Below are positions 1-64,000 of a stretch of 64,000 nt of DNA, piece after piece. Position 1 is the stretch's first letter; each line of letters begins with the position of its first letter. A program made the position numbers and the translations under genes. The stretch covers positions 244,415 through 308,414 of the forward strand of contig JABMOM010000032.1 of NCBI GenBank assembly GCA_013204105.1, in the 5' to 3' direction. Under the pieces are notes generated by a model. The model had not been told where the DNA came from and searched no databases. It was given only the letters and a program-made list of their open reading frames with translations. Origin of the DNA: Flavobacteriales bacterium. GTDB lineage: Bacteria; Bacteroidota; Bacteroidia; Flavobacteriales_G; Salibacteraceae.

Positions 1-775
1 TTGCTGTTCCAATGGCAATGAGTGAATAGCCGTGAAAATCACTGTAGATCTGCAGTCCAAACAAAAGCATTCCAATCACCAATTGTAAGCTGTCAGCCTC
101 GGTGGAATGACCAAAAATTTGATCTACTACGGGGCTTACATTGTCGGCAACGCACATCTTGATGAACAAGCCGTACAAGATCAATCGCGCTCCGTGCTGT
201 AAGTTGGAATACTGAAAGGAAACCCGTTGGAAGAGCTGTTGATGCAAATGACTGAATCGCTCGATGGGTCCTGCCACCAATTGAGGAAAGTAGCTGACGA
301 ACAGCGCAAATTTTAGGGGGTTCTTTTCGGGGACTGCCTTGCCGTAATATACGTCGATCGTGTAACCAAGCGTCTGGAAGGTGTAGAATGAGATGCCCAC
401 GGGTAATAAGAAATCCCAAGCCGTGCGAAAGTCATTCAACTGCACTTCGTTTAGCCCGATTACTGGGTCGAGAACGTCCTCTATAAACCACCCTGAATAC
501 TTGAAGAAGACAAGCAATCCCAGGTTGGTGATCAAGCTTAGGGCTAAACCAAAGCGCTTGTGAAAGCGCGAAGGAGTAGAGTGGATATAGCGTGCCACGA
601 AGTAATCTACTGTGGTGCTGGCGAGGATCAAGCTGAGGTACTCGACCTTCCAGTATCCATAAAAGATATAGCTCGCTGCCAGTAAGAGGATCCACCGGGT
701 GCGATGGGGAAGGAGGTAATACAAAAGCACTACCGTGGGCAAAAAGATCAGGAAGGGGAGGGAGTTGAAAAGCAC
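1..775 (-). CDS. MBOAT-family O-acyltransferase (AlgI-like), 3' end cut off by the window
   Basis: The visible 258 residues are the N-terminal half of a polytopic membrane-bound O-acyltransferase of the AlgI/DltB type, which moves acyl groups across the membrane onto extracytoplasmic polymers. It opens with the family pattern LFNSLPFLIFLP, has several hydrophobic segments, a LLPVGISFYTFQ segment near residue 120, and YSDFHGYS near 244-251. The conserved FW-R-WH segment with the catalytic His would come just after and is outside the window. I chose the GTG at 775 because LFNSLPF normally starts at residue 2 and AAGGAA lies about 7 bases upstream inside dtd. It follows dtd after 3 bases, so it is the last visible gene of a rsgA-dtd-MBOAT operon. 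The acceptor substrate cannot be told. Confidence 0.85.
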   Translation of the reverse strand, partial: MLFNSLPFLIFLPTVVLLYYLLPHRTRWILLLAASYIFYGYWKVEYLSLILASTTVDYFVARYIHSTPSRFHKRFGLALSLITNLGLLVFFKYSGWFIEDVLDPVIGLNEVQLNDFRTAWDFLLPVGISFYTFQTLGYTIDVYYGKAVPEKNPLKFALFVSYFPQLVAGPIERFSHLHQQLFQRVSFQYSNLQHGARLILYGLFIKMCVADNVSPVVDQIFGHSTEADSLQLVIGMLLFGLQIYSDFHGYSLIAIGTA

Positions 776-778
776 CGG

Positions 779-1231
779 TTATTCCTTGTTTTTAGTGTCG
801 ATGACCAACGTCACCGGCCCATCGTTCACCAAATGTACATCCATGTCGGCTCCGAACTCTCCGCGTTGAGTGGGTTTGTTCAGGAGGCGTTCGAGTTGAT
901 CGCAAAACGACTCGTATACAGGGATGGCGTGAAGTGGTTTTGCAGCACGAATGAAGCTGGGGCGATTGCCCTTTTTGTACTTCGCGTGAAGGGTGAATTG
1001 ACTGACGACCAAGACTTGGCCGTCTACGTCCGTGATGCTGCGGTTCATCAAACCTTCCTCGTCGCTAAACACCCGTAAGGCCACTACCTTATTCGCAAGC
1101 CATTCAACGTCATCCTCGCCGTCCGCCTCTTCGATGCCTAACAAGATCAAGTAGCCTATTCCGATGCCTCCGATTTCCTTTTCGTGCACCCGTACCCTTG
1201 CCTCCGATACGCGTTGGATAACCGCTCTCAT
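779..1231 (-). CDS. dtd: D-aminoacyl-tRNA deacylase
   Basis: This 150-residue cytoplasmic protein hydrolyses D-amino acids (and glycine mischarged on tRNA-Ala) from tRNA. Both active-site signatures of the DTD family are present: SQFT at 77-80 followed by NRPSF at 89-93, and the Gly-cisPro motif GPVT at 138-141. The length is normal for the family. Its ATG overlaps the stop of rsgA by 4 bases (ATGA), so the two are translationally coupled. The MBOAT gene follows 3 bases after its stop. Confidence 0.96.
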   Translation of the reverse strand: MRAVIQRVSEARVRVHEKEIGGIGIGYLILLGIEEADGEDDVEWLANKVVALRVFSDEEGLMNRSITDVDGQVLVVSQFTLHAKYKKGNRPSFIRAAKPLHAIPVYESFCDQLERLLNKPTQRGEFGADMDVHLVNDGPVTLVIDTKNKE

Positions 1232-2148
1232 GGGCGCATTTCCTTTAGTTCATCATGGAAGTAGCAATAGTTTTCATAACGGAACCAAGGAAGTTCGCCT
1301 TCGTCATACGCCGGCTTTACCGCGCAACCCGGTTCGTTCAAATGCTGACAATTGCTGAATCGGCAGGCCTCACTTCGTTGCACCATTTCTGGAAAAAAGT
1401 CCTTCAATTCTTCTGGTTCGATGTCGATGAGTCCAAAGCTTTTCAAGCCTGGCGTATCGATGATGTAGGTGTTGTCGTTTACCTCATGCATTTCAGCGAA
1501 CGTGGTCGTGTGTTGTCCCTTTTCGTTGGACTCAGATATATCCGTCACCTTCGCTTTTATGGCTGGGTTCAGTGCGTTTAGCAGTGAACTTTTACCGACG
1601 CCGCTGTGCCCACTGAACAGGGTGATCTTGCCGTTGATTTCTGTCATCACCTCTTTCAAACCGATTTCCTCTGTGGTGGAAATGGCCAGCGATGGATAGC
1701 CGATTTTCAGATAGGCCTCCCTCAATTCTTCGAGGTACTCTAGCTCGCGGTCTGTGAGTAGGTCACATTTGTTGAAAATGATCATGGCGGGAATGCCATA
1801 GGCCGCTGCCGTTACCAGAAAGCGGTCTACAAACCCGAATTTGATCTTGGGCTCTTTCAACGCCGTGACCAAAATGGCCAAGTCTAAGTTGGCCGCGATG
1901 ATGTGGGTTTGCTTCGAGAGATTCGTCGATTTACGGATGATGTAATTGGTTCGCTCATCTACGCCCGTAATGACGTGGTCCTCTCCCACAAAATCTAAGT
2001 CTACGTGGTCGCCTACCGTCACTGGATTCGTGTTTCGGCTCCCAGCTGTACGTAACTTTCCTCGAGTACGCGCATTCACTTGCGTCCCATCCGCTAATTT
2101 TACCTTGTACCAGCTTCCGGTACTTTTGATTACGACCCCTCTAAACAT
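1228..2148 (-). CDS. rsgA: Ribosome small-subunit biogenesis GTPase RsgA
   Basis: This 306-residue circularly permuted GTPase (YjeQ/RsgA) acts in late 30S maturation. An N-terminal OB fold (about 1-65) precedes a GTPase domain in permuted order: NKCD (G4) at 126-129, GHSGVGKSS (G1) at 180-188, and DTPG (G3) at 231-234. The C-terminal zinc site Cys262-Cys267-His269-Cys275 is complete. It is the first gene of a leftward operon with dtd. The 94-base gap upstream is shared with the divergent glucosaminidase gene and holds the GTTRAWAAC repeats described separately. I see no convincing TAnnTTTG element for rsgA. Confidence 0.96.
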   Translation of the reverse strand: MFRGVVIKSTGSWYKVKLADGTQVNARTRGKLRTAGSRNTNPVTVGDHVDLDFVGEDHVITGVDERTNYIIRKSTNLSKQTHIIAANLDLAILVTALKEPKIKFGFVDRFLVTAAAYGIPAMIIFNKCDLLTDRELEYLEELREAYLKIGYPSLAISTTEEIGLKEVMTEINGKITLFSGHSGVGKSSLLNALNPAIKAKVTDISESNEKGQHTTTFAEMHEVNDNTYIIDTPGLKSFGLIDIEPEELKDFFPEMVQRSEACRFSNCQHLNEPGCAVKPAYDEGELPWFRYENYCYFHDELKEMRP

Positions 2149-2168
2149 CAGTAATTAACAGTAGTATT

Positions 2169-2210
2169 GTTGATAACCACCCCCTTCTTGTTGAAAACTC
2201 CGTTAATAAC
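2169..2210. repeat. Three GTTRAWAAC repeats between divergent rsgA and glucosaminidase genes
   Basis: GTTGATAAC (2169-2177), GTTGAAAAC (2190-2198) and GTTAATAAC (2202-2210) are direct repeats 21 and 12 bases apart. With the preceding base, the first, TGTTGATAA, differs at one position from the DnaA-box form TGTGGATAA. The others are weaker matches. They lie just upstream of, or overlapping, the glucosaminidase promoter. They may bind DnaA or another regulator; this is inferred from sequence similarity only. Confidence 0.35.
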
Positions 2211-2222
2211 TCGGTAGCTTTG
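2191..2222 (+). promoter_or_regulatory. Bacteroidota-type promoter of the glucosaminidase gene
   Basis: A TTG at 2191-2193 (-33-like) is followed after 21 bases by TAGCTTTG at 2215-2222, a perfect TAnnTTTG -7 element. Transcription should start near 2226, about 17 bases before the ATG at 2243. Confidence 0.6.
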
Positions 2223-2242
2223 CTACAAAGCGTTGATTCGGC

Positions 2243-3229
2243 ATGCAAAGTAACATTCTAACGGCACTCTTCTTGTCCTGTAACCTCTTCATCTTTTCGA
2301 TGATGGGGCAATCACAGCCGTCTGAACCACGGGTGTCGAAGTCAGAATACATTGAGAACTTCAGGGATGAAGCGATAAGAGAAATGCACGGCACGGGAAT
2401 TCCTGCCAGCATAACCTTAGCACAGGGTATGCTCGAGAGCGATTACGGGAACAGTCCTCTTGCCAAATACGCCAACAATCATTTTGGAATCAAATGTCAT
2501 CGAGGATGGGAAGGGCCGAGCTTTATTCAAGACGATGATGAAGCCAACGAATGTTTTCGAAAGTATTTCTCTGCCTTTGACTCGTACCGCGACCACAGTG
2601 AATTTCTAATGACCCGAGATCGATATGCATCCCTTTTCGAATTCAAGGCAACCGATTACAAGGCTTGGGCACGTGGACTGAAGAAAGCTGGCTACGCTAC
2701 CAATCTGAAATATGCGGATCTGCTCATCAAGATCATCGAGGAGAATGAATTGCACCAGTACGATAGGGTCCGCAAATTGCCAGACTCTGAACCGGTAGCT
2801 GAAATGCGAAGTGGAAAGGAAGAGGCGCGCGAAGAACCTGTGCCTCATGTGATGAGTGTCAGCGCTATAGACGTAAGTGAAAACAACATCAAATTTGTCC
2901 TTGCCAAGAAAGGGGATTCGCCCCTCTCGGTCTCCGAGCGCTATGGGCTAAGTCGATGGCAAATCGTGAAGTACAATGATTTGAATAAGGATGCTAAGCT
3001 GCTCGAAGGGGAGGTGGTCTACATTCAGCCCAAGCGCAACAATGCCCAACAGGAATTCCATACGGTTCAGAACGGTGAGACGATGCGCGACGTATCTCAG
3101 CGCTATGGTGTGAAGATGAACCGCTTGCTGAAGATGAACGATTTGGACGATGCTTCCGCTCCAAAAGTGGGTGACAAGCTGAAGCTCCGCAACGTGGGAT
3201 TCTTTGGGAAGACCTTTCTCGGTCATTAA
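2243..3229 (+). CDS. Exported glucosaminidase with two LysM domains
   Basis: A 328-residue peptidoglycan hydrolase. A signal peptide (about 1-23) leads into a FlgJ/Lyz2-type glucosaminidase domain (about 35-170) with the motif LAQGMLESDYG, in which Glu65 is the probable catalytic acid. Two LysM peptidoglycan-binding domains follow at about 213-262 and 272-318, the second beginning HTVQNGETM. It should cleave the N-acetylglucosaminyl bond of murein in the periplasm, during cell separation or remodelling. It has its own promoter and its 3' end overlaps the convergent gene at 3226 by 4 bases. Confidence 0.92.
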   Translation: MQSNILTALFLSCNLFIFSMMGQSQPSEPRVSKSEYIENFRDEAIREMHGTGIPASITLAQGMLESDYGNSPLAKYANNHFGIKCHRGWEGPSFIQDDDEANECFRKYFSAFDSYRDHSEFLMTRDRYASLFEFKATDYKAWARGLKKAGYATNLKYADLLIKIIEENELHQYDRVRKLPDSEPVAEMRSGKEEAREEPVPHVMSVSAIDVSENNIKFVLAKKGDSPLSVSERYGLSRWQIVKYNDLNKDAKLLEGEVVYIQPKRNNAQQEFHTVQNGETMRDVSQRYGVKMNRLLKMNDLDDASAPKVGDKLKLRNVGFFGKTFLGH

Positions 3230-5508
3230 TCGGCGAGAGAGTAGGCTTTTAGTTCGCGCTTTCCATCGGAAATGATCAACTCCAGATTTCCGTTTCCGTT
3301 GATGTCCAACACCATTCCTTTTCCTTTACCCATGACAGGCATCTTGTCCAGCATCTGACCGTCCAAGTCCAGGATGTAATAGTGATCGCTATCTTTTGCA
3401 TTCAAACCGATCCACTCCTTACGTCGGTCGAGCAACTGTATGTCTGGATCGATGGGTTCGGGGAATAAATAGTCTAGTGCTACGTCTCGAGAGGCATTTA
3501 AAGTGATGAAGTGGTCGTCTGAGATGCTTACAATGTCATGCTCACCTAGGTGGATGGCTGCCATGCCCGCGTCGCTGCCCAAAGGAAGAATGTTCTCAAC
3601 CTTAACGGAACCTCCAATTGGCTGGTCATACAGGTTGCCCAGCGTGTCGTGACCGATGAAGCGACACGTCTTCAAGTCACCTCCCTCTTGGAAGTAAATG
3701 GCAGTTTGGTGGGTGTCGATTTGTATGGAGCGGGTCCGCTCTTTCCCCTGTCGATCGAAGAAGTGAACCTTTCCGCCTCTGGTTTGGGCCATTAAATAAT
3801 CTTTTCCACTGTAGTTGAAGTATCGGATTGGAGCCGCCAATTCTGAAGCCAAAGCAGGATCATTCCACCCCTTTACCGCGATTCCTTGCTCGTTGACATT
3901 GATGAGTCGATTTCCATCTCCAATGAATATCCTTGGATCGTCCTTACTCGAATAGCGCACCATGGTGGGGGCAACAGAAGCTTTACCGCTAAGTTTAACA
4001 GGGAATTCGTTCACCGGATTCCCATTTCTATCGATAAGGTGAATGTGATCTTCCGTTGCGAATAACATCTGGTACTTTCCATTCACGAAGAGATCCACCA
4101 TGGAAATATTGCCTATGATACTTGCGGTCAATTTTTTCTTCCAAAGGGTCTTTCCATCCTTATTGATCAGGTACAATTTATTGGAAGCATCTTGTACCAA
4201 TACCTCTTGTTCTTTCGTGTAATGATTCACGAAAGGCCATGGACCCGATTGCACAACCGTGTCAAGCAATGCGCTCCAAACAACGGGCGCCTCATCTATG
4301 ATGTCCCTGTGGTGCAGCATGGAGATGGTAAAGAACTTCTGTCCAGGCAGCTCACTGAAGGCCTGAAATACGAGCGAATTAGTCCCCGGCCAAGGAATGT
4401 CCGTATGAATGAAAGGATTGTCTTCAGCTAATTCATCCGGTCGTACATACAAGGTGAATCCGGCATCAGAGATCGCACCCTCGATCTGGGTGAAGTACGG
4501 CGAACCCATCAACTTGTCATCGGCGAGGTAGTCGTCGAGCAAATGCACCAAAGAGGCAAAGCTGGCGCTTTGGATATGCACAGCACCAATGTGCGCCGTA
4601 TAGGCTTCGTCGGACCATGGAATCGCAAGCTTTCCAAAGTGTTCGGGAATTGAAGAAATGGTGATAGGAATGCCTTGGTAATTTTGGTCAGGACTGGTGT
4701 TTTCGCCATTGATAGCATCTCCTTCATACAAAATGAAGAGGTATTCAAAAGGATCCGAATTGACCCCGTATGCGCAGTGTACTAGGCCGTATTTTAAGCT
4801 GTCCGTGGAGGAGACAATAGCTATACCCGCATTTGCAGGAATGAAGCGAAGTAAATGAAGATCAGTGCTTCGTTGGGTTTGATCATCGCGCATCGAGGCG
4901 ATGCCTGTTGCCTGCATTATGTTGCCTTCATCTATCATGTCGAACTCTATCCACATGTTCTGTTCTCCTTCGTTCATGATCATCATGATGAGAGAGGCGC
5001 TGAGGTGACCGGCGTACGCTTGAAGCAGGCGATCAGCTTTTGCGTGCACACGCAGTTTATGGGGCGACGTCACTTGAGATGGCGTAAATGCGGCCGGGCC
5101 ATTCCCTGGGCCCTCTATCGAATAGGCTTGAGTGCTAGCGATGGTGTAACCCTGATGTTCCGATCTAAAAGCGAATCGCGTGTCTGTTAACCAATCCAAT
5201 CCTCCCTCCGCAATCATTCCCATTCCCTCGCCATCTGAGCTCGTAAATGCAAAGAGCACGAGTGACGTAGTTCCTTCCCATAGCTCTGGGAGCGGCCACT
5301 GACGTAGGAGGTCAACTTCTGCTAATGCTGCAGTAGAGTCGGTCAATTGTTGAAGGTCATCTTGGCTTTCGAGTTCGATGATCAGCCAGGCGGAATCATT
5401 CAGAAGGGCATACGGGGAATCTGCTTTGGCCTCCATCAACCTAGGGTACCAAAACCAGCCGAGTACACCGAATACAAGCACAACCGTAATTCCGATGATC
5501 CATCTCAT
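3226..5508 (-). CDS. Membrane-anchored protein of unknown function with propeller-like C-terminal half
   Basis: A 760-residue protein with one N-terminal membrane segment (about 3-20) and a large extracytoplasmic part. I do not recognise the N-terminal half. The C-terminal half (from about 430) has repeated strands of the kind L-IN-DGKTLWKKKL, HLIDRNGNPVNEFPV and VHFFDRQGKERTR, which resemble PQQ/FG-GAP propeller blades. It ends with LDINGNGNLELIISDGKRELKAYSL, a typical FG-GAP-like repeat. It is transcribed alone. TAGTTTTG lies only 5 bases before its ATG. Function is not predictable from this sequence; an envelope structural or binding role is an inference. Confidence 0.8.
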   Translation of the reverse strand: MRWIIGITVVLVFGVLGWFWYPRLMEAKADSPYALLNDSAWLIIELESQDDLQQLTDSTAALAEVDLLRQWPLPELWEGTTSLVLFAFTSSDGEGMGMIAEGGLDWLTDTRFAFRSEHQGYTIASTQAYSIEGPGNGPAAFTPSQVTSPHKLRVHAKADRLLQAYAGHLSASLIMMIMNEGEQNMWIEFDMIDEGNIMQATGIASMRDDQTQRSTDLHLLRFIPANAGIAIVSSTDSLKYGLVHCAYGVNSDPFEYLFILYEGDAINGENTSPDQNYQGIPITISSIPEHFGKLAIPWSDEAYTAHIGAVHIQSASFASLVHLLDDYLADDKLMGSPYFTQIEGAISDAGFTLYVRPDELAEDNPFIHTDIPWPGTNSLVFQAFSELPGQKFFTISMLHHRDIIDEAPVVWSALLDTVVQSGPWPFVNHYTKEQEVLVQDASNKLYLINKDGKTLWKKKLTASIIGNISMVDLFVNGKYQMLFATEDHIHLIDRNGNPVNEFPVKLSGKASVAPTMVRYSSKDDPRIFIGDGNRLINVNEQGIAVKGWNDPALASELAAPIRYFNYSGKDYLMAQTRGGKVHFFDRQGKERTRSIQIDTHQTAIYFQEGGDLKTCRFIGHDTLGNLYDQPIGGSVKVENILPLGSDAGMAAIHLGEHDIVSISDDHFITLNASRDVALDYLFPEPIDPDIQLLDRRKEWIGLNAKDSDHYYILDLDGQMLDKMPVMGKGKGMVLDINGNGNLELIISDGKRELKAYSLAD

Positions 5509-5512
5509 GGTA

Positions 5513-5520
5513 CAAAACTA
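5513..5520 (-). promoter_or_regulatory. -7 element TAGTTTTG, predicted leaderless start of the 760-residue protein
   Basis: Read on the minus strand, TAGTTTTG is a perfect TAnnTTTG whose last G (5513) is 5 bases from the A of the ATG at 5508. With the last G at about -4, transcription starts at the start codon or one base before it. Confidence 0.5.
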
Positions 5521-5575
5521 CGTTCACCAGTATGCCCGAACGCTTAGGGAGTCAAGTGTTCTCAGCTCACCAGTG

Positions 5576-6181
5576 TTAATCGGCAAAGTGCAATGCGAGT
5601 TGGTCCGGTAAGAGACGGAAACTCTTTCGGTGGTGAGAGGTAGGGCCAAAATTCGCTATGGCGCTTCTATGCTGGGCGGTAGGGTATCCTACGTTATTAT
5701 TCCATCCAAAATGAGGGTGGTCTAGGTGGATGGCTTTCATATACTCGTCGCGATAGGTCTTTGCAAGAATGGAAGCAGCGGCAATAGAAGCATTTTTTTG
5801 ATCTCCCTTGACGATGCAAGTGAAGCCAATGTCAAGCGTCGTTTTAAACCGATTTCCGTCAATGAGCAAATGTTCAGGTTGCACCTCCAAACGATGCACA
5901 GCTCGGTTCATAGCGAGAAAGGAAGCATTGAGTATGTTGATGCGATCGATGATTACTGGCTCCACAAAACTGACCGCCCAGGCAATGGCTGCTGCTTTGA
6001 TCTCGTCTACCATGGCGAGTCTTTTGCGCTCAGAAAGCATTTTTGAATCCATGATGCCAGCGTGGCGATAGTCTGGAGGAAGGATGACCGATGCAGCAAC
6101 GACAGGGCCTGCAAGACAGCCGCGACCTACTTCGTCACAGCCGGCTTCTAATCGTTCAGGATCTAATCGCGTGGCTAGCAT
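5576..6181 (-). CDS. rnhB: Ribonuclease HII
   Basis: Cytoplasmic endonuclease that cuts the RNA strand of RNA-DNA hybrids and removes misincorporated ribonucleotides. The metal-binding residues are visible: Asp16-Glu17 in GCDEVGRG, Asp108 in LLIDGN and Asp127 in VKGD, numbering from the ATG at 6181. I prefer 6181 to the upstream ATG at 6256 because it gives the usual family N-terminus and a 201-residue protein. The 6256 start would add 25 unrelated residues and overlap the end of the YceI gene. GGAGGA abuts the ATG at 6181, too close for a classical ribosome-binding site. It lies 58 bases downstream of YceI and probably shares its transcript. Confidence 0.95.
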   Translation of the reverse strand: MLATRLDPERLEAGCDEVGRGCLAGPVVAASVILPPDYRHAGIMDSKMLSERKRLAMVDEIKAAAIAWAVSFVEPVIIDRINILNASFLAMNRAVHRLEVQPEHLLIDGNRFKTTLDIGFTCIVKGDQKNASIAAASILAKTYRDEYMKAIHLDHPHFGWNNNVGYPTAQHRSAIANFGPTSHHRKSFRLLPDQLALHFAD

Positions 6182-6239
6182 TCCTCCAAAATAAGGAATA
6201 CTGAGAAAGTGCCTGATGTTTGAAGTGAAAGCGTCGCCA

Positions 6240-6830
6240 TTAGTGCTTTGCGGCAAGGCTGATCTCTAGACGGAAATCATTCTCAATGCTACGGTCTCCC
6301 CAATCATCAAAGAAGGATGTTGACCCATAGCGAATATCGAACTGGGTTCGGTCTATCGTCATTTCGCCGTAGGCAGCAAACCGGGATCCACTCGCCTTGA
6401 ATTTCGCAGGGAATGAAATCTCGCGGGTAATTCCTTTGATCGTGAGGTTTCCGGTAATTTGAACATCAAATTTCCCTCTGTCGATGGGCGCCACATTTTT
6501 GATGACGAATTGGGAATAGGGGTGGACTTCAACGTGGAAGAAATCCTCGGACTTCAAGTGTTCCTCCAATTTAGGTTGATAGGCCTTCGGAAGGTCCGTG
6601 TCGGTAATACTCGCCATGTCCATTTCAAAAGATCCACCGATGATTTGAGCCTCCTTGATCCACACTTCTCCAGCGCGAAGAGCGATCAGTCCATGATTTG
6701 TGCCCGTCACCTTGGTTCCGAACCATTCTATTTTGCTCAAAACCTTGTCGATTCGGAATGTGTCCGTTTGGGCTATGCCGGAAAGGGCCAAAAGAAGCAT
6801 GGGGCTAACTGCAAAAAGACGCTGAAGCAT
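6240..6830 (-). CDS. YceI-family periplasmic protein
   Basis: A 196-residue exported protein with a signal peptide ending near residue 20 (LALSGIAQ). The rest is one YceI lipocalin-like barrel: it opens with the K-IEWFGTKV pattern, contains GGSFEMDMASI, and has NLTIKGITREISFPAKF, all typical of the family. YceI proteins bind isoprenoid or other amphiphilic lipids; the ligand here is unknown. A perfect -7 element (TAGATTTG, 6848-6855 on the minus strand) lies 18 bases before the ATG. The gene is divergent from the thioredoxin-like gene and upstream of rnhB. Confidence 0.92.
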   Translation of the reverse strand: MLQRLFAVSPMLLLALSGIAQTDTFRIDKVLSKIEWFGTKVTGTNHGLIALRAGEVWIKEAQIIGGSFEMDMASITDTDLPKAYQPKLEEHLKSEDFFHVEVHPYSQFVIKNVAPIDRGKFDVQITGNLTIKGITREISFPAKFKASGSRFAAYGEMTIDRTQFDIRYGSTSFFDDWGDRSIENDFRLEISLAAKH

Positions 6831-6847
6831 GGTAAGTTAATTGCGTG

Positions 6848-6855
6848 CAAATCTA
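6848..6855 (-). promoter_or_regulatory. -7 element TAGATTTG of the YceI-rnhB transcript
   Basis: Perfect TAnnTTTG on the minus strand. The predicted start is near 6844, about 14 bases before the YceI ATG. No clear -33 TTTG is visible. Confidence 0.5.
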
Positions 6856-6892
6856 CGCGCTGAGGGCATTCTCTGAATAGGAATGCGGTCCT

Positions 6893-6900
6893 TACATTTG
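6893..6900 (+). promoter_or_regulatory. -7 element TACATTTG of the thioredoxin-like gene
   Basis: Perfect TAnnTTTG. The predicted transcription start (about 6904) lies after the ATG at 6902, so the ATG at 6917 is the likely start codon. Confidence 0.5.
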
Positions 6901-6916
6901 AATGAAAGTTAAGCGC

Positions 6917-7471
6917 ATGGCACTCACAGAGACCGAATCAATTTCCCTTGGCTTTTCTGCCCCTGATTTTGAACTTCCTGACACTATTAGCGGCCGCGTC
7001 ATGAAAAGGGCCGATGTGTCGGGTGAACACGGATTGGTGGTGATGTTCATTTGCAACCATTGTCCCTATGTCGTGCACGTCCAGGATGAATTGGTGCGAT
7101 TGGCAGCAGACTTTGAAAAACGTGGGATTGGTTTTGTGGCCATTTCGTCCAATGATGTTGAGCATTATCCTCAGGATGGCCCCACGTTGATGAAGGCGTT
7201 CGGCATTAATTTGGGTTTCTCTTTTCCCTACCTCTATGACGAAGATCAAAGCGTGGCAAAAGCGTATCGCGCAACCTGCACCCCAGATTTTAGTGTATTC
7301 GATGCAAATATGCTTTGTGTCTATCGCGGTAGGTTGGATGATAGTAGTCCGGGCAATGGAAATCCAGTAACGGGAGCCGATCTACGTCGTTGTCTTGATC
7401 AACTTATCTCGGAAGGCCGAGTTTCTATGGCGCAATTTCCAAGCATGGGATGTAACATCAAGTGGAAGTGA
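6917..7471 (+). CDS. Thioredoxin-fold peroxiredoxin/AhpC-TSA-like protein
   Basis: A cytoplasmic thioredoxin-fold protein of 184 residues. FSAPDFELPD marks the AhpC/TSA-type N-terminus, and CNHCPYV holds a CxxC at about Cys46/Cys49. The C-terminus MGCNIKWK, with a third Cys, is characteristic of this thioredoxin-family subgroup. It probably works in thiol redox chemistry; substrate and partner are unknown. I chose the ATG at 6917 rather than 6902 because the -7 element ends at 6900 and because MALTETES resembles family starts. Confidence 0.9.
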   Translation: MALTETESISLGFSAPDFELPDTISGRVMKRADVSGEHGLVVMFICNHCPYVVHVQDELVRLAADFEKRGIGFVAISSNDVEHYPQDGPTLMKAFGINLGFSFPYLYDEDQSVAKAYRATCTPDFSVFDANMLCVYRGRLDDSSPGNGNPVTGADLRRCLDQLISEGRVSMAQFPSMGCNIKWK

Positions 7472-7568
7472 ACGCATTGTCATCGGTCGCGTAGAAGAAA
7501 TCATCGAACGGGAAGGGGCATTGGTCAAATTCCGCCCCACTTTAACACCTAAGTGCGGTGGGTCATCG

Positions 7569-7597
7569 TTTGTCGAGGAGTGAATTCCTTATTTTTG
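7569..7597 (+). promoter_or_regulatory. Promoter of the M23 peptidase operon
   Basis: TTTG at 7569-7572 and TATTTTTG at 7590-7597, separated by 17 bases, match both Bacteroidota promoter elements. Start predicted near 7601, 9 bases before the ATG at 7610. Confidence 0.6.
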
Positions 7598-7609
7598 ATT
7601 TCCTAAGCC

Positions 7610-8725
7610 ATGCGATCCTTAACCTCCTTACTTCTTCTGATGCTCGGTATAATGAGCGTTGCAGCTGCTTCCGGTCCTTCTGGGCGGGATAGTAAGCGCG
7701 ATACCGTTCAGGCAGTGGTTATGTACGGAGAGGAGGTGCTCTTCGATGCGGTGGCTGGATTAACGGATAACCAGGTGAAGGACTTGCGCGATTCTGTTTT
7801 AAAGTTCCACGGACAGAGCAAGTTCTCTGATTACCTTGAGCTTTACATTTCCTTGACTTCTTATTCAGAAGAGCAGTTAGTGGCGTATATCGATTCACTC
7901 TTTGAGACAGAAGAAGTTCCGTATGCCCTGATTAATCAGATCAACATCTTCTTGGCGAATCGGCCTGAGGAAATGCCGAAGGTGCTTCCCAAAGAGCTTT
8001 TCATCGGATCCGTGGAGATTCCTATTCCGGCAAAAGAACTCTACCCGCTGTGGGACAACACCAACCCGAATCCCTACCCATGGGACTTGGGCAAGGAAGA
8101 TACGGTGCTCTCTATTTTATTGACCGACCACGCGCAAATGGGAGAGTTTCAACTACCCGTAGTCAACACCTTGACCTCGAAATTTGGATGGCGGGACGGG
8201 CGCATGCACAACGGCATCGACATCGATTTGGAAGTTTGGGACCCTGTCATAGCTGCCTTTCCTGGGGTGGTGCGTATGGCCCGCAACTATGGGGGTTATG
8301 GCCGTGTGGTGGTGGTCAGGCATTACAACGGCCTTGAAACCCTTTATGCACACCTTCATCGCTACAAAGTGAAAGAAGGTGACAAGGTAGAGGCAGGGCA
8401 AGTATTAGGACTAGGCGGAAGCTCTGGGAACAGCACTGGAAGTCACCTTCATTTTGAAGTGCGATTTAAAGGAAAACCGATCAATCCGCTCAGCTTTATA
8501 TCCTTTGACGAACAGGCGCTCGTGAACGACACTTTGGTGTTGAAACGGACGAAGCACGGTTACATATCCTATCCAAAGGGAATCATCATATACACGGTCA
8601 AGAAGGGGGATAACCTTTACGAGATTGCCAGGCTGTACGGCACTACCACCTATAAGCTCGCAGAGATCAACGGCATTCGACGCAACGGTTACCTCTACGT
8701 AGGTCAACGACTTCGCGTGATATGA
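7610..8725 (+). CDS. M23-family metallopeptidase with C-terminal LysM
   Basis: A 371-residue exported murein endopeptidase. A signal peptide (about 1-20) precedes a helical N-terminal region and an M23 (lysostaphin-type) domain at about 180-300. The zinc-site residues are His200 and Asp204 in HNGIDID, the HLH at 248-250, and His279/His281 in SHLHFEV, so it looks catalytically competent. A LysM domain (YTVKKGDNLYEIA, about 327-371) targets it to peptidoglycan. It should cut cross-links during cell-wall growth or division. The stop overlaps the next gene's ATG by 4 bases (ATGA). Confidence 0.94.
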   Translation: MRSLTSLLLLMLGIMSVAAASGPSGRDSKRDTVQAVVMYGEEVLFDAVAGLTDNQVKDLRDSVLKFHGQSKFSDYLELYISLTSYSEEQLVAYIDSLFETEEVPYALINQINIFLANRPEEMPKVLPKELFIGSVEIPIPAKELYPLWDNTNPNPYPWDLGKEDTVLSILLTDHAQMGEFQLPVVNTLTSKFGWRDGRMHNGIDIDLEVWDPVIAAFPGVVRMARNYGGYGRVVVVRHYNGLETLYAHLHRYKVKEGDKVEAGQVLGLGGSSGNSTGSHLHFEVRFKGKPINPLSFISFDEQALVNDTLVLKRTKHGYISYPKGIIIYTVKKGDNLYEIARLYGTTTYKLAEINGIRRNGYLYVGQRLRVI

Positions 8726-9072
8726 TCGACCTCGAAGAGCAGTTCAATTTCACCAACAAACTCAGTCATCCGACCAATCCTATGAAGGTCGTCTACCGGC
8801 ACTTTAAACGGGAGCAGGCGGAGTACCTCACGGAATTATTGGTCGATGCCAATATTGATTTTGAAGCGCAGGTGGATGAAGAGGATGAACGCAAACCAAC
8901 TTACTTTGGAGTGCCAAAGCACCAAGAGACTAGAGTGGATCAACTGAACTACATTGCCTTAGGAAAAGGGCGTGATAAATTCATTGCCGCGGCCCCGATG
9001 CGCTGGATTATCATTGCTATTGCGGGCATTGTCCTTTTTCTGGCCATTCTCGGCTCGCTGCTTTCCAAGTAG
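8722..9072 (+). CDS. Small membrane-tail protein, DUF2007-like
   Basis: A 116-residue protein with an acidic soluble N-terminal part (about 1-90) and a single C-terminal membrane segment (about 93-114). The pattern MKVVYRHFKREQAEYLTELLVDANIDFEAQVD at the front of the soluble part resembles the small DUF2007 fold that reads 'which residue pair differs after position n', a family without established function. The ATG overlaps the M23 peptidase stop, which supports co-translation. An internal Met at about 21 could also start the domain. Function unknown. Confidence 0.75.
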   Translation: MIDLEEQFNFTNKLSHPTNPMKVVYRHFKREQAEYLTELLVDANIDFEAQVDEEDERKPTYFGVPKHQETRVDQLNYIALGKGRDKFIAAAPMRWIIIAIAGIVLFLAILGSLLSK

Positions 9073-9109
9073 TCCGAAATCTCAATCTCAAGTAATAAGT
9101 ATTGCGACA

Positions 9110-9910
9110 ATGTCGAACTTTGGCGTTATGCGTTTCGCCTTCCTAATTCTTTTTCTTGGCTGCTCATTGCTGGGAGTTTCTCAGGAGCGGGTGACCACGT
9201 TTGGCGTCGAGATGAAGCCCATCATTCCGAGCAGTTTGTTTCGGACGGGGCAATCCGCCAAGACGGAAGAAGGGATCGACTATGAAGTCAATCAAAAGGT
9301 GGGGTATTCATTTGGAGGCGTGATGCGTTTTGGGCTGACCAAGTGGCTTTCGTTGGAATCAGGGATCAGTTTCGTTCGTAGGAATTACAGTAGCAATGTC
9401 TTTGATCCAAGTTTTGATTTTCGAGATACAATCGATTATCGGGTGATTGGCTATGAGATACCAGTCACAGGACTCGTGTTTGTTCAGCTTTCAGATCAGA
9501 TCTTCATGAACGCGGCATTTGGTTTTGCGCTTGACATGTTTCCCTCTGATGTCGGAAATGCCAATGGGCAGAATGATTTTATTGCCCTCGGAATCCGGCG
9601 CGGATTTGGCAATGAGAATTCCTTGATGACTTGGTCTAAGCTCGGGCTGCTCGCCAATGTGGGATTTGAGTTTCGAACCAAAGAATCGGGGTATTTCTAT
9701 GTTGGAGGCTCCTACCATCGTCCCTTTCGAACGATCTACGATAACTTCATGTACTACACCGATCAAGGAGGTCACCAATACGAGTCGAAGCTGCCGCTAT
9801 CAGGTAACTATCTAACCCTAGATTTGCGTTACTTCTTTCACGAAGATCCAGAGAAGAAGGAAGTGAAGAGAGACCCAGATTCCATGCCGGGTTGGATGAA
9901 GAAGAAGTAG
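9110..9910 (+). CDS. Outer-membrane beta-barrel protein
   Basis: About 266 residues. A signal peptide (RFAFLILFLGCSLLGVSQ) precedes alternating amphipathic strands, including GYSFGGVMRFGLTKWLSLESGISFVRR, GLLANVGFEFRTKESGYFYVGGSYHRPF and a final NYLTLDLRYFF strand. This is the pattern of the small PorT/OmpW-like beta-barrel proteins common in Bacteroidota. The reading frame is open to 8972, but only a start at 9110 or 9128 leaves a sensible signal peptide and avoids a long overlap. It lies 37 bases after the previous gene and probably belongs to the M23 operon. Its cargo or partner is unknown. Confidence 0.8.
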   Translation: MSNFGVMRFAFLILFLGCSLLGVSQERVTTFGVEMKPIIPSSLFRTGQSAKTEEGIDYEVNQKVGYSFGGVMRFGLTKWLSLESGISFVRRNYSSNVFDPSFDFRDTIDYRVIGYEIPVTGLVFVQLSDQIFMNAAFGFALDMFPSDVGNANGQNDFIALGIRRGFGNENSLMTWSKLGLLANVGFEFRTKESGYFYVGGSYHRPFRTIYDNFMYYTDQGGHQYESKLPLSGNYLTLDLRYFFHEDPEKKEVKRDPDSMPGWMKKK

Positions 9911-9914
9911 GGCT

Positions 9915-11345
9915 CTAAATCGGTGTGTTCCGGTAATGTTCCCACAACATCATGATGTTCCGAACGTAGTTGACGGGCTCAGATCCTCGGCAGTAGCCAT
10001 GTCGCGCTACTTCATCTCGATAGTATTGCGGTTGCGCTTTTAATTCCAAATAGGTCGCTACGCTCTCCCAACTCGCTGTGTCGCCCCCATATTTCTTGGT
10101 TAATCTCCGCGCGTCAAGCACATGCCCGAGCCCCACGTTATATGAAGCCAAGGAAAACGGAATCACCTGGGTACTGTCGTCTAAGTGCTCAGACCAGTAA
10201 TCATTGATGGTTTGAAGAAAGGAGACTCCCGCATGAATGTTTTGCCTAGGATCGCCCACGCTGTCTGCGCCAAAGCGTTCAGCTGTTTCGGGTATCAATT
10301 GCATTAAGCCACTCGCCCCCGTCCAAGCTTCCGCATCAGGAATGAATTTGGACTCTTGGTAAATCATGGCTGCCAGTAATTTCCAATCCCATCCCACGCG
10401 TTTCGCTTCTTCTTTGATCAGCGCGTCATACGGGGAGATCTTACTTCCTTTCAAGGAAGAATACTCGCTTAACACGCGCGCCTTATGCTGGGTGCGCGCC
10501 TTGAAATATTTTAAGTGGATAACAGCGAAGGCCTCGGTTCGCTTGAAATGCTGTATCCAGGTATTGAGCGTGTCGATCAAGAGTGGACTGTTTCTTCTGC
10601 AGGCCCAAGCGACATTTTGAGTGAAGCTTAGCGGGGTGCTCACATCAATGTTCGGAAAGTATGCCTTGTTTAGCACAGCAACGTTCTCATCTGCGACGGT
10701 GTATTTTATTTCTCCCGTGGAAACCATTTCAATCAAACGTTCGGTGCCGATCCCTTCAGCAAATTCAATGTCAATGATGCCTCCCATCTCATCCATGAGG
10801 TTGAGCAGTCTGGTGTAGAACGAACTTTCTCGGCGCACATATACTTCTTTGCCGACCAGTCCTGCAGCGCTCCGGATGAGCGTCTTGTTGATCTGATCCC
10901 TTGTCATCGTCCACCAATTTTCGGGAAGTCTTTGAACGAGTACTTGCCTGGTTTCGAGCACAGGTTCCGTGTAGGTAACCTTTCGCTTTCTTCGGTTGGT
11001 AACCGTGTAATTAGCTGCGATGATGTCGCCTTCATTTCGGTTGAGTAGGTAAATGACACTGTCCATATCATTCACGATCCGAATGGAGAGATCCACGCCA
11101 ATCTCGTCGCAAAAGCGCTGGAGAAGTTCGTACTCAAACCCCATGGGAACACCTTTGAAGATGAAATAACTGGAACTGCTAAAATCGGTGAGCGCGACAA
11201 GCTTTCCGCTTTCCAAGATCTCGTCGAGATCTCGCTGTGCCATCTTCACCTCCTTGCTCTCACGCAAGGCATTTTTTTCCGTTCGGGTTGAGCAACCGAG
11301 ACAGAAAAAGAGGGAAACGAGAAGAATAATGGTAATCCTAGACAC
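9915..11345 (-). CDS. mltF: MltF-like membrane-bound lytic transglycosylase
   Basis: A 476-residue lipoprotein with a lipobox ending at Cys18. Residues about 45-270 form a periplasmic solute-binding domain (SBP_bac_3 type). Residues about 295-440 form an SLT-type lytic transglycosylase domain with YQESKFIPDA (probable catalytic Glu) and GASGLMQLIPETA. This is the domain order of MltF. The enzyme cleaves murein glycan strands with 1,6-anhydro product formation; in MltF the SBP-like domain senses peptides. The start codon at 11345 is GTG. It is convergent with the beta-barrel gene. Confidence 0.93.
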   Translation of the reverse strand: MSRITIILLVSLFFCLGCSTRTEKNALRESKEVKMAQRDLDEILESGKLVALTDFSSSSYFIFKGVPMGFEYELLQRFCDEIGVDLSIRIVNDMDSVIYLLNRNEGDIIAANYTVTNRRKRKVTYTEPVLETRQVLVQRLPENWWTMTRDQINKTLIRSAAGLVGKEVYVRRESSFYTRLLNLMDEMGGIIDIEFAEGIGTERLIEMVSTGEIKYTVADENVAVLNKAYFPNIDVSTPLSFTQNVAWACRRNSPLLIDTLNTWIQHFKRTEAFAVIHLKYFKARTQHKARVLSEYSSLKGSKISPYDALIKEEAKRVGWDWKLLAAMIYQESKFIPDAEAWTGASGLMQLIPETAERFGADSVGDPRQNIHAGVSFLQTINDYWSEHLDDSTQVIPFSLASYNVGLGHVLDARRLTKKYGGDTASWESVATYLELKAQPQYYRDEVARHGYCRGSEPVNYVRNIMMLWEHYRNTPI

Positions 11346-11378
11346 GAAGCTAGTTTACGCAATATGATCTCTTGGGGT

Positions 11379-11561
11379 TCAAGTCAGCTTGACGAAAGTA
11401 TAGAACGCGATCCATATTGCAGTGAGAATCAGGAGTATATATCCAGCTCCTTTGTAATAGGTTTTGGAGAGTTTTGCGTCTTTCGCATAGGCCCAAATGA
11501 GGTAACCGATAAAAACCGCGGCAAACAAAGAGGCGAATATGATCCTTCCGGTAGTAAACAT
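11379..11561 (-). CDS. Small two-helix membrane protein
   Basis: 60 residues with two predicted membrane helices (about 6-25 and 39-58) and a basic loop KDAKLSKTYYKGAG. I do not recognise the family; similar short double-helix proteins recur in Flavobacteriales. A near-consensus -7 element (CAGATTTG) ends 6 bases before the ATG, which supports it being a real gene with a nearly leaderless transcript. It is 33 bases upstream of the mltF start and could be co-transcribed with it. Confidence 0.65.
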   Translation of the reverse strand: MFTTGRIIFASLFAAVFIGYLIWAYAKDAKLSKTYYKGAGYILLILTAIWIAFYTFVKLT

Positions 11562-11651
11562 GAATGCAAATCTGCAACTAAAACACTTATCCTAGAAGAG
11601 GGTTCAACAAGTCAGGAACGCTTCTTACTTTCGAACGCATAAACAAAGAAA

Positions 11652-12773
11652 ATGGCAAAGACATCCAAAGCAAAGAATGAGCAGGCTACACCAGCCAAGG
11701 TCTTCAACGAGCGTTCTATGAAATTCCTCGAATCCTACCTCAACAATGCCTCTCCTACGGGTTTTGAGTCAGAGGGTCAGAAGCTTTGGTTGAATTACAT
11801 CAAACCATACATCGATGAGTATTTTGTGGATACTTACGGTACCGTAGTCGGAGTGGTGAACCCGGATGCGAAGTACAAAGTGGTGATTGAAGCCCACGCG
11901 GATGAAATCTCTTGGTTCGTCCATTACATCGATGACAATGGCTTCATTTACGTTCGACGCAACGGTGGTTCTGATCATCAGATTGCTCCCTCGAAGCGTG
12001 TTAATATCCATACGGATAAGGGCATTGTAAAAGCGGTCTTTGGCTGGCCTGCGATCCACACGCGCAAGGCGGGAAAAGAAGAGACACCTTCTGTAGACAA
12101 CATCTTTTTGGATTGTGGAGCCCGTTCCAAGAAAGCGGTGGAGGATATGGGCATTCATGTGGGCTGCGTGGTTACGTACCCGGATGAATTTATGATTTTG
12201 AACAAAGATCACTTAGTGGGTAGAGCACTCGACAACCGAATGGGTGGATTCATGATTGCCGAGGTTGCGCGACTGCTCAAAGAAAACAAGGTGAAACTTC
12301 CTTTTGGCTTGTACATTGTGAATTCGGTCCAAGAAGAGATCGGCTTGCGAGGTGCGGAAATGATCGTTGAGCGCATTCGTCCGGATGTTGCTATTGTAAC
12401 GGATGTATGCCATGACACCAACACGCCAATGATCAAGAAACTAGAGCAAGGCGATTTTAAGTCGGGCGATGGCCCCGTACTGAGTTACGCACCGTCCGTA
12501 CAGAACAACCTGCTGCGTCTCATCATCCAGTCGGCCGAATCCAACAATATTCCGTTCCAGCGTATGGCTGCGAGCAGATGGACAGGAACGGATACGGACG
12601 CCTTTGCGTTCGGTGCGGGTGGCGTTGCTTCAGCGCTTATCTCATTGCCGTTACGCTACATGCATACGACCGTCGAGATGGTCCAAAAGCAGGACGTTGA
12701 GAATGTGATTCGATTGATTTACAACGCACTCCAAAAGATCCAGAATAACCACGACTTCCGCTACCTGAAATAG
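11652..12773 (+). CDS. M42-family metallopeptidase (glutamyl/leucyl aminopeptidase-like)
   Basis: A 373-residue cytoplasmic di-metal aminopeptidase of the M42 (PepA/FrvX/YpdE) family. Visible family motifs include IEAHADEISWFV (first metal-ligand His with Asp), ALDNRMGG (bridging Asp), and VQEEIGLRGAEM (catalytic Glu-Glu). TDVCHDTNTP and a C-terminal RYMHT segment supply the remaining ligands. M42 enzymes release N-terminal residues from peptides and form tetrahedral shells. The gene stands alone and ends at the terminator at 12797-12829. Confidence 0.94.
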   Translation: MAKTSKAKNEQATPAKVFNERSMKFLESYLNNASPTGFESEGQKLWLNYIKPYIDEYFVDTYGTVVGVVNPDAKYKVVIEAHADEISWFVHYIDDNGFIYVRRNGGSDHQIAPSKRVNIHTDKGIVKAVFGWPAIHTRKAGKEETPSVDNIFLDCGARSKKAVEDMGIHVGCVVTYPDEFMILNKDHLVGRALDNRMGGFMIAEVARLLKENKVKLPFGLYIVNSVQEEIGLRGAEMIVERIRPDVAIVTDVCHDTNTPMIKKLEQGDFKSGDGPVLSYAPSVQNNLLRLIIQSAESNNIPFQRMAASRWTGTDTDAFAFGAGGVASALISLPLRYMHTTVEMVQKQDVENVIRLIYNALQKIQNNHDFRYLK

Positions 12774-12796
12774 GTTTGCAAGTCGAACGACTTAAG

Positions 12797-12829
12797 GCCC
12801 TGTCGCTGTTCCAAGCGGCGGGGCTTTTT
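12797..12829 (+). terminator. Rho-independent terminator after the M42 peptidase
   Basis: An 11-bp stem, GCCCTGTCGCT (12797-12807) with AGCGGCGGGGC (12814-12824), two G-U pairs and a 6-base loop, followed by five Ts. Confidence 0.75.
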
Positions 12830-12890
12830 GCGTTTTTGGGATTTGTCCTGCCATTCATCATATCCGATGCCCATCACTGCTGACAAATCC

Positions 12891-12898
12891 TACCTTTG
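12891..12898 (+). promoter_or_regulatory. -7 element TACCTTTG of the yidC operon
   Basis: Perfect TAnnTTTG; start predicted near 12902, 25 bases before the yidC ATG. No clear -33 element. Confidence 0.5.
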
Positions 12899-12926
12899 GC
12901 GACTTCAATTTCATTGAGAAGAAGAA

Positions 12927-14822
12927 ATGGATAGAAATACGTTAACGGGGTTGATCCTCATTGGAGCCATCTTGATTGGCTACAGTCTTTGGATGCAACC
13001 TTCAGAGGAGGAGATAGAGGCTCAGCGCATAAAGCAGGAAGCAGTTGCCGCACAAACGGTTCAGGAGTCAAGCACGGCTGATGTCGAAGACCAAGCACTG
13101 GGAGGTGGAAAAGACAGCGTTGAAAGGACCGTAACGGCCCTTGATTCGACCGCTCAGGCATTGCAAGATTCACTGGATAAGATCAGACGAACCCAGCGCT
13201 ACGGAAGCTTTGCGAACGCAGCTGCTGGAGAGGAAGTCCTTCATACAATCGAAAATGATGTTGTAAAGCTCACGCTTTCAAACAAGGGGGCAGCTCCTAG
13301 GATGGGTGAGCTGAAAGAATACGTCACCCATGACTCCATGCCATTGCTCGTTTTTGACAGCGAGACCTCGACCTTCAATTTTAATTTTTGGACGGACGAG
13401 AATACAGAACTGAAGAGTATGGAATTGTTCTTCTCGCCGGTGCTGGCGGAGATGAGTGAGCGCCGCGCAGTTTACCGTTTGTACGGAGCTACGGAGTCCC
13501 AATATCTAGAAGTGAGCTATGAACTCCCAGAAGGCGAGGCTTACATGATCAACGCTGCCGTCACGGCAGTAGGGATGGATCAATTGATCGAATCCAGCGA
13601 GGATATGTTGGAATTGTCCTGGAATATGCAGGCCCCATCGCACGAAAAGAGTCGTGAACAAGAGCAACAGAAGACCACCATGTATTACAAGTACATGGAC
13701 GATGAGGCAGATTACGTTTCCGAGAGCAGCTACGAGGAAGAAATCATGGAAGCCACTATTCAGTGGGTAGCTTACAAGCAGCAATTCTTCTCTGCGGCAT
13801 TGATTTCTGAAACAGGATTTAGCAAGGAGGGAGCTTCCGTGGAGACGAAAGAACTGGAAGATGTCAATTATACTAAAGGACTCAGCGCGAACCTTGGGTT
13901 GACTTTTGACAATGCACAAAATCCAAGCGCGCCTTTCCAAATTTTCATTGGTCCCAACCACTATCAGACCCTGAGCAACTTGGAGATTGGTCTGGAAGAT
14001 CAGATCGACCTTGGCTGGGCAATATTTGGCTGGGTAAATCGCTGGCTGGTCATTCCGACATTCAATTTCTTGGACAAGAACACAGGATTGAGTTACGGTA
14101 TTATCATCCTTATCCTCACGATCTTTATTAAGCTGCTGCTCTTCCCACTCACATGGAAAAACTACGTCTCAAGTGCGAGAATGCGCGTGCTAAAGCCGGA
14201 GATTGAGGAGCTGAGTAAGAAATACGAGGGGAAGGATGCCATGCAGAAGCAGCAGGCAACCATGGCTTTGTATAGAAAGGCGGGCGTAAATCCGATGGCG
14301 GGCTGCGTCCCGATGGTATTGCAATTGCCAATCTTATACGCGATGTTCCGGTTCTTTCCTGCGAGCATCGAATTGCGTCAAGAATCTTTTCTGTGGGCAG
14401 ATGACTTGAGTTCATATGATTCGATCATGCAACTCCCGTTTGAGATTCCATTCTATGGAGATCACGTCAGTTTGTTCACCATTTTCATGGCAATCTCGAC
14501 GTTTTTCTATTCGAAATACAACATGGACATGTCGGGTGGGGCGAATGCACAGATGCCTCAGATGAAGATGATGATCTATCTCATGCCGTTCATGCTGTTG
14601 TTCTTCTTCAACAACTACGCATCCGGTTTGAGTTACTATTACTTCACGGCCAACGTGATCACGATGCTCCAACAGTATTTGGTGAAGCGTTTCTTCATCG
14701 ATGAAGACAAGATCCACCGACAGATCCAAGAGAACAAGAAAAAGCCATCAAAGAAATCTGGATTCCAACAACGTTTGGAGAAGATGGCAAAGGATCGTGG
14801 TTATCAAGCCCCTAAAAAATAA
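12927..14822 (+). CDS. yidC: Membrane protein insertase YidC
   Basis: A 631-residue inner-membrane insertase (Oxa1/Alb3/YidC) with the long form typical of Gram-negatives. It has a first membrane helix at about 5-22, a large periplasmic domain (about 75-350), and the conserved five-helix core from about 365. Core signatures visible are LFPLTWKNYVSSARMRVLKPE with the conserved Arg/Lys of the hydrophilic groove, NPMAGCVPMVLQLPILYAMFRFF, and a final YYYFTANVITMLQQY. A basic C-terminal tail (KKKPSKKSGF) follows. It inserts membrane proteins with or after Sec. It leads an operon with two lipoprotein genes. Confidence 0.97.
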   Translation: MDRNTLTGLILIGAILIGYSLWMQPSEEEIEAQRIKQEAVAAQTVQESSTADVEDQALGGGKDSVERTVTALDSTAQALQDSLDKIRRTQRYGSFANAAAGEEVLHTIENDVVKLTLSNKGAAPRMGELKEYVTHDSMPLLVFDSETSTFNFNFWTDENTELKSMELFFSPVLAEMSERRAVYRLYGATESQYLEVSYELPEGEAYMINAAVTAVGMDQLIESSEDMLELSWNMQAPSHEKSREQEQQKTTMYYKYMDDEADYVSESSYEEEIMEATIQWVAYKQQFFSAALISETGFSKEGASVETKELEDVNYTKGLSANLGLTFDNAQNPSAPFQIFIGPNHYQTLSNLEIGLEDQIDLGWAIFGWVNRWLVIPTFNFLDKNTGLSYGIIILILTIFIKLLLFPLTWKNYVSSARMRVLKPEIEELSKKYEGKDAMQKQQATMALYRKAGVNPMAGCVPMVLQLPILYAMFRFFPASIELRQESFLWADDLSSYDSIMQLPFEIPFYGDHVSLFTIFMAISTFFYSKYNMDMSGGANAQMPQMKMMIYLMPFMLLFFFNNYASGLSYYYFTANVITMLQQYLVKRFFIDEDKIHRQIQENKKKPSKKSGFQQRLEKMAKDRGYQAPKK

Positions 14823-14826
14823 GCGT

Positions 14827-15513
14827 ATGAGATACCTGAGTATTTTAATTGTTATCGCAACCCTGGGTTTTGGGGCATGCAAGAACAGTGAGCAAGCGAC
14901 TACCAAGACGGAGGAGCCTGCCGCCAAACCGGTAACCAAAGGTGGAAGGACCTTGTCTCAACCGATAGGATCGCCTAAACTCAATCCTGCAACTGTGAAA
15001 ACGGCCAACCCCGAGCCGAAAGACCAACAAGTGGATAAAACGGACGATGGGGCTGTTGGTGAAACGGGTGGTATTAACACCAAGTCGAACTCCAAAGTGG
15101 GCGAGCCCACCATTGGACGAAACCAGTTTTTCGGCATGTATCGTTCTCCATGTTTTGGGCAATGTCCTATCTACAACCTTGACGTCGATTTGGAAGGCCA
15201 TGCTGTTTTGGAAGGCAAGCGATTCTTTGATTACATCGGATTTTTTGAAGCGGACTTTAGCCAAGAGACCATGCAGCGTATCGTCGACCTGGCCAATCAG
15301 AACGGATATTTCGGCTTCGAGCATCGATACGATGCAAACGTTACAGACGTCCCTTCCGTGTTGACCATCTTGCGAAGCGGTGATCAAGTGCATTGGGTCT
15401 ATGACCGAATGGGTGCTCCTGAAGCCTTGCAAGCATTCGAACGGGAAGTAGAGGAACTCATCAAGGGACTGGATTGGAAAGAGATGTCCGACACTCCAAA
15501 CGACGGAAAATGA
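14827..15513 (+). CDS. Lipoprotein with DUF6438 domain
   Basis: A 228-residue lipoprotein starting MRYLSILIVIATLGFGACKN, with a lipobox Cys near residue 18. A low-complexity linker (about 20-100) rich in Thr, Lys and Pro leads to a C-terminal domain of about 115 residues containing YRSPCFGQCPIYNL. This Cys-x3-Cys signature matches DUF6438, whose function is unknown. The start 4 bases after the yidC stop and the ATGA overlap with the next gene make it an operon member. I rejected the upstream in-frame extension to 14701, which would overlap yidC. Confidence 0.85.
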   Translation: MRYLSILIVIATLGFGACKNSEQATTKTEEPAAKPVTKGGRTLSQPIGSPKLNPATVKTANPEPKDQQVDKTDDGAVGETGGINTKSNSKVGEPTIGRNQFFGMYRSPCFGQCPIYNLDVDLEGHAVLEGKRFFDYIGFFEADFSQETMQRIVDLANQNGYFGFEHRYDANVTDVPSVLTILRSGDQVHWVYDRMGAPEALQAFEREVEELIKGLDWKEMSDTPNDGK

Positions 15514-16073
15514 TCAAGCTTCATTCACTCATAGCGATGCTTTCGCTCACTGCCGTGTTAATAGGGTGCGCTGGCAATGATGAAACGGCTCTTCCAACAA
15601 GTGCTTCGACCATGGAAGTCCCAGAAGGTTGGGTGCTATATCAAGTGAGTGCACTCTCCTATAGCCTCGTCGCGCCTGTGGGGTGGGAGTTGGATACCAG
15701 TGGCAAGATGAATACCGCCATGATCTTGTTTACACCCGCAGACAGTACCGACGATTATTTTAAGGAGAATGTCAACCTCATGGTCGATGATGTTTCAGGA
15801 AAGAACCTAGGCATCGATGCGTACATGGATCAGTCCGTTGGTCTGATCAAAGACTTCATTACCGATTTGGAAGATTTCGAAGCGCGAAAGGAAAATGGCG
15901 ATTATTGGCTTACCTACAAGGGGCGCCAAGGAACCTTAAAGGCATCATACTACCAGCGCTTGATGATGAAGAATCAGAAGGCTTACATTCTGACTTACAC
16001 TTCTATTGATGGCAAATCATCTGAAAGCCATGCCATAGCACAAGACATCATTCAGCGTTTTGAACTGCGCTAA
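15510..16073 (+). CDS. Predicted lipoprotein
   Basis: 187 residues beginning MIKLHSLIAMLSLTAVLIGC, a clear lipoprotein signal. The mature part (about 40-187) resembles the small periplasmic folds that follow a WELDTSGKMNTAMILFTPADS pattern; I do not recognise a named domain. The ATG overlaps the stop of the DUF6438 gene by 4 bases. I prefer this ATG to the upstream 15474 because it places the signal peptide at the N-terminus. Third gene of the yidC operon; function unknown. Confidence 0.8.
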   Translation: MIKLHSLIAMLSLTAVLIGCAGNDETALPTSASTMEVPEGWVLYQVSALSYSLVAPVGWELDTSGKMNTAMILFTPADSTDDYFKENVNLMVDDVSGKNLGIDAYMDQSVGLIKDFITDLEDFEARKENGDYWLTYKGRQGTLKASYYQRLMMKNQKAYILTYTSIDGKSSESHAIAQDIIQRFELR

Positions 16074-16081
16074 TTCGGGCG

Positions 16082-16714
16082 TTAAGGTTTTTGATACAGC
16101 CGAATCCTCTCCATGCTAATCTGTGCATAGGCATAGAGGTCGGCACCACAAGCACTTACATTCAGCAGAAATGACCAATCCTTGGTCGAAGATTCAGTGA
16201 AACTGATGTACAAAGGAACGTCGTCGGTCTCAGTCCCATTGACCAACAATCGTTGGACCTCATCATCGGAAATGTAGACTAGGTATTCTGTCGAGGATGC
16301 TCCGTACGGGATGTTCACGCTAAGCTTGCGGTTGGCAAAGTGAAATACAAAACTTGCTGCGCCCATTCCAGAATAATCTGAACTCACACCGTCAAGCGCT
16401 AAAATCAAGGTGTCTCCTTGTTCGATGGCTTCTTCGATCGAATTACTGTATTCTTCCAGGTCCTGCGAGGCCTTGCTCCTTTGGCAATCTTCACCCTGAA
16501 TAAGTGAGATTTCGATGGCGCCATTCGAGAAGATTCCAGCAGAGGAGGCGGAGATATAGCCTGTACTATCTAGTACCTCATACGACCAAAGGGAAGGATC
16601 ATTTAAGTCGTCTTTGACGATGCTGCTGCCTAGACCACTCGGGGAATGCTTCGTACAATGCGCAAAAGATAAAGCCAATCCTGCTGCAAGAAGGTAGAGA
16701 AGTGAGCTACGCAT
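16082..16714 (-). CDS. Predicted lipoprotein of unknown function
   Basis: A 210-residue lipoprotein with signal LLYLLAAGLALSFAHC (lipid-attachment Cys about 20). The mature part is beta-rich with no recognised domain. Its start overlaps the end of the EI24 gene by 8 bases, so it is the third gene of the Crp/Fnr-EI24-lipoprotein operon. It converges on the yidC operon with an 8-base gap. Confidence 0.75.
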   Translation of the reverse strand: MRSSLLYLLAAGLALSFAHCTKHSPSGLGSSIVKDDLNDPSLWSYEVLDSTGYISASSAGIFSNGAIEISLIQGEDCQRSKASQDLEEYSNSIEEAIEQGDTLILALDGVSSDYSGMGAASFVFHFANRKLSVNIPYGASSTEYLVYISDDEVQRLLVNGTETDDVPLYISFTESSTKDWSFLLNVSACGADLYAYAQISMERIRLYQKP

Positions 16715-17495
16715 GTACGCTCTGATGAGTTGGTGCTCGCTCTTCCAGCCGCTCTACTTCTATTGTAGCGGCAACGGTTGAGAATATAGAGAGGTAACCG
16801 GCGGTCATTGGTCCAATAAAGGGGATCACCATCCAAAACGCAAATGGAGCTCCCAGACTTAGCGCACTAAAACGATGGCTCCAAACGTACTGATTGCTTT
16901 CTCTTACGGTGAAAAGACGGCGTTCGAGCGAATAATCCATGAAATTGTATCCATAGAAGTATCCGTTGACGATGAAAAGAAGGAAGGGCGCTACAGCGCC
17001 GATTAAGGGTATGAACCCGATCAAAAAGCACCCAAGGGAGAGCACCCCTTGAAGCATGCCATTTCGAATGGCGAGCCCGGCAGCGCGGGTTATGTCTCGT
17101 ATAAACTGAGTAATGCTGAAAGGAGGAACATCCTTATTCATCTTTTGGGCGACCAGTTCGCTCAGCCAAGTCAGGATAGGTGTCATCATTATCAAGATGA
17201 TCGTACCTCCAAAGAATGCAAAGATGAAGTAGAGAATGATGCGCATCACGATCCATAAAACCCAGTAGACAACATCTTGGATAACGGAGGCCCAATCCGG
17301 TAGCCAATCGATAGTGTTTATCCATACATCGATGCCGTCTGAAATGCTTTTTGTTGCCCAAGAGGTGAGGGAGAAACCTCCAAAAAAGACCAGTACAGTG
17401 ATGAGGGTGGGGAACCATAGGAACCAGCCCAGCTGATGGCGGAAGAGGAATCGAAATGCTTTTCTATATGCAGCAAGTGCCCTCATGATGATCAA
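16707..17495 (-). CDS. EI24/CysZ-like membrane protein
   Basis: A 262-residue polytopic membrane protein with about six hydrophobic segments. The segment FLIGFIPLIGAVAPFLLFIVNGYFYGYNFMDYSLERR is characteristic of the EI24 family that includes CysZ, the sulfate permease. Bacteroidota members are not shown to carry sulfate, so the substrate is open. It overlaps the Crp/Fnr gene by 4 bases, and lies next to a sulfur-metabolism module, which makes a sulfur-related role plausible but unproven. Confidence 0.85.
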   Translation of the reverse strand: MIIMRALAAYRKAFRFLFRHQLGWFLWFPTLITVLVFFGGFSLTSWATKSISDGIDVWINTIDWLPDWASVIQDVVYWVLWIVMRIILYFIFAFFGGTIILIMMTPILTWLSELVAQKMNKDVPPFSITQFIRDITRAAGLAIRNGMLQGVLSLGCFLIGFIPLIGAVAPFLLFIVNGYFYGYNFMDYSLERRLFTVRESNQYVWSHRFSALSLGAPFAFWMVIPFIGPMTAGYLSIFSTVAATIEVERLEERAPTHQSVHA

Positions 17496-18145
17496 ACATT
17501 TTCCACGAGTGGTGCGAGGTCAATCTGATTCCGCTGTAGGCTTATCATTCCATTTTGTTCCATCTTCTTCAATAACCTTGAGATCACCTCGCGTGAGGTG
17601 TTCAGGTCATTGGCAATCTCTTGATGGGTTGTGTGGATGACCGTGGTTTCGAGTGTTCTCGATTGTTTGATGAGGTAGAATTCCAATCGCTCATCCATCG
17701 CCTTGAAGGCAATTGCGTCAACTACGGTGAGAATCTCTTCGAACCGTGAGCGGTACGTCTCCAAGACGAAATAGTACCAAGATTTGTACTCCAACATGAG
17801 CTGATCCATCTTGTCAATGGGGACAAGGATGGCAGTGGATGCTTGCATGGCCCTGGCCATGACTTCTGATGTTTTTTGTTGAGACGCACACACCATGGAA
17901 AGCGCACAGGCATTGCCCGGCTCGATGTAGTAGACGAAAAACTCCCCGCCATGCTCACCCTCTCGGTAAAGCTTGACCAATCCGTCTACCACCAACAAGG
18001 TGGATCGAAAATACTGGCCGGTACGCATCATTTCTTCTCCTTCTGCAAACTCTTTGATGCTCCCCTCCATAGCTAGGCGATCGATCAAATCGGGTTCAAA
18101 CATGGGGAAACGGTCCGTGAGTAGCTCCTTTATTCTAGTGTTCAT
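17492..18145 (-). CDS. Crp/Fnr-family transcriptional regulator
   Basis: A 217-residue regulator with an N-terminal cyclic-nucleotide-like beta-barrel (about 15-125), a dimerisation helix (about 130-155), and a C-terminal helix-turn-helix TTHQEIANDLNTSREVISRLLKKME (about 168-192). The Cys residue pattern of oxygen-sensing FNR is absent; only one Cys (near residue 80) is visible, so the signal is unknown. Because three similar operators lie upstream of neighbouring sulfur genes at matched promoter spacings, it is the best candidate for their activator. It has its own perfect -7 element and is followed by two overlapping genes. Confidence 0.93.
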   Translation of the reverse strand: MNTRIKELLTDRFPMFEPDLIDRLAMEGSIKEFAEGEEMMRTGQYFRSTLLVVDGLVKLYREGEHGGEFFVYYIEPGNACALSMVCASQQKTSEVMARAMQASTAILVPIDKMDQLMLEYKSWYYFVLETYRSRFEEILTVVDAIAFKAMDERLEFYLIKQSRTLETTVIHTTHQEIANDLNTSREVISRLLKKMEQNGMISLQRNQIDLAPLVENV

Positions 18146-18165
18146 TTGTTGCTTACATCTACCTT

Positions 18166-18173
18166 CAAATATA
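18166..18173 (-). promoter_or_regulatory. -7 element TATATTTG of the Crp/Fnr operon
   Basis: Perfect TAnnTTTG on the minus strand, 21 bases before the ATG at 18145; start predicted near 18162. Confidence 0.55.
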
Positions 18174-18178
18174 GCCTA

Positions 18179-18198
18179 CCTAGCCGTATTTAGCTAGG
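18179..18198. promoter_or_regulatory. Inverted repeat CCTAGC-N8-GCTAGG upstream of the Crp/Fnr gene
   Basis: CCTAGC (18179-18184) and GCTAGG (18193-18198) form a perfect 6-8-6 inverted repeat centred 22.5 bases from the last G of the -7 element, over the -33 position. A further GGCTAGG follows at about 18204. It could be a repressor-type or autoregulatory operator; it could also belong to the 3' end of the sterol-desaturase transcript. Confidence 0.4.
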
Positions 18199-18218
18199 CC
18201 TTAGGCTAGGAGAATGGA

Positions 18219-19118
18219 TCACCTGTTCTTCGGAAAACGGAAACCGTGAACCAATTGCTGCATGAACGATTTGGGAAAATGGGCTACCCCTGGAAAGCCT
18301 AATTTAACATGGGCATCATCCTTCGGAATCGAGTTCGTTTTGAACAAGTAATCCCAGAGACTTAAGGAAATACCAAAGTTCATTCCCCTTCGATGACCTT
18401 CAGGGAGGTTATAGGCATGATGCCAAAGGTGCATAACCGGATTGTTGAGGATGTACTTCAATGGACCATACGTCAGGTGGATATTGGCATGGTTCAAATG
18501 CCCTATCACAATCGAGAAGTAGAACACGATGTACGCCTGCTCGGGTGTGAATCCTCCAATCAGCATCACTGCGATGTACTTCATCGGCGTATAGAAAACG
18601 TTTTCCATCCAATGGTAGCGCAGGTGAGCCGCAAAACCCATTTCTTCAACGGAGTGGTGTACTTTGTGAAATTCCCATAGCACATCGAATCGATGTAAGA
18701 TGACGTGCGTGAGCCACTGGATGAAATCAGTCACGACAAAGAAGATCAAGAGTTGAGCCCACCAGTTCATGCCAGAAATGTCGATCAGCGCTAAGCTGCT
18801 CAAATCACCGCCGAAGGCTTCTTTGAAGGCCATTTCTGTGACGTTTGAGAAAGCCATGAAGATGATCAGCTTGAAAATGTAGAAATTGAAGAACATGTAA
18901 AAGCTGTCGAGCCAGAAATCCTTCCTGAAGACGGCTTGGTTCTTCCGCCATGGAAAGGCGATCTCAAGCCCCCAAACGACGAGTGAAAGCAAGATCAACC
19001 ACCAGAAATAATTCACGTACCAAGGGTCCACTTGAAACGTAATCTCCCGCCACAGGTAGCCTCCGAAATCGGAGAATGAACGCAGAAACACCTCCCAATA
19101 CCTATCCATTCGATTCAA
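18219..19118 (-). CDS. Sterol desaturase/fatty-acid hydroxylase family protein
   Basis: A 299-residue membrane protein with about four hydrophobic segments and the His clusters of the di-iron fatty-acid hydroxylase superfamily: HVILHRFD (HxxxH), HKVHHSVEEM (HxxHH), HLNHANIH, and HLWHHAYN (HxxHH). It should hydroxylate or desaturate a lipid in the inner membrane; the substrate is unknown. It starts 28 bases after the rhodanese lipoprotein gene and is the last gene of the five-gene rhodanese-thioredoxin operon. Similar genes often occur in Bacteroidota sulfur clusters. Confidence 0.9.
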   Translation of the reverse strand: MNRMDRYWEVFLRSFSDFGGYLWREITFQVDPWYVNYFWWLILLSLVVWGLEIAFPWRKNQAVFRKDFWLDSFYMFFNFYIFKLIIFMAFSNVTEMAFKEAFGGDLSSLALIDISGMNWWAQLLIFFVVTDFIQWLTHVILHRFDVLWEFHKVHHSVEEMGFAAHLRYHWMENVFYTPMKYIAVMLIGGFTPEQAYIVFYFSIVIGHLNHANIHLTYGPLKYILNNPVMHLWHHAYNLPEGHRRGMNFGISLSLWDYLFKTNSIPKDDAHVKLGFPGVAHFPKSFMQQLVHGFRFPKNR

Positions 19119-19146
19119 TTATTCAACGCCTTGAGCGATCAAGCGA

Positions 19147-19548
19147 TTATTTCCAGTCGCTGTATCCTCCTGAAAGGTTGTGTACTTCTTTAAAGCCCAT
19201 TGCCTTCATTTTGTTTTGGGCCGTCTTGCTTCTTCCGCCAGCAGCACAATAGACCAATACGGGAGCCGATTTATCTAGTTTGGCCAACTCACTGTCGAAA
19301 CTTGCTTTTGAAATGTCAATCTGCTCAGCTCCTTCGATGATGCCTTGTGATACTTCACCATCCGTGCGTACATCAATGATCAATAGGTTAGGACGTTCGG
19401 CCATCAGCTGCATCGCCTCAGCATTGCTGACATCTGTATAAATACTTGTTGCTTGCTCCTGCTGACCGTTAGAGGTTGCATGATCATTCTGTTGCGCATT
19501 GCATGAGAGCAGCGCCATCATCATAAGAAAGGAAAGTGCGTATTTCAT
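19147..19548 (-). CDS. Rhodanese-domain lipoprotein
   Basis: A 133-residue periplasmic lipoprotein with signal YALSFLMMMALLSC. A single rhodanese domain (about 35-133) follows, with active-site loop YCAAGGRSK (Cys about 103). It should accept or transfer sulfane sulfur in the envelope. The ATG overlaps the end of the small membrane protein gene by 4 bases. It is the fourth gene of the operon controlled by the operator at 20509-20524. Confidence 0.9.
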   Translation of the reverse strand: MKYALSFLMMMALLSCNAQQNDHATSNGQQEQATSIYTDVSNAEAMQLMAERPNLLIIDVRTDGEVSQGIIEGAEQIDISKASFDSELAKLDKSAPVLVYCAAGGRSKTAQNKMKAMGFKEVHNLSGGYSDWK

Positions 19549-19781
19549 TTGAATTGATTTTTGAGTTTAAAAAACAAAGATAAGACGAGGAGCAACCATG
19601 GGGTTCCGTGCAGAACCGTGTCGAACCAATCCATTAGTTCCATGCCCACAGCGCCACCGGCGATCCATTGGAGTTTACCCCAGATATGGGGTTCTGGAAG
19701 GAACGGAGCTAGGCCGAGGGTAAGACTTGCGAGCACCCAAAAGCGCAGGTGTCGAACGAAGAAATCTGAAATGCGTTGCAT
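19545..19781 (-). CDS. Small membrane protein of the rhodanese-thioredoxin operon
   Basis: 78 residues with two predicted membrane helices (about 12-28 and 58-73) and the conserved-looking block TLGLAPFLPEPHIWGKLQW. Proteins like this are sometimes annotated as RND-transporter components in Bacteroidota, but at this length no transport function can be supported. It starts 19 bases after the thioredoxin stop and overlaps the rhodanese lipoprotein gene by 4 bases. The tight spacing makes co-expression with sulfur-handling proteins likely. Confidence 0.8.
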   Translation of the reverse strand: MQRISDFFVRHLRFWVLASLTLGLAPFLPEPHIWGKLQWIAGGAVGMELMDWFDTVLHGTPWLLLVLSLFFKLKNQFK

Positions 19782-19800
19782 GTTTGTTTGGATAGAAAAG

Positions 19801-20118
19801 TTAGCGTACAGCGTCGATGACCTTTTTCAATTGAGCAGCGCTTTGTATTCCAGATTGTCGCCATTTGATGTGGCCATCTTTAAAAATCATCATGGTTGGA
19901 ACGCCGCGGATCTGAAAACTGCTCGATACCATGGGGTTTTTATCTACATCAATCTTGATGATCCGAACATCTTCATTTACCACGGCACTCAATTCCTTCA
20001 GGATGGGTTGCATCATCTTGCACGGGCCACACCATTCTGCAAAGAAGTCGACCAATACGACTTTCCCAGAGTTGATAATTTCAGAGAAAGTCTCTTTTTT
20101 CTGCACTGTTGATTCCAT
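19801..20118 (-). CDS. trxA: Thioredoxin
   Basis: A 105-residue cytoplasmic thioredoxin with the WCGPC active site (FFAEWCGPCKMM) and the cis-Pro loop RGVPTMMIF. I chose the ATG at 20118, which overlaps the rhodanese stop by one base (TAATG), rather than 20142, which would overlap the rhodanese gene by 25 bases. It lies directly behind a rhodanese and probably reduces persulfides or the rhodanese itself. Several thioredoxins are usually present in such genomes, so the symbol is by family only. Confidence 0.92.
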   Translation of the reverse strand: MESTVQKKETFSEIINSGKVVLVDFFAEWCGPCKMMQPILKELSAVVNEDVRIIKIDVDKNPMVSSSFQIRGVPTMMIFKDGHIKWRQSGIQSAAQLKKVIDAVR

Positions 20119-20453
20119 TACCGTTTGATCTTTCCTCTCCACTGCATGATTCCGCCTCGAAGATTGCTCAATTGTTCAAACTCCATTTTGGACAATTGCT
20201 TGCACGCATCTCCACTGCGCATTCCGCTGCGGCAATACACCATGTAGTGTTTGTTTCGATCGAGCTGTTGCGCCTTTTGATAAAATTCACGGGATGAAAC
20301 ATCGAGGTGCTTTGCTCCGGGAAGGTGTCCTGAATTGAATTCTGACTTTGTGCGCACGTCCAAAACAACGCTGTTATGTTTCTTCATGCTCTCCGCAAAT
20401 GTGGAGGCATCAAGGTCTTGGTAATTCTTGGTCTTGTTGAAGAGTCCGAACAT
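20118..20453 (-). CDS. Single-domain rhodanese, first gene of the sulfur operon
   Basis: A 111-residue cytoplasmic rhodanese with the loop YCRSGMRSGDA (Cys about 76) and the GHLPGAKHLDV substrate-side motif. It should shuttle sulfane sulfur between thiols, thioredoxin and persulfide dioxygenase. It leads a five-gene operon: rhodanese, thioredoxin, small membrane protein, rhodanese lipoprotein, sterol desaturase. The operator at 20509-20524 lies 56 bases upstream of its ATG, between it and the cysteine-dioxygenase gene. Confidence 0.93.
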   Translation of the reverse strand: MFGLFNKTKNYQDLDASTFAESMKKHNSVVLDVRTKSEFNSGHLPGAKHLDVSSREFYQKAQQLDRNKHYMVYCRSGMRSGDACKQLSKMEFEQLSNLRGGIMQWRGKIKR

Positions 20454-20479
20454 GTGTCTTACAGTTTGTAATGATCGTA

Positions 20480-20524
20480 CAAAGGACGCATGCTGGATTG
20501 AACACGACGGTAACAGATGTCACA
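20480..20524 (-). promoter_or_regulatory. Operator A and -7 element of the rhodanese-thioredoxin operon
   Basis: GGTAACAGATGTCACA (20509-20524 on the plus strand) is a 16-bp quasi-palindrome of GTRAY/GTYAC half sites. The minus-strand TTTG of a weak -7 element (GTCCTTTG) ends with its G at 20480, exactly 29 bases from the near edge of the operator. The predicted start is about 20476, which puts the operator centre (20516.5) near -40.5, a class II activator position. The same spacing is found at operators B and C. Confidence 0.7.
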
Positions 20525-20527
20525 TTG

Positions 20528-21052
20528 CTATAATACTCTTGAATATGCAGTAGGGACAGTTTCGATGCTCCCGGTATCTTCATCATAAATGTGCCATGCA
20601 TCAATCTTATCTGCATAGATATGGATGGCGATAGCGTCGCCTGCGCTCAGGTTGGCGTAGCGATGGAAGCCGAAACTCGTGTTCATATAGATGATGTCGC
20701 CGGGGTCCATGAGTTGTGTTTCGGTTATCTCAGCGTTTGGTTCTCCGTCAAAAACGTCAAAGAATTCCAAAATCAATTGTCCTTTGATCACCTTGGTCCA
20801 AGCTTGTTGGAAGTTGTAGTCGTGGATGCGGGTGGATTGTCCGGGCTTCCAATAGCTCAGCACTGCCTCAATTCCAGGCGTGTCGTAAATACAAATCCGC
20901 TGATGATCCTCGCATTTAGCATCGCAGAACTTGATCAATTCAGCGGGATCCAGGTTGATAGCTTCAACCAACGACCTGTAACCTTCGTAGCCGGGGCCCA
21001 TGTTCAGGTTGTGTACCAGTTGTTCGAGCGTGTCTATTGTTTGTGAGACCAT
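20528..21052 (-). CDS. Cysteine dioxygenase-family protein with HxY in place of HxH
   Basis: A 174-residue cupin that should oxidise cysteine (or a related thiol) to the sulfinate. It carries SYWKPGQSTRIHDYNF, with His77 in place but Tyr79 where mammalian and most bacterial enzymes have the second iron-ligand His. The third ligand His130 (FGFHRYAN) and the His144-x-Tyr146 pair (IHIYADK) are present. I chose the ATG at 21052 over 21073 because a near-consensus -7 element (TACCTTGC, 21070-21077) overlaps the upstream ATG. It lies between the persulfide dioxygenase and the rhodanese operon, but a terminator isolates it from the former. Confidence 0.88.
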   Translation of the reverse strand: MVSQTIDTLEQLVHNLNMGPGYEGYRSLVEAINLDPAELIKFCDAKCEDHQRICIYDTPGIEAVLSYWKPGQSTRIHDYNFQQAWTKVIKGQLILEFFDVFDGEPNAEITETQLMDPGDIIYMNTSFGFHRYANLSAGDAIAIHIYADKIDAWHIYDEDTGSIETVPTAYSRVL

Positions 21053-21069
21053 AGCCGATGAGTTTTGCG

Positions 21070-21104
21070 GCAAGGTAAAGGGAGTGCTCAGGTCATTTTA
21101 TGAC
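21070..21104 (-). promoter_or_regulatory. Cysteine-dioxygenase promoter with GTCAT-TTT-ATGAC palindrome
   Basis: GTCAT-TTT-ATGAC (21092-21104) is a perfect 5-3-5 inverted repeat. It lies upstream of the -7-like TACCTTGC (21077-21070), its centre about 27 bases from the last G of that element. That places it over the -33 region rather than at -40.5. It may be the site of a different regulator or a repressor-type site for the local Crp/Fnr protein. Confidence 0.45.
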
Positions 21105-21144
21105 AGCAATCAAGGCGGGGTATGATATCTTGAGACCACAAACA

Positions 21145-21173
21145 AAAACCGGGGCCAATTGCGCCCCGGTTTT
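21145..21173 (-). terminator. Rho-independent terminator after the persulfide dioxygenase
   Basis: AAAACCGGGGC (21145-21155) pairs with GCCCCGGTTTT (21163-21173) around a 7-base loop. Read on the minus strand it ends in TTTTTGTTTG. It closes the persulfide dioxygenase transcript and separates it from the cysteine-dioxygenase gene. Confidence 0.85.
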
Positions 21174-21225
21174 CGACCTTGCTCCCGCGCGTGGCGGAAG
21201 CCCATCTGCACCAATCAAATTTGTA

Positions 21226-22644
21226 TCAGAGCATGCTAGTTTGGGCATGGAAACTCGAAAGTGGGAGTCCTTCGATCTCCTTCATTTTGTTGAATCCTCC
21301 AAGGACGTTGGTCACATCCTTGACGCCGAATTTTTTCATCATCGACGCTGCTGCTACGGATCGATATCCACCGGCGCAATGCACGATATACTTTCCTTCC
21401 TTGTCCAACTTGTCGAGGTTTTGGTAGATGAAGTCCAACGGAAAATTCTCAGCGCCTTCCACGTGGTGAGAGTTGTATTCACTCGCCTTGCGTACATCAA
21501 GCACCTTTGGGTTCTCGATCGCGTATTGCTTGGCGAAGTCTTCAGGTGCCATGTTTTCCATTGAATCCACTTCATTTCCATCAGCTACCCAAGCTCCAAG
21601 GCCTCCTTTGAGGAATCCAACGGGATTGTCGTAGCCGACGCGTGCCATGCGCGTGATCACCTCTTCTTCCCTGCCTTCATCTGCAACCATTAGGATGGGT
21701 GCATCAAGGTCTTCTATCAGAACACCCATCCAAGGGGCGAAATTGTCGTCGATCCCAATGAAGATGGAGCCGGGGATGAATCCGAGTGTAAACCTTGAAT
21801 GATGTCGCGTGTCGATGATGATGGCGTTCTTGTCCTTCATCGCCTCTTTAAAAGCAGTGACATCCATGAACGTCATTCCTTTGGATAAGACATCATCAAA
21901 ACTGCTGTAGCCCATTTTGTTCATCACGGCATTCTTTGGGAAATACTGTGGAGGCGCGACGAGCCCGGTAGTGACTTCTTTTATAAAATCCTCTTTCGAC
22001 ATGTCTGCACGAAGTGCATAGTTGCTGCGCTTTTGGTTTCCTAGGGTGTCAACCGTTTCGCTGCTCATGTTCTTTCCACAAGCACTTCCTTGCCCATGAC
22101 CCGGATACACAATTACGTGATCGGGAAGCGGCATCAGCTTGTTTCGGAGGGAATCGAACAAATGACCGGCTAGATCTTCTTGTGTCAAGTCGGTTTTGAC
22201 AGCTAAATCGGGCCTTCCAACGTCCCCAATGAATAAGGTGTCCCCAGTGTATATGCTGTGTTCTTTGCCGTTTTCATCCAACAACAAGAAGCTCGAGGAC
22301 TCCATGGTGTGGCCTGGTGTGTGAAGCACCTTTATCGTGATATCGCCTAAGGAAAGCGCTTCACCATCTGCAGCTATGTATGCGTCGAAATTCGCCTTTG
22401 CGGTGGGTCCATACACAATCTTGGCTCCGGTCTTCTTCGCTAGGTCCAAATGACCGGAGACAAAATCAGCATGAAAATGCGTTTCGAGTACGTACTTGAT
22501 GGTAGCTCCACGTTCCTTAGCCATTTGTATGTATGGCTCTACTTCTCGGAGTGGGTCCACGATGGCTGCTTCGCCATTGGATTCGATGTAGTAGGCAGCT
22601 TCTGCCAAACATCCTGTGTAAATCTGTTCGATTTTCATTTGCAC
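21226..22644 (-). CDS. CstB-like persulfide dioxygenase-rhodanese fusion
   Basis: A 472-residue cytoplasmic protein with three domains. The first (about 1-245) is an ETHE1-type metallo-beta-lactamase fold with THFHADFVSGH, GHTMES and YTGDTLF, giving predicted iron ligands His56, His112 and Asp135. The middle (about 255-360) is a rhodanese-like domain with no active-site Cys (VADEGREEE in its place). The last (about 370-465) is an active rhodanese with HCAGGYRS (Cys423). This is the same architecture as staphylococcal CstB, which turns low-molecular-weight persulfides into thiosulfate and sulfite. It has its own operator and terminator. Confidence 0.93.
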   Translation of the reverse strand: MQMKIEQIYTGCLAEAAYYIESNGEAAIVDPLREVEPYIQMAKERGATIKYVLETHFHADFVSGHLDLAKKTGAKIVYGPTAKANFDAYIAADGEALSLGDITIKVLHTPGHTMESSSFLLLDENGKEHSIYTGDTLFIGDVGRPDLAVKTDLTQEDLAGHLFDSLRNKLMPLPDHVIVYPGHGQGSACGKNMSSETVDTLGNQKRSNYALRADMSKEDFIKEVTTGLVAPPQYFPKNAVMNKMGYSSFDDVLSKGMTFMDVTAFKEAMKDKNAIIIDTRHHSRFTLGFIPGSIFIGIDDNFAPWMGVLIEDLDAPILMVADEGREEEVITRMARVGYDNPVGFLKGGLGAWVADGNEVDSMENMAPEDFAKQYAIENPKVLDVRKASEYNSHHVEGAENFPLDFIYQNLDKLDKEGKYIVHCAGGYRSVAAASMMKKFGVKDVTNVLGGFNKMKEIEGLPLSSFHAQTSML

Positions 22645-22663
22645 TGTTTTTCAATTTGTAGTG

Positions 22664-22708
22664 CAAAGGTGGTGGGCTGGATTGGCCTGCAGAGTGACTT
22701 CTGTTACA
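22664..22708 (-). promoter_or_regulatory. Operator B and -7 element of the persulfide dioxygenase gene
   Basis: AGTGACTTCTGTTACA (22693-22708, plus strand) is a 16-bp quasi-palindrome. The -7 element CACCTTTG (minus strand, last G at 22664) is a 7-of-8 match to TAnnTTTG. The 29-base distance from the G to the operator edge is identical to operators A and C. Start predicted near 22660, 16 bases before the ATG. Confidence 0.75.
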
Positions 22709-22741
22709 ATGCAAGGATGATGGTCGTCAGGAAAGAGGGCG

Positions 22742-23539
22742 CTAGATGAATTCCTTCACAAGGATCAGGATGCCCATGATCAGAACGAACCATCCAAATG
22801 CGACCTTGAGCTTATCTCCATCTATTTTGGTTGCCAAATAACTTCCGAGGAAGATGCCAACCACGGCCAGCGAAGTAAATACCGCTAAGAAGCTCCAGTC
22901 GATGGAGTAGTTTGAGACGTCGCCAAGAAAACCGATAAGGGACTTCGTGGAAATAATGACGAGGGAGGTACCGATGGCCATTTTCATTTCAAGACCAGCG
23001 AAAAGAACGAGGGCCGGAATGATCAAGAATCCCCCTCCTGCACCAACCAATCCTGTAAGGGTGCCAACCACGAGACCCTCGGCAAGGACGACAAGCGGGG
23101 TAACCCATGCGGCCCTTTTTTTCGTTTCTGCTTTGGGTTCCTTCTTCTTGCGGATCATGCTTAGAGAAGCCACAATCATCAAAACAGCGAATAAAACCAT
23201 GAGGAGCATCCCCTTCGACATGATGAAGGATCCTATATGAAGGACTTCATCTGGGATAGCGGGCACCAGATACCGCCTTGTCAAATAGACGGCAGCGATG
23301 CTTGGGACACCAAAAAGGAACGCCATTTTAAAATCCACAAGGCCTTTTAAGGCATAACGTGCACCGCCCACTAAGCTTGATGCACCCACGATGAAAAGAC
23401 TGTATGCCGTGGCCATGATGGGTGAGATGCCCATGAGGTATACTAGTACAGGAACTGTAAGGATAGATCCTCCACCTCCTATGAGTCCGAGTGAGACCCC
23501 AATAATCAGCGCGCTCAGGTATCCGAGTATCTCTACCAT
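22742..23539 (-). CDS. TauE/SafE-family sulfite/sulfonate exporter
   Basis: A 265-residue polytopic membrane protein with about eight hydrophobic segments arranged as a repeat. It has the family motifs GLIGGGGSILTVP near residue 12 and LVGAGGGFLIIPALV near residue 155. TauE/SafE proteins export sulfite, thiosulfate or organosulfonates. Beside a persulfide dioxygenase, which makes sulfite, this suggests export of that product. I chose the ATG at 23539, not 23572, because the operator and promoter lie between the two, and the longer form adds 11 residues that do not look like a membrane-protein start. Confidence 0.93.
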   Translation of the reverse strand: MVEILGYLSALIIGVSLGLIGGGGSILTVPVLVYLMGISPIMATAYSLFIVGASSLVGGARYALKGLVDFKMAFLFGVPSIAAVYLTRRYLVPAIPDEVLHIGSFIMSKGMLLMVLFAVLMIVASLSMIRKKKEPKAETKKRAAWVTPLVVLAEGLVVGTLTGLVGAGGGFLIIPALVLFAGLEMKMAIGTSLVIISTKSLIGFLGDVSNYSIDWSFLAVFTSLAVVGIFLGSYLATKIDGDKLKVAFGWFVLIMGILILVKEFI

Positions 23540-23543
23540 GGCG

Positions 23544-23588
23544 CAAAAATGGGCTTTCCAAGGCACCCTCAATGTGATAATTGTCCCT
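23544..23588 (-). promoter_or_regulatory. Operator C and -7 element of the TauE/SafE gene (predicted leaderless)
   Basis: TGTGATAATTGTCCCT (23573-23588, plus strand) matches operators A and B at seven invariant positions. The -7 element CATTTTTG (minus strand, last G at 23544) again lies exactly 29 bases from the operator edge. That G is 5 bases from the ATG at 23539, so the transcript should start at or one base before the start codon. Confidence 0.65.
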
Positions 23589-23640
23589 GAGCCTACTTTT
23601 GGTTCCGCGGCACAATGCTTTCTCTCAAGCCGTGAAGTCC

Positions 23641-23648
23641 TACCTTTG
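23641..23648 (+). promoter_or_regulatory. -7 element TACCTTTG of purB
   Basis: Perfect TAnnTTTG, 23 bases before the purB ATG; start predicted near 23652. A second match, TACTTTTG at 23594-23601, could be an alternative promoter. Confidence 0.55.
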
Positions 23649-23670
23649 CACTCCTAAAATTCTGTAGCCC

Positions 23671-25032
23671 ATGCCACGTAAGGCCTTGACCTCTGTTTCT
23701 CCCGTTGATGGACGCTATGCTCGACACACGGAACCGCTGATTGATTATTTCAGCGAATACGCGCTCTTCAAATTTCGCGTTCGTGTCGAGATCGAATACT
23801 TGATTACGCTTTCCGGTTTAGGACTGAAGAATGTAGCTGCTTTGACAGATCAAGAGATGTATAAGTTGAGGGGGATCTACATGGATTTTACACTCCAAGA
23901 TGCAGAAGCGATTAAAACGATCGAACGAACGACAAACCATGATGTGAAGGCGGTTGAGTATTTCGTTAAGGAGCAATTGCAGAAGATTGGACGGAATGAT
24001 CTAATGGAATTTGTGCATTTCGGACTGACCAGTCAAGACATCAACAACACAGCGGTTCCCCTTTCCATCAAAGAGGCACAGGCAAATGTGATGCTGCCGG
24101 GGTTGTTGGTCATCGTTGAGAAATTGCGTTCAATCGCCGAAGAGTGGAAGGATGTCCCCATGCTCGCACGTACCCACGGTCAACCCGCAAGTCCAACGCG
24201 CTTAGGAAAGGAGATCTACGTATTCGTAGAGCGATTGGAACAACAGATCGATCAACTCGTCCAGATACCATTTGCGGCTAAGTTTGGCGGAGCTACGGGT
24301 AATTTCAATGCGCACCATGTTGCTTACCCCTCTACGGATTGGGTACAGTTTGGAAATCATTTTGTAAACGATGTGCTCGGGCTTCATAGGAGTCAAACGA
24401 CTACCCAGATCGAGCACTACGACCACATGGCGGCCATGCTCGATGCTTGGAAGCGTATCAATACAATTTTGGTGGACCTCTGTCGTGATGTGTGGACCTA
24501 CATCTCCATGGACTACTTCAAGCAACGCATCAAAGAAGGTGAGGTAGGCTCTTCGGCTATGCCGCACAAAGTGAATCCGATTGATTTTGAAAATGCAGAA
24601 GGAAACTTAGGCTTCGCAAATGCGATGAATGAGCACTTGTCCTCAAAACTTCCAATCTCTCGTTTGCAAAGGGATCTTACGGATAGTACCGTTCTAAGAA
24701 ATATCGGAATGCCTTTTTCACACATCCTGATTGCCTTGGCATCGGTGACCAAAGGAATTGATAAGCTTATTTTGAACGAAGACAAAATAAAGGCTGACCT
24801 CGATGGGCATTGGGAAGTTTGCGCAGAAGCCATCCAAACCGTGCTGCGAAGAGAAGGATATGAAAAACCATACGAGGCACTCAAAGCATTGACACGAGGA
24901 AATACCCAGGTGACGCCTGCGTCGTTGGCACAATTCATCGACGGACTAAACATTGACGATGCAATCAAGGTTGAATTGAAATCGATTACGCCCCACAATT
25001 ATACCGGCATCTTCACCATGCCTTCTAAGTGA
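23671..25032 (+). CDS. purB: Adenylosuccinate lyase
   Basis: A 453-residue fumarase/aspartase-superfamily enzyme that cleaves SAICAR to AICAR and adenylosuccinate to AMP, releasing fumarate, in purine synthesis. The superfamily signature SSAMPHKVNPIDFENAEGN is near residue 291. The N-terminal SPVDGRYARHTEPL matches the long E. coli-type PurB, as does TSQDINNTA near 115. The stop overlaps the GTG of the ABC transporter by 3 bases, so the two are coupled, although the functional link is not obvious. Confidence 0.97.
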   Translation: MPRKALTSVSPVDGRYARHTEPLIDYFSEYALFKFRVRVEIEYLITLSGLGLKNVAALTDQEMYKLRGIYMDFTLQDAEAIKTIERTTNHDVKAVEYFVKEQLQKIGRNDLMEFVHFGLTSQDINNTAVPLSIKEAQANVMLPGLLVIVEKLRSIAEEWKDVPMLARTHGQPASPTRLGKEIYVFVERLEQQIDQLVQIPFAAKFGGATGNFNAHHVAYPSTDWVQFGNHFVNDVLGLHRSQTTTQIEHYDHMAAMLDAWKRINTILVDLCRDVWTYISMDYFKQRIKEGEVGSSAMPHKVNPIDFENAEGNLGFANAMNEHLSSKLPISRLQRDLTDSTVLRNIGMPFSHILIALASVTKGIDKLILNEDKIKADLDGHWEVCAEAIQTVLRREGYEKPYEALKALTRGNTQVTPASLAQFIDGLNIDDAIKVELKSITPHNYTGIFTMPSK

Positions 25033-26840
25033 AAAAGTTCTTCGAAATACTCCGATACCTTTCTCCGTACAAGGGACGTATTGCGTTGAACCTGTCCTTC
25101 AACCTGCTCAACGCGGCTTTTTCCGTTGTCTCTTTTTCTGCCATCGTCCCCTTCCTGAAGATCCTGTTCGATAGCCAAGAAGATCGTGTTTCGGATGATC
25201 CGGCAATGGGCAATGGAATGTTGGATAAATTGAACCATTCCTTCGAGGTAATTATTCGAGAAGAGGGACCGAAAGAGGCCTTGTTCGTTTTTAGCTTGCT
25301 GATCGTCGCCCTGTTTTTATTGAGAAATATCTTCCGCTATCTGGCCCAGCATCAAATGGCATTTTTGAGGAATGTCGCGGTGCGCGATATACGGCGTGAG
25401 ATCTACCACAAACTTTTGGTGTTGCCGATGGCCTACTATACGGATGAGCGCAAGGGTCAAATCATGGCGCGCTTTACCAACGATGTGAGCGAAGTAGAAT
25501 GGTCCGTGATGGGCGCCTTGGAAGCCCTCTTTAGGCAGCCGGTCATGATCCTCATCTTCTTGATCACCCTGCTGGGGATCAGTTGGCAGCTGACCATCTT
25601 TGTGTTGATTGTGCTTCCAGTCAGCGGTTTTATCATCGGACGAATCGGAAAATCACTGAAACGCACTGCGAAAAAGGGACAGAATGAATTAGGTGAAGTG
25701 GTTACTTCTTTGGAGGAGACTGTTGGTGGCATTCGGATCGTAAAAGGCTTCACGGCGGAGAAAATTTTCGCTCGGCATTTCAATAAGGTCAACGACAAGC
25801 ACTTTGGATTGATGGTGCGTTTGTTCCGGAAGCAATACCTCACTTCGCCTATTGGTGAGACCCTTTCGGCCATCACCATCGCTATGATTCTTTGGTTCGG
25901 AGGAAATCTCGTGCTTGAAGGGGATGTGTTGAATGGAGAGTTCTTCATTTTGTATGTGGTCATTTTCTCGCAAATGATCTCTCCTGCACGTGCGCTTTCA
26001 GAATCATTTGTGCGTGTTCAACGCGGACTCTCCGCCAGCGAGCGGATCGACCAAGTCCTGAAAGCCGATGAACAGATTTTAGAGGCTCCAGGGGCGAAAT
26101 CGATTAAAGGCTTCAAGAAATCCATCGCGTTCAAAAACGTAACCTTCGACTATGGTGGAGAGGCGGTCTTAAAGAACATCAATTTAGAGGTGCAGCAAGG
26201 GGAGTCAATTGCGCTGGTCGGACCATCGGGTGGAGGGAAGTCTACCTTGGTCGACTTGATGCCTAGGTTTTACGATGTCATCGATGGCAGCATCGAGATC
26301 GATGGTCAAGACATCAGGGATTTTAAGGTATATGAACTCAGGGGTTTATTTGGAATCGTTTCTCAGCAGAGTATTCTCTTCAACGACAGCATTCGAAACA
26401 ACCTTTTGATCGGCAACGAAGACGCCGATGAAAAACAGTTGATTGACGCACTTCATACGGCCAACGCGCACGGTTTTGTGATATCCCTTCCAGAGGGCTT
26501 GGATGCCAATGTCGGTGAGGCGGGAAATCGACTTTCGGGCGGGCAAAAGCAACGCCTCAGCATCGCAAGAGCGATTTTAAATGACCCGCCCGTCATGATC
26601 TTTGATGAGGCCACTTCTGCACTGGATACCGAGAGCGAACGATTGGTGCAAAGTGCGCTCGATCGGCTGATGAAAGGACGCACGAGCTTCATCATTGCAC
26701 ACCGATTAAGTACGGTTCAACACGTAGATAGGATCGTGGTAATCGACAAAGGTGAGATTGTTGAGACAGGATCTCACAGCGAGTTGATGGAACTTGGAGG
26801 TCTCTATCAACGTCTGGTGGAGTTACAGGACCTGTCTTAG
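25029..26840 (+). CDS. MsbA-type ABC exporter (fused permease-ATPase)
   Basis: A 603-residue half-transporter. Residues about 15-320 form six membrane helices with the exporter coupling helices. Residues about 365-600 form the ATPase with Walker A GPSGGGKST (about 398-406), signature LSGGQKQRL (about 501), and Walker B PPVMIFDEATSALD (about 521-530). It probably exports a lipid or lipophilic compound as a homodimer, MsbA being the best-known relative. The start is GTG at 25029, overlapping the purB stop. Confidence 0.93.
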   Translation: MKKFFEILRYLSPYKGRIALNLSFNLLNAAFSVVSFSAIVPFLKILFDSQEDRVSDDPAMGNGMLDKLNHSFEVIIREEGPKEALFVFSLLIVALFLLRNIFRYLAQHQMAFLRNVAVRDIRREIYHKLLVLPMAYYTDERKGQIMARFTNDVSEVEWSVMGALEALFRQPVMILIFLITLLGISWQLTIFVLIVLPVSGFIIGRIGKSLKRTAKKGQNELGEVVTSLEETVGGIRIVKGFTAEKIFARHFNKVNDKHFGLMVRLFRKQYLTSPIGETLSAITIAMILWFGGNLVLEGDVLNGEFFILYVVIFSQMISPARALSESFVRVQRGLSASERIDQVLKADEQILEAPGAKSIKGFKKSIAFKNVTFDYGGEAVLKNINLEVQQGESIALVGPSGGGKSTLVDLMPRFYDVIDGSIEIDGQDIRDFKVYELRGLFGIVSQQSILFNDSIRNNLLIGNEDADEKQLIDALHTANAHGFVISLPEGLDANVGEAGNRLSGGQKQRLSIARAILNDPPVMIFDEATSALDTESERLVQSALDRLMKGRTSFIIAHRLSTVQHVDRIVVIDKGEIVETGSHSELMELGGLYQRLVELQDLS

Positions 26841-26860
26841 GACCTCTGAGCGAATACAGG

Positions 26861-26868
26861 TACATTTA
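26861..26868 (+). promoter_or_regulatory. -7-like element TACATTTA of the glycosyltransferase gene
   Basis: Seven of eight positions match TAnnTTTG. Its last base is 6 bases before the ATG at 26874, another short-leader arrangement. Confidence 0.35.
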
Positions 26869-26873
26869 TCTAA

Positions 26874-27791
26874 ATGAAAATCTCCGCTTTTTCTATGTGT
26901 CGGAATGCCGAAAAACTCTACTATCCTGTAGAGCAATGCGTTCGTTCGGTGCTTCCGTTGGTGGATGAGTTCATCATGGTGATCGGCGACGGTGATGCTG
27001 ACGATCGTACTCGAGAAGCGTTAGAATCCATCGGGTCATCCAAGCTTAGACTGATCGATTCCAAATGGGATTTGAACGGTTTTCCGAACGGAACGGTGCA
27101 CGCCCAACAAACCGACCTTGCGAAGTCACATTGCACGGGCGATTGGTTGCTCTACTTACAAGCCGATGAGGTCTTGCACGAAGAAGATCTGTCGAAGGTG
27201 AAGGCGCTAGCAGCACACTACCTGGATAATGCTCGAGTTGAAGGCTTCCTTTTTCAATACTTGCATTTTTGGGGAGATTATAAACACACAATCGCTTCTC
27301 ACGGGTGGTATCCAAAAGAGATACGCATGATTCGGAATCGTCCAGATATTCACTCCTGGGAAAGCGCACAGTCTTTTCGTTCCATTCCTGGATTTGATGG
27401 ACGTAGCTACCGAAAGAAGGAGGGGAGTAGAAAGATCGATGTGATCGAGACGGACATCCGCGTTTTTCACTATGGCTGGGTGCGCCCACCTGAAGCTATG
27501 ACGGAGAAGATGAATCGTCTGGACCGCATCCATTCACATGACACAAACCGGTACGAAGGGCGGTTCGACTATGGTGATATTCGCGTGTGTGACTTCTTCG
27601 GAGGATCGCACCCTGCGGTTATGGGGGAACGCTTGACCGCTCTTGATTGGGATGTGAAGAATTCCACCGCAACGAAAAGGCCAAAGCACAAACACGAGCG
27701 CTGGAAGAACCAAGTCATGACATGGGTAGAACGAAATCTATTGAGCGGTCGGCAATTGTTTGCCTTTCAGAATTACAACAAGATCAATTAG
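26874..27791 (+). CDS. Glycosyltransferase family 2 protein
   Basis: A 305-residue cytoplasmic protein with the GT-A fold start SAFSMCRNAEKLYYPVEQCVRSVLPLVDEF, the nucleotide-binding DGDADDRTREAL, and GDWLLYLQADEVL, whose Ala-Asp-Glu is the likely metal-binding position. It should transfer a sugar from a nucleotide donor onto an envelope glycan or lipid; donor and acceptor are unknown. The C-terminal third (RVFHYGWVRPPEAM) is found in related Bacteroidota enzymes. Its stop codon overlaps the stop of the convergent small gene at 27788. Confidence 0.88.
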   Translation: MKISAFSMCRNAEKLYYPVEQCVRSVLPLVDEFIMVIGDGDADDRTREALESIGSSKLRLIDSKWDLNGFPNGTVHAQQTDLAKSHCTGDWLLYLQADEVLHEEDLSKVKALAAHYLDNARVEGFLFQYLHFWGDYKHTIASHGWYPKEIRMIRNRPDIHSWESAQSFRSIPGFDGRSYRKKEGSRKIDVIETDIRVFHYGWVRPPEAMTEKMNRLDRIHSHDTNRYEGRFDYGDIRVCDFFGGSHPAVMGERLTALDWDVKNSTATKRPKHKHERWKNQVMTWVERNLLSGRQLFAFQNYNKIN

Positions 27792-27943
27792 TGCTTCGGG
27801 CAGCCTTTGCAGGCTTTCTTGCCCTTCTTTTTGAACTTGCCGCAGCAGGTTTTCTTACATTCCATCGGTAGGATGGAATTGTCATAGAACTGAACCGCAA
27901 TGCAGGGCGGAAGTGATGCTATGGCAGGTGAGATGGTGTGCAT
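27788..27943 (-). CDS. 51-residue Cys/Lys-rich small protein
   Basis: The ATG at 27943 opens a 51-codon frame ending at 27788. The N-terminal half is unremarkable; the C-terminal half, from MECKKTCCGKF to KKACKGCPKH, is very basic and has five Cys in 23 residues (Cys29, 33, 34, 44, 47). Short CC-GK-KKGK-CK-CP tails recur in Bacteroidota small proteins, but I know no function. A metal- or redox-linked role is suggested by the Cys and by the perfect palindromic operator over its promoter. It is too short for most gene callers. A shorter start at Met27 (27865) is possible. Confidence 0.7.
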   Translation of the reverse strand: MHTISPAIASLPPCIAVQFYDNSILPMECKKTCCGKFKKKGKKACKGCPKH

Positions 27944-27946
27944 TCC

Positions 27947-27974
27947 TTGTTTAGAATAATTCTAAACAAAAGTA
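27947..27974 (-). promoter_or_regulatory. 23-bp perfect palindrome over the promoter of the Cys-rich gene
   Basis: The arm TTGTTTAGAAT (27947-27957), a central A, and its exact inverse complement (27959-27969) form an 11-1-11 palindrome. It contains TTAGAAT-A-ATTCTAA, the 7-1-7 layout of Fur/PerR-type operators. The -7 element TACTTTTG (27974-27967, minus strand) overlaps its edge and the predicted start (about 27963) lies inside it, which is a repressor arrangement. Confidence 0.7.
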
Positions 27975-28040
27975 AGCGCCCTGCTCAATACTAGTCACAC
28001 AGGTGTCAAAAAGTTTTGTGACTTATGTCAACAATTGCGG

Positions 28041-29051
28041 CTAATCCAATCCACAACCACCCACTGGAATTGTGTCAGGCACAATCACTGCAGTTGCTGA
28101 GATACCCCCGCAGATGAAATAACCAAAAGCGTCTTTGCCGGTCGACACGTTTTTGACGTTGCCTCTTATGGGCGCGGGAGGTGTGTCAAAAGGACCACCG
28201 ACAAATGCGGTTTGATTTCGGAAGGAATTAATGTAGTTAGAGTAACCCTCGCTGGTACTCATTTGGAATACGATCAATGTGTCACTCAACTCGAGGGAAT
28301 TTCCGTAAATGTCGAACTGCAGTAGGCATATACCGTCCACGTCCGAATCATCGAACGTTGCAATGAATACAGGGTCACTGACAAATTCATTGTTCAAATA
28401 AAACATCCAGCGATAGTGATCCCCGCGACCAATGGCCTCGTAGGTATTGATGCCAACATAGTATTGGCAGGAGTCACCGATAAAGTTTGGCCTATACGTG
28501 ACATTGGGTAAATCAGGGAGAACGATCAGCGGCGGGATGGCCTTGTATATTTCTGGCGTGGTCTCATAAAAGGCGTCCATGGCGTCGATTTCCAAGTGAT
28601 AGGAAGCTCCTACTTCAGGAAGGTGGGTAATGGGATAGGTGCCTGCTTCATTCGGAGCTTCAACTAAGGTTTCGACCAATGCACCATTTTTCATGAGCCG
28701 GACAATGGCGTTGCTTACACGTGGCGTTGCTCCTTCTTCAAAGTAATTGGCGGTGCTCGTCAGTTGTACCTTGTTGTACGGGAAGTAATCGGTCTGGGCT
28801 TCGATGCTGTCGATGTTTAAAAACGCATCGGTGATGTCCGTTGTCAGTTTGATTTGGTCCTTGGTCAGCGCAAAGCCGCTGCCACAATCAAAGCCTTCTT
28901 CTGGTATGAGGTAGTCGCGCTGGGTCATATAGCCTTCTACAACTAGCTCAGGCACATTGTCCTCGAGGTCCAGTTCGATGGGTTCTTGGCATGCAGTCAT
29001 CCAAAGCGAGCAAGCCATCACTGCGCATCCTTTTATGATTGATTTTACCAT
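28041..29051 (-). CDS. DUF4249 lipoprotein partnered with the TonB receptor
   Basis: A 336-residue outer-membrane lipoprotein, with signal CAVMACSLWMTAC and the mature start QEPIELDLEDNVPELVVEGYMT that is characteristic of DUF4249. The family is Bacteroidota-specific, usually follows a TonB-dependent receptor, and probably acts as its surface substrate-binding partner, by analogy with SusD. It starts 3 bases after the receptor's stop. Seven Cys residues, including the lipid-attachment Cys, are visible. The imported compound is unknown. Confidence 0.9.
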   Translation of the reverse strand: MVKSIIKGCAVMACSLWMTACQEPIELDLEDNVPELVVEGYMTQRDYLIPEEGFDCGSGFALTKDQIKLTTDITDAFLNIDSIEAQTDYFPYNKVQLTSTANYFEEGATPRVSNAIVRLMKNGALVETLVEAPNEAGTYPITHLPEVGASYHLEIDAMDAFYETTPEIYKAIPPLIVLPDLPNVTYRPNFIGDSCQYYVGINTYEAIGRGDHYRWMFYLNNEFVSDPVFIATFDDSDVDGICLLQFDIYGNSLELSDTLIVFQMSTSEGYSNYINSFRNQTAFVGGPFDTPPAPIRGNVKNVSTGKDAFGYFICGGISATAVIVPDTIPVGGCGLD

Positions 29052-29054
29052 GGT

Positions 29055-31406
29055 CTAAAAGCTGAAATTAAGCGTGACATAAGGAATGATCGTTGCGTAG
29101 ATCGAAAGTTGAATCGCCTGTGTACGGCCGGGGCTGTCCGGATCTTCTTGGAAGAAAATCGAGTAGGGATTCTTGCGAGCGTAGAGATTGTATGCACCAA
29201 AGGCTAAGTCCAATGTGGCCTTCCGCTTTTCCGGGTCAAGCAGGGCAACGTAAGCCGATAAGTCCAATCGATGATAGGCAGGAGTTCTAGCGCCATTACG
29301 ATTGGTGTACAACGGAGCGGTTACCCCTCCGAATTGAAAACGTCCATCGGGATAGGTGATCGGTCGGCCTGTCATGTAAGCGAAATTGGAAGACACGTTG
29401 ATCCTCTTTGTAATGTCATAACTCAGCACGACGCTGATATCGTGGGTCTTGTCCCAATTGGCTGGATAGGCCTCTCCATTGTTGATCTGTTCCACTTCAC
29501 GCTCCACCCTTGAGAGGGTATAGCTGATCCAACCTGTGAGTTTTCCGCGCTTCTTTTTGATTTGAACCTCAAGACCATAGGCGCGTCCACGTCCAGTATA
29601 GAGTTCGGTTTCCAAGGTGTTGTTCAACAAAAGTTCCGCCTCGTCCTTATAGTCGACAAGGTTTTGGAAATGCTTATAATATACCTCTGTGGAGCTTTCG
29701 TAGCGGTTGTCCAAAAAGTTCCTGAAGTAGCCCAATCCTACCTGATCCGCAATGGCAGGCTTGATGTATTTGCCAGACGGCATATAGATGTCGACCGGAG
29801 TAGCAGCGGTGGTGTTTGAAATCAAATGGATGTATTGACGCATCCGGTTGTAACTCGCCTTCACCGAAGACAGCTCATTGATCTGATAGTTTGCAGAGAA
29901 GCGCGGCTCTGGACCGTGGTAATATTTTACGATTTCGCCCGTGCCGAATAGCGTAGAGTCCACAATAGGATTTCCGACGGGTTGATCGTTGTCGTAGTCA
30001 TAGATCGTACCCTCTCCAAGTTGAGCGAATGCGCTGTACCTTATGCCATACGTCAGGGTTAGGCGAGGGCTGATTTTATGCTCGTTGCTGAAGTAAAGGG
30101 CGGTTTCAAAGGCGGGGATTGGAGGAACCTCAAACGAAAATTCTTGTATCTCATCTCCCACTTCAAAACTCGCGTCGGCCTTTCCGGGTGAAAAGTCGTA
30201 GAGGATGCTGTGCCACCCGAATTCAATTTTATTCTCCGGGTTTAAGAAGTAGGTGAAATCTGCTTTCGCACTGTAGTTGCGAATGCTAGCCCTCCAGTCG
30301 AATCCTTGTCCTCCAAAGTCTGCTCCGAGGTTATAAGTGTAATCGCTGAACACGCCTGTAAAATTTGCGAAGATCCGTTCTGAGAAAAGGTGGTTCCACC
30401 GCAGCGAAAAGGTTTTGTTGCCCCAGCGCGTGCTGAATAAATCGGTCAAATTGAAAACGTCATCACCGAAATATCCGCTCACATAAACGCGGTTCTTTTC
30501 GTTAATGGTCCAATTGATTTTTCCATTCAGATCATAGAAATATAAGCGGCTGTCGTTGATCGCATCGTTGTTTGCCAAGGGAAAGAAGATGTCGAAATAG
30601 CTCCGCCGTCCCGATACAATGAAGGATACTTTATCCTTGAGGATGGGCCCTTCAATGGTCAGTCGACTGAAGAGCAGACCCAGCCCGCCACTTGCGCTGA
30701 AGTGTTTGCTGTTGCCCTCTTTTTGCCGAATATCAAGGACAGAAGAGAGTCGGCCGCCATATTTGGCAGGAATGCCTCCTTTGTAAAGCTTCGTATCCTT
30801 GATTGCATCTGCATTGAAAATTGAGAAGAATCCAAACAAGTGCGACGAGCTGAACAATGGACTTTCATCCAAAAGAATCAGGTTTTGATCAATGTTTCCT
30901 CCTCGCACGTTGAAGCCAGTTGCACCTTCTCCTACTGTGGTTACACCGGGTAATAACTGTATCGAACGGATGATGTCTGCTTCACCTAGCAGCTGGGGAA
31001 TCTTCTTGACCTGCTGCATGTCGAGCTTCTCAACGCTCATCTCAACGCTGGTCAGTGCCTCGTCCTCTCGCTCCCCAGTGATGACCACTTCGTTTAGCAA
31101 TTGCTGTCCAAAGCTCAATTCGACATTGCGCGTTGCGTTCTTTGTGAAATCAATTTGTTCAGAGACCGTGGTGTATCCAATGAAGCTCCACTCAATGGTG
31201 TAGGTGCCCGGAGTAAGCGTTAACGAATAGAATCCGTATTCGTTTGAAGAAGTTCCTTGGCTAAGCTCTTTGACCAACACGGTGGATCCGATCATGCCTT
31301 CGCCCGTATCACCGTCTTTCACGTACCCAGATAGGGTCACCTTGTCCTGAGCAAAACTTGCTAGGCAAATGAAGAGGAGAACTGCGGTGGCAACGTGTTT
31401 CATCAA
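29055..31406 (-). CDS. TonB-dependent outer-membrane receptor with carboxypeptidase-like N-terminal domain
   Basis: A 783-residue receptor. A signal peptide (about 1-20) is followed by a CarboxypepD_reg-like domain (about 23-105), a plug (about 120-230; GFNVRGGNIDQNLILLDESPL), and a 22-strand barrel ending in the aromatic C-terminus IPYVTLNFSF. It imports an unknown substrate with energy from TonB-ExbBD. It forms an operon with the DUF4249 gene. Its promoter (TACATTTG, 31424-31431) overlaps a perfect inverted repeat, and it is divergent from the MarR-fad operon. Confidence 0.93.
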   Translation of the reverse strand: MMKHVATAVLLFICLASFAQDKVTLSGYVKDGDTGEGMIGSTVLVKELSQGTSSNEYGFYSLTLTPGTYTIEWSFIGYTTVSEQIDFTKNATRNVELSFGQQLLNEVVITGEREDEALTSVEMSVEKLDMQQVKKIPQLLGEADIIRSIQLLPGVTTVGEGATGFNVRGGNIDQNLILLDESPLFSSSHLFGFFSIFNADAIKDTKLYKGGIPAKYGGRLSSVLDIRQKEGNSKHFSASGGLGLLFSRLTIEGPILKDKVSFIVSGRRSYFDIFFPLANNDAINDSRLYFYDLNGKINWTINEKNRVYVSGYFGDDVFNLTDLFSTRWGNKTFSLRWNHLFSERIFANFTGVFSDYTYNLGADFGGQGFDWRASIRNYSAKADFTYFLNPENKIEFGWHSILYDFSPGKADASFEVGDEIQEFSFEVPPIPAFETALYFSNEHKISPRLTLTYGIRYSAFAQLGEGTIYDYDNDQPVGNPIVDSTLFGTGEIVKYYHGPEPRFSANYQINELSSVKASYNRMRQYIHLISNTTAATPVDIYMPSGKYIKPAIADQVGLGYFRNFLDNRYESSTEVYYKHFQNLVDYKDEAELLLNNTLETELYTGRGRAYGLEVQIKKKRGKLTGWISYTLSRVEREVEQINNGEAYPANWDKTHDISVVLSYDITKRINVSSNFAYMTGRPITYPDGRFQFGGVTAPLYTNRNGARTPAYHRLDLSAYVALLDPEKRKATLDLAFGAYNLYARKNPYSIFFQEDPDSPGRTQAIQLSIYATIIPYVTLNFSF

Positions 31407-31420
31407 TCCTTATTTATCGG

Positions 31421-31444
31421 GCGCAAATGTACTGGGCTTTGCGC
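31421..31444 (-). promoter_or_regulatory. GCGCAAA-N10-TTTGCGC repeat over the TonB receptor promoter
   Basis: GCGCAAA (31421-31427) and TTTGCGC (31438-31444) form a perfect 7-10-7 inverted repeat. It contains the -7 element TACATTTG (31431-31424), so a bound protein would block the promoter. Start predicted near 31420, 14 bases before the ATG. Confidence 0.5.
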
Positions 31445-31544
31445 TGTCCATCATATAGAATGGATAAACGGGCGGATTGTTTATAGGAGCGGTTGGTTAT
31501 CTGCAAAGCTCTTCATCCGACCATCGGTTATGCGCACATGATAT

Positions 31545-31569
31545 TTATGCAAATACTATGCATGCATAA
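31545..31569 (+). promoter_or_regulatory. TTATGCA-N11-TGCATAA operator candidate of the MarR-fad operon
   Basis: TTATGCA (31545-31551) and TGCATAA (31563-31569) form an inverted repeat, with the 10-base palindrome ATGCATGCAT (31558-31567) overlapping its right arm. A -7-like TATATTCG (31580-31587) follows and predicts a start near 31591, so the repeat is centred near -34. This is a plausible autoregulatory MarR site. Confidence 0.5.
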
Positions 31570-31597
31570 TAAATATTTTTATATTCGTTTTCAGACG

Positions 31598-32026
31598 ATG
31601 AAGCCAGAAGAGACCATAGACTTTCATATACGCTGGGCGTGGCTGCGGATCGCTAAGATGTACAATCAAGAAGCGACTCAGCACGGCATGACCCAATCGA
31701 TTGGATTTGTCTTGCTCAACATCGACCCAAAGAGTGGAACACCCTCCACCCAACTCGGTCCGCTGATGGGCATGGAGCCTACCAGTTTGAGTCGGACCTT
31801 AAAGTCAATGGATGAGCGCGGCCTGATTGAGCGTGAACAAGATGAAATCGACAAGCGCGTCGTGCGCGTCAAGCTCACACCGGAAGGCAAGCGTCTGAGA
31901 AACATCTCAAGAAAAACGGTCGTAAGTTTTAATGAGCGTTTACTAGAAGATGTCGACGAAAAAAAATTAGAACACTTCAAGGAGGTCATGCAGATCATCC
32001 ATGAACACACGCAGAAAGAAGTATGA
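31598..32026 (+). CDS. MarR-family regulator of the fad operon
   Basis: A 142-residue winged-helix regulator. Its start is the ATG at 31598, because the upstream in-frame codons (from 31493) run through the operator and -7 element. The helix-turn-helix and wing are recognisable in LGPLMGMEPTSLSRTLKSMDERGLIERE and DEIDKRVVRVKLTPEGK. It overlaps the fadN ATG by 4 bases. By position it probably controls the beta-oxidation genes, taking the role that FadR has in Bacillus; its ligand would likely be an acyl-CoA, which is inference. Confidence 0.92.
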   Translation: MKPEETIDFHIRWAWLRIAKMYNQEATQHGMTQSIGFVLLNIDPKSGTPSTQLGPLMGMEPTSLSRTLKSMDERGLIEREQDEIDKRVVRVKLTPEGKRLRNISRKTVVSFNERLLEDVDEKKLEHFKEVMQIIHEHTQKEV

Positions 32027-34431
32027 AAAAGAGAAGGATTAAAAAAGTAGCCGTTCTAGGTTCCGGTATCATGGGATCACGCATCGCTTGTCATTTTGCC
32101 AACATCGGCGTACAGGTGCTGCTGCTCGATATGGTGCCAAGGGAATTGAATGAACAAGAAGTATCCAAGGGATTAAGCTTGGAGGACAATCCCGTTCGTA
32201 ATCGCATTGCAAACGACAGTCTGCAAGCCGCGATGAAGAGCAACCCCTCACCCGTCTACAGCAAATCCGTGGTCAAATTGATCGAGACAGGGAACTTTGA
32301 CGATGACCTACCGAAGATCGCGGAATGCGATTGGGTGATGGAGGTAATCGTAGAGCGACTCGACATCAAGCAGGGTTTGTTTGAACGAGTCGAGGAATTC
32401 AGAACGCCCGGAACGTTGATCACATCAAATACTTCGGGTATTCCAATCCATCTGATGAACGAGGGGAGAAGCGAAGATTTCCGCAAACACTTCTGCGGAA
32501 CGCACTTCTTTAACCCCCCTAGGTACTTAAGACTTCTTGAGATCATTCCAGGTCCGGATACCGATTCATCGGTGCTCGATTTCCTCATGGAATACGGAAA
32601 GCGATTCCTCGGAAAGACAACGGTTCTCTGCAAGGATACGCCAGCGTTCATTGCCAATCGTGTGGGAGTATTCAGCATCATGTGGATGTTCCACTACGTC
32701 AAGGACAATGGTTGGACCGTAGACGAAATCGATCGCTTGACCGGGCCGATGATCGGCCGCCCGAAATCGGCTACGTTCAGAACCACGGATGTAGTAGGGT
32801 TGGATACCTTGGTGCATGTGGCCAATGGCTTGAAAGACAATGTTCCAAACGATGAGATGAAGCACCTCTTCGAGATTCCTGACTATATCCAGCATATGGT
32901 TGAGAACAAAATGTTGGGAAGTAAAACCAAGCAAGGGTTTTTCAAGAAAGTCAAAGGAGAAGACGGGAAATCCGAGATATTATCCTTGGACTTGACCACC
33001 ATGGAATACGGACCTCGAAGCAGGCCCAAGTTTCCATCCGTGGATATGGCCAAAGGCGAGGATGATCTCGGAAAGCGAACAAAAATGTTGTTCAACGCCA
33101 AGGACAAGGCAGGGGATTTTTACCGCGCCCACTTTGCTAACATAATGGCCTACGTGACCAACCGTATTCCTGAAATCAGTGATGAGGTATACCGTTTAGA
33201 TGACGCCCTGAAAGCAGGCTTCGGCTACGAGATGGGACCCTTTGAAACATGGGATGCCATTGGTTTGAAGGCGGGTATGGATGCCATGAAGGACGCAGGT
33301 TTGAATTACGCTGAGTGGTTGGATCAAATGATCGCGAAAGGGGCTGAGAGTTTCTACCGAATTGATGAGGGTAAGCGCCAATTCTGGGATCGAGCTTCAC
33401 ACGAATACATGGACATTCCTGGTCAGGAAGGACGCGTTGATCTCGCTGTCGCTAAAAATACAGGAATAGTTTGGCAGAACACGGGAACCACCATCACCGA
33501 TCTTGGCGATGGCATTTTGAACGTGGAATTCCACACGAAAATGAACACCATCGGTGGCGACGTCTTGGCCGGTCTCAACAAAGCCATTGACCTCGCGGAG
33601 GAACAGTACGAAGGCCTTGTGGTGTACAACGAAGGTGGCAACTTCAGCGCCGGAGCAAACGTGGGACTCATATTTATGATGGCCGCAGAGCAGGAGTTGG
33701 ATGAACTTGATTTCGCCATTCGTCAATTCCAACAAACCATGATGCGAATGCGGTACTCCAGCATCCCAGTAGTTGCTGCGCCCCACAACCTCACCCTCGG
33801 TGGGGGCTGTGAACTTTGTTTGCACGCAGACAAGGTGGTTGCAAGTGCTGAGTTGTATATGGGCTTGGTCGAATTTGGGGTCGGAGTAATTCCTGGAGGC
33901 GGCGGAACGAAAGAGTTCACCTTAAGACTCAGCGACGAGCTTCGTGATGGAGACATTAGAAGTAATCAATTCAGGCATAGACTCATGACAATAGCCCAAG
34001 CGAAGGTGGCTACAAGTGCGCGCGAGGCCTTTGAATTAGGATACTTACGAGCAGGAGTGGATGAAATAGTCATGAATAGGGATCTTCAACTTACGGTAGC
34101 CAAGCGCGCGGCCATGAATTTGGCAGAACGAGGCTACACAAGGCCTAAGGAAAGGACCGACATCCAGGTGATGGGGAATGAAGGGCTTGGATTGGTGTAC
34201 GTCGGCGCTGAAACCATGGCGTCCGGAAACTACATGAGTGAGCACGATCGCGTGATCAGCGAAAAACTCGGTTGGGTAATGTGTGGGGGAGACCTCAGCT
34301 ACCCACAAGAAGTGTCGGAAAAGTACTTGCTTGACTTGGAACGAAAGGCCTTCCTTGAGTTATGCACTACGCGTAAGACCTTAGAACGATTGCAGAGTAT
34401 GGTGAAATCAGGTAAGGTGCTTCGGAATTAG
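32023..34431 (+). CDS. fadN: 3-Hydroxyacyl-CoA dehydrogenase/enoyl-CoA hydratase, FadN type
   Basis: An 802-residue bifunctional beta-oxidation enzyme. Here the dehydrogenase comes first (NAD-binding VAVLGSGIMGSRIA near residue 9; C-terminal dehydrogenase parts to about 470) and the enoyl-CoA hydratase second (about 490-700). The latter has GGNFSAGANV, the oxyanion-loop GGGCELCLHAD and EFGVGVIPGGGGT, which hold both catalytic Glu residues. This order is that of Bacillus FadN, and the reverse of E. coli FadB/FadJ. It forms the fadN-fadA-fadE unit with the next two genes. Confidence 0.94.
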   Translation: MKKRRIKKVAVLGSGIMGSRIACHFANIGVQVLLLDMVPRELNEQEVSKGLSLEDNPVRNRIANDSLQAAMKSNPSPVYSKSVVKLIETGNFDDDLPKIAECDWVMEVIVERLDIKQGLFERVEEFRTPGTLITSNTSGIPIHLMNEGRSEDFRKHFCGTHFFNPPRYLRLLEIIPGPDTDSSVLDFLMEYGKRFLGKTTVLCKDTPAFIANRVGVFSIMWMFHYVKDNGWTVDEIDRLTGPMIGRPKSATFRTTDVVGLDTLVHVANGLKDNVPNDEMKHLFEIPDYIQHMVENKMLGSKTKQGFFKKVKGEDGKSEILSLDLTTMEYGPRSRPKFPSVDMAKGEDDLGKRTKMLFNAKDKAGDFYRAHFANIMAYVTNRIPEISDEVYRLDDALKAGFGYEMGPFETWDAIGLKAGMDAMKDAGLNYAEWLDQMIAKGAESFYRIDEGKRQFWDRASHEYMDIPGQEGRVDLAVAKNTGIVWQNTGTTITDLGDGILNVEFHTKMNTIGGDVLAGLNKAIDLAEEQYEGLVVYNEGGNFSAGANVGLIFMMAAEQELDELDFAIRQFQQTMMRMRYSSIPVVAAPHNLTLGGGCELCLHADKVVASAELYMGLVEFGVGVIPGGGGTKEFTLRLSDELRDGDIRSNQFRHRLMTIAQAKVATSAREAFELGYLRAGVDEIVMNRDLQLTVAKRAAMNLAERGYTRPKERTDIQVMGNEGLGLVYVGAETMASGNYMSEHDRVISEKLGWVMCGGDLSYPQEVSEKYLLDLERKAFLELCTTRKTLERLQSMVKSGKVLRN

Positions 34432-34437
34432 GTCGAA

Positions 34438-34485
34438 GACGAATTGAACATTAGAACATTGGATCATCAGAATATCAGAATATGG
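34438..34485 (+). repeat. 8-base periodic repeat between fadN and fadA
   Basis: Six successive 8-mers follow the pattern GAnnATnn: GACGAATT, GAACATTA, GAACATTG, GATCATCA, GAATATCA, GAATATGG. The last contains the fadA ATG (34482). Similar GAACATT-type spacers are scattered in Flavobacteriales intergenic DNA. It has no clear hairpin. Confidence 0.5.
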
Positions 34486-35654
34486 ATGCTTATATAATTG
34501 CTGGAAAGCGATCCGCGGTTGGGAAAGCCCCCCGAGGAAAATTACGATTCACTCGCCCCGATGACTTGGCTGCGGCCGTCATCAAGGCAATGTTAGAGGG
34601 GATACCCAATCTCGACAAGGAGCGCATCGATGACGTCATCGTCGGAAATGCGACACCCGAGGCGGAGCAAGGTTTGAACGTTGGGCGAATGATCTCGCTC
34701 ATGAGCCTGGATACCGACAAGGTACCCGGCATGACGGTAAACCGATACTGTTCTTCTGGATTGGAGACCATCGCCATCGCATCTGCTAAGATCCATGCCG
34801 GTCTTGCGGATTGCATCATCGCTGGTGGTGTGGAGACCATGAGTCCTATACCCTTCGGAGGCTGGCGTCTCGTTCCGAACGCAAAGGTCGCACAGGCCCA
34901 CCATGATTACTATTGGGGAATGGGTTTAACAGCCGAAGCAGTTGCCCGTGAATTCAAGGTGTCAAGGGAAGATCAAGATGAGTTTAGCTACTATTCTCAC
35001 ATGAAAGCTTTGGACGCCATCAAGCGTGGTGCATTTAAAGATGAGATCGTTCCAATCGAGGTGGAGGAAGTCTTTGTGAAAGATGACAAGAAGCAATCGC
35101 GGAAGTATGTTTTTGATACGGACGAAGGACCACGTGCTAACACCAATATGGAAGCGTTAGCGCGCCTCAGACCTGTCTTTGATGCCAAGGGGTCGGTGAC
35201 GGCAGGAAACGCCTCACAGACGAGCGATGGAGCTGCCTTCGTCATGATTGTGTCTGAGAAAATGCTCAAAGAACTCGGAGTAGAGCCCATAGCGCGTCTG
35301 CGTTCTTATGCAGTGGCAGGAGTTCCTCCTCGCATCATGGGAATCGGACCCATTGAAGCGATTCCGAAAGCGTTAAAATTGGCCGGATTAAAACAAGAAG
35401 ATCTCCATTTGGTAGAACTCAATGAAGCCTTCGCTTCTCAATCGATTGCTGTAATCAGAGAAACAGGCCTCAATCCGGATATCGTCAATGTGAATGGAGG
35501 GGCCATCTCGATCGGTCACCCTTTGGGATGCACTGGCGCTAAGTTGACCGTGCAAATACTCAACGAATTGAAGAGACGTGATCAAAAATACGGCCTGGTG
35601 ACCATGTGCGTTGGCACTGGTCAAGGAGCAGCCGGAGTCATCGAAATGCTATAA
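34482..35654 (+). CDS. fadA: Acetyl-CoA acyltransferase (3-ketoacyl-CoA thiolase)
   Basis: A 390-residue thiolase for the last beta-oxidation step. The nucleophilic Cys is in NRYCSSGLET (about Cys88), the GHP motif in NGGAISIGHPLGCTGA (about 345-360) and the acid/base Cys in TMCVGTGQGAAGVIE (about 379). It sits between fadN and fadE in the order of the Bacillus fadNAE operon. The start ATG lies within the 8-base repeats. Confidence 0.96.
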   Translation: MDAYIIAGKRSAVGKAPRGKLRFTRPDDLAAAVIKAMLEGIPNLDKERIDDVIVGNATPEAEQGLNVGRMISLMSLDTDKVPGMTVNRYCSSGLETIAIASAKIHAGLADCIIAGGVETMSPIPFGGWRLVPNAKVAQAHHDYYWGMGLTAEAVAREFKVSREDQDEFSYYSHMKALDAIKRGAFKDEIVPIEVEEVFVKDDKKQSRKYVFDTDEGPRANTNMEALARLRPVFDAKGSVTAGNASQTSDGAAFVMIVSEKMLKELGVEPIARLRSYAVAGVPPRIMGIGPIEAIPKALKLAGLKQEDLHLVELNEAFASQSIAVIRETGLNPDIVNVNGGAISIGHPLGCTGAKLTVQILNELKRRDQKYGLVTMCVGTGQGAAGVIEML

Positions 35655-35675
35655 CAACCTTGAATTTAAAAGACC

Positions 35676-37448
35676 ATGAATGCAATCAAAGGCGGCGAAT
35701 TCTTAATTCGTAAAACGAATCCAGAAGATATTTTCATTCCTGAGGAGTGGAGCGAAGAAGAACGAATGATCGCACAGACATGTCGCGATTTCCTAGCGCA
35801 AGAGGTAGTTCCACTCATCGATAAAATCGATTCTATGGAAGACCTCGACCTCATGCCCAGCTTACTTAAAAAGGCTGGAGAGTTGGGAATTCTTGCGATT
35901 TCCATCCCTGAACAATACGGAGGAATGGGCATGGACTTTAGGGCATCGATGCTTGCTGCGGAAGCTGTAGGAGGTGGACACTCCTTCAGCGTTGCCATTT
36001 CTGCGCACACTGGCATTGGTACCTTGCCAATTCTGTATTACGGTACGGAAGAGCAAAAGCAAGAATTCATTCCTAAACTGGCCACGGGAGAGTGGCTTGG
36101 ATGTTATTGTCTTACTGAACCCAGCGCCGGATCGGATGCGAATTCGGGCAAGACCAAGGCCGTCCTTGAAGGCGATCAATGGAACATCAATGGCCAGAAG
36201 ATGTGGATCACCAACGGCGGTTTTGCGGACGTGTTCACCGTCTTCGCAAAGATCGATGACGACGAAACCTTGAGTGCCTTTATCGTGAAGAAAGGAACGG
36301 AAGGCCTCACGTTGAATCCAGAGGAAAAGAAAATGGGAATCAAAGGCTCTTCTACGAGACAGGTCTTTTTCAACGATGTGAAAGTGCCGAAGAACGCCCA
36401 ACTCAGTGATCGAGAAAACGGATTCAAGATCGCTTTGAATATTTTGAACGTTGGCAGGATCAAACTTGCAGCAGCAACTTTGGGAGCAGCCAAGGATGTA
36501 GTCACAACAAGCGTTGTGTACGCCAATGAGCGCAATCAATTCGGAAGGCCCATTTCAAAGTACGGAGCCATCCGTTACAAGCTAGGCGAAATGTCGATTC
36601 GCACCTTTGCGTTGGAAAGCTCGGTTTACCGTATTTCTCAAAACATCCAAGACCGGATTGACAGCCTTGCAGCTGAGGGAATGGAGAAAGGGAAGGCGAC
36701 GCTCAAGGGCATCGAAGAATATGCGGCAGAATGTGCTATGATGAAGGTCTACGGCTCTGAAGTCCTCGACTACGTGACCGATGAGGGCGTTCAGATCCAT
36801 GGAGGCATGGGCTATTCGGCGGAAACACGCGTGGAAAAGGCCTACCGCGATAGTCGAATCAATCGAATCTTCGAAGGAACCAATGAGATCAACCGACTCC
36901 TTACGGTAGACATGATCCTGAAGAAGGCGATGAAAGGAGAGCTCGACCTTATGGGAGCAGCCAAGTCTGTGCAAGATGAATTGCTTGGAATCCCTGACTT
37001 CTCCGATCCATCGGGTGAACTGTTCGAAGAAGAATACAAACTGATCGATGGGTTCAAGAAATCCATCCTGATGGTAGCCGGTTCAGCAGCTCAGAAACTG
37101 CTGATGGAACTTTCCAAAGAGCAGGAGATTCTCATGAACATCGCCGACATGGCCATTGATGCATATGTTGCGGAGTCATTGGTGCTCCGAGTGCACAAAC
37201 GCATCAATCAAATGGGGGAGGAATCAAACCAGGTCTACAAAAAGATGGCGACGATCTTCGTTCATGATGCGGCCGATCGCCTCCACAGAAATGGAAAAGA
37301 AGCCTTGATGAGCTTCGCAGAAGGAGATGAGCTCCGCATGATGCTGATGGGTGTGAAACGATTCACAAAGACGACCCCCCAGAATATCAAGGACATGAGA
37401 AGGGATGTTGCACAAAAACTCATCGACCTCAACCGATATAGCTTCTAA
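35676..37448 (+). CDS. fadE: Long-chain acyl-CoA dehydrogenase, FadE type
   Basis: A 590-residue FAD-dependent acyl-CoA dehydrogenase. The N-terminal two-thirds is the standard fold (GYCLTEPSAGSDANSGKTKA, EKKMGIKGSSTRQVFFNDVKVP, VQIHGGMGYSAETRVEKAYRDSRINRIFEGTNEINR). The remaining about 150 residues are a C-terminal extension found in the long FadE enzymes of Bacillus type. The catalytic Glu of this subgroup is the Glu in RIFEGTNE. It ends the fad operon at the terminator at 37467-37497. Confidence 0.95.
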   Translation: MNAIKGGEFLIRKTNPEDIFIPEEWSEEERMIAQTCRDFLAQEVVPLIDKIDSMEDLDLMPSLLKKAGELGILAISIPEQYGGMGMDFRASMLAAEAVGGGHSFSVAISAHTGIGTLPILYYGTEEQKQEFIPKLATGEWLGCYCLTEPSAGSDANSGKTKAVLEGDQWNINGQKMWITNGGFADVFTVFAKIDDDETLSAFIVKKGTEGLTLNPEEKKMGIKGSSTRQVFFNDVKVPKNAQLSDRENGFKIALNILNVGRIKLAAATLGAAKDVVTTSVVYANERNQFGRPISKYGAIRYKLGEMSIRTFALESSVYRISQNIQDRIDSLAAEGMEKGKATLKGIEEYAAECAMMKVYGSEVLDYVTDEGVQIHGGMGYSAETRVEKAYRDSRINRIFEGTNEINRLLTVDMILKKAMKGELDLMGAAKSVQDELLGIPDFSDPSGELFEEEYKLIDGFKKSILMVAGSAAQKLLMELSKEQEILMNIADMAIDAYVAESLVLRVHKRINQMGEESNQVYKKMATIFVHDAADRLHRNGKEALMSFAEGDELRMMLMGVKRFTKTTPQNIKDMRRDVAQKLIDLNRYSF

Positions 37449-37466
37449 GCTGATTCAGTTTAAAAG

Positions 37467-37497
37467 AAAAGGCCCGCAATCGATGCGGGCCTTTTTT
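37467..37497. terminator. Bidirectional terminator between fadE and the PD40 protein gene
   Basis: AAAAGGCCCGCA (37467-37478) pairs with TGCGGGCCTTTT around ATCGA and is followed by a T run. Both strands end in T-rich tails, so it should stop both convergent transcripts. Confidence 0.9.
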
Positions 37498-37515
37498 ATG
37501 TGTTTTATATTATGG

Positions 37516-39480
37516 TCAACGCCTGACGGTTACCCAAGCATCCCATTGGCCCGCCATGATGCATTGTTGTCGTAGCTGTTCAGCTTCTGAGCGCTTGGTG
37601 AATTTCTGCCCCATCAAATAGCGCGTGATTCCATCGGAATATCCCTTGATCTCCACATCACCCAGAGAGCGAAGGAATTCATACTTGAATTTACCAGGGT
37701 TCCGATAGGCGCCAACTTGGACCCTGAAATGACATCCAGCCGCAATCTCCGCTTCGGTCAGCTCTTCTCGTTCTTTCTCAACAATGCACACACCATCGTT
37801 CGCTTCTCCCAATTGGATCAAACTATCGATCTGGGACTGGAGGCTAAACGAGTCGCGTGACGCCAAGAATCCTTTAGAATAGAAATCAAAGCGGTGTTCG
37901 ATGCGGCTTACGCCTTCTGTCAACGGAGGAACCTCAACGTATTCAACTTTAGGAGGAAATCCGTCCGCCAAGAGACTGACCTTGTAACTTCTGCCTGGAA
38001 GGAGGGAATAAACGAATTCACCAGAGGTGCTATCCGCGATCAATGTGGCCAGCACATCCCCTGTTTTATCGTCCATGATCTTGGCCAGCGCTGAGCTTGG
38101 CACTTCGTCGATGTATACAGTAGCTACCAACAATACCAATGCATTCAGGCGTTCGAAGGTGCCAGGTGCAATTTGGTAGATGTCGTGCAGGTTTTCTCCA
38201 CTTGCACGGGCAGAACTGAAATATCCCCAGTCGCCGCTAGGTGAGATGTAATAATAGCGATCGTCGTCGGTTGTGTTGATTGGGTAACCCATATTGACGG
38301 GCTCTTGCCAATCATTTTTCACACTGTCGTACTTGATGTAGAATATGTCATACCCTCCCATGGAGCCGTGTGCTTCGGAGGAAAAGTAAAGCGAGCTTCC
38401 GTTGGCGTAAATGAATGGCGCGTCCTCGTTAAAGGGTGTGTTCACTTTAGGGCCTAGGTTCTTGACGTTAGTAAAGCTGCTGTCTTCTTGCATCGTCGCG
38501 GAATAGATATCACGGCCACCATAGCCACCAGGTCTGTCGGTAGAAAAATAGATGGTCTTTCCATCTGGGGCAAGGGATGCATGCCCTTCCCACTGAGGAG
38601 TGTTGAGTCCTTCGGGCTTCACAGGCGCTGTCCAACCCGTGTCGTTCTGGTTATAGCTGACGTAGATGTCCTCGCCTTCTTTATTGCCACTGAGATAAAC
38701 AAAGAGCATCTTATTATCATAAGAGACGCTGAGCGGGGCCTCATGACGATCAGCCTCGTTGACATTATCACTCAGGTTTCTTCCTTCTTTAAAGGGCGTT
38801 CCTTCATCTGCATTTTCGCGGGTCGCCACAAAAACATCTTCGTAATAAGTACCCGTCTCGGATTTTTTTGATTTTTCATCGAGCATTTGACCCTTACTTG
38901 CAGGTCCCCGATTCGCGTAGTAGAGACGCTTGCCGTCGGGACTGATAACAGGGCTGTACTGAGAATTGGCATTATTGCTTGGAGGGGTAAGGATCTCAAG
39001 ACTCAATGCCAAGCGACGCTTCATCAACTCAATACCATTCCGACAATTTTCGAGGTAGTGTAAGGTCAAGATCCGTTGTGTTCCACTCGGACGTTCCTTT
39101 TGCATGTACTCGTTGTAAAGGTCTATCGCGTCTTCAAATTGATAGTTCAGATGCTTGGATCGGGCCAAGTAGAACATGACGTCTTTATATCCTTCTACGC
39201 CGACGATCTCCTTTAGGATATCATAAGCCTTCTCCCTTCCTGTGCTCTTGTAGATGTAGCAAATTCCAGTCTTGTATTGGAGGTAGACGTCGTTCGGGCG
39301 AAGATCCCACAGGCTGTCATAGACGGCTAAAGCTCTGAGATAATTTTCATCTTCGAAGAGCTTGTCAGCGTCATAAAGACTGCGCTTGAAAGCTGCCGAC
39401 ATGTTGTCTTGTGCCACCCCCACCGTTGCTACGGTGATCAGAAGTACGGCCAAAACGAGTTTCAATGGTCCCAAGTGCAT
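37516..39480 (-). CDS. TPR/PD40 envelope protein with SPOR-like C-terminus
   Basis: About 654 residues. A signal peptide (starting MHLGPLKLVLAVLL) leads into TPR-like helices (about 25-155), a PD40/WD40-like propeller (about 170-440; SPDGKRLYYANRG, APDGKTIYFSTDRPGGYGGRDIY, YANGSSLYFSSEAHGSMGGYDIFY), a carboxypeptidase-regulatory-like domain (about 470-540), and a C-terminal SPOR-like domain (CHFRVQVGAYRNP, about 585-654). The first three match PorE of the T9SS, but PorE ends in an OmpA domain, so this is not PorE itself. The ATG at 39480 gives the signal peptide; the upstream one at 39516 lies before the predicted transcription start. Confidence 0.88.
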   Translation of the reverse strand: MHLGPLKLVLAVLLITVATVGVAQDNMSAAFKRSLYDADKLFEDENYLRALAVYDSLWDLRPNDVYLQYKTGICYIYKSTGREKAYDILKEIVGVEGYKDVMFYLARSKHLNYQFEDAIDLYNEYMQKERPSGTQRILTLHYLENCRNGIELMKRRLALSLEILTPPSNNANSQYSPVISPDGKRLYYANRGPASKGQMLDEKSKKSETGTYYEDVFVATRENADEGTPFKEGRNLSDNVNEADRHEAPLSVSYDNKMLFVYLSGNKEGEDIYVSYNQNDTGWTAPVKPEGLNTPQWEGHASLAPDGKTIYFSTDRPGGYGGRDIYSATMQEDSSFTNVKNLGPKVNTPFNEDAPFIYANGSSLYFSSEAHGSMGGYDIFYIKYDSVKNDWQEPVNMGYPINTTDDDRYYYISPSGDWGYFSSARASGENLHDIYQIAPGTFERLNALVLLVATVYIDEVPSSALAKIMDDKTGDVLATLIADSTSGEFVYSLLPGRSYKVSLLADGFPPKVEYVEVPPLTEGVSRIEHRFDFYSKGFLASRDSFSLQSQIDSLIQLGEANDGVCIVEKEREELTEAEIAAGCHFRVQVGAYRNPGKFKYEFLRSLGDVEIKGYSDGITRYLMGQKFTKRSEAEQLRQQCIMAGQWDAWVTVRR

Positions 39481-39504
39481 GAAGCGAATGCGTTGATAAT
39501 AGCC

Positions 39505-39512
39505 CAAATGTA
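39505..39512 (-). promoter_or_regulatory. -7 element TACATTTG of the PD40/SPOR protein gene
   Basis: Perfect TAnnTTTG on the minus strand; start predicted near 39501, 21 bases before the ATG at 39480. Confidence 0.5.
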
Positions 39513-39554
39513 TCAATAAGACAAAGCGACTGAAGCTACCCTTTCAGGGTTTAC

Positions 39555-39562
39555 TAACTTTG
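39555..39562 (+). promoter_or_regulatory. -7 element TAACTTTG of the M16 peptidase gene
   Basis: Perfect TAnnTTTG, its last G 9 bases from the ATG at 39571, so the leader should be about 5 bases. Confidence 0.5.
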
Positions 39563-39570
39563 AATTCTTA

Positions 39571-40812
39571 ATGGAATTTAACATCATTCGACTCGATAAT
39601 GGACTGCGTATCGTCCATGTGGAGGACCGTAACATACTTACTGTACACTGTGGCTTCATCATCAATGCAGGCTCGCGCGACGAGTCTGACAAGGAAAGTG
39701 GGCTAGCCCACCTCATTGAGCACTGCCTGTTTAAAGGGACTAAACGACGCAAGGCTTTCCACATCTTGACCAGGCTGGATTCGGTAGGAGGGGAGGTCAA
39801 TGCCTACACCACGAAGGAAGAGACGTGCATATACGCTAGCGCCTTAAAAGAACACTTTGACCGGGCGGCCGAATTGTTGGTCGACATTACTTTTTCCTCG
39901 GTTTTTCCTGACAAAGAGATTGAAAAGGAGAAGAGCGTCATCGTGGATGAGATCAACTCTTACCGAGATAATCCAGACGAAATGCTCATGGATGAATTCG
40001 AGGAAAAGCTTTTTCCAGGCCATGCCTTGGGGAGGTCGATTCTAGGGAGTGAGCAACTTGTCAATGCCTTCGAGCGGAAGGACATCCTCGAATTCATCCA
40101 ACGAAACTACGCTACTGATCAAATCGTTTTCGCTTGCGTTGGTAACGTAAGTTTCAAGAAAGTGGAGGCATTTTGTAAGAAGATACTGGAGCCCATTCCC
40201 GTCAGCCGATCGGATCAGCACCTTCGAAAAACACCTAGCTCAGATCAATTTGAAGGAACAAAGCAAACGAGCGTACATCAAGTGCACGCCATGCTAGGAT
40301 GCCAAACGATTGGCCTTCAAGATGACAGGAGAAGGGCAATGGTACTGATGAACAATGTGCTTGGCGGTCCAGCGCTGAACAGCAGATTAAATCTCAATAT
40401 CCGCGAGAAGTACGGGTACTGCTACTACATTGAATCGAATTACACACCGTATTCAGATTGCGGCATATTCCAAGTGTACTTCGGCACGGATCGGAGGCAT
40501 CAAAACCGGGTCACACGACTGATTCAAAAGGAGTTGACTTCACTCATGGATGTGAAGCTAACGGATAGAACATTGAAGAGCGCAAAAGTTCAATTGCTTG
40601 GACAGATTGCACTGGCACAGGAAAATAGGGTCAACTATATGCTCTCGCTGGGCAAGACCTTGCTCAATTTTGATCGTGTTGATCTGTTCGAAGAGATTGT
40701 AGAAGACATAGAAACAATCGAGGCTCATGAGGTGCAGGACCTGGCACAAGCAAGTTTTCGTAAGGACCAAATCTCTTACCTAAGTTACATTCCTACCAAA
40801 CTAGCAAATTAA
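39571..40812 (+). CDS. M16-family zinc peptidase
   Basis: A 413-residue protein with the two-domain M16 (pitrilysin/MPP-like) fold. HLIEH at 47-51 is the inverted zinc motif HxxEH, and the third ligand Glu is in EKEKSVIVDEINSYRDNPDE near residue 127. The C-terminal half (about 200-410) is the partner-type lobe with LNSRLNLNIREKYGYCYYIES. It has an active-site motif and no signal peptide, so it is probably cytoplasmic and processes peptides; the substrate is unknown. It has its own promoter. Confidence 0.93.
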   Translation: MEFNIIRLDNGLRIVHVEDRNILTVHCGFIINAGSRDESDKESGLAHLIEHCLFKGTKRRKAFHILTRLDSVGGEVNAYTTKEETCIYASALKEHFDRAAELLVDITFSSVFPDKEIEKEKSVIVDEINSYRDNPDEMLMDEFEEKLFPGHALGRSILGSEQLVNAFERKDILEFIQRNYATDQIVFACVGNVSFKKVEAFCKKILEPIPVSRSDQHLRKTPSSDQFEGTKQTSVHQVHAMLGCQTIGLQDDRRRAMVLMNNVLGGPALNSRLNLNIREKYGYCYYIESNYTPYSDCGIFQVYFGTDRRHQNRVTRLIQKELTSLMDVKLTDRTLKSAKVQLLGQIALAQENRVNYMLSLGKTLLNFDRVDLFEEIVEDIETIEAHEVQDLAQASFRKDQISYLSYIPTKLAN

Positions 40813-40843
40813 CCAGGAACGGAGGCGGGAAGCGCGTCTCCAT

Positions 40844-40851
40844 TAACTTTG
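40844..40851 (+). promoter_or_regulatory. -7 element TAACTTTG of the methyltransferase-aldolase operon
   Basis: Perfect TAnnTTTG; start predicted near 40855, 14 bases before the ATG at 40869. Confidence 0.5.
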
Positions 40852-40868
40852 GCTGAACAACCTAAAGC

Positions 40869-41516
40869 ATGGATTTTTTACCGGAAGATATCGAGGCATA
40901 TGCCAATCGTTTTACGGCCCCTGAGCCGCCTTTGCTGCATGAGCTCAATCGATTCACACACACAAATGTGTTACAGCCACGTATGCTGGCTGGCCATTTG
41001 CAAGGCCGTGTGATATCGATGTTGAGTAAGATGATTAAACCAGATAGGGTCCTAGAAATTGGAACCTATACCGGTTATTCAGCACTGTGTTGGGCCGAAG
41101 GTTTATCAGATGGAGGTCGGGTGGATACAATAGAATTGGATGATGAACTCGAACCTAAAATCCAGGCCTTTTTCGATCGGAGTGCCTTCAAGGAAATGAT
41201 AACGCTGCACATTGGGAATGCCATGGATGTAATAGATGGACTCACAGAGTCGTACGACATTGTCTTCATGGACGCGGATAAAGTCAACTATCCAAATTAC
41301 CTTGAAAAGTGTTTTGACAAGGTCAAATTAGGGGGATACATCATCGCCGATAATGTGCTTTGGAGCGGAAAAGTGACTTTGCCTCACGAGGAAATGGACC
41401 CTGATACAAAGGCATTGTATGCATATGCTGAACAAGTACAACGCGATGGTCGTCTGGAGCAAGTCTTGCTTCCAGTGAGAGATGGACTATTGATCGCGAA
41501 AAAAATAAGCGCATGA
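40869..41516 (+). CDS. SAM-dependent O-methyltransferase (CCoAOMT-like)
   Basis: A 215-residue class I methyltransferase. EIGTYTGYSALCWAEGL (about 62-78) is the SAM-binding glycine loop, VDTIELDDEL the acidic loop, and DIVFMDADKVNYPNYLE (about 133-149) the catalytic metal-site Asp region of the caffeoyl-CoA/catechol O-methyltransferase family. It probably methylates a small catechol-like or hydroxyl substrate. The stop overlaps the next gene's ATG by 4 bases. Confidence 0.93.
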   Translation: MDFLPEDIEAYANRFTAPEPPLLHELNRFTHTNVLQPRMLAGHLQGRVISMLSKMIKPDRVLEIGTYTGYSALCWAEGLSDGGRVDTIELDDELEPKIQAFFDRSAFKEMITLHIGNAMDVIDGLTESYDIVFMDADKVNYPNYLEKCFDKVKLGGYIIADNVLWSGKVTLPHEEMDPDTKALYAYAEQVQRDGRLEQVLLPVRDGLLIAKKISA

Positions 41517-42529
41517 TAGATTACAGAAGCGATACGGTGACGCGCCCAACCGAAGGGATGCGCGCGGCAATGATGGCCGCTCCGGTAGGAGATGACGTTT
41601 TCCAAGATGACCCTACAGTGAATGCATTAGAGGCCAAAGCAGCGGTGATGTTTGGGATGGAAGCCGCACTCTTTGCTCCTTCTGGGACCATGACCAATCA
41701 GATCGCAATAAAGGTGCATACGAACCCGGGTGATGAGGTGGTTTGTGATAAACTCTCGCACATCTACAATTATGAAGGAGGAGGCATCGCCTCTAATTCA
41801 GGGTGTTCCGTTCGCTTGTTGGATGGGGATAAAGGTCGCTTCACCCATCAAATGGTCCTAGACTCAATCCTCCCGGATGATTCACATTTTCCAGTTACGC
41901 GACTGGTCAGTGTTGAGAATACAAGCAACAAGGGTGGGGGTGTCATTTGGGATGATGCTGAAATAGAGCTCATTTCGCGCACGTGCAAAAAGCACGGCCT
42001 TGGTTTTCACATGGATGGGGCCCGTCTGTTCAACGCCTTGGTGGAAACAAAGCAACGCACGGAATACATCGGGAGCATGTTTGATTCGATATCCATTTGT
42101 CTCAGCAAAGGCTTGGGGTGTCCAGTGGGATCATTGTTGCTTGGGAGCAAGGATTTTATCCGCCAGGCGCACCGCGTGCGAAAAGTATTTGGAGGGGGCA
42201 TGCGTCAGGTTGGAATATTGGCTGGAGCTGGTATTTATGCCTTGGACCATCACATTGACCGTCTAAAAGAAGACCATATAAATGCCCGACAGCTAGCATT
42301 GGCGTTGTCAGAAGCCGAATGGGTGAAGCACGTCGTCCCGGTTGAAACCAACATCATTGTGGTGGAACTAGCTGACGGTGAAAATCAGCAAGCTCGACTA
42401 GATGAACTGAGAGCTGCAGGTGTCTTGGCCATGGGGTTTGGTCCAGGAAAGCTGCGTTTTGTCACACATTTAGACGTTACCGAGGCCATGATTGATCAGA
42501 CGATTTCCGTGATCAATGCCATGAAATAA
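41513..42529 (+). CDS. Threonine aldolase-family PLP enzyme (GntG-like)
   Basis: A 338-residue fold-type I PLP enzyme. [17 protein letters not shown] is the low-specificity threonine-aldolase N-terminus, and the PLP lysine lies in [16 protein letters not shown] (about residue 200). [17 protein letters not shown] supplies the cofactor-binding Asp. It likely cleaves L-threonine or allo-threonine to glycine and acetaldehyde. It overlaps the methyltransferase gene by 4 bases, so the two may act together; the shared substrate is not known. Confidence 0.93.
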
Positions 42530-42535
42530 AGAGGA

Positions 42536-44155
42536 TCACGGTTTAAGCGCACCAGAAACCACTTCGCGGTCCGACAACATCGGAAAAGCTATGGACGAGG
42601 CTATGCATACGGTTGGGACTATCTGTGTTATATCTACTGGATCCAGCGTGACACCATGGGCGATTCCTTTTCCAAAGAAAATAAGCGGCACGTGGGAATC
42701 ATAGTTGTACGATGACCCATGAGAAGTGCCTTGACCATCGTGTTGCATCCAGCCTGGTAAGTACTGGATCACAATGTCGCCGGAACGGAGTTGGTTCCAC
42801 CCATTGTTTGCTGCCGTCGAAAATTGATCATCGGGCAAGGGGTGTTGGAGTTGTTTGGTACTTAACACGCCAGCCACGCCTCTGTAAGAAAGTGCATATC
42901 GCTCTATCTCCTCCATCACCTTTTTCGCCTCCATCTTGCGTGTTCGAATATGGTCGTGGTTCAGGAAGACTTGTTGATTTGAGTAGCTCAATACCCATTC
43001 AGCTTCACCAAGTGCTGCATTCAAGTGGGCTATCATACCTTCCTGAAATGCCTTTGCATCAAAATACTCAGCGGGGATTTTGTTGTCTTTCATGTACGAA
43101 TGCACAGGAGCAGCAGCATGATCTGCCGTGAGGAAAAGAAGGTATTCGTCCTTACCAACGCGCTCGTCCAACGACGTCAATAGACGGGCGATCTCAATAT
43201 CCAAGCGCAAGTAGACGTCTTCCACTTCGATGCTCTGAGGGCCGAATACGTGTCCGGCAAAATCGGGAGTTGAAAAGGAGATGGATAGAAGGTCCATGAA
43301 TGCGTCTTGCCCGAGGTCTTCATTCGTAATGGCTTGGTCGGCCAGTAATCTCAAGATGGTATTTCCAAAAGGGGAAGTAGCAAAGGCGTAGTATCCCTTC
43401 TCTTTGTTCAGTGCCGGAAGGTCGTACGGGAAGACGGGTCTTCCTTCTGCTGTGAGTGGTCTTTCATAAGGCGTGTCATCCGCTGTGCTTTCTGTGTAGT
43501 GTTCAATAGCCAACAGGGGATCCCAACCATCCTTACTCAGTCGATCTGCGTGTTTTTGCTTGTTGAAGGCCTTCATCCACTGGGGCAGTTCGTCCATATA
43601 ATAGCTACTCGAAATGAAGTTCCCATTTTCATAGTCCATGAAATAGGCGGCATTGCCAGAATGGCCTATAGGTAAAACGGCAGATCTGTCTTTGAAGGAG
43701 ATGCCGATGGATTTGCCTTTGAATTGGTTTGAAATGCGGATGGCATCGCCGAGTGTAGGGGCGAGCATGCGATGAGGACCCACCTTCCCTAGATCACCTT
43801 CTGAGCCGATAGAAGATTGGTCAGGATCTGAGACACAATTGATCATTTCGCCTGAAGCCCTTTCGTACCAATTGTTCGCAATGATGCCATGGTTCTTAGG
43901 CTGCGCACCGGTAAATACCGTTGCGTGTCCATTGCCGGTATGTGTCGGGACAAAGTTGAAATGGGCATTCTTACAGAGGTGTCCTTCATTGATCAAGCGC
44001 TTGAATCCGTCGTCACCGAATTTATCCCAATAGCGGTAGAGATAATCTTGACGCATTTGATCAACTACGATGCCGACAATGAGCTTAGGTTGGTCTTGCG
44101 CAATGGCCAAGCACGCCATTAGGGCCAAGAAAGAGGATACGAAGAGCTTTTTCAT
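42536..44155 (-). CDS. PafA-like alkaline phosphatase
   Basis: A 539-residue exported phosphatase with a signal peptide (about 1-19) and the metal-site segment KLIVGIVVDQMRQDYL. The nucleophile is probably the Thr in PTHTGNGHATVFTG (near residue 71), and later metal sites are FSTPDFAGHVFGP and LFLTADHAAAPVHSY. This is the calcium-/zinc-dependent PafA group of Bacteroidota that hydrolyses phosphate monoesters in the periplasm. Its ATG overlaps the crcB stop by 4 bases. It is the last gene of the pyrG-PAP2-crcB-pafA operon. Confidence 0.92.
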   Translation of the reverse strand: MKKLFVSSFLALMACLAIAQDQPKLIVGIVVDQMRQDYLYRYWDKFGDDGFKRLINEGHLCKNAHFNFVPTHTGNGHATVFTGAQPKNHGIIANNWYERASGEMINCVSDPDQSSIGSEGDLGKVGPHRMLAPTLGDAIRISNQFKGKSIGISFKDRSAVLPIGHSGNAAYFMDYENGNFISSSYYMDELPQWMKAFNKQKHADRLSKDGWDPLLAIEHYTESTADDTPYERPLTAEGRPVFPYDLPALNKEKGYYAFATSPFGNTILRLLADQAITNEDLGQDAFMDLLSISFSTPDFAGHVFGPQSIEVEDVYLRLDIEIARLLTSLDERVGKDEYLLFLTADHAAAPVHSYMKDNKIPAEYFDAKAFQEGMIAHLNAALGEAEWVLSYSNQQVFLNHDHIRTRKMEAKKVMEEIERYALSYRGVAGVLSTKQLQHPLPDDQFSTAANNGWNQLRSGDIVIQYLPGWMQHDGQGTSHGSSYNYDSHVPLIFFGKGIAHGVTLDPVDITQIVPTVCIASSIAFPMLSDREVVSGALKP

Positions 44156-44520
44156 TTCAGAAGCTTTGATAGAAACATTAATAGTACGATGCAGATAGAG
44201 ACACTTGCCACTACATTGAAGATGGCAAGGCCGATCTGCCCCCCTTTGATCAAATGAACAGTTTCCAGGCTAAACGTTGAGAATGTGCTGAAGCCACCAC
44301 AAAAGCCAATCGCAAGGAAAAAGTATAAGGGAGAGTAAGATTGGGGTGCAAGTTTGAACACCACCCATCCTAGCAGCGCGGACGCTAAGACGTTTGAGGC
44401 GAGGGTGGACCACACCATGGTTTGAACGTCATAGTTCTGAAAAATGGCGCTGATGCCATAGCGCAGTAGGCTGCCGAGGCCGCCACCGATAAATACCGCT
44501 ATGGCTCCAATCCAGTTCAT
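44152..44520 (-). CDS. crcB: Fluoride ion channel CrcB/Fluc
   Basis: A 122-residue protein with four predicted membrane helices, the N-terminal GGGLGSLLRYGIS and the family signature GFCGGFSTFSTFSLE near residue 75, including the Phe ladder and Na-site residues. Fluc works as a dual-topology dimer exporting fluoride. A single copy is present here. I see no fluoride riboswitch because the gene lies inside an operon, overlapping genes on both sides by 4 bases. The association with two phosphatases is notable since fluoride inhibits many phosphatases; this link is inference. Confidence 0.94.
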   Translation of the reverse strand: MNWIGAIAVFIGGGLGSLLRYGISAIFQNYDVQTMVWSTLASNVLASALLGWVVFKLAPQSYSPLYFFLAIGFCGGFSTFSTFSLETVHLIKGGQIGLAIFNVVASVSICIVLLMFLSKLLK

Positions 44521-45080
44521 GGAATATGGAAACGTTTGATGGTGATCAAGAGAAGTCGATATACGCCATAGGCAATCAAAGCTCCCAGCACAAAGCCTCC
44601 GAGTACATCGAAGAAGAAATGCTTACCCAAGTAGATCCTTGAATAGCCATTGACGATGGCAAAGGCAAGCATAGAAATCGTAATCCAACGGTTTTGGAGA
44701 ATGAGGGCAAGGATGACCGCCAAGCCCATGGTGTTGGCAGCGTGTGAGGATACAAAGCCATATGTACCACCGCAGCCATCTGGAAGGTGCAAGAGGTCAA
44801 CGATGGCTGGATCATGACACGGCCTTAGACGCAAAAAACTCTCTTTGAAGAAAACAGAGATTTGATCTGTCAGGACAACATTCAGGGCGACGAAACCGAC
44901 GATGAGCAGGGCCCTTTTCCATCCGAAGATCTTGTTGATCAACAGGACTAAGCCAATATAGAGAGGTATCCATGTTCGTTTCTCGCTGATGAGTATCATC
45001 AACGAATCGGCCGAGGCAGAATGCGCTTCATTGATCCCAAGTGTCAGGGCTTGATCGATGGATATGAGCGCCTCTAGCAT
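44517..45080 (-). CDS. PAP2-family membrane phosphatase
   Basis: A 187-residue membrane protein with about five helices. The three phosphatase motifs are present: KESFLRLRPCHDP, YGFVSSHAANTMG and SRIYLGKHFFFDVLGG. It should dephosphorylate a lipid such as undecaprenyl diphosphate or phosphatidate on the outer side of the inner membrane. It starts 9 bases after the pyrG stop and overlaps crcB by 4 bases. Confidence 0.92.
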   Translation of the reverse strand: MLEALISIDQALTLGINEAHSASADSLMILISEKRTWIPLYIGLVLLINKIFGWKRALLIVGFVALNVVLTDQISVFFKESFLRLRPCHDPAIVDLLHLPDGCGGTYGFVSSHAANTMGLAVILALILQNRWITISMLAFAIVNGYSRIYLGKHFFFDVLGGFVLGALIAYGVYRLLLITIKRFHIP

Positions 45081-45089
45081 TCGCGAAAA

Positions 45090-46748
<1,659 letters not shown>

Positions 46749-46806
46749 GAATTCATCCTAGGGTAGCGGATGAAAAGTTTCAAAAAATATCAACCAAGTG
46801 TCAATA

Positions 46807-49113
46807 TTAGAAATTGACATTCACGCCGGCCGATGGCATGAATGGAAGTTGATTGACACGTTCGTAGTTGACACGGTCAAAATAGAAGATGTTCTTTCGG
46901 TTGTATGCGTTGGTAATACCGATGTTCGCTTCCATCGTCGAGTTAACGCTCAGCACGAATTCACGCTTAAGTGTAGCATCCAATCGGTGGTAGAAGGGTA
47001 ACCTTCCACCGTTCAAATCATCGTATACGATGCCAATGTCTCCATTGGCTGTAACAACGTCGCTATCCGTACCGTCCTGGAACGTATACTTTTCATAGAA
47101 GCCGAGGGTCTGTGTGAAGGGGAATCCGGAGCCCATATTCCAGCGAACGTCAAATTCCCAAAGCCTTGATGGACCAAATTTGTACGATCCCACCAAATTA
47201 ACGTTGTGTCGACGATCGAACACAGGGGCATAGGTTTGAACGCCGTCCCATCGGGTAACTCGTCCAATCGAATAGACCGCATACAGATTGATGTCGGTTA
47301 AGTCGTAGTTGACGACGATATCGCATCCGTAAGCATCACCTGTCTCCACGAGGAAGTCCTTTTTCAAAATGTCCGGTTGATCTGACGCGCTTTCATCGAA
47401 GATCTTGTTTCGGTTGAGGTTGGTCACTTGGGTGAATTGCTTGTAGTAAGCCTCGATATTCACGTTGATGCGTCTGCTGAAGTCGATTTCGGTTCCTACG
47501 ATGAAGTGATTGGCCTTCTGAAGAGAGTGGGTGATCTCTTTCGTTGTCCCATCGGCATTGACCATTTCGTCTTGCAAATTGCTAGGACCTGAGAGGAAGC
47601 CGTTGAAGAGGTTGACTACATCCCTATCGCTGTTTGCAGCGATCAGGTTCTGGCTGTAGACACCTGCTGCCGCTTTGAATCGTAAGTTATCAGTCACATT
47701 GATTTTCGCCCCGATGCGCGGTTCAAGAGAGGGTGTGCCGAGCGAAGCATAGTAATGCAGGCGAAAGCTAGGATCAATCACCAGCCTGCCGATTTTCTTC
47801 TTATAGCGAACGAATCCCGCAAGTTCAGTCGTGCTCTCTTGCTGTTGAATGATTCGGTTTGCTGGATTAGTGACAAAATAATCAGTGGTGAATCCGACGA
47901 TCTCCAGTCCGTACTTGATCTCGTCATCGCCCATGAAGTAAGTAAAATTCAAACCTCCATTGAATCCATTGATCGCACTCGTGCGGTCTTGGAGATTGGC
48001 TTCTTTGAGCGTGATCTGATAGCTCGAATACGCAAGGTTTCCTTGAATAAGCACAGGACTCCCGGGTGGGATAAGGATGAAGTTTCCGCCGGCGCCGTAG
48101 TTCTTCCAATTCAAGTCAGAAATCGCTTGATAGCTGACACGGTCATCGTAATAAAGGCCAAAGATGTTAGCCTTACTACCGTTCTCTCCGCTAAAAGTCA
48201 ACTTGCCATATAGATCGGTAAAACTGAATGGCAAACCGTTGGAGTCTATGTAATCATATACCACCTTAGAGCTTTGATCGAGGTAGCTGTGCTTGGCCGA
48301 TAGGATAGAAGAGATGCTTGATCCGCCAACCTTCTTTGGCTTTAACAGCGGAATCTCAGCGTTCAGCTTTGCTCCAAACGTAGTTAGACTCGCATTTCCT
48401 TGAAATTCATTTTGGTTACCATCCTTGGTGGTGATGTCCATGATGGAAGAGATCCGGCCGCCGTATTCGGCACCATAGCCTCCCGTGTAGATATCCGCAT
48501 TGCGAATGATGTCCGTATCGAAGACAGAAAATAGTCCGATGGAGTGGAAGGGATTGTAGACGATCATTCCATCCATCATAACCTTATTCTGAACGGGTGA
48601 TCCACCGCGTATGTAGAGCTGGCCGCCTTGGTCCCCCGTAAACACTACGCCTGGAAGCACCTGCATGTATTGCGCAATATCCGGTTCTCCACCTATACTC
48701 GGAAGTTTATCGATCTCCTTAGGGGTAATCTTTTGAACCGACATTTTAACTTCATTCTGCGACTCGATTTTATCCGCGGAAACGTCAAAAGTCGCCAAGG
48801 TCTTGGCTTGAGATGCAGTGTACAGTTTCCTGTTTAATATTTGTCCGCTTTTGAGGCTTACCGCTTCTTCTACGGTTTCATAGCCCATGGCCTGAATCGT
48901 AAGCGTATAATCTCCGGTTGGAATTTTGGTGATTGAGTAGTAACCGTTCACATCGGTTGATCCACCTATCTGGGTTCCTTTCAGGAAAACATTGATGAAA
49001 ATCAGCGGCTCGCCAGATTCTTTGTCGTAGACAAAACCGCGAATGGTGCCCGTCTGAGCGAAGAGCCCGAGACTGAAAAGGAGAAAAATGATTGACTGTA
49101 GCCAACGTAGCAT
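46807..49113 (-). CDS. TonB-dependent outer-membrane receptor with carboxypeptidase-like N-terminal domain
   Basis: A 768-residue receptor with a signal peptide (about 1-19), a CarboxypepD_reg-like domain (about 22-110), a plug (about 125-225; VLPGVVFTGDQGGQLYIRGGSPVQNKVMMDGM) and a barrel ending with SAGVNVNF. No SusD or DUF4249 partner lies beside it, unlike the receptor at 29055. Substrate unknown. The promoter element TACATTTG (49136-49143) is 23 bases before the ATG. Confidence 0.93.
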   Translation of the reverse strand: MLRWLQSIIFLLFSLGLFAQTGTIRGFVYDKESGEPLIFINVFLKGTQIGGSTDVNGYYSITKIPTGDYTLTIQAMGYETVEEAVSLKSGQILNRKLYTASQAKTLATFDVSADKIESQNEVKMSVQKITPKEIDKLPSIGGEPDIAQYMQVLPGVVFTGDQGGQLYIRGGSPVQNKVMMDGMIVYNPFHSIGLFSVFDTDIIRNADIYTGGYGAEYGGRISSIMDITTKDGNQNEFQGNASLTTFGAKLNAEIPLLKPKKVGGSSISSILSAKHSYLDQSSKVVYDYIDSNGLPFSFTDLYGKLTFSGENGSKANIFGLYYDDRVSYQAISDLNWKNYGAGGNFILIPPGSPVLIQGNLAYSSYQITLKEANLQDRTSAINGFNGGLNFTYFMGDDEIKYGLEIVGFTTDYFVTNPANRIIQQQESTTELAGFVRYKKKIGRLVIDPSFRLHYYASLGTPSLEPRIGAKINVTDNLRFKAAAGVYSQNLIAANSDRDVVNLFNGFLSGPSNLQDEMVNADGTTKEITHSLQKANHFIVGTEIDFSRRINVNIEAYYKQFTQVTNLNRNKIFDESASDQPDILKKDFLVETGDAYGCDIVVNYDLTDINLYAVYSIGRVTRWDGVQTYAPVFDRRHNVNLVGSYKFGPSRLWEFDVRWNMGSGFPFTQTLGFYEKYTFQDGTDSDVVTANGDIGIVYDDLNGGRLPFYHRLDATLKREFVLSVNSTMEANIGITNAYNRKNIFYFDRVNYERVNQLPFMPSAGVNVNF

Positions 49114-49135
49114 ATCTACCTCGTTTTAAAGGCCC

Positions 49136-49143
49136 CAAATGTA
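49136..49143 (-). promoter_or_regulatory. -7 element TACATTTG of the second TonB receptor
   Basis: Perfect TAnnTTTG on the minus strand; start predicted near 49132, 19 bases before the ATG. Confidence 0.5.
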
Positions 49144-49233
49144 ACATTCGAAACCATGCGCGACGGCCAGAATAGGTTAGCATACAGGATTAATGAGTAG
49201 GAGGTCGAATGCGTGGATGAGTGGGGAGTCCGA

Positions 49234-49728
49234 TCAAGGGCGAGCTCCACTCGAAAAAGCCGCTTGATAATACGGATTATTCAGGTCGGAAACGATCACA
49301 CCTTTGCTTGTTGAAGCGTGCACAAAGGATCCAGCGTTCAGGTAGACTCCAACGTGCGATTTCTTCTTTCCTTGCATGTCGAAAAAGACCAAGTCGCCTT
49401 CTTCGAGTGCAGATTTCCCCACGGGCTTGCTCGAACTTGCAAGCGCTGCAGTTGTTCGGGGTAATTCTTTTTGATAGACCTGCCGGTAGAGCGCGCCGAC
49501 AAAACCTGAGCAATCCACGCCAGCCTTGGATGTCCCGCCATATCGGTAAGGGACACCTTCCCATTCTTTTACGAATGCGTCGATGGAAGCGCTTCCATTT
49601 CGAGAAACGTTGGCTGTTCGTTCGGACCTTGATCCTTTGCTTCGTTTGTTTGAACTACAGGATGCGGTGCTCAAGAGAGCGACCAACGGAATCAGCCAGA
49701 ACCATCTAACTATGCTTGCGGAAAACAT
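49234..49728 (-). CDS. NlpC/P60 lipoprotein (Spr-like murein endopeptidase)
   Basis: A 164-residue lipoprotein with signal ending LLSTASC. The NlpC/P60 domain (about 50-160) has the catalytic Cys in GVDCSGFVGAL and the catalytic His in KKSHVGVYLNAGSFVHAST. It should cleave within peptidoglycan peptides at the outer-membrane inner face. A -7-like TACACTTG (49733-49740, minus strand) ends 5 bases before the ATG, so the transcript is probably leaderless. Confidence 0.92.
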   Translation of the reverse strand: MFSASIVRWFWLIPLVALLSTASCSSNKRSKGSRSERTANVSRNGSASIDAFVKEWEGVPYRYGGTSKAGVDCSGFVGALYRQVYQKELPRTTAALASSSKPVGKSALEEGDLVFFDMQGKKKSHVGVYLNAGSFVHASTSKGVIVSDLNNPYYQAAFSSGARP

Positions 49729-49809
49729 GGGTCAAGTGTAGGGTGAAAAGCAACGTAGAAGAAGCGACGGCGAGGAAATTTCTAACGTTGCAACCTTAAC
49801 AAACGGAGT

Positions 49810-51471
49810 TCACTGAATGACCAAATGCTGTCTGTGTAAACTGCTCCCATCTCGTAATTCTACTAGGTATATTCCACTAGAGAAAGCGCTGAGATCGATA
49901 TGGGCAAATGTCGAGCGAAAAGATGCTTCATAGACCAATTGACCTGAAACCCCACGGATGGCCACATCACCAATGGATTTTGGAGAGCGAAGGTGAAGCG
50001 TCGTAGTAGCTGGGTTGGGGAAGATCTTTACTTGTTCCTTTCCAGTTTCATCCACCCCAACGCGCAAGGGAAGCTCGATCAATTTGCCAGAAAAGGACCT
50101 TGCCATCCAAAGTCCAAGCGGGGCCAATTCTTCGGCAGAATTGGTGTCCTTCCATCCTGAACTGACCATCGTGATGGCCTCGCCTTGTAAATTGAATTGT
50201 GTCAGATTGAGGTCGTAGGTGGATGAGATCGAACCATCCGTCTCGTCGATGAGGTCTATCACGAAGTCGGAGTAGGGCAAGCTGCGGTAAACGGTAAATG
50301 CACCAAAGGGAAGGTTCTTGACCAAGTAGGTGTTCAGGATACTGCTTTCATAGATGGATGCAGAGGGCAAGCCCTGTCCGCCCTGGTGAAAGAGCACGTC
50401 TGTTTGACCAGGGTTCAATGCTTCACGGCGCGATGGTTTTAGATGCATTTCGAAAGGCTCAAACGGGTTGAGGTTTGGAGTGATCAAGCCCGTCAGTACG
50501 CATACATAACTCTGCTCGGCATCAAGAAAGATACTGTCTGAGATGAGCGGGTCTTGAATGCCCGTTGCCGAGTCCCTTGTAATCGCAATCGGAAGTGAAA
50601 CTCCTGAAGGCAATGACAGATAACCAGAGGCTGCTCGGAATGAAAGATCATTGAGGACGCGCTCATCCTTGAAGAAGACATCCAGCGCAGATAGGTTGGG
50701 GTCAGAAGCGTTGTGGATAAATTGCACATGTCCCGTGCTGACTGGAAGCGGAACAATGCTTCCGTTTCTCTGCACCAATTGCAGGTTAAGTGCAGGTCCG
50801 TCCAGATTGTTTTCTGGGGATCGAAATCCGCTGATCAGGACCAATGCCACACTGTCTTCAAGGCCAGCTCCGATCAGGTCTGCCTCTACTTGCGAGATGA
50901 CTTTTCCGGACGCGGAAGTACTGAACCGAAAGCGGGAGGTGTAGAGCTCAATGCGAGAACTGTACTGACCAAAGGAAAGCCCATTGAGCAATTCACCCAA
51001 TTCTTCGCGTATTTCGCTAACCGTTGTATTTTCAAGATCGGTTGCGCCTTGAACGAAGATGAGGTCTGTGTTGCCGGTGCTTTGAGCTGAAGTTAAGTCG
51101 GTTTCTAAGCGGGTCAACTGCAGTTCCTCGAAGTGAGAGTAGCCCGCTAGTGAATCGACGAGTCCACAGAGGGTGAGAACGTGATTTCCAGTTCCAAGTA
51201 GGCTATCCGTATAGACAAGTAGCGTGTCAATCCCACTGGAATCAGTCACGTACAATTGTAAAGGACCCGAGCTCGGGAAGGTGGATAGCCCAGATGCCGA
51301 TCGAAATGAGAGATCGTCTATGATCTGTACGGAATCCATCCAGATATCTACTTTTTCGACAGCGGGGTCAGCAGATCCATGAATAAATTGAAGCGATACG
51401 TTTTGCGCATGAGCTCCACAGGCGTATGCCAGTGTAAAGAAAAGGAGCGGTATTCGGAATGCTTGGATCAT
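49810..51471 (-). CDS. T9SS-exported protein with two DUF4397 domains
   Basis: A 553-residue secreted protein. After a signal peptide it has two DUF4397-like beta domains, starting LQFIHGSADPAVEKVDIW (about 27) and VQFIHNASDPNLSALDVF (about 249), both followed by a matching DLSFRSASG / DLSFRAASG. The C-terminus KIFPNPATTTLHL...HIDLSAFSSGIYLVELRDG is the type A T9SS sorting domain, so the protein should be exported and attached to the cell surface. The DUF4397 repeats probably mediate binding; the ligand is unknown. Confidence 0.92.
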   Translation of the reverse strand: MIQAFRIPLLFFTLAYACGAHAQNVSLQFIHGSADPAVEKVDIWMDSVQIIDDLSFRSASGLSTFPSSGPLQLYVTDSSGIDTLLVYTDSLLGTGNHVLTLCGLVDSLAGYSHFEELQLTRLETDLTSAQSTGNTDLIFVQGATDLENTTVSEIREELGELLNGLSFGQYSSRIELYTSRFRFSTSASGKVISQVEADLIGAGLEDSVALVLISGFRSPENNLDGPALNLQLVQRNGSIVPLPVSTGHVQFIHNASDPNLSALDVFFKDERVLNDLSFRAASGYLSLPSGVSLPIAITRDSATGIQDPLISDSIFLDAEQSYVCVLTGLITPNLNPFEPFEMHLKPSRREALNPGQTDVLFHQGGQGLPSASIYESSILNTYLVKNLPFGAFTVYRSLPYSDFVIDLIDETDGSISSTYDLNLTQFNLQGEAITMVSSGWKDTNSAEELAPLGLWMARSFSGKLIELPLRVGVDETGKEQVKIFPNPATTTLHLRSPKSIGDVAIRGVSGQLVYEASFRSTFAHIDLSAFSSGIYLVELRDGSSLHRQHLVIQ

Positions 51472-51548
51472 GTGGTTGAGCCGTGTGAAGATAAAGACCT
51501 TTATTCAAGCCAAAGCGTTGGGTTTGATTTTTCATTCAGCATCCACAA

Positions 51549-53573
51549 ATGTTTACATTTAGTGTACATTTCCGAATAGTGCGAATACTTTCCCTCATAG
51601 CCACGGTCCTTTTTTTCTTCAGTATTGCCACCACGAGTTTAGCACAGGATCAACCTAAGATTGATAGCCTGTTTCAGCTTTTGAGAACATCGCGGCAGGA
51701 CACTGACAAAGTGCTTTTACTCTACGATCTCTCTCGTGAGTTTTTTAACAGCGACATCGATCGTGCTGAAAAGTATTCGAATCGTGCCCTCTTCCTTTCT
51801 GAGCGATTGGACTTTAAGCGCGGTATAGCCCTTTCATACAACAACTTAGGGATCATTAATTACTATAAGGCTATTTACAGCGTCGCGCTTGGGTATCATG
51901 ATCGTTCCTTGGAACTGATGTCTGAAATCGGCGACCGAAAGGGGATGGCGGGATCGCACAACAATAAGGGCGCGGTCTATACCCAGCAGGGCGAGTATTC
52001 TCTGGCGATTGAGGAGTACTTCAGCTCTATACGGATCCTTGAAGGCATGGGAGATAAAGAGGGTGTGGGGAAATCCTACAATAACATAGGATTGGTGTAC
52101 TACCTGCAGGGTAATTACCCTCAAGCGAAGGACTACTACAACCGGGCCTTGGATTTGCTTCGTCCATTGAAAAAGCAAGACATGATCTCCGATATCATGA
52201 ACAACATGGGAATCATCGCTTACGAGGAGGGGAAGTACGATGAATCATTGAAATATCACTTTGAATCACTTGACGGAAGGCAAGGCGCTGGTAATCAAAG
52301 GGGAATAGCAGCTTCCTACACCAACATAGGTGACGTGTACGCCCAAACCAAAGAAGTGGAACAAGCACTTGAATTTCAGAGAAAGGCCTTGGAAATTCAA
52401 GAAGAGCTCGGAGACAAAAAAGGCATGTTGAGTTCGCTCCAGGGCATTGCTAAGGTGCAGTCATTGACGGGTAATACCGATGGAGCCCTAGAGTATATGG
52501 AGCAAGTGATTTCGATTTCGTCAGAGATCGGGGCGAAAAAAGAACTTCGGGATGCCTACAATGAGATCAGTGAAATTTACACTAGAAATGGTGATTATAA
52601 GCTGGCCTTGTCCTACAAGGATCGCTATGCTGCGTTGAAAGACACCCTGTTCAGTGAACAAACGAAGGAGATCGCGACCAATTTGGAGGCGAAGTTTGAA
52701 AGCGAGAATAAATCCAAGGAGATTGAAATATTAAAACGGGAGAATGAGATCCAAGACCTACAACTCGCGAGAAACCGCATCTTGATTATTTCTTTCACGA
52801 TCGGTTTGGTCTTGGCACTGATATCGGTTGTACTCTATGCAAGAACAAACCGGGAACGAAAAAAAGCGCTGGAACTACTTCAACGTCAAAACGAAAACAT
52901 CAGAAAGCAAAAGGAGGAGAAGGAAGTATTGCTGAAGGAGATCCACCACAGGGTGAAGAACAATCTTCAGGTAATCAACAGCTTAATCCGGCTGCAGTGC
53001 GCTTATACGGATGACCAAGAAGCCTTGGATCTATTCGATGAATGCCAGAACAGAATCATTTCCATGGCATTGATCCATGAGAAGATGTACGAAGCGCATG
53101 ACCTCAGCAACATCAATATTCAAGAGTATATCAATGAGCTGGCTCAAAATCTTTTGAGAAGCTATCGATTGAACCAGAACATCAAGTTGGACATTGACGT
53201 CAGGATAGAGACGCTGACTTTGGATAGTTTAATACCCTTGGGATTGTTGTTGAATGAACTCATTTCCAATTCGCTCAAACATGCATTCACAGATGCCGAA
53301 GGTGGAACCATCAATGTGACGCTTGGGAGGAACAGCAAGGGGCTGTTTGAATTAGAGGTCGGGGATGATGGCGTGGGCTTGCCAGAGGACTTTAGTTTCA
53401 TCAATGTGCACACGCTCGGTATGGAGTTGGTCATGACCTTGACATCTCAACTCGACGGTACAGTGGAACGACTCGATAAGCCTGGAACACACTTCCGCAT
53501 TGTGTTCATCGGATTGGAAAAGGAGCGGGTGGATGTACAAAAGGCCATGAAGCCGTCAGAATTAGTCGCCTAG
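51549..53573 (+). CDS. TPR-domain histidine kinase (HisKA_2 type)
   Basis: A 674-residue sensor kinase. After a signal/first helix (about 12-32) come about seven TPR repeats (about 65-330; YNNLGIINYYKAIYSVAL, YNNIGLVYYLQGNYPQAKDYY), a membrane helix (about 405-425), a coiled coil, and a HisKA_2 dimerisation box EIHHRVKNNLQVINSLIRLQ (His466 or 467). A HATPase domain follows with NELISNSLKHAF and GDDGVGLPEDF. The TPR part should bind a peptide or protein in the periplasm. No response regulator follows on the same strand, so its partner is elsewhere. Confidence 0.92.
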   Translation: MFTFSVHFRIVRILSLIATVLFFFSIATTSLAQDQPKIDSLFQLLRTSRQDTDKVLLLYDLSREFFNSDIDRAEKYSNRALFLSERLDFKRGIALSYNNLGIINYYKAIYSVALGYHDRSLELMSEIGDRKGMAGSHNNKGAVYTQQGEYSLAIEEYFSSIRILEGMGDKEGVGKSYNNIGLVYYLQGNYPQAKDYYNRALDLLRPLKKQDMISDIMNNMGIIAYEEGKYDESLKYHFESLDGRQGAGNQRGIAASYTNIGDVYAQTKEVEQALEFQRKALEIQEELGDKKGMLSSLQGIAKVQSLTGNTDGALEYMEQVISISSEIGAKKELRDAYNEISEIYTRNGDYKLALSYKDRYAALKDTLFSEQTKEIATNLEAKFESENKSKEIEILKRENEIQDLQLARNRILIISFTIGLVLALISVVLYARTNRERKKALELLQRQNENIRKQKEEKEVLLKEIHHRVKNNLQVINSLIRLQCAYTDDQEALDLFDECQNRIISMALIHEKMYEAHDLSNINIQEYINELAQNLLRSYRLNQNIKLDIDVRIETLTLDSLIPLGLLLNELISNSLKHAFTDAEGGTINVTLGRNSKGLFELEVGDDGVGLPEDFSFINVHTLGMELVMTLTSQLDGTVERLDKPGTHFRIVFIGLEKERVDVQKAMKPSELVA

Positions 53574-53845
53574 AGCGATATCAAACCCTCGATCTTGGTC
53601 GCTTGCTCGTAGCGTTCTACCACTTCTTCTGGAGAAATCATCACTTCCTTCGCTGATACGCTCAAGTATTTTCCGGTACGACTTTCATTGATGCTGACTT
53701 GGGCTTCACTTCCAAAAATTCCTTCCGTAAGCGCAAGCTTTTGAGTGTCATTGGGAATGACGAACTTGAACAAGTAGAGTTTTGGCCAGGGGCCATCTTT
53801 CTTCAATTTGTCGAGCAATCCTAGAAATGGATTTTCATCACTCAT
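53570..53845 (-). CDS. DUF493-family protein
   Basis: A 91-residue protein whose ferredoxin-like fold belongs to DUF493 (YbeD-like), with FPWPKLYLFKFVIPN-type N-terminus and a VSINESRTGKYLSVSAKEVM centre. The family has an ACT-like fold and no settled function. Its ATG overlaps the response-regulator stop by 8 bases, and its end overlaps the convergent TPR kinase gene by 4 bases. Confidence 0.88.
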   Translation of the reverse strand: MSDENPFLGLLDKLKKDGPWPKLYLFKFVIPNDTQKLALTEGIFGSEAQVSINESRTGKYLSVSAKEVMISPEEVVERYEQATKIEGLISL

Positions 53846-54545
53846 CCACGATCAACTTAAATCCGACGCCGTGTACGTTCATAATCTTGATGCGTTCATC
53901 CAACTTCAAATACTTTCTGAGCTTTGTAATGAAGACGTCCATGGACCGGCCTAAGAAATAGTCGTCGCTTCCCCAGACCACCGTAAGTGCCATTTCTCTG
54001 GTCAATACTTGGTCTTGATGTAGGCATAACATGCGCAGCAATTCAGCCTCCTTTTTCGTTAAGGTGCGCTGTTCTTCTGGATGTTTCAGCGAAAGGTTCT
54101 TATAATCGAAATCGAATTGTCCGAGCGGAAACACATCACGGTCTTGGGATAGGTCCTCCTCGCTCGGCTTTGATCTTTTCATGATCGCCTTTATCCGAAG
54201 GTCGAGTTCGTCAAAGCTGAATGGTTTGGTCAAGTAATCATCCGCTCCAAGCTTGAAACCTCTGATTTTGTCTTCGGTCATGCTTTTAGCGGTTAGGAAC
54301 AAGATCGGCACTTGTTGATCGATCTTTCGGATGTCTTCCGCTAGGGTAAATCCGTCTTTCTTTGGGAGCATTACGTCGAGTATGCACAGGTCGTACGCGT
54401 GGTTGTAAAATTTTTGAAATCCAGCAAAGCCGTCTTTTTCGAGGTCTGCCTGATAGCCTTCATTCCGTAAGTGGTCTTGGATTACAAACCCAAGGTTGAG
54501 GTCATCTTCCACCAAGAGCACTCGAGCGCGGTCTTTTTTTGTCAT
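53838..54545 (-). CDS. OmpR-family response regulator
   Basis: A 235-residue regulator with a receiver domain (Asp14/Asp15, phospho-acceptor Asp57 in LCILDVMLPKKDG, Lys in FLTAKSMTEDKIRG) and a winged-helix DNA-binding domain (about 135-230; LTKKEAELLRMLC). It starts 2 bases after the kinase stop, and so pairs with the kinase at 54548-55840. The pair resembles Bacteroides RprXY. Confidence 0.94.
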   Translation of the reverse strand: MTKKDRARVLLVEDDLNLGFVIQDHLRNEGYQADLEKDGFAGFQKFYNHAYDLCILDVMLPKKDGFTLAEDIRKIDQQVPILFLTAKSMTEDKIRGFKLGADDYLTKPFSFDELDLRIKAIMKRSKPSEEDLSQDRDVFPLGQFDFDYKNLSLKHPEEQRTLTKKEAELLRMLCLHQDQVLTREMALTVVWGSDDYFLGRSMDVFITKLRKYLKLDERIKIMNVHGVGFKLIVDE

Positions 54546-54547
54546 GG

Positions 54548-55840
54548 CTAATTCTTTACAACTTCCGTTCCGAAAGGTAGGAATACCTCAAAGGTGCTTC
54601 CTTCATTTGGCTTACTCCGTAATTTGATCTTTCCACCGTGGGCTTCTGCGATGGTTCTGACATAGTGAAGTCCCAGGCCAAAGCCCTTCACATCATGCAC
54701 GTTGCCAGTGGGTATACGGTAGAACTTCTCGAAGATAAACTTCTGCTGGTCTTGAGGAATACCCGGACCATCATCTATGATGGAGACATATACTCCTTTG
54801 TCATCACTATTTGTTTCCAATCGGATGTTAGGTTGGTCTCCTCCGTACTTGGCTGCATTGTCCAACAGGTTGAATAGGATATTCGTAATGTGCATCTCAT
54901 CTCCGTACAGCGTTGCTTTCTGAGCGTTGAGAACGGTGTCTATCACGATGCCCTTCTCCTGGAAATTCATTTCGATGGTAGGCACTGCTAAAGCGACCAA
55001 TTGGTGCAAGTCAACCTGCTGCTTTGTCAGGTCCATTTCCTCTTTGTCAAGCCGGGCGATTTGCAATACGCGTTCGACTTGGGTTTGAAGGCGTTGATTT
55101 TCATTTTTGATGATGCGCGCATAATTTCTGAGGCGCTCAGGTTGCAATTCAATGCCTTTTTGCAGGAGCACGTCGCTGGACAATGAGATCGTAGAGATCG
55201 GCGTCTTCAGCTCGTGGGTCATGTTATTGATGAAATCATTTTTGATCTCCGAAAGGCGCTTTTGGCGAAGAATAACGCTGATCACATATGTGAAGAAGAT
55301 CAATACGGCTAAAAGGACAATTGATGAGACCACCCAAAAGCGCATCTCACTGAAGACCTCAATGTTGAGCGAAGGAAAATACACGGCGAAATAATGACCA
55401 TCATCTTCCCAATCGATGGGCGGTGGCACTTCGGAGGCGTTGGGCTGAATCTCTTCCATTTCGCTGCTCACACTCTGGGTAAAAACCACCGAATCGTTGA
55501 AGCAGTTGTAAATGCTGTATTGGAATTGGAAATTCAATTCGCGGTTCAAGAATTCGGTCATGAGCATCGACTCCAGGTAAAAAGGCTGAAGTTCTTCATT
55601 GATCTGAACCCTGAAAAAATGAGGAGAAACAAGTTTTACCGGATCTACTAAGAATGTTGAGTCACCACTGTGGCGTTGAATGTCCTTGACCACATCGATC
55701 AAGGCCAGCTCGATTTCGTGCTCAAGTTGACGCTGGGTAATCTCGTAGGCCTTTTTAACCCAAAATATCTGTGTGGAGACAAGGCCGATAAACAGAACCG
55801 TGGCCAGTACAATGATGATGCGTATGGTAGACCTACTCAT
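54548..55840 (-). CDS. Sensor histidine kinase
   Basis: A 430-residue membrane kinase with two membrane helices (about 8-28 and 160-182) around a periplasmic sensor loop, and no HAMP. The H-box INNMTHELKTPIST contains the phospho-His (near 208), and the ATP-binding boxes include NILFNLLDNAAKYG, DDGPGIP and GFGLGLHYVRTI. It phosphorylates the next gene's product. Its promoter (TAGATTTG, 55848-55855) ends 8 bases before the ATG. Confidence 0.94.
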   Translation of the reverse strand: MSRSTIRIIIVLATVLFIGLVSTQIFWVKKAYEITQRQLEHEIELALIDVVKDIQRHSGDSTFLVDPVKLVSPHFFRVQINEELQPFYLESMLMTEFLNRELNFQFQYSIYNCFNDSVVFTQSVSSEMEEIQPNASEVPPPIDWEDDGHYFAVYFPSLNIEVFSEMRFWVVSSIVLLAVLIFFTYVISVILRQKRLSEIKNDFINNMTHELKTPISTISLSSDVLLQKGIELQPERLRNYARIIKNENQRLQTQVERVLQIARLDKEEMDLTKQQVDLHQLVALAVPTIEMNFQEKGIVIDTVLNAQKATLYGDEMHITNILFNLLDNAAKYGGDQPNIRLETNSDDKGVYVSIIDDGPGIPQDQQKFIFEKFYRIPTGNVHDVKGFGLGLHYVRTIAEAHGGKIKLRSKPNEGSTFEVFLPFGTEVVKN

Positions 55841-55847
55841 GAAGCTT

Positions 55848-55855
55848 CAAATCTA
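55848..55855 (-). promoter_or_regulatory. -7 element TAGATTTG of the two-component operon
   Basis: Perfect TAnnTTTG on the minus strand; start predicted near 55844, about 4 bases before the ATG. Confidence 0.5.
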
Positions 55856-55862
55856 GATGTGA

Positions 55863-55877
55863 AAGGGCATTGCCCTT
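55863..55877. promoter_or_regulatory. AAGGGCA-T-TGCCCTT palindrome upstream of the two-component operon
   Basis: A perfect 7-1-7 palindrome, centred near -26 of the predicted start, between the maf stop and the kinase gene. It could be an operator (possibly for the response regulator) or part of a terminator for maf; no T run follows it on the minus strand, which favours an operator. Confidence 0.45.
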
Positions 55878-55912
55878 CAGTGCCTTAACGCGTTGTTAAC
55901 GAATCCATTTGG

Positions 55913-56503
55913 TTAGAGCATGGACTTCAATTCAGCCCAAAAGCGCTGCATTGGAAAACCGACTACATTATAAAAATCTCCATCGATGCGCTGAATGCCA
56001 ATCAATCCAATGAATTCCTGAATGCCGTAAGCGCCTGCTTTGTCGAACGGTGCATAGGCATCAAGGTAATATTCGATTTCGCTCTCTTGGAGAGGGTTGA
56101 AGGTGACGGTGGTTTCTTCTACGAAGCTGTGTTGTTTTTGCGCGGTCGTCAAGCAGACCCCTGTGAAAACCGAGTGCGTTGCACCGCTGATCTCTTGGAG
56201 CATCGCGTGCGCCTCAACTCGATTCGCTGGCTTGTTCAAGGCCCTGTCGTTGATCCAGACAATCGTGTCGGCGGTGATGATCAATTCCCTGCCTGCAATA
56301 TCGCCCTGAAAGGCTGCCGCCTTCTTTTCTGCAAGGTACATTGGGATTTCACCCCCTTTTAGTGCTTCATCGAAAGCCTCATCCACTTCGTGCGTGCGCA
56401 CTTCAAAAGGGAATCCTAGTCCTTCAAACAGCATTTTCCTTCGGGGAGACTTGCTGGCGAGGACAAATGAGATGTTGTCAAGACCTGCGAGGGGCATGTC
56501 CAT
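55913..56503 (-). CDS. maf: Maf-family nucleotide pyrophosphatase
   Basis: A 196-residue cytoplasmic protein with the N-terminal LASKSPRRKMLFEGLGFPFEV motif, ITADTIVWIN, and a C-terminal AGAYGIQEFIGLIGIQRIDGDFYNVVGFP motif. It hydrolyses dTTP/UTP or modified nucleotides. It is the ninth and last gene of the ccm operon, starting 3 bases after ubiA. Nucleotide pools and the upstream genes have no obvious link. Confidence 0.94.
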   Translation of the reverse strand: MDMPLAGLDNISFVLASKSPRRKMLFEGLGFPFEVRTHEVDEAFDEALKGGEIPMYLAEKKAAAFQGDIAGRELIITADTIVWINDRALNKPANRVEAHAMLQEISGATHSVFTGVCLTTAQKQHSFVEETTVTFNPLQESEIEYYLDAYAPFDKAGAYGIQEFIGLIGIQRIDGDFYNVVGFPMQRFWAELKSML

Positions 56504-56506
56504 GGG

Positions 56507-57472
56507 TTAAGAGAAATAGGATTCGATACTGAGCTTAACAAGGTAGGCACTCAGAATGATGATCATAGTGATCGTATTGTTGAGGTGGACCGTGTACAAA
56601 AAGTGCTTTTTCGTTCTGGCCTTGAATATGAGTGCGATCTGTGCAATGAGTACCAAGGTAGTCACGGCAAAAATGGTGGTCATACCCATGTGTACATGTA
56701 AGAATTGCACATACGCCCAAGTCAATCCAGCTCCAAAAATGGCATACACAGTAATCAACACAGACTTGGTAGACTTCACACCTAACTGAATAGGAATGGT
56801 TCTCGAGCCAAAGATGCGGTCGCCTCGAAAGTCAATGACGTCCTTCGTAATCTCTCTCCCGAGGGTAAGAATGAACACGGCTAGGCTATACCCGAGGATC
56901 CAAAAAGCGGGTACATTGAATATGGAATAGCCCAGTTTCTCGAGCATTTCAGGGTGTGCTGCATTTTGCAGTGGAATCTCGAACAATCCTACGATCAGCG
57001 GCACAAAACCAGCCATGAGGGCAATGGCCAAATTGCCAGCAAGGAATTGATGTTGAAGGGTTGTGGAATAGTACCAAAGCGTAAAGATTCCAAATACGTA
57101 GAGGGCGGTCATCTGCCAAAGCCCAATCACCCAAGAAAGGTAGGCAGCAGTGATAAATCCGAGTCCGGTCAACACCAAATGCAACATCATCGCCACTCGG
57201 CGCTTGATGAAGCGGTCGACAATAACTTTTTTAATCTTATTGATCCTGTCCACTTTGACATCGAAATAGTCGTTGATGGAGTATCCTCCGGCGGCAATAA
57301 GTACCGTGCTGAGCACTAAGTAGCCAAAGTGTCGATCACTCAACAATAGTTCATAATCATTGATAGCAAGCATAGGCTCCAAGATGAACCAACGGATGCT
57401 GTATTGCATGAGAGCAATGATTACTAGGATCGGAAACCTAATCAGGCGGAAGTATGCGATTATCCTTACCAT
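56507..57472 (-). CDS. UbiA-family prenyltransferase
   Basis: A 321-residue membrane protein with about eight helices. The two Asp-rich motifs are GGYSINDYFDVKVDRINK (near 62-79) and DVIDFRGDRIFGSRTIPIQ (near 205-223). In Bacteroidota such proteins are commonly annotated as geranylgeranylglycerol-phosphate geranylgeranyltransferase, but the true substrate is open. It overlaps kdsC by 7 bases. Confidence 0.9.
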   Translation of the reverse strand: MVRIIAYFRLIRFPILVIIALMQYSIRWFILEPMLAINDYELLLSDRHFGYLVLSTVLIAAGGYSINDYFDVKVDRINKIKKVIVDRFIKRRVAMMLHLVLTGLGFITAAYLSWVIGLWQMTALYVFGIFTLWYYSTTLQHQFLAGNLAIALMAGFVPLIVGLFEIPLQNAAHPEMLEKLGYSIFNVPAFWILGYSLAVFILTLGREITKDVIDFRGDRIFGSRTIPIQLGVKSTKSVLITVYAIFGAGLTWAYVQFLHVHMGMTTIFAVTTLVLIAQIALIFKARTKKHFLYTVHLNNTITMIIILSAYLVKLSIESYFS

Positions 57473-58005
57473 GTGAATTCTGCTAAGTTATCACTGTTTT
57501 TCTCATGGTCATACCATGTTCCTTGGGTTTTCATGATCAATTCGATGATCTCACGAACACAGCCCTCTCCGCCTGACTTTTTAGAAATGTATTTGCTGAG
57601 TTCTTTGATCTCCGTGGCAGCATCAGCAGGGCATGCTGGCAGCCCTATCATCATCATGGCAGCGAGATCTGGAATGTCATCTCCCATGTACATTACCTCA
57701 TCTGGCTGAAGGTCGTAACTGTGGATGAAGTCATCCATGGACTCGTCTTTATGGCTGCTTTTTAAGTATACGTCTGTTACGCCCAGCGCTTGCAAACGTT
57801 CTTTCACGGGGAGGCTGTTGCCACCGGTGATGATGGCTACACGGTAGCCTTTTTTGAGGGCAATTTGAAGCGCATAACCATCCTTTGAATGCATTTGGCG
57901 CATCTGTTGGCCATCAGGGAGGAGGGTTACACTGCCATCGGTTAGGACGCCGTCAACATCGAAAACAAATGCTTTGATGCGGTGAAAAAGATCGAGGTAA
58001 CTCAT
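57466..58005 (-). CDS. kdsC: KdsC-like HAD phosphatase
   Basis: A 179-residue HAD phosphatase of the KDO-8-phosphate type. The nucleophile/acid pair Asp16/Asp18 is in VFDVDGVLTDG. It has motif II IITGGNS, a Lys-containing motif III and YMGDDIPDLAAM, which closes the active site. It forms 3-deoxy-D-manno-octulosonate for lipopolysaccharide. It overlaps its neighbours on both sides (4 bases with the DUF2520 gene and 7 with ubiA). Confidence 0.9.
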   Translation of the reverse strand: MSYLDLFHRIKAFVFDVDGVLTDGSVTLLPDGQQMRQMHSKDGYALQIALKKGYRVAIITGGNSLPVKERLQALGVTDVYLKSSHKDESMDDFIHSYDLQPDEVMYMGDDIPDLAAMMMIGLPACPADAATEIKELSKYISKKSGGEGCVREIIELIMKTQGTWYDHEKNSDNLAEFTW

Positions 58006-58769
58006 GGTCGATACGTCTTCGAAATACTTTTACTCAGCAATGCGTAGATATCCGAAAGCGCTTCGTCTGATTTCAACAGCTCGAGGTGCTGCTGAATGAG
58101 CTTGTCGTCTCCACGCCTTGCAGGGCCGGTTTGACTTTCTGTAGGGCCTAGTTCGATTGCTTTTCGAATCGTCTCGTGGAGCAATGGGCGAAGCACTTCA
58201 AAATCGCTGTCTCCAGCCTTGAGAACCCGCTCTGCCATGTGCAGAATGTGGTTGACGAAATTGGAGCCGAACACGCCAGACATGTGGATGACACGGCGTT
58301 GTTCGGAGTTTTTCAAGGATGCATTACCCGAGAGTGCAACGCCAAGGACAAGCAGTTCCTTTTCCAGTGAAGTGTCATTGCTTTCAATGAATACGGGTAT
58401 TCCTTTCCAGTCAGGTCTTACATGCTTTGAGAAGGTCTGAAAAGGATAGAGTACACCGCTGCGCTCTCTCCCTTCAATGATGGGTGTGCTTCCAGAGGTG
58501 TGCACCACCGCCACGTGTTCGGGTATCATCGCTACTGTTCGTTCAATCACATCGTCAGGAACGCAAAGGATGGCGATGTCTACGAAAGGGGACAACTCTC
58601 CAGGATGATCTCCAACTTCTGCGTTTAACGCACGCGCCAGTTCGTCGCTTGCGGAATGGCTTTCAGATATTAGCTGCGGCACGGCATATCCGATTTCGTG
58701 CAAACGAAACCCCAAGTTCCATCCGACATTTCCGATACCGAGGATCGCTATGCGAGGAGTCTGACTCAT
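58002..58769 (-). CDS. DUF2520 Rossmann-fold protein
   Basis: A 255-residue dehydrogenase-like protein with an N-terminal NAD(P)-binding Rossmann motif RIAILGIGNVGWNLGF. The C-terminal half (about 125-250) is the DUF2520 domain with SGVFGSNFVNHILHMAERV. It resembles ketopantoate- or F420-dependent NADP oxidoreductases; the substrate is unknown. I chose the ATG at 58769, which overlaps the ccmF stop by 4 bases; the longer form starting at 58850 lies entirely in the ccmF gene. Confidence 0.9.
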   Translation of the reverse strand: MSQTPRIAILGIGNVGWNLGFRLHEIGYAVPQLISESHSASDELARALNAEVGDHPGELSPFVDIAILCVPDDVIERTVAMIPEHVAVVHTSGSTPIIEGRERSGVLYPFQTFSKHVRPDWKGIPVFIESNDTSLEKELLVLGVALSGNASLKNSEQRRVIHMSGVFGSNFVNHILHMAERVLKAGDSDFEVLRPLLHETIRKAIELGPTESQTGPARRGDDKLIQQHLELLKSDEALSDIYALLSKSISKTYRP

Positions 58770-61156
58770 AGGCGCTTGAATCGCTGGTAAACGGCCAATA
58801 AGGTGCCGATGCCCATGACGATGATGCCGAGCCAAAGTACATTGATCCACGGGAATACAATCGCTTTCATCACGATGAATTCGCGGTAGCGGGGATCCTT
58901 TTCGGTTACATGAAATGTGAAGGTCTCGGTAACAGGATCAATGCCTTCAAAATTGATGATCACGCCCGCGTCCGGGACGCTGTCTGGTACTGAAAACGAG
59001 TATTGACGATCTCGAATCACAAAGAGTGGTTCAATAGCATGGGCCTGGGTTTGCACATCAAACAAGGTGAAGCTTGCGCCGAGGGCGAGATCATTGATGG
59101 TTAGCCCCTTGTTCTTGAGCTGAGGTTTTCTGTCGAGGGAATCGAGGACCAAGAAGCTGTTCTGCGTGAATATGGTGTCACCAATGGCAATGCTGTGGTC
59201 CGAGGTTTTAATTTCTTTCTTGCGTTCTTCTAATTCAGCGTAGGTGATATGGGTGTACACATCCTGATCAAAGTAGTGCTTGGTATAGGGCTCCGCAACA
59301 TTGCCCATGCGCGGATTAAGCTGAATAAAGGGGTAAAGTGTGAATGCAGTAGCCAACTGACCCGCTGCGTCCGCCTGCATATATTCCACTTCGTAATGAA
59401 TGAAAATACCGTCGGTTTCCTTGCCGCGATAACTGACAAAGTAGTCGCCCATCATGAGCGTGTCATCCTTCATCAGGAGGATGTTTTCACTGTTGTTGAA
59501 GTCCTCTCCAAGTACACTCACATCATACAGGCTGGTGTTTTCAGAAATCACGTCGCTTTGACTGGTGCTGATCAAGGCACCCAGCATAATGAGTCCGAAA
59601 CCTACGTGGGCGATGCTTGCCCCTGCCTTACTGAGCTTGCCGTTGAGGATGCGAATGACGTAATCCAAGTTGGATGCGATCGCCCAGGAGGACGTGAACA
59701 TTAGCAGAAGAACCAGAGGATTGGTAATGGAAAAGACAAAGCCTGCCGTCACGGTAAGCGCCAAGGCAACTCCGATGGAAAGACTCAGTTGTCGCAAAAG
59801 CAATCGGGGTTCTGTACGCTTGTATTTCATGAATTGCGTGAATGCAACCATCGCGGAAAGAAGCACCGCCAAGGGCAACTGCCACTTGTTGTAATATTCA
59901 ATGCGCTCAGAGGAAGGAGCGAGGTTCGTACCAAAGAGCTTGTTGATCACGGGGAAGGAAGTGCTGAACTCGATCTGGAATGCAGAGATCATCAATACAA
60001 GGGCCCCCATGAACATCCAGAATTCACGCGACCACAGATGGTCCTCTTTTTTATTCTTTGGAAAGTCTTTGTTTCTCCAAATGATCAATCCTAGAGAAAG
60101 AAAGACGTAAAAGAACAAGGAGATTGCCAATTGCCCCGTCATTCCCAGGTCGGTGAAAGAGTGCACGCTGCTCTCTCCAAGAATGCCACTCTTCGTGAGA
60201 AAAGAGCTGTATTGAATGAGGCAAAAGGACAAGGTGGTCATGATGAACAGGGTCAATACCGACGTTTTCTCTTTGCGCTGTATCAACATAAGGTGCCCTA
60301 CACCAACCAAGATTAGCCAGGGGACGAGGGAAGCGTTTTCAACGGGATCCCATGCCCAAAACCCCCCAAAGCTTAAGGCCTCATAGGCCCAAGCGCCTCC
60401 CATTAAAATGCCTACACCGAGAATGCTAATACCGAGATAAGTCCATGGAAGAGCGGGCTTTACCCATTCTGTGAACATGCCTTTCCAAAGTCCAGCGATG
60501 GCATAAGCGAAGGGTACTAACACAAGCGAAAATCCAAGAAATAGGGTAGGAGGGTGGATGGTCATCCAATAATTCTGCAGCAAAGGGTTGAGACCTCGGC
60601 CGTCGAGTAGATTGACATAGTCGGGCATCTGAAAGATCGGCAAGTTGATGAAGTCGGGATGCTGTCGTGTCAATACGGTGAATGGGTTGCTGCCAAGCTT
60701 ATAGTCGAGAATGAAAACGCCCAAGAGCATCGACGTCAGAAAGACTTGCACGGAGACAGCTACGGCCATGACTGATGCTTCCCATTTGCCGACGAAGCGG
60801 AGGAGGATGTTCAGTATGATGACATGCCAAAACATCCAAAGCATGAAGCTTCCCTCGATCCCTTCCCAGAAACACGAAAAGATGTAGCGCAGTGGTAAGT
60901 CAGAGCTGCTGTGCTGCCATATGTAGTGGTATTCGAAATACTGATTGAAGATCATGATGAACAGGGTCGCCACCATGCCTACAACCCCTAAGGAATGTGC
61001 CCAAAAACTCCATCGACCTATTTTTTTCCAAGAGCTGTCTTCATTTCGCTCCGCCAAGAAATATGCGATGGTGGAAAGTCCGCCAAAGGCAAAAGCGATG
61101 AGTATGAAAAGGTTGCCGATCTCACCGATCAGCACGTGTTCGCCGATGTACTCCAT
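58766..61156 (-). CDS. ccmF: Cytochrome c heme lyase subunit CcmF
   Basis: A 796-residue membrane protein with about 15 helices, the central component of System I cytochrome c assembly, which attaches heme to apocytochrome. It has the WWD-like heme-handling loop GGFWAWDPVENASLVPWL (near residue 265) and conserved His residues in the neighbouring helices, such as QNYWMTIHPPTLFLGF. A periplasmic domain follows in the C-terminal third. It lies in the ccmB-C-D-E-F order, 3 bases after ccmE. Confidence 0.94.
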   Translation of the reverse strand: MEYIGEHVLIGEIGNLFILIAFAFGGLSTIAYFLAERNEDSSWKKIGRWSFWAHSLGVVGMVATLFIMIFNQYFEYHYIWQHSSSDLPLRYIFSCFWEGIEGSFMLWMFWHVIILNILLRFVGKWEASVMAVAVSVQVFLTSMLLGVFILDYKLGSNPFTVLTRQHPDFINLPIFQMPDYVNLLDGRGLNPLLQNYWMTIHPPTLFLGFSLVLVPFAYAIAGLWKGMFTEWVKPALPWTYLGISILGVGILMGGAWAYEALSFGGFWAWDPVENASLVPWLILVGVGHLMLIQRKEKTSVLTLFIMTTLSFCLIQYSSFLTKSGILGESSVHSFTDLGMTGQLAISLFFYVFLSLGLIIWRNKDFPKNKKEDHLWSREFWMFMGALVLMISAFQIEFSTSFPVINKLFGTNLAPSSERIEYYNKWQLPLAVLLSAMVAFTQFMKYKRTEPRLLLRQLSLSIGVALALTVTAGFVFSITNPLVLLLMFTSSWAIASNLDYVIRILNGKLSKAGASIAHVGFGLIMLGALISTSQSDVISENTSLYDVSVLGEDFNNSENILLMKDDTLMMGDYFVSYRGKETDGIFIHYEVEYMQADAAGQLATAFTLYPFIQLNPRMGNVAEPYTKHYFDQDVYTHITYAELEERKKEIKTSDHSIAIGDTIFTQNSFLVLDSLDRKPQLKNKGLTINDLALGASFTLFDVQTQAHAIEPLFVIRDRQYSFSVPDSVPDAGVIINFEGIDPVTETFTFHVTEKDPRYREFIVMKAIVFPWINVLWLGIIVMGIGTLLAVYQRFKRL

Positions 61157-61159
61157 GGA

Positions 61160-61561
61160 TTAGATACTGGCTTGTTCTTTGGCTTGCACCGTCCCGTCCG
61201 TGTACTTAGATGGGCATTTCATTAGAATGTCGTTGGCGTGAAAAACATCTCCTTCGACGCTTCCGATCAGTACGATTTGCTCAGATCGTTCAAAGTCTTG
61301 TGGCTTGCTTTTGTGCAACACTACCTGCTTTTCTTCACCATTGACATCCTCAAGCCAAAAGGTGAACATGTCGGGATTGGTCTCTGGATCGTATTTCATC
61401 TCTCGGTCACGGGCTAATTTTCCTACCACGTGGTATTCAGAAGAAGGGTTCGTAAACGCCTCATCAAAATTGGCATAGGAACTTGAATCATTGATGGCTC
61501 CGATCATAGCCCCGATCATCACGGCTATCAGTAAGATCAATATGATGTGCATTCTTTTCAT
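61160..61561 (-). CDS. ccmE: Heme chaperone CcmE, Cys-type (CxxxY)
   Basis: A 133-residue protein with one membrane anchor (about 5-24) and an OB fold (about 40-115), the periplasmic chaperone that receives heme from CcmABCD. The heme-attaching residue of E. coli CcmE is a His in the HxxxY motif near the C-terminus; here the motif is KCPSKYT, so Cys replaces the His (CxxxY variant, as in Desulfovibrio and archaeal CcmE). The ATG overlaps the ccmD stop by 4 bases. Confidence 0.92.
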   Translation of the reverse strand: MKRMHIILILLIAVMIGAMIGAINDSSSYANFDEAFTNPSSEYHVVGKLARDREMKYDPETNPDMFTFWLEDVNGEEKQVVLHKSKPQDFERSEQIVLIGSVEGDVFHANDILMKCPSKYTDGTVQAKEQASI

Positions 61562-61767
61562 GCTTGCTCATTTTCTTTCTCCACTTTTCTCAGACGCATA
61601 TCCAAGAAGATCAAGTAGGTGAATAGGACTGCGAAGATCAGGATCAACACTCCTACCACCACGTAAATCTTTCCGTCGGCGCGCATCTGGTCCGCCATTT
61701 CAGCAGACTGGGCGAACGAAGAAAGAAACAATAGCATCAGGGTCAAAGTTGATATCCAGGCTTTCAT
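61558..61767 (-). CDS. ccmD: CcmD-like small membrane protein
   Basis: 69 residues with a signal/first helix (about 4-20), a periplasmic loop, and a second helix (about 34-55) followed by the basic MRLRKVEKENEQA tail. It is assigned by position between ccmC and ccmE (CcmD joins CcmC and CcmE in heme export) and by size and topology; sequence conservation in CcmD is low. It starts 2 bases after the ccmC stop. Confidence 0.75.
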   Translation of the reverse strand: MKAWISTLTLMLLFLSSFAQSAEMADQMRADGKIYVVVGVLILIFAVLFTYLIFLDMRLRKVEKENEQA

Positions 61768-61769
61768 GG

Positions 61770-62450
61770 TTATGTCTTTTTCAGGTTAGCGATCCTAATT
61801 CGAATCTCGGTCATCCACAATCCTAGCAATATCCATCCGATGATTGCAGGATAAAACACCAGTCGCATGTTGTCATCCAAGTCATAGCTGCTGAAAGCAG
61901 GGTTTCCGCCATTGCCAGGATGCAAAGAGTCGGTCATGCGTGGAAGGATGAAGATGAAGAGCACCATCATCACAAAGGCGAAAACGTTGTAAACCGCACT
62001 CACCTTGGCTCGCTGAATACTATCCTGCAGACTATTTCTCAGAACTCCATAGGCTAAATATGCCAGCAAAGCAATGGCTGCCCCGTTCAATTTTGGATCC
62101 GGCACCCAATAGGATCCCCACGTAAAATTTGCCCAGAGCATTCCCGTAACCAAACCGGCGGCGCCGAAAATCATCCCCGTTTCAACAAAAACACGAGCGC
62201 GAAGGTCGTCAGCGGGTGATCCAGTTCTGAGATAACGAATGCTATAGGTAAATGAAGCGATGAAAAGAAACACCATCGCGAACCACGAAGTCACGTGGAA
62301 AAAGAGGTTTCGGATGGTCTCATTCAAGATGTTCAAGGCAGGGACATCTACAAGCAATCCCGCGCTGAGCGTGAAAAAGACCAAAAGAATTGCCAGGATC
62401 TTGAAGGCGATGTGCAGCTTCAAATGGAGTCGACTTTTTATTCGCGCCAA
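61770..62450 (-). CDS. ccmC: Heme exporter protein CcmC
   Basis: A 226-residue membrane protein with six helices. It has the heme-handling WWD-type motif WGSYWVPDPK (near residue 115) and flanking His residues in FFHVTSWF (near 52) and DSLHPG (near 178). It loads heme onto CcmE. It overlaps the end of ccmB by 13 bases and leads into ccmD. Confidence 0.93.
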   Translation of the reverse strand: MARIKSRLHLKLHIAFKILAILLVFFTLSAGLLVDVPALNILNETIRNLFFHVTSWFAMVFLFIASFTYSIRYLRTGSPADDLRARVFVETGMIFGAAGLVTGMLWANFTWGSYWVPDPKLNGAAIALLAYLAYGVLRNSLQDSIQRAKVSAVYNVFAFVMMVLFIFILPRMTDSLHPGNGGNPAFSSYDLDDNMRLVFYPAIIGWILLGLWMTEIRIRIANLKKT

Positions 62451-63091
62451 AGGTACGGAAACAACACAACAGACAAGGCAAAACTGACCACATTCAGACC
62501 GCCAAGCACGAAGAGGTATTTCAATTGAACGGAAAGTGCAATCCCATCAATGGCATTTTTCATCAGTGTGGTGGATACCATCATCAGGGGAAGCAGAATG
62601 GGTAAGGCCAATATTGCCATCAAGGTGAGGTTGTTGCCGGCCTTAGAAGCAATGGTGGAAAGGAGGCTTAAAATGATGGCTATTCCCGAAGCTCCAAGAA
62701 CTACCGAAATGTAGAATAAGGTTGTGTCGGCAATCAGCATTTGAAAGAAGGTGGAATACACCATCACTGCAACCATAGAAAGTAGGACCATGACAATGCC
62801 ATGGTATACGGCCTTTGAAGCGATAAAGGCCCCTGGTCCGGATAAGGTGTAAAGGTAAAGCATGCGCTCCCTAGACTCGCTTGTAAAGCTTTTGGCCACT
62901 GCATTGAACGCGGAAAATAGAATGATGATCCAATACAGCGCTACCCATGTGGAAGGGTTAGGAATGCGCTTCACCGTGATGTAACAAACGAATAATGTAG
63001 ACAATAGAAACAAGCCCGCGCCACCAAGAATATAGGGGTTGCGGAAATCCGACTTGAACTCTTTGGTTAATATTGCCAGAAATTTGTCCAT
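62438..63091 (-). CDS. ccmB: Heme exporter permease CcmB
   Basis: A 217-residue membrane protein with six helices, the permease of the CcmAB transporter. It contains the CcmB-type LYTLSGPGAFIASKAVYHGI loop and the FKSDFRNPYILGGAGLFLLSTLFVCY start. It opens the nine-gene operon; the ATPase gene ccmA is not beside it. A -7-like TAAACTTG (63100-63107) lies 9 bases from its ATG. Confidence 0.92.
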   Translation of the reverse strand: MDKFLAILTKEFKSDFRNPYILGGAGLFLLSTLFVCYITVKRIPNPSTWVALYWIIILFSAFNAVAKSFTSESRERMLYLYTLSGPGAFIASKAVYHGIVMVLLSMVAVMVYSTFFQMLIADTTLFYISVVLGASGIAIILSLLSTIASKAGNNLTLMAILALPILLPLMMVSTTLMKNAIDGIALSVQLKYLFVLGGLNVVSFALSVVLFPYLWRE

Positions 63092-63129
63092 TGCGGCAAC
63101 AAGTTTAGAGCATTATAGGTTAAGGTACC

Positions 63130-63855
63130 ATGGCATTGGAAAAAGTTGACATACTGGCGATCGGAGTCCATCCCGACGACGTCGAATTGAGTTGCAGTGG
63201 AACCTTGTTGAAGGCTGTAGCTGCAGGAAAGAAAGTGGGAATATTGGACCTTACGATGGGGGAGCTAGGCACCAGAGGATCGGGTGAGTTAAGGCTGAAA
63301 GAAGCGGAGGCCGCGGCGAAGATTCTCAAGACCAGCTTCCGCGTCAATGCAGGTTTGCGAGATGGTTTTTTTGAGAACAACGAAGATGCACAGCTGCGCA
63401 TCATCGAAGTGATCAGGGCCTGCCAACCAGATGTAGTTCTGTGCAATGCCTTGCGAGATCGTCACCCAGATCATGGTAGGAGCGCCGAACTGGAGAAGGT
63501 GGCATGCTTCCTTTCGGGTTTGAGGCGTATAGAGACGAAGCACGACGGTGTTGCTCAGGAAGCTTGGCGTCCGCGACTTGTGCTGCATTACCTCCAAGAC
63601 CACTTTGAACAGCCCACCTTGGTGGTAGACATCACTCTGCATTGGGAAGAACGAACGAACAGCATCAAGGCCTACGGGTCCCAATTTTACAATCCAAATA
63701 GCAACGAACCTGCTTCCTCCATTTCTGGAAAGGAGTTTTTAGAAATCATCGAAGGGAAGGCACAGATGTATGGCAGATATATTGGAGCGACCTACGGGGA
63801 AGGATTCATTTCCGAACGCCCGATTGGGGTTGATGATATACGATCACTAGCATAG
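63130..63855 (+). CDS. bshB1: Bacillithiol biosynthesis deacetylase
   Basis: A 241-residue LmbE-type zinc deacetylase that removes acetyl from GlcNAc-malate in the second step of bacillithiol synthesis. It has the zinc motif IGVHPDDVELSCSGTL (His14/Asp16/Asp17) and the DRHPDHGRSA motif (near 113-122), characteristic of BshB1. It shows that the organism probably uses bacillithiol as its main low-molecular-weight thiol. It lies divergent from ccmB, 38 bases apart, and ends at the terminator 63864-63889. Confidence 0.94.
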   Translation: MALEKVDILAIGVHPDDVELSCSGTLLKAVAAGKKVGILDLTMGELGTRGSGELRLKEAEAAAKILKTSFRVNAGLRDGFFENNEDAQLRIIEVIRACQPDVVLCNALRDRHPDHGRSAELEKVACFLSGLRRIETKHDGVAQEAWRPRLVLHYLQDHFEQPTLVVDITLHWEERTNSIKAYGSQFYNPNSNEPASSISGKEFLEIIEGKAQMYGRYIGATYGEGFISERPIGVDDIRSLA

Positions 63856-63863
63856 CGCAAAAA

Positions 63864-63889
63864 AAAAGGCCCTCCGAAGAGGGCCTTTT
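63864..63889. terminator. Bidirectional terminator after bshB1
   Basis: AAAAGGCCCTC (63864-63874) pairs with GAGGGCCTTTT (63879-63889) around CGAA. T runs follow on both strands, so it should end both bshB1 and the convergent T9SS cargo gene. Confidence 0.9.
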
Positions 63890-63909
63890 CCTTGATTCAC
63901 ATGCTGTCT

Positions 63910-64000
63910 TTACTTGATCACAACACTATGTGTAGTGTTGATAGACTCGCCGTTGAGGTTGAGTTGGTATACACCAGACTCAAATCCACTCAGGTCGATG
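63910..64000 (-). CDS. C-terminus of a T9SS cargo protein, 5' end outside the window
   Basis: The minus strand here translates to the last 29 residues of a protein and a TAA stop at 63910-63912: IDLSGFESGVYQLNLNGES, then INTTHSVVIK. The IDLS-F-SGVY-L pattern is that of the type A T9SS C-terminal sorting domain, as in the protein at 49810. Nothing can be said about its main domains. Confidence 0.8.
   Translation of the reverse strand, partial: IDLSGFESGVYQLNLNGESINTTHSVVIK

Follow-up and report, generated by a model that had tools for sequence, protein, structure and literature searches.

A Crp/Fnr-family regulator encoded in the window, by which we mean the whole 64,000-nt stretch of Flavobacteriales DNA analyzed here, likely binds three operators (A, B, and C) and activates three sulfur transcripts from a class II position, with the signal, persulfide or polysulfide, probably perceived through the cysteine pair Cys80/Cys86. 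The operators and predicted -7 elements are as follows.

20510-20523, minus strand: operator A, GTGACATCTGTTAC in minus-strand reading, a 14-bp palindrome GTRAY-N4-RTYAC
22694-22707, minus strand: operator B, GTAACAGAAGTCAC in minus-strand reading, a palindrome GTRAY-N4-RTYAC
23574-23587, minus strand: operator C, GGGACAATTATCAC in minus-strand reading, one mismatch to the palindrome GTRAY-N4-RTYAC
20480-20483, minus strand: TTTG belonging to the predicted -7 element A (GTCCTTTG), its last G at 30 nt from the edge of operator A
22664-22667, minus strand: TTTG belonging to the predicted -7 element B (CACCTTTG), its last G at 30 nt from the edge of operator B
23544-23547, minus strand: TTTG belonging to the predicted -7 element C (CATTTTTG), its last G at 30 nt from the edge of operator C

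The sites and TTTG elements of the initial annotation were re-located exactly where it had placed them, and the single distance that it reported for all three was confirmed: the 14-mer edge lies 30 nt from the last G of TTTG at A, B, and C, equivalent to 29 when counted from the edge of the 16-mer used originally, and the operator centre lies 36.5 nt from that G. The accompanying description of the -7 elements as degenerate can be made more precise: element A lacks the TA of TAnnTTTG, and B and C lack only its first T. Because the flavobacterial -7 box has been mapped at -12 to -5 (PMC9723704), the operator centre falls at -41.5 rather than near -40.5 as first proposed, and this is the class II activator position that had been assigned. 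With the start position assumed, the geometry derived from the sequence is that of a class II promoter, in which an operator centred at -41.5 replaces the -33/-35 element. The TTTG of element C lies 4 nt before an ATG, so that a leaderless start is predicted for the TauE/SafE gene. A shared CAATCCAGC in the A and B spacers was considered as a second element and discarded, being partly changed in the closest relative (L039) and absent from the other promoters of the genus.

The one-sided consensus originally derived from the three sites, nGTRAYnnnTGTYnCn, describes real sites but yields fewer matches in the genome (37) than its reversed control (60); it is therefore unspecific if used alone and was dropped as a genome-wide search term. 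Separately, a genome search for the 10-mer CCAATCCAGC of operator B gave 30 places, vs 1 for its reversed control.

Each operator precedes a different predicted minus-strand sulfur transcript, as had been claimed, and profile matches confirmed the rhodanese-thioredoxin, CstB-like, and TauE/SafE gene families as well as the Crp/Fnr gene itself.

20118-20453, minus strand: rhodanese A (PF00581), the promoter-proximal gene of the transcript predicted for operator A; the operator site is also upstream in relatives
19801-20142, minus strand: thioredoxin (TIGR01068, above cut-off)
19545-19781, minus strand: 78-aa conserved protein with no family; relatives with the same operator occur in L060, L063, and L065
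19147-19548, minus strand: rhodanese B (PF00581)
18219-19118, minus strand: membrane protein resembling fatty acid hydroxylases, part of this gene run (PF04116)
18166-18173, minus strand: TATATTTG, a full -7 consensus before the regulator gene, predicted to act as its own operator-free promoter
17492-18145, minus strand: Crp/Fnr-family regulator, 217 aa (PF00027 and PF13545, both above cut-off)
16707-17495, minus strand: CysZ/EI24-like membrane protein overlapping the end of the regulator gene (PF07264)
21226-22644, minus strand: CstB-like gene, metallo-beta-lactamase (MBL) plus two rhodanese domains (PF00753 and two PF00581 stretches)
22742-23539, minus strand: exporter, by family TauE/SafE (PF01925, 3.9e-42 on the ORF 22742-23572; ATG at 23539)

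By domain content, the CstB-like gene has the makeup of a CstB-type enzyme, with an MBL dioxygenase domain fused to two rhodanese-like domains, and its nearest solved relatives by sequence are PDB 3tp9 (1.5e-70) and 3r2u (1.9e-56); its product is predicted to be a persulfide dioxygenase/sulfurtransferase. The cysteine dioxygenase gene (20528-21073) was excluded from the operator-B transcript, because 152 nt containing a GC-rich inverted repeat, identified by eye, separate the two. Within the operator-A transcript, TATCTTTG at 19575-19582 (minus strand) could provide an extra internal promoter before rhodanese B.

The spacing found in the window is conserved well beyond it. Within the genus, the palindrome and the 30-nt distance are kept while the 26-nt spacer drifts, contrary to the loss in close relatives that the initial annotation had named as refuting its claim, and in other families of the phylum the same genes again have the sites upstream. 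In 74 named Bacteroidota loci with a relative of the regulator, an offset of 30 between palindrome edge and TTTG occurred 125 times, compared with an average of 3.2 and a maximum of 14 for the other 48 offsets between 10 and 60, although the many close Flavobacterium and Pedobacter relatives among these loci make the counts non-independent and the Fisher P values optimistic. Five control motifs gave 0, 1, 1, 0, and 3 at offset 30, and one control motif reached 7 at offset 31; 7 of the 74 loci had no site at offsets 29-31. Additionally, in 30 loci of the family the count at offset 30 was 26 vs 0.85, with six control motifs, from a list differing from that used for the 74 loci, giving 0-2.

The genes downstream of these sites are equally consistent. 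Within the spanned sequence of the 74 loci, a site preceded TauE in 50, MBL in 43, and both in 34. When offsets of 29-31 and up to one mismatch were allowed across 104 loci, 70 sites in 64 loci preceded MBL/rhodanese genes and 64 sites in 64 loci preceded TauE-like genes, followed by YeeE-like (7), thioredoxin (5), the regulator itself (5), YgaP-like TM (3), and SQR-like (2) genes; the window gene was assigned to TauE through PF01925 and the relatives through sequence clustering, and the families of the other groups were read from representatives. The scan of relatives proposed in the initial annotation, carried out with the palindrome form, thus returned the 30-nt TTTG spacing mostly upstream of CstB-like MBL/rhodanese or TauE genes.

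The same promoters bear on the direction of control. A repressor bound at -41.5 could block RNA polymerase and be freed by persulfide, in the manner of CstR or SqrR, and the operator does overlap the place of the -33 element. Repressor sites are usually tolerant of positional shifts, whereas here the distance is exact to the base pair in 125 instances. Furthermore, no conserved -33 element was found in 97 distinct promoters of named relatives, in which the A of the -7 ‘TA’ was present in 98% though not selected for, and most -7 boxes of the genus lack the first T. We therefore consider repression improbable, and from the fixed distance together with the lack of a conserved -33 element in the 97 promoters we infer activation.

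Within this genome the excess of palindrome plus TTTG spacing is modest. Five of the 40 palindrome places (both strands) have a TTTG at 29-31 (1.5 expected, P ~0.02) and four have one at exactly 30 (0.5 expected, P ~0.002), the expectation being based on the TTTG frequency of the window. A DUF302 gene elsewhere in the genome shows the same geometry, and in 4 of the 6 genomes with this gene the site is directly upstream of it. The reported absence of a sulfide:quinone oxidoreductase (SQR) holds for the neighborhood but not for the genome, where a type III SQR gene lies on another contig. This gene has its own palindrome, which was rejected as a class II site and left out of the class II counts because in both G000 and G011 its edge and TACTTTCG are 66 nt apart (hand count).

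Presence of the sites also follows presence of the regulator gene. Among genomes whose MBL gene reached at least 50% identity, the palindrome was found upstream of MBL in 41 of 60 regulator-positive and in 0 of 9 regulator-negative genomes; for the palindrome plus TTTG these numbers were 38 of 60 and 1 of 9, with 22 of the 60 regulator-positive genomes lacking the combination within 1.2 kb of the best MBL gene. Distant MBL genes had the site plus TTTG in neither group (0/3 and 0/8). Within a single genus, one genome (G192) has the regulator and the sites and another (G098) has neither. Were the repeats and spacings of the window judged from the modest within-genome excess (P about 0.02 to 0.002), chance might be entertained; the counts in the 74 loci and the 30 family loci, the downstream genes, and the co-occurrence refute it, and we give it virtually no credence, as across relatives the excess over chance is overwhelming. 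Taken together, the conservation of the sites, their recurrence across the phylum, and their tracking of the regulator gene support the original reading of a Crp/Fnr regulon of sulfur genes.

The regulator combines a cNMP-binding-like domain with a Crp-type winged helix, which places it in the Crp/Fnr superfamily. It is not CRP proper, scoring 49.4 bits against a cut-off of 266 for the NCBIfam CRP equivalog, nor FNR, since it scores 28.7 vs 228 bits and its only cysteines, Cys80 and Cys86 (CX5C), leave no N-terminal Fe-S cysteines. Its recognition helix reads SREVISR, and the CRP-type residues R-E-x3-R (185, 186, 190) are invariant in 60 aligned rows, matching at sequence level the GTGA/TCAC half-sites. 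Relatives were found in 116 of 296 sampled Bacteroidota genomes (E<=1e-30; forms without Cys86 included). Four Crp/Fnr genes in this genome exceed the HTH cut-off (two matches below it were left aside), and only the window regulator and a paralogue on contig C43, Crp2, have CRP-type recognition residues. Crp2 has the recognition residues AREVITR and lies next to a palindrome whose TTTG is 31 nt away, and some sites of this genome could be used by both proteins; that Crp2 is the true regulator of A, B, and C is very improbable, and it was rejected as such, given that it has no counterpart at E<=1e-20 in other genus members and lacks Cys86, and that the target genes are syntenic with the window regulator.

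The conserved cysteine pair expected of a persulfide sensor is present: Cys80 and Cys86 are invariant in 60 of 60 aligned sequences (the window regulator and 59 named loci), and of 144 relatives in a wider alignment, 143 keep Cys80 and 117 keep Cys86. Confidence in the structure model is lowest at the cysteine helix (mean pLDDT 64 over residues 81-90). In a set of 40 loci, MBL neighbors occurred beside 6 of 16 regulators with both cysteines vs 0 of 24 without. Regulators without Cys86 adjoin thioredoxin, DUF302, SQR, or YgaP-like genes, so not every sulfur-linked member needs the pair. That last observation would also suit a regulator with the same sites and class II activation but a different signal, such as disulfide or electrophile stress, oxygen, NO, or a small pocket ligand: Cys80/Cys86 could respond to any thiol oxidant, and a ligand is unreadable from sequence. 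Genes of the MBL-rhodanese, TauE, YeeE, thioredoxin, YgaP-like, and SQR-like groups recur as targets, and the downstream clusters of the 104 loci show no recurring gene for haem, iron-sulfur, or NO, which makes such a signal unlikely.

Under the persulfide-sensing reading, the Cys80/Cys86 pair would probably react with persulfide or polysulfide, and the regulator (17492-18145), bound near -41.5 at each of the three palindromes, would act as a class II activator to switch on the rhodanese-thioredoxin, persulfide-dioxygenase-like, and TauE transcripts. As five co-directional genes separate operator A from the regulator gene, with gaps of <=73 nt, read-through would feed back positively, while its own consensus -7 box (TATATTTG) would maintain a basal level of the sensor. 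We lean, with less assurance, towards the broader view of a Bacteroidota-wide regulon in which a Crp/Fnr protein with a CX5C dithiol in place of the cyclic-nucleotide cassette senses persulfide or polysulfide through this dithiol and, acting at class II sites, turns on persulfide detoxification, export of the TauE type, and its own production. Among the matches listed in the open-access literature (titles and abstract starts; subscription papers and preprints outside), we found neither a Crp/Fnr regulator of Bacteroidota persulfide genes nor a description of reactive-sulfur sensing and clearance in Bacteroidota. The 14-bp operator and its one-base-pair spacing can guide searches for the regulon elsewhere, and a defined regulator, operator, and named cysteine pair make sulfur sensing in this phylum directly testable.

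Class II promoters of E. coli CRP have GTGA-N6-TCAC half-sites, are read by an R-E-x3-R recognition helix, and are centred at -41.5. The window system resembles them in all three respects and differs in its Bacteroidota -7 box, in the score of the regulator below the NCBIfam CRP cut-off, and, from alignment and general knowledge, in the CX5C segment where CRP has its cAMP cassette. The Eubacterium rectale Crp/Fnr protein of PDB 3dv8, the best match both by sequence and by Foldseek E-value, likewise carries CX5C (CLLSASC) at the aligned place. A Crp-like protein of Acinetobacter baumannii is cysteine-persulfidated in sulfide-exposed cells, but is close to cAMP-type Crp/Vfr; the portions of PMC7315123 cited here discuss it for biofilm, with the effect of the modification unknown there, and discuss no sulfur-gene promoter role. 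Cysteine-based reactive-sulfur sensing over sulfide oxidation genes is also carried out by the ArsR repressors SqrR/BigR and by FisR, which, like the regulator proposed here, is an activator; these belong to other protein families, and section 6 of PMC9774590 names no Crp/Fnr member among reactive-sulfur regulators. If our reading is true, Crp/Fnr joins the reactive-sulfur sensors as a new protein superfamily.

A close parallel in gene content is the cst system of Staphylococcus aureus, where a persulfide dioxygenase-sulfurtransferase, a TauE-type exporter, and SQR are under one per/polysulfide sensor with two cysteines. That sensor, CstR, is a CsoR-family repressor (PMC5480029), whereas here a Crp/Fnr protein stands at an activator position, and a search for the CsoR/CstR family (PF02583) found nothing at E<=1e-3 in the genome, which is 96% complete; as a control, the search matched in 6 of 14 genomes. 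The window regulator is predicted to be a dithiol persulfide-sensing activator wired opposite to CstR, which, if true, would put an activator in place of the staphylococcal repressor.

The window lies on contig C30 of a 3.1-Mb genome of 46 contigs (G000), and the closest named loci to it belong to uncultured Flavobacteriales MAGs. Its minus-strand gene run reads:

TauE (start codon at the predicted +1, 23539-23547)
metallo-beta-lactamase/rhodanese (MBL, CstB-like)
GC-rich inverted repeat, between the MBL gene and the next
cysteine dioxygenase family (20528-21073, between operators A and B)
rhodanese
thioredoxin
78-aa protein
rhodanese
fatty-acid hydroxylase-like
Crp/Fnr regulator (17492-18145)
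CysZ/EI24-like

The positions that the initial annotation gave for operators A, B and C, upstream of the rhodanese-thioredoxin, MBL-rhodanese and TauE transcripts, and for their TTTG elements were all exact in the window sequence. The operators fit GTRAY-N4-RTYAC (1 mismatch in C), a CRP-type palindrome (GTGA-N6-TCAC), and in each the palindrome edge is 30 nt from the last G of TTTG (the offset).

This spacing was conserved in relatives. Among 30 family loci, 26 sites were found at offset 30 against a mean of 0.85 at other offsets, with six control motifs giving 0-2 at offset 30. The 74 named loci, which span Pedobacter, Dyadobacter, Flavobacterium, Chitinophaga and others and omit six duplicates of the family set (L070-L074, L089), held 125 sites at offset 30, compared with a mean of 3.2 elsewhere and a highest other count of 14; 67 of the 74 had a site at 29-31, and at offset 30 the five control motifs yielded 0, 1, 1, 0, and 3, while at offset 31 one reached 7. 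The 26-nt spacer varies within the genus, with the palindrome and TTTG ends both kept, and the A of TAnnTTTG, not a selection criterion, was present in 98% of 97 distinct promoters, in which no -33 element was apparent. One copy of the 10-mer CCAATCCAGC, found 30 times in the genome versus once in reversed form, sits in the promoter B spacer.

In Flavobacterium psychrophilum, mapped transcription starts locate the TAnnTTTG box between -12 and -5 (PMC9723704); by that placement the G of TTTG falls at -5 and the operator centre at -41.5, so that the class II position initially proposed is retained while its centre moves from about -40.5. The TauE start follows TTTG by 4-6 nt in ten loci (the window, eight of its genus and one of a sister genus), and the mRNA there would therefore be leaderless or nearly so.

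In a tally of 104 loci (offsets 29-31, at most one mismatch; families assigned via cluster representatives), MBL/rhodanese genes lay downstream of 70 sites in 64 loci and TauE-like genes downstream of 64 sites in 64 loci, every one of the latter at offset 30. Other downstream genes were YeeE-like (7 sites), thioredoxin (5), the regulator itself (5), the 78-aa family (3), YgaP-like transmembrane (TM; 3), outer-membrane efflux (3), sulfide:quinone reductase (SQR)-like (2), and an 84-aa protein (2), plus 13 single cases; at 14 more sites no downstream ORF was called. Over the sequence fetched for each of the 74 named loci, a site preceded TauE in 50, MBL in 43, and both in 34.

Sites also followed the presence of the regulator. 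A phylum sample of 296 genomes contained the MBL gene in 83 (E<=1e-80) and the regulator in 116 (E<=1e-30), and, of the 82 genomes with MBL other than G000, 80 were examined over the 1.2 kb upstream of their best MBL gene, with G077 and G281 (distant MBL) left out. Before MBL genes at least 50% identical, the palindrome occurred in 41 of 60 genomes with the regulator and in none of 9 without it, and site plus TTTG in 38 of 60 and 1 of 9 (a one-mismatch site), with Fisher P of 1.2e-4 and 0.008, respectively, uncorrected for kinship. Neither was found upstream of distant MBL genes (36-42%) in 3 regulator-positive and 8 regulator-negative genomes; P for all 80 genomes was 5e-7 (palindrome) and 6e-5 (site plus TTTG), likewise uncorrected. 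Within one genus, G192 has the regulator and sites and G098 has neither; in a weaker pair, G113 has a palindrome with no TTTG at 30 and G322 (84% complete) has none. A deeper regulator search in 8 of the 17 regulator-negative genomes returned no close relative (best 1.3e-14). Beyond this link between sites and regulator gene, we infer that the regulator binds the sites, activates transcription and responds to a persulfide signal.

The palindrome occurs at 40 places in the own genome versus 74 for a reversed control, and only 5 of the 40 have TTTG at 29-31 nt:

operator A
operator B
C30:7012, DUF302 gene
C17:73195 (L265 1-1514), gene whose 488-aa product has no Pfam family; TATTTTTG lies 30 nt from its perfect palindrome, and the start is 5 nt beyond
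C43:96772, YgaP-like membrane protein gene beside the Crp/Fnr paralogue Crp2; perfect palindrome 31 nt from TACATTTG

These 5 compare with 1.5 expected (P ~0.02), and the 4 at exactly 30 with 0.5 expected (P ~0.002), an excess that, taken alone, is at most suggestive of a spacing beyond chance. An intergenic palindrome, GTGACCTTTGTCAC (C30:99115; L277 1516-1529), has TTTG at 52 nt and a YceI-domain gene downstream.

Four Crp/Fnr genes of this genome exceed the HTH_Crp_2 cut-off, with two weaker matches. The recognition helix of the window regulator, SREVISR, carries the CRP residues R-E-x3-R; those on C21 (T-E-S-L-I-R) and C10 (T-Y-E-S-V-I-R) differ by eye, which leaves, of the four, the window regulator and Crp2. 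The latter (C43; L069 6493-7423) reads CVMSFSAA with no second Cys, is followed by the YgaP-like TM gene, and lies near arsenic-type genes (by eye ArsR-, methyltransferase-, and ACR3-like).

Cys80 and Cys86 are the sole cysteines of the window regulator and are invariant across 60 aligned sequences; Cys80 is present in 143 of 144 relatives (the exception being a gap from one broken gene) and Cys86 in 117 of 144 (one further unreadable). Its AlphaFold model has the Crp/FNR fold (mean pLDDT 86), with Cys80 directly before helix 82-89 and Cys86 inside it (local pLDDT ~64). By alignment, this helix would correspond to the place of the CRP phosphate-binding cassette. The modeled placement is compatible with, though not proof of, a dithiol switch. 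Neighbors were compared at 40 hand-picked regulator-relative loci of 8-13 kb (from the phylum-wide regulator search, 20 among the weakest matches plus 20 middling ones whose genomes mostly lack a close MBL gene): MBL adjoined 6 of the 16 loci that have both cysteines and none of the other 24, and TauE and YeeE each 5 versus 0, whereas neighbors of the 24 included thioredoxin (11), DUF302 (5), SQR (2), and YgaP-like (2). The Cys80-only relatives adjoining thioredoxin are L335, L336, L338, L339, L341, L344-L346, and L348-L350; in this group DUF302 genes adjoin in five loci and palindrome-type sites are hardly seen. Five genomes of one genus (L313, L314, L317, L319, L320) have the same site, GTGACTTTTATCAC, 31 nt from TTTG and adjoining a Cys86-less Crp relative, perhaps a sister regulon with spacing one base longer.

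The initial statement that no SQR is present holds for the neighborhood but not for the genome, which encodes a type III SQR at C45:31279-32514 (L292 1492-2730; NF049943, 641 bits, cut-off 525), followed by a DsrE2-like gene (PF13686 match, under the NCBIfam DsrE2 cut-off). A perfect palindrome lies ~97 nt before the SQR start (L288 1570-1583). Of the 7 genus members that carry the gene, 5 have this palindrome at a similar place (G000, G011, G012, G014, and G020, where the gene is split), and G010 and G017 do not. Since it is 66 nt from the -7-like box TACTTTCG, the promoter would be of another class, and SQR is likely a non-class-II member of the regulon.

The reactive-sulfur sensor section of a review covers CstR, SqrR, BigR, PigS, FisR, OxyR, LasR, and OhrR and names no Crp/Fnr member (PMC9774590). 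The Crp of A. baumannii is persulfidated, with a consequence not established in that report (PMC7315123). This genome has no match to the CsoR family, that of CstR, whereas in S. aureus, where the cst genes provide a similar enzyme set, CstR acts as their repressor (PMC5480029).
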